Shown here piece by piece: positions 1 to 22,214 of a DNA stretch of 22,214 bases. Position 1 is the first letter of the stretch, and each line of letters begins with the position of its first letter. The position numbers and the translations under genes are program-made. This stretch comes from a virus. The DNA lies in IMG/VR virus record IMGVR_UViG_3300043446_005561, positions 1-22,214 of that record; one strand, given 5' to 3'. The notes beneath the pieces are model-generated. The model was not told the origin of the DNA, searched no databases, and was given only the letters and a program-made list of their open reading frames with translations.

Positions 1-56
1 CATGTTCTATCGGATAATAATAAATGACCTAAATTTATTTGCTTATCTAAATCCAT
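1..56 (-). CDS. 5' end of an unidentified gene, cut by the left edge
   Basis: An ATG at 56-54 overlaps the TAA stop of the large terminase gene as TAATG, and the frame stays open to base 1. The visible residues are MDLDKQINLGHLLLSDRT. Such stop-start overlap suggests translational coupling to gene 17. The upstream sequence has only a poorly placed GGGA, about 12 bases before the ATG, so coupling would be needed. In T4 the gene after 17 is 18 (tail sheath), but these residues do not look like a sheath N-terminus to me. I do not recognise the protein. Eighteen codons is little evidence, so this could be a chance open frame. Confidence 0.45.
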   Translation of the reverse strand, partial: MDLDKQINLGHLLLSDRT

Positions 57-1708
57 TACTGAATATAATCCCACATATATGCCATATCTCCGTATTCGTC
101 AACAAACCATCTATCCCCATCTTCATCAATAAAACTATTTGAATCTGTACCATCGACAATAAACCCAAATGGTGCCATATCTTGTTCTATTTGATTTTTT
201 TGTTCCTCATATAATCTCTTCCTTACGTCTTGATCTGTGAGCTCTTTAAAATAATCCTGTGCAACTAACCAAGCATAAATTACCAAACACATTGCAAGAT
301 CATCATTACAACCTTCTTCCGCTTCAAATGAATTGTGTTTTTGAATAAATGTTGTAAGTTCACTCATAATATCATAGTCATTAAAAAGAAGTTTATTTTC
401 TTCTATCATGGTCTTTAGATTAAGACATCCAACTTTTTTTACTGTTTTGGACATCTTAACGCCAAGTTGAGTTTTTTTACCAGAAAATCCTTGTCCAACT
501 ATTTGTCCAGCTCTCCCCCTCATAGAGCACATGAGGAGATTTGTATATTCTAAGTCATAATGGATAATTGATGCTACCTGATCTCCAACATCATTGACCT
601 CACACAGAATATATGAATTATTATAACTTTTTGCTACATCTACAATAATACTTGGAAAAAGCATTGGTTTAATTTCATTATTTCTATACTTTGCAACTAT
701 TTGATGGGGAAATGTTGTAATATCAACCACTGTAAATGCAGAATAATCATTACCAACACCTCTTGCAACGTCTACAGTTGTTAGATAGTCATGATTTTCT
801 ATAACTTCTTGATAGACATCTAGACCCCCGCTGCTTGTTTTGGGATGATCATAAACAAGAGATCTAAGTTTTGATGGTGCAATAAGAGTATCTACGGATC
901 CTAAAAATTCACATTCAAATTCTACTTTAAATTGAGATTCTGATGTATTTGCTATTGTTTGTTTTTTCCATTCCTCATCTCTGCCCGGAACTTCACTCCA
1001 ATGAACGTCGGTAAATACATATTCATTTTTTCCCTTTTCAGCGTCATGCCACATTCGGTAGAAGTGATTCATACCGTGTGGAGTAGAAACGATTATAACT
1101 TTGGTTTGCTTACCTGAAGTAATCGTAGGATATACTGATGCAAAAAATGAATCTGCAATATGATTTGGGACGAACGCAAATTCGTCCAAAAATAATATAT
1201 TGAATGACATACCACGAACTGCAGAAGCAGAAGTAGAAGCAGCCAAGATTTTACTTCCATTTTCCAGTTCCAGAGAACCTTTGTTCCAAGAAACAATACC
1301 TTGTTGCATCCACTTTGGTAGATTTTCATATGCGGTTTGCAATCTGTCTAATAGTTCTCTTGCAGTCGCTGCTTTGTTTGCCAGAATACCAATGTTTACA
1401 TTATCGTTAAAAACTGCATAATGTAAAAGAAATGCAACCACAGTAGTAGACTTACCAGTCTGTCTGGGCATTTTACAGATATTAAATCTGTGCTTATGGA
1501 AATTGGTAATTAATTTTTCTTGAAAATGATATGGTTTAAATGTCTGTAAACCATGATCTAGGGTCACAATTTTTACATAATTGTTAGCGAAATAAACAGG
1601 ATCGTTCATGCACTTGACAATTTCAAGAACCTGTTCTTCTGTAAATTCGTGAGTAGTATTTGCTTTCTTTAATAAAGGATTACCAAGATATACATCATTA
1701 TTTGGCAT
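56..1708 (-). CDS. 17: Terminase large subunit (packaging ATPase and nuclease), T4 gp17-like
   Basis: This is the motor that translocates DNA into the prohead at the portal and cuts the concatemer. The 550 residues show both expected domains. In the ATPase domain the Walker A motif is MPRQTGKST (residues 80-88), the Walker B motif is ILFLDE (171-176, with D175 and E176), and the coupling motif is STPHG (208-212). In the RNase H-like nuclease domain the acidic triad is D313 in VDVARG, E370 in CEVND, and D469/D470 in NDDLAM. The length is somewhat below the roughly 610 residues of T4 gp17. The last 40 residues form an acidic and aromatic tail ending MWDYIQ. The ATG follows a weak AGGT ribosome site and starts 16 bases after the stop of the 685-residue gene. 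In T4, genes 16 and 17 overlap; here they are separated by that gene. Confidence 0.97.
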   Translation of the reverse strand: MPNNDVYLGNPLLKKANTTHEFTEEQVLEIVKCMNDPVYFANNYVKIVTLDHGLQTFKPYHFQEKLITNFHKHRFNICKMPRQTGKSTTVVAFLLHYAVFNDNVNIGILANKAATARELLDRLQTAYENLPKWMQQGIVSWNKGSLELENGSKILAASTSASAVRGMSFNILFLDEFAFVPNHIADSFFASVYPTITSGKQTKVIIVSTPHGMNHFYRMWHDAEKGKNEYVFTDVHWSEVPGRDEEWKKQTIANTSESQFKVEFECEFLGSVDTLIAPSKLRSLVYDHPKTSSGGLDVYQEVIENHDYLTTVDVARGVGNDYSAFTVVDITTFPHQIVAKYRNNEIKPMLFPSIIVDVAKSYNNSYILCEVNDVGDQVASIIHYDLEYTNLLMCSMRGRAGQIVGQGFSGKKTQLGVKMSKTVKKVGCLNLKTMIEENKLLFNDYDIMSELTTFIQKHNSFEAEEGCNDDLAMCLVIYAWLVAQDYFKELTDQDVRKRLYEEQKNQIEQDMAPFGFIVDGTDSNSFIDEDGDRWFVDEYGDMAYMWDYIQ

Positions 1709-1724
1709 AATAAAGACCTATTAA

Positions 1725-3782
1725 TTAATTACAGTTCCAGCGTTTGCGTGCTGCTTTACCTCTTTCTCCGGTCCAACTTCTAGAGCGACTGCAGAAATTT
1801 CTTCTTCTTTTCCAGTCCGCAGAACCTGGTTTTAATTCTGAAGGAGGTGTAGTAACAGCAGTTTTTAGTTTTGAACCTGGATTCTCTCTGCGATATGCCT
1901 TTACCGCTTCTGGACTTAATCCATCAGTTTTATCTTGACGATTCACTTTCTGCCAATCTTCATCAACTTCAACTTCTTCTCCCATAGGTTTTACATAGTT
2001 TCTATTGGGACCTGGTTTTGCTGAACTCCCACCTTGAGGACCAAATGCTTGAATCAATGGTTGTCCAGGTTGAATTTCCGAAACTGAATGATAAATTACC
2101 TTACTTCCGGGATAAACTTTTTGGAGTTCATCATTAATTTCTTTACGTGTTGGCAGTTTAACCTGAGGGAAAAACATTTTTAATGAATAATATTTTCCTC
2201 TCCAGGTTAAAGTTACTACAACAACATTTCCAGTTTGAGATTGCATTCTTGTGGATTCCTCTACTTGAGATTTAAACCCTTTAATTGGTTCTGGTTTTAT
2301 AAGATCAATTACTTCAGCAAAGGTATTTCCATCGGCATCTTCAATAGTTACATTTTCTTTTTTAACGCAACGATTATATTTTTTACCAAAAAGTTCCTGG
2401 GTTCCTTTTTTCTTATATCCTGACCAACACTTCATTTCATCCACAATTTTATCTACAATTTTTTCTTCTTTTTTGATAGAAGGAAGTTCTGTGGTTGATC
2501 CAAGTTTTCCTGACGCTGCAGATCTTTCTCCTTGAGTAGATCCTTTTACGGCAACGTTTCTAATTTTTTCTCTTTTCTGTGCCTTTTTGTGTACAGATGG
2601 ATCTATAGTAAATCCAACTGATTCTTCCATTTCTCCACTTGAAACATAATCTGCGGCAGTGTCAATATAATCTGCGGCTTTGGTAATTTTTGATTGGACC
2701 CATGCCTCTACGTTACCTTCACCTTTTCCAACCTTCGCTTGTAATCTTTTTGCTGCACTCATTAAAGTTTCTAATTCAGATCTTATCATGGAATATTCAT
2801 GATCTTTTATGGAAACTTTGTCCCATGCCTTTTCTCCATAAGAGCATTCGGACCTTGTTTCTCTTTTATCGCATAAAGGACAAAATCTTTCTTCTTCGTG
2901 CATAGTCTCCTCCGATTTAGTTCCCCAGTTTGCAGCGCCAACTTTACGACATTTTACTAGTGCCCCAGAAGCATATGCACTTGGCCAAACGTCATATCTA
3001 GACTTTACCTTATTATAACAAGCATCTTTTTTGCCACTACCTTTATTTGGTTTGTCTTTTACTTCTTTTAGGTCCATCTCTTCAGTTCTTACGTTAGTTG
3101 GTTTTTCGCCACCAGTTTTTTCTGGTTGGTTTGGATCTAATCTATTTTTTCTTCTTCTTGCTCTTTCCTCTTCTTCATCGGATAAATTTGCAGATATTTT
3201 AGAACTTCCGCATTTTGGTGTAGAAGTTTGACCTGGTTGACGAGCACATGGTTTACCTGCCCATTTTCCGCCCAGCTGAACCCATCCTTTTTTACCATCA
3301 GAGGATTTTGATTTATTAAACCAATCGTGAAGTCCTTCATCTCCAGATTTATTTTCTTCTTTTAATTTTTCTGGTAAAGAAAATAAATCCCAATATCTTG
3401 GTCCATATTTACATTCACTTCTCAATTGAGTTTTTTTGCATTTTGGGCAATATCTTTTCTCATAATCAACATGAACTCCATTCATTGGCGGCATATGAAC
3501 TGGAGAATCTACATCTCCCATTGCAACATCAGCATATTCTTTTACATCTTTAAATTTTTTATGCTCCTTTTTAGCACTCGCTTCCATTTTTTTCAGACGA
3601 GTATAATAATCTGGTATTTCATCTAGATGCTGAAGAGCAATATCCATAGCAAGTTTATGATCTTTAGTATGTTCATGCTCAATAGGTTCGCCCATATCCA
3701 GCTGCTTTTGTATGAAAGAAACATCTAGTCGATGCTTCTTTGCAATTTGCTCAACTGTTTTATGAGGTTTAAGTTTGCCCAT
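1725..3782 (-). CDS. Multi-domain protein of unknown function between the terminase genes (DUF5661/DUF5872/DUF6321-like modules)
   Basis: A 685-residue, Lys/Glu-rich hydrophilic protein with no signal peptide or membrane segment. It reads as a string of small modules. Residues 1-75 resemble DUF5661 (HEHTKDHKLAMDIALQHL). Residues 111-132 hold a Cys motif CPKC...RSECKYG...WD. Residues 147-195 resemble a DUF5872-type segment (GDEGLHDWF...GWVQ...CARQPG). Residues 253-286 contain CYNKVKSRYDVWPSAYASG. A second Cys motif CPLC...RSECSYG...WD lies at 300-321. Residues 335-385 contain AWVQSKITKAADYIDTAADY. Residues 449-476 contain KCWSGYKKKGT...RCVKKE. Residues 517-580 hold a small alpha/beta segment (VVVTLTWRGKYYSLKMFF). 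Residues 622-684 resemble DUF6321 (LSPEAVKAYRRENPGSKL...WNC). Family names are from memory. I have seen such modules in marine T4-like phages and large DNA viruses, with no assigned role. The gene lies between 16 and 17, so a packaging, DNA-binding or internal head role is possible but unproven. Confidence 0.9.
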   Translation of the reverse strand: MGKLKPHKTVEQIAKKHRLDVSFIQKQLDMGEPIEHEHTKDHKLAMDIALQHLDEIPDYYTRLKKMEASAKKEHKKFKDVKEYADVAMGDVDSPVHMPPMNGVHVDYEKRYCPKCKKTQLRSECKYGPRYWDLFSLPEKLKEENKSGDEGLHDWFNKSKSSDGKKGWVQLGGKWAGKPCARQPGQTSTPKCGSSKISANLSDEEEERARRRKNRLDPNQPEKTGGEKPTNVRTEEMDLKEVKDKPNKGSGKKDACYNKVKSRYDVWPSAYASGALVKCRKVGAANWGTKSEETMHEEERFCPLCDKRETRSECSYGEKAWDKVSIKDHEYSMIRSELETLMSAAKRLQAKVGKGEGNVEAWVQSKITKAADYIDTAADYVSSGEMEESVGFTIDPSVHKKAQKREKIRNVAVKGSTQGERSAASGKLGSTTELPSIKKEEKIVDKIVDEMKCWSGYKKKGTQELFGKKYNRCVKKENVTIEDADGNTFAEVIDLIKPEPIKGFKSQVEESTRMQSQTGNVVVVTLTWRGKYYSLKMFFPQVKLPTRKEINDELQKVYPGSKVIYHSVSEIQPGQPLIQAFGPQGGSSAKPGPNRNYVKPMGEEVEVDEDWQKVNRQDKTDGLSPEAVKAYRRENPGSKLKTAVTTPPSELKPGSADWKRRRNFCSRSRSWTGERGKAARKRWNCN

Positions 3783-3804
3783 GAATACTATAAAACTTCT
3801 TATT

Positions 3805-3812
3805 TATTTATT
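3805..3812 (-). promoter_or_regulatory. Late-promoter-like octamer AATAAATA before the multi-domain gene
   Basis: On the minus strand the octamer reads AATAAATA, one mismatch from the T4 late promoter TATAAATA. It contains the TAA stop codon of gene 16 at positions 3-5. It lies 22 bases upstream of the next ATG. A second overlapping ATAAATAA follows in the same AT-rich run, so the exact element is uncertain. Confidence 0.4.
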
Positions 3813-4242
3813 GTTCTAATTGTGCTTGAGATTGTTGCTTAAGAAGTTTTGCTAATTCTGCAGTTGATCCGACAAAAAGAGCGTTATTAACTGTTGTCGG
3901 ACCTTTAATTTTTTCCTCTTCAATATCCTTTAACTTCTTTTGTAAATCCATCAATTTATCTGTTGCATCCGCGACATTTTTTATAAGTTGACCAGCAACT
4001 TCATATGCACGGGGCATTTCACTTTCCTGAGCAAGTTCCAAAATACCATTAATGGCTTCTTGCCCCTTCTCTATTAAAGAGTATAAATTTCCTCTGGTAT
4101 AATCATAATCACTTTTTATATCATTAGAAGAAGATGATATTTTTTCTATTTTTTCAATGACATCACTTTTTTCTACAGGCACTATCTCACTTTCTACATT
4201 GAAAGTTTCATTAAGAGAGTCAAATTTTTTAGACATTTTCAT
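3808..4242 (-). CDS. 16: Terminase small subunit, T4 gp16-like
   Basis: A 144-residue, charged, mostly helical protein placed directly after gene 15, where T4 has gene 16 (164 residues). Small terminases form rings that recognise viral DNA and regulate the gp17 ATPase. The middle and C-terminal parts look helical and coiled-coil-like (LIKNVADATDKLMDLQKK, then LKDIEEEKIKG), which fits ring oligomerisation. The N-terminal KFDSLNETFN is reminiscent of marine T4-like gp16. The first ATG (MKMSKK) begins 5 bases after the gene 15 stop with no Shine-Dalgarno site. The second ATG two codons later, giving MSKKFDSL, is an equally good or better start. Identification rests on gene order and general character more than on sequence signature. 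Confidence 0.75.
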   Translation of the reverse strand: MKMSKKFDSLNETFNVESEIVPVEKSDVIEKIEKISSSSNDIKSDYDYTRGNLYSLIEKGQEAINGILELAQESEMPRAYEVAGQLIKNVADATDKLMDLQKKLKDIEEEKIKGPTTVNNALFVGSTAELAKLLKQQSQAQLEQ

Positions 4243-4247
4243 ACACT

Positions 4248-5249
4248 TTAAAATACTGATCCACTAAATCCAAAATCATCACCATCTTCAATTAGAAGAT
4301 TATCTGCAGAAGTGATTGATTTAACTTCTGCCCCAGATAGATGTGAAGTTATTGTTGTCCCATCTCTACCTCTATTTACAGTGAGCATATTTCCTGATTT
4401 AGCAGTAACAAAAACTTCTTCACCCTCAATATCTAAGTAAGTGTTTGCTGTTATTGTAGATGCGTCATTGACAGTGACTAAGGTATCTTCGATACTAATA
4501 TCTTTAGATAAATTAGTTATTATTGTGCCCGTGTAATTTTTAATCGCTCTTGGTTCTGCTGAATATACAATTTCTCTTGATGGTGAATTTGTAGTATCTC
4601 CAGCAATATAACCAATAGAAGTTTTCTTGATAATATCTTTCGTTGCAGAAGAAACAGGGCCAAACAGATAAGTCTTTGCAGTAAATCTTAGCGTGTATAT
4701 GAGAACTCTTCTAGTTGTGAAATTACCCTCATAATCATCTTGCATTGTAATATTTTCAAGAACCACCGGTATGTCTCTTTTTTCATTAATTGCATCAACT
4801 AGCTCTACTGACATTGTATATGCCGGCTGGAAATATGGTAAAATTTGCTCTAAAATTTGCAAGGCATCATCATTAAGTTTGCACATTAGACTTAATTCAA
4901 ATTGCATATTATAGGGAACTGGAAGATAAACCTTTTTAGTCTCAGTTCCGTCAACCGATGATTTTGCTGTAAATGTTTGAGTTGTAGTTGCTTTTCTAGA
5001 AGGATCATAAGTCAATCCAGTAAATTCAAATGACATTCTTGGTAATGTAATTTGAACCGGTTTATTTAAATCTGGAGATTGCTCTAACCTTGCAAGAAAT
5101 TTTTGAGTGGGACCGTATGCAAGAGGAACCTTTATAATACTCTTTACATTACCATTATTATCCGTATGTTTGATGTCAATTTCATTAAACAAAGAACCAA
5201 AAGCAATTATAGTTCTTTTTAAAATTTCGTGATAAAAATATTCAAACAT
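4248..5249 (-). CDS. 15: Tail completion / proximal sheath stabiliser protein, T4 gp15-like
   Basis: This hexameric terminator caps the finished tail tube and sheath and docks onto the gp13-gp14 neck. The 333 residues match T4 gp15 over the first two thirds: MFEYFYHE at the start, then FNEIDIKH, LPRMSFEFTGL, MQFELSLMCKL, and LQILEQILPYFQPAY, which is nearly the T4 sequence. T4 gp15 has about 272 residues. The excess is a C-terminal extension (about 250-310) with the pattern VTVNDAS...YLDIEGEEVFV...LTVNRGRDGTTITSH, a beta-rich cassette also found in two other proteins here. The ATG has a good AAGGA site 7 bases upstream. The gene follows a 40-base gap that carries a late-promoter-like octamer. 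Confidence 0.93.
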   Translation of the reverse strand: MFEYFYHEILKRTIIAFGSLFNEIDIKHTDNNGNVKSIIKVPLAYGPTQKFLARLEQSPDLNKPVQITLPRMSFEFTGLTYDPSRKATTTQTFTAKSSVDGTETKKVYLPVPYNMQFELSLMCKLNDDALQILEQILPYFQPAYTMSVELVDAINEKRDIPVVLENITMQDDYEGNFTTRRVLIYTLRFTAKTYLFGPVSSATKDIIKKTSIGYIAGDTTNSPSREIVYSAEPRAIKNYTGTIITNLSKDISIEDTLVTVNDASTITANTYLDIEGEEVFVTAKSGNMLTVNRGRDGTTITSHLSGAEVKSITSADNLLIEDGDDFGFSGSVF

Positions 5250-5256
5250 ACTTTAA

Positions 5257-5261
5257 TCCTT
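5257..5261 (-). promoter_or_regulatory. Shine-Dalgarno site of gene 15
   Basis: AAGGA on the minus strand, 7 bases before the ATG at 5249-5247. It supports this start for gene 15. Confidence 0.75.
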
Positions 5262-5286
5262 TTAATATACTATCTATAATAAATTA

Positions 5287-5294
5287 TATTTATG
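5287..5294 (-). promoter_or_regulatory. Late-promoter-like octamer CATAAATA before gene 15
   Basis: The minus strand reads CATAAATA, one mismatch from the T4 late consensus TATAAATA. It contains the TAA stop codon of gene 14 at its positions 3-5. It ends 37 bases before the gene 15 ATG, leaving room for a short leader that includes the ribosome site. Confidence 0.5.
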
Positions 5295-6696
5295 GGATTC
5301 CAAATGGGTTAGATTCGCTGAAATCAATAATTTTATCTGCTTCTTCTTCAATTTCTTCATTATTTGCAAATCCGTCTTTAACAGCAAAAAATTCGACTTT
5401 TCTTAAGTAATGAGAAGCACTGGATGAAGTTCCAACTATATTTTCTCCCGAAATAAACTCCCCATTTACTTGTGATACCTCTAAAATGTTTGTTGTGGAG
5501 TTCCAAGATCTTACTCTTGCAGTTACTCCACTTTGAGAACCTGTTACAACTTCATTAAATATAAAGTTGCCAAAAGAATTGAATAGGGGATTACCTATTA
5601 CAATCGTTGGTGGAACAGTATAACCCAGTCCAGCGTTTGTTATTCTAATTTGGGTTATTGATCCCGCAGCAGAAACAACTGCAGTAGCTGCCGCAGAAAC
5701 TGAAGAAATCCCACTAAATGTTATAGATGGTGAGTTAACGTATCCGGATCCAGAATTAGTTATAGTAATAATTCCTACTATTCCATCCCCTATAAGCGCA
5801 GTCGCAGTAGCTCCTTTTCCACCTCCCCCAATGAATCTTACTTTTGGTGCAACAGTATATCCATATCCTGGGTTAATTATGTCTACACTTTGAACAGATT
5901 GTGCTGATGGATTCGTATTATCGTTACATACAACAATTCCAGATATCATCTTTGCAATAGCAGATGAAGTTGCACCACCATTTGGAGCAGAAGATATACC
6001 AACAGTTGGGACAGAAGTATAACCACCACCTCTATTTGTGACTGTTATAGATCTGACACCTCCATTAACAAGGCTAGTAATTGCAGATGCAGTTACTCCA
6101 AATCCTACCATTAAAAGTTTTTGTATATTTCCTATTGGTACAGATTCTTGACCACCACTTCCACTTATATTGTCATCAATATCTTCAATTCCAGTATCAA
6201 TAATCTCATCTTCATATCTGAATAATTCGCATCTTAATTCGTAAGTATATAATCCCTGAAGTTGATAAAAAGGTTTTTCATGTTCTACATATTTAATCTC
6301 AAATAAACGATCTCCTAATGGAAAATAAATTAAATCCCCTTCTTTTGGTCTTGTAGATAATTTAATATTTGGTTGATTTGTAATTAATGGTGAAATATAA
6401 GTTTTAAATCTTTCTCTAGAAATAGTTAAACTTACTTCATTGAGAGCTTGTATTCCAAATTTTGATAAAATTGTTGGATTATCATTATAACCTTCAAAAT
6501 TATTTAAATATGCTTCAATTGGATATGCACTATTAAATACAGATTCTATAACTTCCTTAATTACCTTTTTTTCGGTAATGTATTTCCTAGGTAAATAATA
6601 AACTTCAACACCATACATCCTCAACTGCTCATTAATTAAATCTTGTATGAGACTTTGTTCTGTTTTTGAACCTTGAAGAAAAAATGGGTTAAGCAT
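5290..6696 (-). CDS. 14: Neck protein, T4 gp14-like, with a large inserted beta-repeat region
   Basis: gp14 joins gp13 at the neck to close the filled head and bind the tail. Residues 20-165 match the T4 core: RMYGVEVYYLPRKYI (27-41), EAYLNNFEGY (61-70), LSKFGIQALNEVSLTI (78-92), RPKEGDLIYFPLGDRLFEI (116-134), and KPFYQL. The C-terminus SESNPFGIP resembles the SSPF-containing end of T4 gp14. T4 gp14 has about 256 residues and this has 468. The surplus is an insertion at about 180-435 carrying four Gly-Tyr turn repeats (NRGGGYTSVP, NPGYGYTVAP, NSGSGYVNSP, NAGLGYTVPP), then a cassette with GSQSGVTARV. The ATG has an AGGG site 6 bases upstream, inside the end of gene 13. The gap to gene 13 is 3 bases. 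Confidence 0.93.
   Translation of the reverse strand: MLNPFFLQGSKTEQSLIQDLINEQLRMYGVEVYYLPRKYITEKKVIKEVIESVFNSAYPIEAYLNNFEGYNDNPTILSKFGIQALNEVSLTISRERFKTYISPLITNQPNIKLSTRPKEGDLIYFPLGDRLFEIKYVEHEKPFYQLQGLYTYELRCELFRYEDEIIDTGIEDIDDNISGSGGQESVPIGNIQKLLMVGFGVTASAITSLVNGGVRSITVTNRGGGYTSVPTVGISSAPNGGATSSAIAKMISGIVVCNDNTNPSAQSVQSVDIINPGYGYTVAPKVRFIGGGGKGATATALIGDGIVGIITITNSGSGYVNSPSITFSGISSVSAAATAVVSAAGSITQIRITNAGLGYTVPPTIVIGNPLFNSFGNFIFNEVVTGSQSGVTARVRSWNSTTNILEVSQVNGEFISGENIVGTSSSASHYLRKVEFFAVKDGFANNEEIEEEADKIIDFSESNPFGIP
5602..6036 (-). repeat. Four protein-level Gly-Tyr turn repeats inside gene 14
   Basis: Residues 221-365 of gp14 hold four copies of the pattern N-x-G-x-G-Y-x(3)-P-x-[IV], about 40-55 residues apart. 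Each is preceded by a strand such as ITVT, VDII, ITIT or IRIT. The DNA of the copies has diverged, so this is an old protein repeat rather than a recent DNA duplication. Confidence 0.8.
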
Positions 6697-6699
6697 ATA

Positions 6700-7554
6700 T
6701 TACCCTATCATGTCTAAAGGTGGAAGTTCGTAAGTGCTAGACATTTTTTCCATTAATATGTCTATTTCCCTTTGCGCGTCATCATACATCTGCCTGCCAT
6801 TTAATTCAACCCCACCCGGCAATTTAACACCTGTAAATTTCATCATATTTTGCCCCCATTGTCGCTTAATCAGAGAAGTTAAATATGGTTTTAGAAAAGA
6901 ATCATTCCATACTCTAGAATAATCATTTGGATCTAAAGTTGAATAACAATCAATTACAAAATATTGAGTATCGCTAACTGAAGACCAATCAATATCCAAG
7001 TATAATCTATCTTGCCTTTTATTAAATCTTATTTGTTTATGTGTATTTAAAAGGAAATCAAGATCTTCTAAGTATGTCTTCACCATAGCATAACTCAAGA
7101 GTTCCGTTGTTCCCCAATAATAAATATCGTTTAAAAATAATTGATATTTAACACTAAACATGTTATGGGTAATTGTATTAGCTCCATCAAATGTGAAGAT
7201 TTTATTAACACCTATAACACTTGGAGGAACTTGAAGATAATTGCTATTTTCATAAAATGTAAACGTTGTAGCAGTTCCTACTATATTTGAAGATGCAGAG
7301 GTAGTAGCTATCCCAACAGAACTAGTTGCATTAGTCCCATAACCAGCTCTACCTCTATTAATATCATCTTTTGTTACTTTATACTTATAAAAGGTTGGAT
7401 AAACTCCATCAAAATGTCTTTCTTGAAAAAATTGTACAGCGTCATCTACTAAATCTTCTATCTGCTCATCTGCAACATTAATTTCTAAAACTGGCGCTCC
7501 CAGTTTTCTTTTACAGTAATCTATCAGTTCCTGCCTAGTTGATGGTTGCGCCAT
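6700..7554 (-). CDS. 13: Neck protein, T4 gp13-like
   Basis: gp13 forms the ring below the portal that, with gp14, seals the DNA-filled head and accepts the tail. The 284 residues (T4 gp13 about 309) start MAQPSTRQELIDYCKRKLGA, followed by VLEINVADEQIEDLVDDAVQFFQERHFDG, the characteristic helical N-terminus of this family in T4-like phages. The second half has FLNDIYYWG, LSYAMVKTYLEDLDFL, QDRLYLDIDW and LIKRQWGQNMMKF, which fit the conserved core. Between residues about 70 and 100 is a short Gly/Thr/Ser-rich stretch (SSVGIATTSASSNIVGTATT), a low-complexity style repeated throughout the structural proteins of this window. A late-promoter-like octamer lies 22 bases upstream. The gene is 3 bases from gene 14 and is probably co-transcribed with it. 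Confidence 0.92.
   Translation of the reverse strand: MAQPSTRQELIDYCKRKLGAPVLEINVADEQIEDLVDDAVQFFQERHFDGVYPTFYKYKVTKDDINRGRAGYGTNATSSVGIATTSASSNIVGTATTFTFYENSNYLQVPPSVIGVNKIFTFDGANTITHNMFSVKYQLFLNDIYYWGTTELLSYAMVKTYLEDLDFLLNTHKQIRFNKRQDRLYLDIDWSSVSDTQYFVIDCYSTLDPNDYSRVWNDSFLKPYLTSLIKRQWGQNMMKFTGVKLPGGVELNGRQMYDDAQREIDILMEKMSSTYELPPLDMIG
6703..6706 (-). promoter_or_regulatory. Shine-Dalgarno site of gene 14
   Basis: AGGG on the minus strand, 6 bases before the gene 14 ATG. It lies within the last codons of gene 13. Confidence 0.6.
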
Positions 7555-7576
7555 TTATTTTTATTCTACTTTAAAA

Positions 7577-7584
7577 TATTTATG
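7577..7584 (-). promoter_or_regulatory. Late-promoter-like octamer CATAAATA before gene 13
   Basis: The minus strand reads CATAAATA, one mismatch from TATAAATA. Its positions 3-5 are the TAA stop of the 59-residue gene. It ends 22 bases before the gene 13 ATG. Confidence 0.5.
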
Positions 7585-7759
7585 TTTTAAAGGGTATCAT
7601 TTGAGAAACAACTTCTTGCTGTTTTAAATATAACTTATAGTAGCATTTTGCAACATTTTTTAAAGCATCCAAATCGGATAATTTATCAATTTCTGATGAT
7701 ACTTTAAAATATTCAAAACTTTTACTCAAATTTTCAAGTTCTATATTATCTGGGTTCAT
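7580..7759 (-). CDS. Small conserved-looking phage protein, 59 residues, unknown function
   Basis: Reading from ATG at 7759-7757 gives MNPDNIELENLSKSFEYFKV, then a helical, Lys/Leu-rich middle (IDKLSDLDALKNVAKCYYKL) and YLKQQEVVSQMIPFKT before TAA at 7582-7580. It has one of the best ribosome sites in the window, AGGAG 8 bases upstream. Its start overlaps the end of the preceding 75-codon gene by 14 bases. I recall similar short proteins beside gene 13 in marine T4-like phages, without a known role. It is predicted to be a soluble helical protein. Placement between the giant virion protein and the neck genes suggests a small structural or assembly factor, but nothing in the sequence proves it. 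Confidence 0.85.
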   Translation of the reverse strand: MNPDNIELENLSKSFEYFKVSSEIDKLSDLDALKNVAKCYYKLYLKQQEVVSQMIPFKT

Positions 7760-7973
7760 TTATTAAACTCCTAAGTAAAGATTTGATCTCCCCAAGATCA
7801 TTTTTTATATTAGCAACATCATCCTCTAAGTTTTGTATCTTTTGATTGTCATTATTTTTTATTTTTTTTCTTTCAATATATTGGTTATAGTCCGTCATAT
7901 TTGTATTAATAATTGAATTTGTAATTGGGTCCCTTAAAAGATTATTGTGACCATCAACTTTTAAATATTTCAT
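7746..7973 (-). CDS. Small coiled-coil protein, 75 residues, unknown function
   Basis: The N-terminal half (MKYLKVDGHNNLLRDPITNS, then IINTNMTDYNQYIERKK) is a compact polar segment. The C-terminal half has heptad-like spacing of hydrophobic residues (IQNLEDDVANIKNDLGEIKS, then LLRSLI), suggesting a short coiled coil. I recall this type of protein as common in marine T4-like phages between the large baseplate gene and gene 13. Its function is not known to me. It starts 5 bases after the stop of the 2513-residue gene with no clear Shine-Dalgarno site, so it may depend on translational coupling. It overlaps the next gene by 14 bases. Confidence 0.85.
   Translation of the reverse strand: MKYLKVDGHNNLLRDPITNSIINTNMTDYNQYIERKKIKNNDNQKIQNLEDDVANIKNDLGEIKSLLRSLINEPR
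7768..7772 (-). promoter_or_regulatory. Shine-Dalgarno site of the 59-residue gene
   Basis: AGGAG on the minus strand, 8 bases before the ATG at 7759. It lies inside the 3' end of the overlapping 75-codon gene and decides the start of the downstream gene. Confidence 0.8.
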
Positions 7974-7978
7974 ATTAA

Positions 7979-10900
7979 TTATGCAAGGGTTATTACTCTT
8001 AGATTTTTAACTCTAGGTGGATACGCTTGATTTGTAGAAGTCAGTATCAATTTAATTCTATAGAATCTAAATGATGGCAGTTGATCTGCAGTAAAATTAT
8101 ATTCTTTAAATTGTAAATTTTGAGACTCAAACCCAAGAATTGTAGAAGGTTGAATATATGTATCTGGTAGACCATCACTATTTGAAAAATCTATGATTTG
8201 CTTTCTAACATCTAGGTTATTATATCCCGGGAAAGGAGTAAATATAGGATTGAAGTTTTGAGATTCTCCTATAGCATATAATACTCTAATGTCAGAAAAA
8301 TTATTGATATGGGCATCTAAAATAATTTTAATAGAAGATGCCGAATTTTCCAATCCTATTTCTTTAGAAATATATTGGAAAGAAGATGGATCTGTTCCAA
8401 TACTATTCACTCTACTGTCAGTAGCATAGTTTTGAATTACTTTATTAACTCTATTGGAAGTTAAAATAGCACTCATTCTTTGCGTATCAATAACTGGAGT
8501 TATTCTTGAGTCAGATGAATTCAAGAATAATCTTAAATTCATTGATTTATTCCCGGGAAGTTCAGTTAAGTTTACATCTTCATTGACTTTAGATGCTATA
8601 AGTCTTGGACTATCAAAGTAAGTTGTTTTATTTAAAGAAATAGCTTCAAATCCCTGATCTATAAATGGAATCTCATTTCCACTAATACTAGAACCACTAA
8701 TAGTTCTAATCTCAGAGTTGATATTTGTACCCTGAACAGTTGTATTTTGTATTGATAAGTTAATTAGTTCAAATGGAATGTTTTGAGTTGCCTTAACATT
8801 GAATCCACCGGCAGATTTTGTTTGATTGAAATATAATTCAGGGTATCCAGATCCAGTTGTTCTATCTACTCCATCTGCATTCATTTGTATTTTTATATAA
8901 TATGAATCAAAATTCAAAGGATCTGCTAATGTAACATCTTTAAGATAGTGGGTCTTATTAATTCTCTGCAGAGAAACTCCACCTAACTCATATTTGTATA
9001 CTGGACTTCCAGATAAATGAGTGGTTGAAGATTGAGTTAAATTATTAAAATATGTTGGATCTATATAACCAATTCTTGTAATATTGTTTAAAGATCCAGA
9101 ACTAACTGATTTATATTCAAAGATCTCATTTCCAATTAAAGCATAACCTGGATTAGTAGTTGCAACTCCAACATTTTCAAAGGATGCAAAACTAGAAGAA
9201 TTTTCAATTAAGATAGATGATGTGGAATCATAGTTGTAATCTGAAGTTAGTTTTGTGGGTGAAATATCAGATTCAACCCCAGAAATTTTAACATAGTTAT
9301 CTTCAAAGTACATTCCATGATTCTTATGATTTACTAGAATATGGAGACCATCGGACTCTACATCAATACTAGAAATTTGTACATTTCCCCCAGAAGTACT
9401 ATTCAATGTAGTAGTTATTCCTGATGAATTGGAATATACTACAGTTTTTGCTACTCCAGCAACAGAGAAATTGCCCTGAACATTATCTAATATTAATTGA
9501 GTAGTACTTCCAATTGAAGTTAGAGAGAATAATGCCCCTCTACCAACAGTAATATTTCCTACCGAAGTTATTCCTAATACATCTCCAACCTTGTATCCAT
9601 TTCCTCCAGAAGATATAGTAGCTGCTATAGCAACTCCATTTGATATTGTAACCTCTGCAATAGCATCCTTTCCAGATCCAGTCAATGTTGATAGTTTGAC
9701 ATTTTGGAAAGTCAATGCTCCAGATGAAGGAGTATATCCTATACCAGGATTTATGACTTGAAGAGTTCCTGTAGATTGTCCTGCACTGCCGACATAATTT
9801 GCACTAGCATTAGTCCCCTGCTGGAAAACTGTATTACCAAGAATTAAACCAGCGTCATTTAATGAGGAAGATATGCCAATTCTTATTCGTTTTGAATTTA
9901 AAACCAATGAATTTGGAAGTAGAGTTGCTACTTGCGAATTTCCAGGGCTCAACTCTGGACTGTATAACTCTAGTCTTCCGGAACTTAAGAAGTTAGCTCT
10001 ATATAGAGTAAACTTCAGGTCTTCCCATTGGCTTGCTTCCCAAGTTGAAGCATTTTGTGACTTAAATAGAGATCCAAGATATGGTTGATTTACATACGAT
10101 TGAGTTAGAATATCAACTTCTCCAGACCTAGAAATAAAGACATTATATTTGTTGGAATTTGAACCAACAATTATGGCATATTCTTTACCACCTTCCAAGT
10201 ATACCGGAGATTTGAATGTGAAAATGGTTGGAATTGATCCATCTTCTGAAGTTCTAACTCTCTCTGGTTCTAAATTGATTTCTGAAAATGGAACTACGGT
10301 TTGGGTTGGATAACCGCCCTGCATAGTTCTTATTTGTAATCTAACCGGAATTCCGGCATCATCAGTAGACTTAAAGAAAAGTTCGCATTTTGTTAAGAAT
10401 ATGCCAGTTTCTTCTTGGACTAAGAATGACTGTGCAAGAGGATCCCACCATGGGCATCCATACCAGTTAGTATACTTAGAAACAACTTCTGTACTTACTA
10501 ATTGATTTCCAGTAGTTCTTGATACATCTTCTGACTGAGTTTCTTGTCTTTGTTCAATTTTGGCATTTCTTGTAGAAATAATATCTTCCTGGACAGTTTC
10601 AATAGTTCCACTTGAAATGAATTTTTCTTCAGAAATAGTAGAAGCTAAGTTTTTATCATTTATTGAGTTGTTTATTAATCTGAAAATTTTAGTTCCATTT
10701 TCAAATCTAGGATTAACTGCAAAATTAGGATCAGGAATATAAAAACTTCCTATCAGAGAAGTATAAACATCTGATATTAGTCTAACATTACTAATCGTTG
10801 CTATCGCACCGCTAGTTTTTCCAACTAAAGTCATTCCAGATTGCACCCATCCACTAAACTCTCCTTCTGTTTGAGTAGATAATGAAAATGTATCTACGTT

Positions 10901-13900
10901 TAAAATAGTACTTGTTGAAGAATATGTAGAAGGTAAAGGTTGGCTTGTATATGGATTTAGTGGGTATGTTGAAGATGGGGAATTATATGGACCTTCTTTA
11001 TGATTTGATTGAGCAACTCTAAAACTAATTTTTGGCGATCCCTGATTATTAATTGGTTCTGAAACAGAAGTAGATTTTAATTCTCCTATTATAGTTTCTC
11101 CAATTTCAAAAACACCAGATACCATACTAATTTCTAATAATTTTGGAGTACAGTATTTTGTTACATCAATGCCATCAAAGAATGCATAAACTTGAGTTAA
11201 TGGTTTTACATTATTTGAAGTGAACTGGATATTACGAGATCTCAAATATTGGATTAAATCTCTGCTTACAACTCTATCCCCTAAAGAAGTCTGATCATAC
11301 TGTTCGGATACAAATGTAGTTGTTCCTGTCCTTGTCTGTACTCCTGTTTCTTTTACTTCTTGGTAAGTATCTTGAGTAACTGTTCTTGTAGTGTACCAAC
11401 CACCATAATATCCATAATATCCATAATATCCTCCCCAGTATCCATAATATCCATAATATCCTCTCCAATTATACCCATAATATCCATAGTACCCATAGTA
11501 CCCACGATATGCATATGATGTGTTATATTGGACAGTTTCAGTAACTTCTTTGCCCGTCCAAGTAGTCTCCCAAGCCCCCCATACTGTAGGCGAATAACCA
11601 GTCTGTGGATCAACGTTAAATTGCTCTGAAGCAACTGCCAATACCTGAGCGTAATTTCCATCAACATTAGTTATTTTTGGATCTAATCTGACAGTATCGA
11701 TCCAAGTATCGGAAGCAGGAGAAAGCTCAATATTTCCCTGCCAAAAACTGATTACAAATGGGGTAACGTTTTCTGTTCTAGTTGCAAAAGATTGTTTTAA
11801 CCATTCAACCTCTGAATAATCTAAAGTTATTAAATCTCCAGTTTTCCTAATGTTAGTTCCTTCTGGGGTAATAAATTGATAATCCTGCTGTAAGTTTTGT
11901 ATAGGTCCATGTAATAAATCTACTGAAGTTGTATAGTGCTTTGGTCTTAACTCCTTATTTTTAGGATCTATACTATTTTCAAAAGGTAACCCATTTTCTT
12001 GAGATATTACATTTGTAAAATTATCTACAAAAAATCCAGATTTAAACCTATCTAATCCGTCAGAATCTGTGATTGATAAGTTAGCAGTGCTTGATTCAAG
12101 AATACTTAATGAAGTATAGTACTCAAGATTTTTAATTCTATCCTCAAGATTTTTAATATCCACCATTCTATATCTTTTATGATTAAGAAATTGAATGGAT
12201 GCTTGGGAAATATCAAACAAATATGGGGGTAAAGTTACTGTAGCTATTTCTAATGCATCATCTGCCGAAATTGGTTTCTCTGGTTTTTCGGCTGGGACTC
12301 CATATTTAACTTGGAAAGTGCCATCTCTACTTACAAAAATCCTATCAATTCTTCCAAGATAGTATGAAAATGTAGCTATAATTGCTTCATCTGAAGCAAG
12401 AATATTTGCCGCAGAATTTCCGGATTGATTAAAAGTTCTTCCATAAAACTCAAATGGAGACCTTGAACTTTCAATGCCCACATAATTAGAAACTCTGGGT
12501 CTAATGTCAATTATATCACAATTTCTAATTGAATCGACAGTTTGGATATCTTTTTTATAATCAAATCCACTATATGAAGATATAGTTGTAATATCTCCAT
12601 TGTCTGAAGATTCATAGTAAGCACTAGAAAAATATACTTTTATTTTTCTAGTTGGAGATGAAGCAGATGGAATTCTGTTAATTGACCCATAACCATAAAA
12701 GGTTCCTTTTTGTCCATTATCAAACTTAAAGTTTGAAGAAATATTGGAACATGTTACTCCAATCGAAGTTACAACTGCTTGTAAATTTGACTCTCTAAAA
12801 GATACTGTTTCCCCTTCTTGGAGGTTATTTTCATTTAGTGGAATAAAGGATATTTGACTATCCGTTATTTGCTCTGCATACAGTCCTATTGCTCCACTTA
12901 TTTGTCCAACAAATGTTTCTCCAACAATTAAATCGCTAGTCTTTGTTGTTGGTCCATTTATAGAAGAAAGAATAATTTTAGGACATGATGGATCATTGAG
13001 ATCTCTTGACTCATAAATCCCATGGACATTAATTATATCTGGAACGCCTAAAGATATATTTTCATCTTGAACTCTGGTTCCGTATGGATAGTTACCATAA
13101 TACAATCCATCATTTAAAGTAGAAGCGCCAATGCCAGAAGATGAATTATTTGATTTATTAATTACTATGGTAGAGATTCTTCTCTTTAATTTATTCTTTG
13201 CTTTTGGTTTTATCTTTCTTAAAGTAGTTATTAATGTTGCAGGTCCATTTGTCGTCAAATTATAAATTTGTAGTTGTGTTGATCCGTCAACAAAATCAAA
13301 TTTATCTTCAGTTAGTGGCTCAAATCCACCGTCAGCGCGAATTAAAGTATACCTTTCTTCATCAAATGGTAAAAATGTCTCATTTTGTCCAGCAGAAACT
13401 GGGGTAGAAAGTTGATTTGAAGTAATTGTAACATCAAAGGTTTTTCTAATTGTCAGTTGTGCATTGGTTAAATCAACAGATGCAATGTTGGGTTTAGGTA
13501 AAGTTGTATATAAAGTATCGTCTATAGAACCTGTCAACATTGTGTTTAAGACAGTAAAATCCGTTACATTAATAGAGCTAGAAGGTAATCCCCCCTCATT
13601 AATTCCTACTACTGTAGCGATTCCACTAATAGTTACAAAAGTCAGACCAACCCCAACTACTCTTGAATATACGGGAGTTGAAAATGAACTATTACTATAC
13701 TTTACAATATCGCCCGCCTTTAAAAGATTTCCTGGAAAATTAGTGTTTGTGCTGGTTACTGTACTAATTCCTCCAGAGTTTCCACTAATTGTTGCAATAC
13801 CAACTGATATATAATTTGATAGTATAGAATTAGCGTTAAATGTTTTTGCTGATCCAACTATACCATATACTGATTTTACATCAGAAATAGAATAAGAAGT

Positions 13901-15520
13901 TATTGCTGTAGCTACTCTATTGTTGTCAATGCCATCAATTGCAAATGACTCAAAAGGTATGAAATTACCACTCTTTTGATATAATGTAATTGTGCTACCA
14001 TTTGTTACAGAGTTCTTAAGGAAAGCTGTTGCCCCACTACTTTTCCCTTTAATAAATGATGGAACTTTTAGAGTAATTGGTTCATTTAAAGTTATTTCTG
14101 TAGTTGTTTGTAAATCATATAATGAAATATTCCAACGATTTAAGTTTGAATTTGTTAAATATGAACCAGATTCTAACTTAAAGTCATATACCCTAGCAAC
14201 ACCAATTTCCTTACCAGATGCAGTATTTGGGGAAGATCCTACCCTTTGATCTCTTAGACTTAAAACATACGTGTTACCTATCCCTATAACTGGATATCCA
14301 TTAACTGTATCTAAAACTAATGTTGACCCGGTATTATATACTATTGATCTATCATTTAAAGTTGCAGTAGTTCTAGGCTTATCTGAATCTAGAAATACGG
14401 GAGAGACTGTTTCTACTTCATATCCCCTAACAAATGCTTTTCCTGGGGAAATTTGGTATACTGCAAGACTTTCTGATGGGGTTGATCCATTATAAGTAAA
14501 TTGATTTTCATTAAATATGCCACGATTTCCAAGATTATCATTTAGAGATTCTTTTACATTTAAATCAAAAGGAGTTACATAATAATCTCCAGATTCTGCA
14601 TAAGTTCTTCTTGCAAGTTCATCTCTTATCAAACTATAATCTGTTGTAATTCTATTGGTTGAAATTACACCATTTTTAATTGTTGCGAGTTCTATAAAAT
14701 TATTATCATTGAAATCAGTTAGGTCTTTTTTGAATAAAGAACATGTAATTTTTAATCTATCTGCTCCAGGAGACCCATAGTTATTAAATCCTTGCGAATT
14801 ATCATTTAAGTTTTCGTCAATATCAGAATTAACAATTTCTTCATTAATAAAAAGACCAACTCTATAGTTAGGAGAGTTTGAATACTGATCAAGTAAGAGA
14901 GTTTCTGTATTTACTAAAACAAAGTGACCACGTATAAAATAAACACCTTCAGAAATAGAAAATGCAGATCCTACTGATGTTGAATTGCTTGCTAAAGTAA
15001 TACCAAAAGGAGATCCTGCAGTAATTAAACTATTTCCTAACAGACCAGATGTGATGTCTATGCTTGATGAGAGATTTTCCCCATCAAAAAAAGCAACGGT
15101 AGAATTATTTTGAGTACTTGACCCCAAATAATTTACATATAGTGTGATATGTTCTCTTTCAGATTCACTTGATAGTAAAACTTTCTCAACTATTGCAGTA
15201 ACTCCAGAAGTTTGTCCGGTAATTTTAGAACCAACCAATTGAGATGCATATGCATCCAAAGGAACCCCTAAATATGAATTATTAAGTTCTACTGCATAAT
15301 AAAATTGATTATATGTAGTATTTCCGGGGATAACTTTAGATCCTTCTTTAAAAAAGTGCTGACCAAATTTTTCAATTTGATTTTGTAGAATTGATTGTAA
15401 AGTTGTTAATTCTCTTGCCTGAACTGGATAACCAGGTTTAAAAAGAACACTATAATAGTCATTATTTGCATCAAAATCATCAAAATATGGTGATACATTA
15501 AGGTTGGTTATTTGAGACAT
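7979..15520 (-). CDS. Giant virion structural protein (2513 residues), DUF4815-type N-terminus, probable baseplate/tail-periphery component
   Basis: Residues 1-70 (NVSPYFDDFDANNDYYSVLF, then GYPVQARELTTLQSILQNQI and FFKEGSKVIPG) match the DUF4815 start seen in marine T4-like phage structural proteins. The body is beta-rich. A tyrosine-glycine run at about 1337-1373 is coded by 9-bp repeats. It is followed by TGTTTFVSEQ...SLGDRVVSRDLIQYLRSRNI and QVYAFFDGIDVTKYC. Around 1692 begins DPLAQSFLVQEETGIFLTK, then LQIRTMQGGYPT and LGSLFKSQNASTW (about 1820), which I recall as conserved in these phages. Gly-Tyr turn copies lie near 1925 and 1975. The gene stands between 8 and 13, where T4 has 9, 10, 11, 12 and wac, so it may do part of the work of those baseplate, fibre-attachment or whisker proteins. 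The start lies 6 bases after the gene 8 stop with no Shine-Dalgarno site. The exact role is inferred. Confidence 0.9.
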   Translation of the reverse strand: MSQITNLNVSPYFDDFDANNDYYSVLFKPGYPVQARELTTLQSILQNQIEKFGQHFFKEGSKVIPGNTTYNQFYYAVELNNSYLGVPLDAYASQLVGSKITGQTSGVTAIVEKVLLSSESEREHITLYVNYLGSSTQNNSTVAFFDGENLSSSIDITSGLLGNSLITAGSPFGITLASNSTSVGSAFSISEGVYFIRGHFVLVNTETLLLDQYSNSPNYRVGLFINEEIVNSDIDENLNDNSQGFNNYGSPGADRLKITCSLFKKDLTDFNDNNFIELATIKNGVISTNRITTDYSLIRDELARRTYAESGDYYVTPFDLNVKESLNDNLGNRGIFNENQFTYNGSTPSESLAVYQISPGKAFVRGYEVETVSPVFLDSDKPRTTATLNDRSIVYNTGSTLVLDTVNGYPVIGIGNTYVLSLRDQRVGSSPNTASGKEIGVARVYDFKLESGSYLTNSNLNRWNISLYDLQTTTEITLNEPITLKVPSFIKGKSSGATAFLKNSVTNGSTITLYQKSGNFIPFESFAIDGIDNNRVATAITSYSISDVKSVYGIVGSAKTFNANSILSNYISVGIATISGNSGGISTVTSTNTNFPGNLLKAGDIVKYSNSSFSTPVYSRVVGVGLTFVTISGIATVVGINEGGLPSSSINVTDFTVLNTMLTGSIDDTLYTTLPKPNIASVDLTNAQLTIRKTFDVTITSNQLSTPVSAGQNETFLPFDEERYTLIRADGGFEPLTEDKFDFVDGSTQLQIYNLTTNGPATLITTLRKIKPKAKNKLKRRISTIVINKSNNSSSGIGASTLNDGLYYGNYPYGTRVQDENISLGVPDIINVHGIYESRDLNDPSCPKIILSSINGPTTKTSDLIVGETFVGQISGAIGLYAEQITDSQISFIPLNENNLQEGETVSFRESNLQAVVTSIGVTCSNISSNFKFDNGQKGTFYGYGSINRIPSASSPTRKIKVYFSSAYYESSDNGDITTISSYSGFDYKKDIQTVDSIRNCDIIDIRPRVSNYVGIESSRSPFEFYGRTFNQSGNSAANILASDEAIIATFSYYLGRIDRIFVSRDGTFQVKYGVPAEKPEKPISADDALEIATVTLPPYLFDISQASIQFLNHKRYRMVDIKNLEDRIKNLEYYTSLSILESSTANLSITDSDGLDRFKSGFFVDNFTNVISQENGLPFENSIDPKNKELRPKHYTTSVDLLHGPIQNLQQDYQFITPEGTNIRKTGDLITLDYSEVEWLKQSFATRTENVTPFVISFWQGNIELSPASDTWIDTVRLDPKITNVDGNYAQVLAVASEQFNVDPQTGYSPTVWGAWETTWTGKEVTETVQYNTSYAYRGYYGYYGYYGYNWRGYYGYYGYWGGYYGYYGYYGGWYTTRTVTQDTYQEVKETGVQTRTGTTTFVSEQYDQTSLGDRVVSRDLIQYLRSRNIQFTSNNVKPLTQVYAFFDGIDVTKYCTPKLLEISMVSGVFEIGETIIGELKSTSVSEPINNQGSPKISFRVAQSNHKEGPYNSPSSTYPLNPYTSQPLPSTYSSTSTILNVDTFSLSTQTEGEFSGWVQSGMTLVGKTSGAIATISNVRLISDVYTSLIGSFYIPDPNFAVNPRFENGTKIFRLINNSINDKNLASTISEEKFISSGTIETVQEDIISTRNAKIEQRQETQSEDVSRTTGNQLVSTEVVSKYTNWYGCPWWDPLAQSFLVQEETGIFLTKCELFFKSTDDAGIPVRLQIRTMQGGYPTQTVVPFSEINLEPERVRTSEDGSIPTIFTFKSPVYLEGGKEYAIIVGSNSNKYNVFISRSGEVDILTQSYVNQPYLGSLFKSQNASTWEASQWEDLKFTLYRANFLSSGRLELYSPELSPGNSQVATLLPNSLVLNSKRIRIGISSSLNDAGLILGNTVFQQGTNASANYVGSAGQSTGTLQVINPGIGYTPSSGALTFQNVKLSTLTGSGKDAIAEVTISNGVAIAATISSGGNGYKVGDVLGITSVGNITVGRGALFSLTSIGSTTQLILDNVQGNFSVAGVAKTVVYSNSSGITTTLNSTSGGNVQISSIDVESDGLHILVNHKNHGMYFEDNYVKISGVESDISPTKLTSDYNYDSTSSILIENSSSFASFENVGVATTNPGYALIGNEIFEYKSVSSGSLNNITRIGYIDPTYFNNLTQSSTTHLSGSPVYKYELGGVSLQRINKTHYLKDVTLADPLNFDSYYIKIQMNADGVDRTTGSGYPELYFNQTKSAGGFNVKATQNIPFELINLSIQNTTVQGTNINSEIRTISGSSISGNEIPFIDQGFEAISLNKTTYFDSPRLIASKVNEDVNLTELPGNKSMNLRLFLNSSDSRITPVIDTQRMSAILTSNRVNKVIQNYATDSRVNSIGTDPSSFQYISKEIGLENSASSIKIILDAHINNFSDIRVLYAIGESQNFNPIFTPFPGYNNLDVRKQIIDFSNSDGLPDTYIQPSTILGFESQNLQFKEYNFTADQLPSFRFYRIKLILTSTNQAYPPRVKNLRVITLA
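11403..11510 (-). repeat. 9-bp tandem repeats encoding Gly-Tyr-Tyr runs
   Basis: The plus-strand unit ccataatat occurs exactly at 11403, 11412, 11421, 11442, 11451 and 11475. Variants ccatagtac (11484, 11493) and ccacgatat (11502) extend the array, and short spacers interrupt it. On the coding strand each unit adds Gly-Tyr-Tyr in frame, giving about 36 residues of Gly, Tyr, Trp, Arg and Asn. Gain or loss of a unit keeps the reading frame. Confidence 0.9.
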
Positions 15521-15526
15521 AATTCG

Positions 15527-17080
15527 TTAAAACTGCAAAATGACTTTAATATCTTCTTTTTGGTTTATAGATCTGGTAATTGAAGGCCTATTGTCAACAT
15601 AAATTATGTTTCCGGAATACTTTTTGACCTCTGGATTTGACAGACCATTTACGAAACTTTGACCAAGGTAGTATATTCTATTATTTATTACTGTTGATAG
15701 ACCTACAAAGGAAGAGTCTATTGATAAGGTTTGTCCTGAATTTCCATTTATAGTTAGACTTCCTCCGGGTAAAATATTACTTGTAAATTCTACCAAATCA
15801 AATCCATATGGTGCATTACTCTGAGCAGTTCCGACAGTATTGAACCCAGATAATGACCTATCTTGCCAATACTTTAGAACCCCAGTAGTAGAATCATAAT
15901 TTACTACATATCCAGCAGCAGTAACTCCAGTACCTATGGTTTGTGTTATGGTGGAATCTGGCGAAAAAGTAGCAGAACTATAACCAGCACCAGTCAACTT
16001 TAATGCATAAACTGCACTTGCCTTATCTAAAGATAATGTTTCTGAAGATGCATATGATTTTGGATTTTCTACTATGCCAACCCTAGCAATCTCATTCCCC
16101 GTAATAAAATCTGGATTTTGAACATCATTTTCTAATCTAGAGTAAACAAGAACATTATATGCGCCGAGTTCTCTGTAAATATCAGCACCATGTCCACCTT
16201 TAGGGGGAATAATAACATCAAATGTTGGTTGAATTGTTCCTGTTGGAATATCTGCAGATGTCAAATCAACATTTCCATAAGTATACCCAGAACCCTGATT
16301 TGATACTACGATGGTTTCAACTTGCTGATCATTATTGATAGTAATAGTGCATTCTGCTCCAGATCCATCCCCTTTAATTGGTATCCTAGGGTAAGTTTTG
16401 TTTGCTGTTCCAATTCCAACTCCCCTATTAGTAATAATTACAGTTTTTATTGATCCTTCTACTGCATTGTTTCTAACAGAAACATTTTCTACACTAGATT
16501 CCCAGTTCAAAGGAACTGGCATAAAATCTGTAGACTCAAACTTTACAATATCTCCAGGACTAATAGTATAAAGATATTTCCAAATATAACCGTCACCACT
16601 TGTTCCTGCAGATCTTGGTTCTAAATCGACAAAAGTTGGCTCATCTAGTGATGGTTTCCCTTTTGGATTATCTGGGCTAGTTCCATTTTGTAAACAGACA
16701 TAAACTCTATAATCCCTATTTAAAACATAATATGAAGATGAGTATAAACTAGTAGATCCTGAAACAGGAGCTATATTAGATCTACTATAGTCATGTCTAT
16801 AATAATCATAAGTGTTTCCTGAAGTCCAAACTCTTTTAGGAATCACTTGTCTAATATCAGATGAAGTGATTTTTTTTAATGCAATTATAGTATCCCAATA
16901 ATTATTTTCTTCATCAAAACTATCCTTTGGCGAAGGAGGACTTACATTCCAAGTGCTTAAAACAGAGGTTGGATTTGGCAATCCAACAAAGGTATAATAT
17001 GAATTTATAGAAGTCGTTACTCCTGCAATAAAATTTTTAGCATTTAATATTCTAATTTGATCAGTTATAATTGCAGACAT
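15527..17080 (-). CDS. 8: Baseplate wedge protein, T4 gp8-like, with inserted regions
   Basis: gp8 is a component of the baseplate wedge, binding gp7 and gp10 in T4. The T4-like features are VIPKRVW (79-85, T4 has VIPRRDW), DYRVYVCLQ, SGDGYIWKYLYTI (161-173), FMPVP (186-190), a segment around LVYSRLENDVQ and VGIVENPKSY (311-343), and the C-terminus NIIYVDNRPSITRSINQKED (491-510), which aligns well with the T4 end. T4 gp8 has 334 residues and this has 517. Extra sequence lies at about 205-300, with Gly-Tyr turn copies NRGVGIG and NQGSGY, and at about 350-485. The stop is 6 bases before the giant gene. The start follows a 20-base gap with a late-promoter-like octamer. No good Shine-Dalgarno site is visible. 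Confidence 0.9.
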   Translation of the reverse strand: MSAIITDQIRILNAKNFIAGVTTSINSYYTFVGLPNPTSVLSTWNVSPPSPKDSFDEENNYWDTIIALKKITSSDIRQVIPKRVWTSGNTYDYYRHDYSRSNIAPVSGSTSLYSSSYYVLNRDYRVYVCLQNGTSPDNPKGKPSLDEPTFVDLEPRSAGTSGDGYIWKYLYTISPGDIVKFESTDFMPVPLNWESSVENVSVRNNAVEGSIKTVIITNRGVGIGTANKTYPRIPIKGDGSGAECTITINNDQQVETIVVSNQGSGYTYGNVDLTSADIPTGTIQPTFDVIIPPKGGHGADIYRELGAYNVLVYSRLENDVQNPDFITGNEIARVGIVENPKSYASSETLSLDKASAVYALKLTGAGYSSATFSPDSTITQTIGTGVTAAGYVVNYDSTTGVLKYWQDRSLSGFNTVGTAQSNAPYGFDLVEFTSNILPGGSLTINGNSGQTLSIDSSFVGLSTVINNRIYYLGQSFVNGLSNPEVKKYSGNIIYVDNRPSITRSINQKEDIKVILQF

Positions 17081-17097
17081 TTTTATGGTTTTTTATT

Positions 17098-17105
17098 TAT
17101 TTATG
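17098..17105 (-). promoter_or_regulatory. Late-promoter-like octamer CATAAATA before gene 8
   Basis: The minus strand reads CATAAATA, one mismatch from TATAAATA. It contains the TAA stop of the upstream large gene at its positions 3-5. It ends 17 bases before the gene 8 ATG, which would leave a very short leader. Confidence 0.45.
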
Positions 17106-20100
17106 AGGTGTAATTTAAATATTTTAGTGGAACTGATCTATGAATAATAGTTCCAGTAGAAATTCCAGAATAACCATTTGTTGTGTATGAGTTATACGAA
17201 GTTTCTTTAGATCTATATTTCAACATAATTTTACCCCAACTATAATTTCCATAATATCCACTATTACCTAATCCGGTTAGACCATTATATCCAGAAACGC
17301 TCACAGTAACTCTAGCAACATATGTTACCCCCTGCCCAACTACGTTGGTTGTTGCCACAGATACAGAAGCAACTTGATATACTCCATCAATGAAACTTCT
17401 TCCAACCCCTATTACAGAACCAGAAGAATTTAATGCAGTTAACCCCTTTCCAACGTTTGAATCTGATATTACAAAATAGTATCCTGTTTGAATTCCACTT
17501 AATGTAGTAATTCCCGTAATAGAACCATCTCTCAAATATGAATTTTTTGGAATTACAAGATCAAAGACTATTCCTGTTGATGCTATACCAACTGAAGTTG
17601 TTGATATACCACTTATAAATCCAAAATCGCCCTCATAAGTTAAAACGACATTTTGCTCTTTTTGTGTTGATGGTGGTTCTATTAGAACTTCTGGTCTTGA
17701 AGTTTGTGAATATCCAACAACAGATCCAGAAACAACAATAGAAGTCACTATTCCAGAAGTAATATAAGAAATTGCAGATGCGCTTGTAGTTCCAACTCCA
17801 ATTGGATTTTGTATCGATACATTAGGTGGAGTGAGATATCCACGTCCTCCATTTACTATATTGATACTTGAAATCGTACCTGCAGCGGATACAGTAGCAG
17901 TGGCACTCGCAGAAACTTTCGCATCTTGAGAAACAAAAGTTATATTCTTTTGGAAGTTTAATGATACATTATTTTCGTTGATTGGATTGAAGAATGGTCT
18001 TATATTATCAACAAAAACAATTGTCGATCCAACACCAACTGGACTTATTAAATATGCTAAAGGAGTAATTATTGGTTCATATAGGGATCTATTTTTATTT
18101 ACTGGAAGTTCATTAATAATTTTATCTTCAGTTTGTCTACACCAAACTATAGGTCTTCTGAGGGATTCATCTGATGTGTTTCCTGGACCAAAATATGGGT
18201 TAGTTTCAACCGTGTCTAATGATAAAATATCAGTAACATATCTTGCGTCCTCAAGTAAAGAAGGAGATTGTCCAATAAATGAATCATATGTTAATGTTAG
18301 GTCATCACCTATTTTTACTGTTTCTATTATATTTCTGAATATAACATCAACTCCTTCACCACTTCCTTTATAGAATAAAATTTTACACGTATCTTCTGGT
18401 TTTGGAGCTTCAGTAAACCTAATTTTACTTCCACCATTAAAAATGTAGGAATCTCCAGGGATCTGTAGTATGTCATTTATAAAAACTAAAAGATTATATT
18501 GTATATCAATTAGAGATCCTTTCTTTGCATAGATTGAAATTGATTCGCCAAGATATAAAAGTGGGAAGACAACTCTTCTACTATTGAATAAAGTTTCAAT
18601 CTTATCTAAAGGTTGAATTTCTCCAATTGACCAACCAGTAAACTTATCAGTAAATGTTTCTTGTACACTAATTTGAAACTCATTAAATACTGAATTCGAA
18701 ACTGTTGGTATGCCTGATACCCCACTCGTAGGTAATGTTAATATGTCTCCAACTTCATATCCATATCCAAAATTCTTAATTTCAAAGGAAATTACACTGG
18801 ATCCTTGACCAACAACAATATCAATTGTTGCTTGAGTTCCTATTCCAATGGACGGTGATGATACGCTATAAATTAAAGGAATATCGGAATATGATATTGG
18901 ATTATCTATGACAACAATAGGAGGATTACTTGTAGTGTATCCTATTCCTGGATTTGTTATAGCGATACTTACAACGTTACCATTAATTATTGAAGCGATG
19001 CCAATAAATTCAATACTATTTGATTCAACTGAAGAGGTTGTGACACCAACTCTTATAGGTACTGTATTAATTCCACTAAGAGATTGAATATATGACCTAT
19101 AACCAGAACCACTGTTTCCGATACTTATTGCGGAAATAGTCCCTGCTGAAGAAACTATAGCGGTCCCTCCAGCACATACTAATGGTTGATAACCAAAACC
19201 TTCAGTTGATCCTACAGAAACTATTATTCCACCGGATGGGAAATCAGAGGTATTAATATCCGATGCAATCGAAGTTGCAGATCCAACAAAATTAACTGAT
19301 ATTACCCCACCTGATTCTGATAAAGTATAATTGCTATTTAATCCAGGTCCTTGGAAAATGTCATTTATTAATAGTATTGCATTTTCTTGGGAAATATCTT
19401 CAACATTTGATCCATTCTCTTTTAAATCAAATATTTTATTAATACCATCAAAATCCTTTGAAATATCATCGAAAACGCTATTTTTATAATAAGACTCATT
19501 TGTTCCCTCACTAATTCCAGATCTCATAAAGGTTCTTCCATGGAAAGTAGATCCTGTAGAAATTCCTACCCAATCTCTTTCATCTGGTGGGTTTGTTGTT
19601 GTTCCTAGAGGAATATTCCCATATGGAGCATCTACAAAGTTCAATATATTATCAACAATGTTATAGTTTCCAACTATCTTTGTTACTACAGTTTGATTGG
19701 TATGGTCTTCAACTTCAGTTCCCATCCAAGGGCGCATAACCCTAACAGAATTAGTGCCTCCCACTCCAATATATTCTATTTTCATTATCTCATTATTAAT
19801 TTTAATCAAATCACCTATGAAGAAGTTAGAAACATTATCCAAATATAATACATCATCTTCTATTAGGAAATCTGAAGATAATTTTGTCGTAGATGATGTT
19901 GATACTAACGGAGACTGTATTACATTATCGATAGAAATTAAAGCTTTTGAATTTTGTTTGATGGATGTAAATAAATGACTAGATCCAATTCCCACAGAAG
20001 TAATATTTAATGCCTTTGGTATTTCCTTCAAGGCGTCTTCGGCGTTCCTTGCTAATTTTATTGTATTTTCATCTATTTTTATTACATATACCTCTGATGG

Positions 20101-22214
20101 TAATTTATTTGTTGTTCCAATTCCAACACCAAAATAAGTACTTGCGATACCAATAGGTGAAGATTGTCCAAAAACATCTCCTGGAGTATATGTAACCTTT
20201 TCTCCTGTCGTTAAGAAATGATTAGTTATTTTAATTGTACTTGATGCGATACTTACGATATTTGAATCTGATGCATTAATATACTTTCTAAAAATCGGAT
20301 ATCCTTTATGCTTAAGCTCAAAAGAACGCCTTAAATCTCTTTCAGTTCCATAATATACCCCATAATCTGAGGTAAACGTATTGTTATTATATTCTGTAAT
20401 TATATTAGTTGGATCATAATGACTAAGGCTATTAAAATAAACTTTTACTTTAAGATCTACTCCCGCAATTGGGGTGAATAATAATTTAGTAGAAGATGTA
20501 GATCTTGCTGCTCCAACTGTCCCTAACCCGGAATAAGTAGTTAGATTTCCAAATTCTGTGAGATAAACTTGATTGCTATTGTTTAGAACAATTAATTCTG
20601 ATAATTGATGCCTATTGTTTGTTACATCAGAAACTTGTACTATAAAGTAACCGCCACCATATGGATTTGGATACTCACTAATTATATTAGGATAAGGTGT
20701 TGAAGTTGATGCAATTGAAGTAGATTTCGCTTCAAATTTTGCATACTTCATATCAAAAGTTCCTATCCCAGATGCAAATGTGTTTGCAATTGAAATTTGA
20801 ATGGTGCTAACTGATGCGGCAATTCCAACATTCGGAGTAAAATCAATGTTTAAATTTGTATCCGTTAAATATGCATAATATGTACCAAAACCAGAAGATG
20901 AGGATGAAGATGTTGATTGAGTATCTAATTGTCCATAAGTAAGTAATTCAACGTTTGATCCATCATGAATTACATTAATCTCATCAAATTCATATTCACC
21001 ATTATTAGCAGCAATTTCTACCAAAACTTTAACAGAAGTGTATGTACTTCCTACCCCAACTATGGTAGTAGATCCTGAAGATACAAAACTTGTGTTTGTG
21101 TTTATTTCAACTATTCCACCTATAGAAGTACTACCTATTCCTGCAAAATTATCCTTTAAATTATAAGATAAGGTGGATATCTCATAGTCATTTACCTTAT
21201 ATTTTACTGGATAGAATAGTATAACTCCCTCAGTATCTTCAACTCTAAAATCAAAAGAACCTAAGTCATTAATACTTTCTACTCTTCCATATTGATTCAA
21301 ATATCCAATACTATTATCATGCAATAAAGTCAAAATCATCATCTGTCTTTGACTTGTATAACGTCTATCTTTTACATAGGTAATGTATTTTTGCGCCCTA
21401 GCATCTGTAAGAGGGAATCTATGAACGACAGAATATCTCTCTGCTCTTGGATTGCTATTAAAGAAACTACTTATATCATCTATAGATAATACTCTATTTC
21501 CAATAGATTCAAAATAATCTGTTATTATTCTACTTGAGAAAGTTATTTCATCTGAAATAACTCTTGAACCAATTATTAAAGCATTTTCTGAGGCTAAATC
21601 AAAATCATATACACAATTTAAACTTGCAAATCCATCAATATCAACAATCACATCGACCAATGAGGTAACATCTGTTCCAATTCCACAATATTGAGTAGAT
21701 TCTAATTGATAATCGCTAAACTTTCTAAATCCTGCAGTATGATTTAATGAAGATACTGCATTTTCCCAAGTATCATAAGGAACTTTTGATTTTAGTGAAT
21801 ATGAGAAGTTTTGGTAATAGAAATTATCTTGCAATCTTTGGAAGATGTTATTTAAAATACCAGTTTCTGATGCCCACCCTCTTTCTACTTTTGAATATGA
21901 ATTCAAATTAATAAATGAATCAAAATTAAGAGAGGAGAAAATTAATCCTTGAGTCTTTGACGATAGACCTTCGAGAATCTGACCATCTGTTAAAATTTGT
22001 TTTGAAGATATTGTTAGATATTTAATATTTTCATTCCAATCCTGAACAAATCCAATTGGGAGATTTTCTCCACTATACTTAATTTGTTCATTTTTAAAGA
22101 AATTATTTGGTTTTGTTATAGATTTAAATATTGGAAAATATTTTTCGGGAATTACTCTTCCAGAAGAATTTTCTGGGTCATAATTTCCAGGAACTTCTCC
22201 TTGTTTTAAAAATT
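17101..22214 (-). CDS. Large baseplate/virion structural protein in the gene 7 position, 5' end outside the window
   Basis: The frame is open from the right edge to TAA at 17103-17101: 1703 visible residues with no ATG or GTG in the first 102. The TTG at 21906 is internal, because coherent protein (YFPIFKSITKPNNFFKNEQI, SGENLPIGFVQDWNENIKYL) runs straight through it. Around visible residues 120-165, LQDNFYYQNFSYSLKSKVP...W...HTAGFRKF resembles a motif I recall in large structural proteins of marine T4-like phages. The rest is beta-rich, with repeated SVGIAST/IGVGST-type segments and five Gly-Tyr turn copies (NSGSGY, NPGIGY, NFGYGY, NGGRGY, SVVGY). Near 770-840 is a cassette shared with gp15 (LIKINNEIMKI...RPWMGTEVEDH). 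By order it replaces T4 gp7 (1032 residues), but I see no clear gp7 sequence match. Confidence 0.88.
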   Translation of the reverse strand, partial: FLKQGEVPGNYDPENSSGRVIPEKYFPIFKSITKPNNFFKNEQIKYSGENLPIGFVQDWNENIKYLTISSKQILTDGQILEGLSSKTQGLIFSSLNFDSFINLNSYSKVERGWASETGILNNIFQRLQDNFYYQNFSYSLKSKVPYDTWENAVSSLNHTAGFRKFSDYQLESTQYCGIGTDVTSLVDVIVDIDGFASLNCVYDFDLASENALIIGSRVISDEITFSSRIITDYFESIGNRVLSIDDISSFFNSNPRAERYSVVHRFPLTDARAQKYITYVKDRRYTSQRQMMILTLLHDNSIGYLNQYGRVESINDLGSFDFRVEDTEGVILFYPVKYKVNDYEISTLSYNLKDNFAGIGSTSIGGIVEINTNTSFVSSGSTTIVGVGSTYTSVKVLVEIAANNGEYEFDEINVIHDGSNVELLTYGQLDTQSTSSSSSSGFGTYYAYLTDTNLNIDFTPNVGIAASVSTIQISIANTFASGIGTFDMKYAKFEAKSTSIASTSTPYPNIISEYPNPYGGGYFIVQVSDVTNNRHQLSELIVLNNSNQVYLTEFGNLTTYSGLGTVGAARSTSSTKLLFTPIAGVDLKVKVYFNSLSHYDPTNIITEYNNNTFTSDYGVYYGTERDLRRSFELKHKGYPIFRKYINASDSNIVSIASSTIKITNHFLTTGEKVTYTPGDVFGQSSPIGIASTYFGVGIGTTNKLPSEVYVIKIDENTIKLARNAEDALKEIPKALNITSVGIGSSHLFTSIKQNSKALISIDNVIQSPLVSTSSTTKLSSDFLIEDDVLYLDNVSNFFIGDLIKINNEIMKIEYIGVGGTNSVRVMRPWMGTEVEDHTNQTVVTKIVGNYNIVDNILNFVDAPYGNIPLGTTTNPPDERDWVGISTGSTFHGRTFMRSGISEGTNESYYKNSVFDDISKDFDGINKIFDLKENGSNVEDISQENAILLINDIFQGPGLNSNYTLSESGGVISVNFVGSATSIASDINTSDFPSGGIIVSVGSTEGFGYQPLVCAGGTAIVSSAGTISAISIGNSGSGYRSYIQSLSGINTVPIRVGVTTSSVESNSIEFIGIASIINGNVVSIAITNPGIGYTTSNPPIVVIDNPISYSDIPLIYSVSSPSIGIGTQATIDIVVGQGSSVISFEIKNFGYGYEVGDILTLPTSGVSGIPTVSNSVFNEFQISVQETFTDKFTGWSIGEIQPLDKIETLFNSRRVVFPLLYLGESISIYAKKGSLIDIQYNLLVFINDILQIPGDSYIFNGGSKIRFTEAPKPEDTCKILFYKGSGEGVDVIFRNIIETVKIGDDLTLTYDSFIGQSPSLLEDARYVTDILSLDTVETNPYFGPGNTSDESLRRPIVWCRQTEDKIINELPVNKNRSLYEPIITPLAYLISPVGVGSTIVFVDNIRPFFNPINENNVSLNFQKNITFVSQDAKVSASATATVSAAGTISSINIVNGGRGYLTPPNVSIQNPIGVGTTSASAISYITSGIVTSIVVSGSVVGYSQTSRPEVLIEPPSTQKEQNVVLTYEGDFGFISGISTTSVGIASTGIVFDLVIPKNSYLRDGSITGITTLSGIQTGYYFVISDSNVGKGLTALNSSGSVIGVGRSFIDGVYQVASVSVATTNVVGQGVTYVARVTVSVSGYNGLTGLGNSGYYGNYSWGKIMLKYRSKETSYNSYTTNGYSGISTGTIIHRSVPLKYLNYTS

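Follow-up and report, generated by a model that had tools for sequence, protein, structure and literature searches.

Between the small and large terminase genes of an IMG/VR virus record, we characterized a gene encoding a 685-residue array of small modules, which is probably a prohead-core or internal head protein of T4-like cyanophages (Kyanoviridae), cleaved by a gp21-type protease and ejected with the DNA. The mostly basic array protein would be produced late, together with the products of the head genes, and would enter the prohead core. A gp21-type protease would then probably cleave it at hydrophobic-x-Glu sites located between modules, and the resulting products would stay with the packaged DNA before being ejected into the host. 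The protein would thus work like the internal proteins IPI-III of T4, with its cargo strung as a shuffled array ending in DUF6321. T4-like cyanophages are among the most abundant marine phages, and an internal protein class seems to be previously undescribed for them.

The window, i.e. the whole stretch of DNA analysed, covers 22,214 bases, and its minus-strand gene content includes gp13, gp14, gp15, the small terminase subunit (TerS/gp16), the array gene and the large terminase subunit (TerL/gp17). Starting with ATG, the array gene (1725..3782, minus strand) encodes a protein with a net charge of +29 and a pI of 9.3, confirming the ~ 2 kb, 685-residue gene described between the terminase genes in an earlier note on this DNA. 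According to ORF positions, TerL (56..1708, minus; Pfam Terminase_6N/6C) lies downstream of the array gene at a distance of 17 bp, and TerS (3808..4242, minus; phrog_445, E 5e-56) upstream of it at a distance of 26 bp. The contrast previously drawn with T4 is right, because the T4 terminase genes overlap (gene 16 ends at 96688 and gene 17 starts at 96672 in the T4 record). Elsewhere in the window, gp15 (4248-5249, minus) and gp14 (5290-6696, minus) carry additional C-terminal stretches past their T4-like core that resemble tail-fibre or structural repeat PHROGs, and a 2,513-aa protein (7979-15520, minus) contains a GYYGYYGY-rich stretch around 11350-11670.

The array gene belongs to a conserved family and is no private insertion of the window phage. 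It corresponds to the cyanophage family "T4-LIKE GC: 119" (T4-GC 119), found between gp16 and gp17 in annotated genomes, and to phrog_727 (E 1.5e-89), so that its presentation as special to this phage does not hold. The gp16-gp17 interval was already described as a variable hotspot by Sullivan et al. 2010, with credit to Millard 2009, and in the accessible sections of that paper T4-GC 119 is recorded as hypothetical, with neither a proposed function nor a targeting signal (PMC3037559). Using the window protein as a tblastn query, 458 phage records were matched, for the most part cyanophages and including the T4-GC 119 members S-SM2, S-SM1 and Syn19, while relatives were encoded in 581/585 of the IMG/VR pattern matches. 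The order TerS-array-TerL is kept in two locus sets despite the hotspot: on one strand in nearly all loci of the close set, with an array-TerL spacing of usually 16-20 bp, and in the distant set (78 loci) with TerS upstream in 49/49 and TerL downstream in 58/58, counted where present. Host-like cassettes (petE, PTOX, gnd, zwf) nevertheless intervene between the array and gp17 in S-SM1, Syn19 and Syn9.

Alignment of relatives delineated nine modules, in agreement with the seven to nine initially proposed; all coordinates given below are on the minus strand. M1 (residues 1-80; 3543..3782), conserved in 48/48 aligned members, significantly matches DUF5661 at residues 11-67 (50.8 bits against a Pfam gathering cut-off of 27, E 2e-13). 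From the same alignment, two C..C.......C knuckles were recognized, M2a (residues 108-134; 3381..3461), which is an optional copy, and M2b (residues 299-322; 2817..2888). The DUF5872-like M3 (residues 150-234; 3081..3335) was named on marginal grounds, with no Pfam DUF5872 match in the window protein and a single one among 48 relatives (E 0.015), yet the stretch clearly recurs as a module in PHROGs 727, 3477 and 12753. M4 (CYxKVK..WPSAYASGALVKCRK, residues 252-288; 2919..3029) is recurrent and without a Pfam name; M5 (residues 327-383; 2634..2804), delineated by alignment and structure prediction, is a helical module with KITKAADYIDTAADY; and M6 (CWxGYkkkG...C, residues 451-474; 2361..2432) is again recurrent. 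M7 (residues 511-578; 2049..2252), predicted as beta-beta-alpha-beta, is homologous by profile comparison to a capsid-targeted protein encoded after gp20 (hhalign E 4.5e-6). Finally, the invariant C-terminal module M8 (residues 609-685; 1728..1958) corresponds to DUF6321: the window protein itself scores 0.2 bit below the Pfam cut-off (residues 616-673, 28.3 against 28.5 bits, E 3e-6), and 45/48 of its relatives match (E <= 0.1), the best at 1.2e-22. The KITKAADY helix and the KCWSGYKKKGT motif singled out by the earlier note are both real recurrent modules, and the CY.KVK..WPSAYASGALVKCRK motif, the two knuckles and an alpha/beta module likewise recur across relatives. Structure prediction of the full array was of low confidence (pLDDT 53.7) and was left out of the argument. 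The M7 model, with a core pLDDT of about 90, had no significant match among PDB structures, and its resemblances to the RNA polymerase-binding YkzG (E 0.36) and to T7 Gp2 (E 1.1) were discarded as non-significant; a sequence search of the PDB found nothing.

Module profiles run over all fetched loci revealed more than 40 distinct architectures, in which the order of modules differs from phage to phage, with DUF6321 ending the protein (<= 6 aa from the C-terminus) in 162/165 complete members. In the S-SM2 array (L002:5701-7827), a DUF192 domain (COG1430) is inserted at residues 339-441 (Pfam E 4e-24). Single modules are also encoded elsewhere. In T7-like phages (P-SCSP1c, HTVC022P and relatives), a 72-84 aa gene that adjoins the major capsid gene encodes DUF6321 alone; it is placed between the major capsid and tail genes or immediately 5' of the former, and lies beside the podovirus capsid gene in 14/14 HTVC022P-like loci. 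A roseophage has M4 close to its TerL gene, and in a Vibrio phage M1 forms part of a DUF2213 protein encoded beside head genes. As to the large DNA viruses named in the earlier note, the analysis covered one algal virus protein annotated as DUF5872. In S-CREM2, gp160 (M3-M6-M4) adjoins a cytidylyltransferase gene away from 16/17. Two outcomes had been named in advance as refuting the proposed roles: the modules are not one known enzyme family, and, regarding an occurrence elsewhere with no link to packaging, single modules and arrays such as gp160 do lie away from 16/17, where what they share is a tie to the head or virion and not to terminase. The 18 cellular matches of M4 (L346-L363) are all metagenome-assembled genomes from unrelated phyla, including Euryarchaeota, Neomarinimicrobiota and Rickettsiales, and are probably phage contigs binned with cells. 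A second array type, made of other modules, was observed between TerS and TerL of S-SZBM1 (OL473597.1; gene 194, L089:5253-7376), with 707 aa, a charge of +65 and an internal CTS-like TYREFIAEG. Directly downstream of TerS in the same genome, gene 195 encodes an 87-aa protein with a high virion emPAI (2.66) and weak matches to PHROGs without known function.

The association of the modules with capsid-targeting sequences (CTS) would link them to the prohead. In the T4 CTS, residues 4 and 7 target the prohead core, and residues 8 and 10 permit processing by gp21 (PMC9026906); the N-terminus of both IPII and IPIII reads MKTYQEFIAE in the T4 record. Among relatives of the window protein, M0, M4, M6, M7 and M8 were each found directly behind a T4-type CTS (MK[ST]F..F..E). 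The stand-alone M7 protein starts with MKSFKQFISES, which is close to the CTS of the T4 internal proteins, residues M1, K2, F4, F7 and E10 being invariant (n = 17 for F4, F7 and E10), and its gene is located directly 3' of gp20 in 70/72 loci, which is the place of T4 gp67/68, or else beside or directly after the array. DUF6321-only or short genes occupying the array slot share an M[KR]x[FY]xE[FLI]K.L.E N-terminus (MRSYKEFKRLAE, MKSYSELKNLTE, MREYKEFKELCE and similar). Where TerS and the array are separated by a gap of ~ 142 bp, an extra 51-residue gene was found in 22/22 loci (within L011-L087), reading MKTFKQFQE-DWSNKYKKSIDC..., i.e. a CTS followed by a small basic cargo that we named M0 (WSxKYKKSIDC); an example at L016:7846-7998 starts with MKTFKQFQEDWSNKYKKSIDC... 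In the arrays of other phages, this M0 cargo is fused behind VKE, MKE or MEE, hence behind the processing half of the CTS only. Scanning 1.95 million residues returned 83 CTS starts, nearly all on the coding strand and mostly at gene starts, and in a T4 control (99,071 residues) the pattern retrieved, besides IPII and IPIII, only gene 61.1 and a match in Dda that looks like chance. Gene 61.1 of T4 (NC_000866, about 18966-19130, minus) starts with MKTFKEFIKED, a good match to the CTS of IPII and IPIII. The N-terminus of the window protein, MGKLKPHKTVEQIAKKH, holds no CTS, which counts against the internal-protein reading. No publication linking CTS to cyanophages was found in a partial literature collection.

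The prohead protease gp21 of T4 cuts after a hydrophobic-x-Glu motif. Nine candidate sites of this kind (minus strand) punctuate the window protein: VKE after M1 (residues 80-82; 3537..3545), LKE before M3 (140-142; 3357..3365), LKE before M4 (238-240; 3063..3071; present in 96% of 48 members), MHE before M2b (294-296; 2895..2903; 90%), MEE after M5 (385-387; 2622..2630), VDE before M6 (447-449; 2436..2444), an invariant VEE before M7 (507-509; 2256..2264), MGE in the M7-M8 linker (600-602; 1977..1985; 85%) and VDE before M8 (606-608; 1959..1967; 98%). Linkers of the window protein contain [ILVMF]xE in 7/7 cases (shuffle mean 3.8, P 0.007), and only three sites fall inside modules. Within the 12 aa located 5' of a module, the motif was counted against shuffles of the same residues and occurred before M3 in 18/21 cases (4.1 in shuffles), M4 in 28/35 (14.2), M6 in 53/56 (20.4), M7 in 12/12 (4.8) and M8 in 34/42 (12.3), counts that rest on related sequences and in which some motifs may be part of the module itself. 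Glu-rich stretches of other genes, used as a control, displayed no excess (167/324 against 158). Conservation of the Glu did not set candidate sites apart from the remaining linker Glu (no higher, Fisher P 0.38). In the cyanophage major capsid protein, GGMIAE-QPTNA stands where T4 has its FLTE-AEIGG cut, the homologous position being set by eye. The excess of sites before modules is a suggestive pattern, which may point to cleavage.

Charge and virion proteomics of relatives are consistent with an internal location. A net positive charge was calculated for 170/171 proteins with DUF6321, with a median of +5.3 per 100 aa against -3.0 for other genes; as a point against the reading, gp137 of S-CREM2 is acidic (charge -20). 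The S-SCSM1 homolog gp029, a 517-aa protein of the array slot (M2-M3-M4-M6-M2-M7-M8), was deposited as "virion protein" by authors who reported 45 virion proteins by mass spectrometry. Published virion lists also include gp137 (M7-M8, array slot), gp160 and gp136 (array slot, MQTFSMFFSED) of S-CREM2, and S-SZBM1_139 (M6) of S-SZBM1. Among the 208 genes of S-CREM2 (OR473000.1), the five proteins with a CTS-type N-terminus (gp6, gp14, gp15, gp136 and gp154) were all detected in virions (5/5, Fisher P 0.0006), a figure that becomes 3/3 with P about 0.01 when leaving aside gp136 and gp154, by which the pattern was partly shaped. Three of them are enzymes, the SAM hydrolase gp6 (MKDFDSFLEE), the kinase gp14 (VKRFDAFLTE) and the cytidylyltransferase gp154 (MKNFSSFLTEA), and the authors of the S-CREM2 study had already noted these enzymes as virion-associated. 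The cytidylyltransferase of S-SZBM1 (gene 140) starts with MRFRQFIIEA and was likewise detected. As an independent check of the pattern this genome is weak, with 1/5 proteins detected in virions, the others being two small CTS genes and two apparent chance matches. Also encoded between the terminase genes, S-SZBM1_190 ("virion structural protein") was considered as a virion-detected homolog and dropped, being fibre-like and devoid of the modules.

Of the three roles initially proposed, those of an internal head protein and of a protein injected with the DNA are supported by the CTS on the same modules, the head-gene neighbours, the basic charge, the protease-like sites and the virion proteomics of relatives, while only gene position favours a packaging accessory, and a specific contribution to packaging is not supported. 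A function together with gp16/gp17, for instance as a terminase regulator or DNA-end factor, would indeed agree with the strict TerS-TerL position in both locus sets, and DNA binding could be expected of modules that are basic or resemble zinc knuckles. We nevertheless consider this role improbable: position by itself is weak evidence within a known hotspot, the big unrelated cassettes part the array from gp17 in three phages, and modules also occur away from the terminase genes, where their common link is with heads or virions. It is more improbable still that the array is a non-virion early or host-takeover protein that just happens to be located in a late operon. The modules are without Pfam function, and the homologs of S-SM1 (SSM1_115) and Syn9 (gp114) bear no structural label though both virions were analysed, in agreement with such a protein, the missing labels also counting against an internal head protein; the detection of S-SCSM1 and S-CREM2 relatives in virions, the CTS on the same modules and the head-gene neighbourhood in unrelated phages all argue against it.

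A closer competitor also places the array in the head or virion, as a structural or core protein of several domains that stays uncut; its modules would bind DNA, gp22 or the inner shell, and its [ILVMF]xE motifs would reflect ordinary linker composition. The virion detection of gp029, gp137 and gp160 is silent on cleavage, and the solitary M8 that T7-like phages encode beside their capsid gene, as well as M1 inside the DUF2213 protein next to Vibrio phage head genes, would fit such a structural role. We regard it as rather unlikely, since sites before modules exceed shuffles while Glu-rich control stretches do not, and identical cargo exists both in genes of its own with a full CTS and in fusions that retain the processing half alone.

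Beyond the processed internal protein that we favour for the array, a CTS system may operate genome-wide in T4-like cyanophages, covering enzymes and small peptides, with the array as a polyprotein cut into a delivered peptide cocktail; we put this broader proposal forward tentatively, as it could well prove wrong. The CTS-bearing enzymes would be the cytidylyltransferase, the SAM hydrolase and the kinase, and the prohead protease would free Cys- and Trp-containing basic peptides, delivered to each cyanobacterial cell with the DNA. If true, these results would assign a conserved family annotated as "hypothetical", from some of the most abundant marine phages, to a functional class, account for the enzymes repeatedly detected in cyanophage virions, and provide a short sequence signature predicting the cyanophage proteins that enter the host with the DNA. 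Existing virion mass-spectrometry data also become directly testable for cleavage sites.

Several known systems resemble the array to different extents. In phiKZ and SPN3US, many head proteins are cut after x-x-Glu and then ejected according to the literature, a likeness drawn here by description; cleavage in phiKZ takes place at [SA]xE, and arrays of small modules are not known among its cargo. The prohead core proteins gp67/gp68 of T4 share with the stand-alone M7 protein, which has an N-terminal CTS, a place after gp20, a likeness resting on gene position and CTS, whereas M7 is also fused into the array. With IPI, IPII, IPIII and Alt of T4, the array shares basic cargo, which here too would be carried with the DNA. 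The T4 internal proteins hold their cargo behind a 10-residue CTS of the MKTYQEFIAE type with an [IL]xE cut, and related phages swap this cargo freely. By contrast, the array strings up to nine modules in one long gene of the packaging operon, without an N-terminal CTS on the full array, and no similarity was seen between its cargo and that of the T4 internal proteins; we did not class the window protein among them because this defining N-terminal CTS is absent. The closest counterpart is the family that Sullivan et al. 2010 recorded as T4-GC 119 (phrog_727), to which the array gene itself belongs, alike in both slot and modules.
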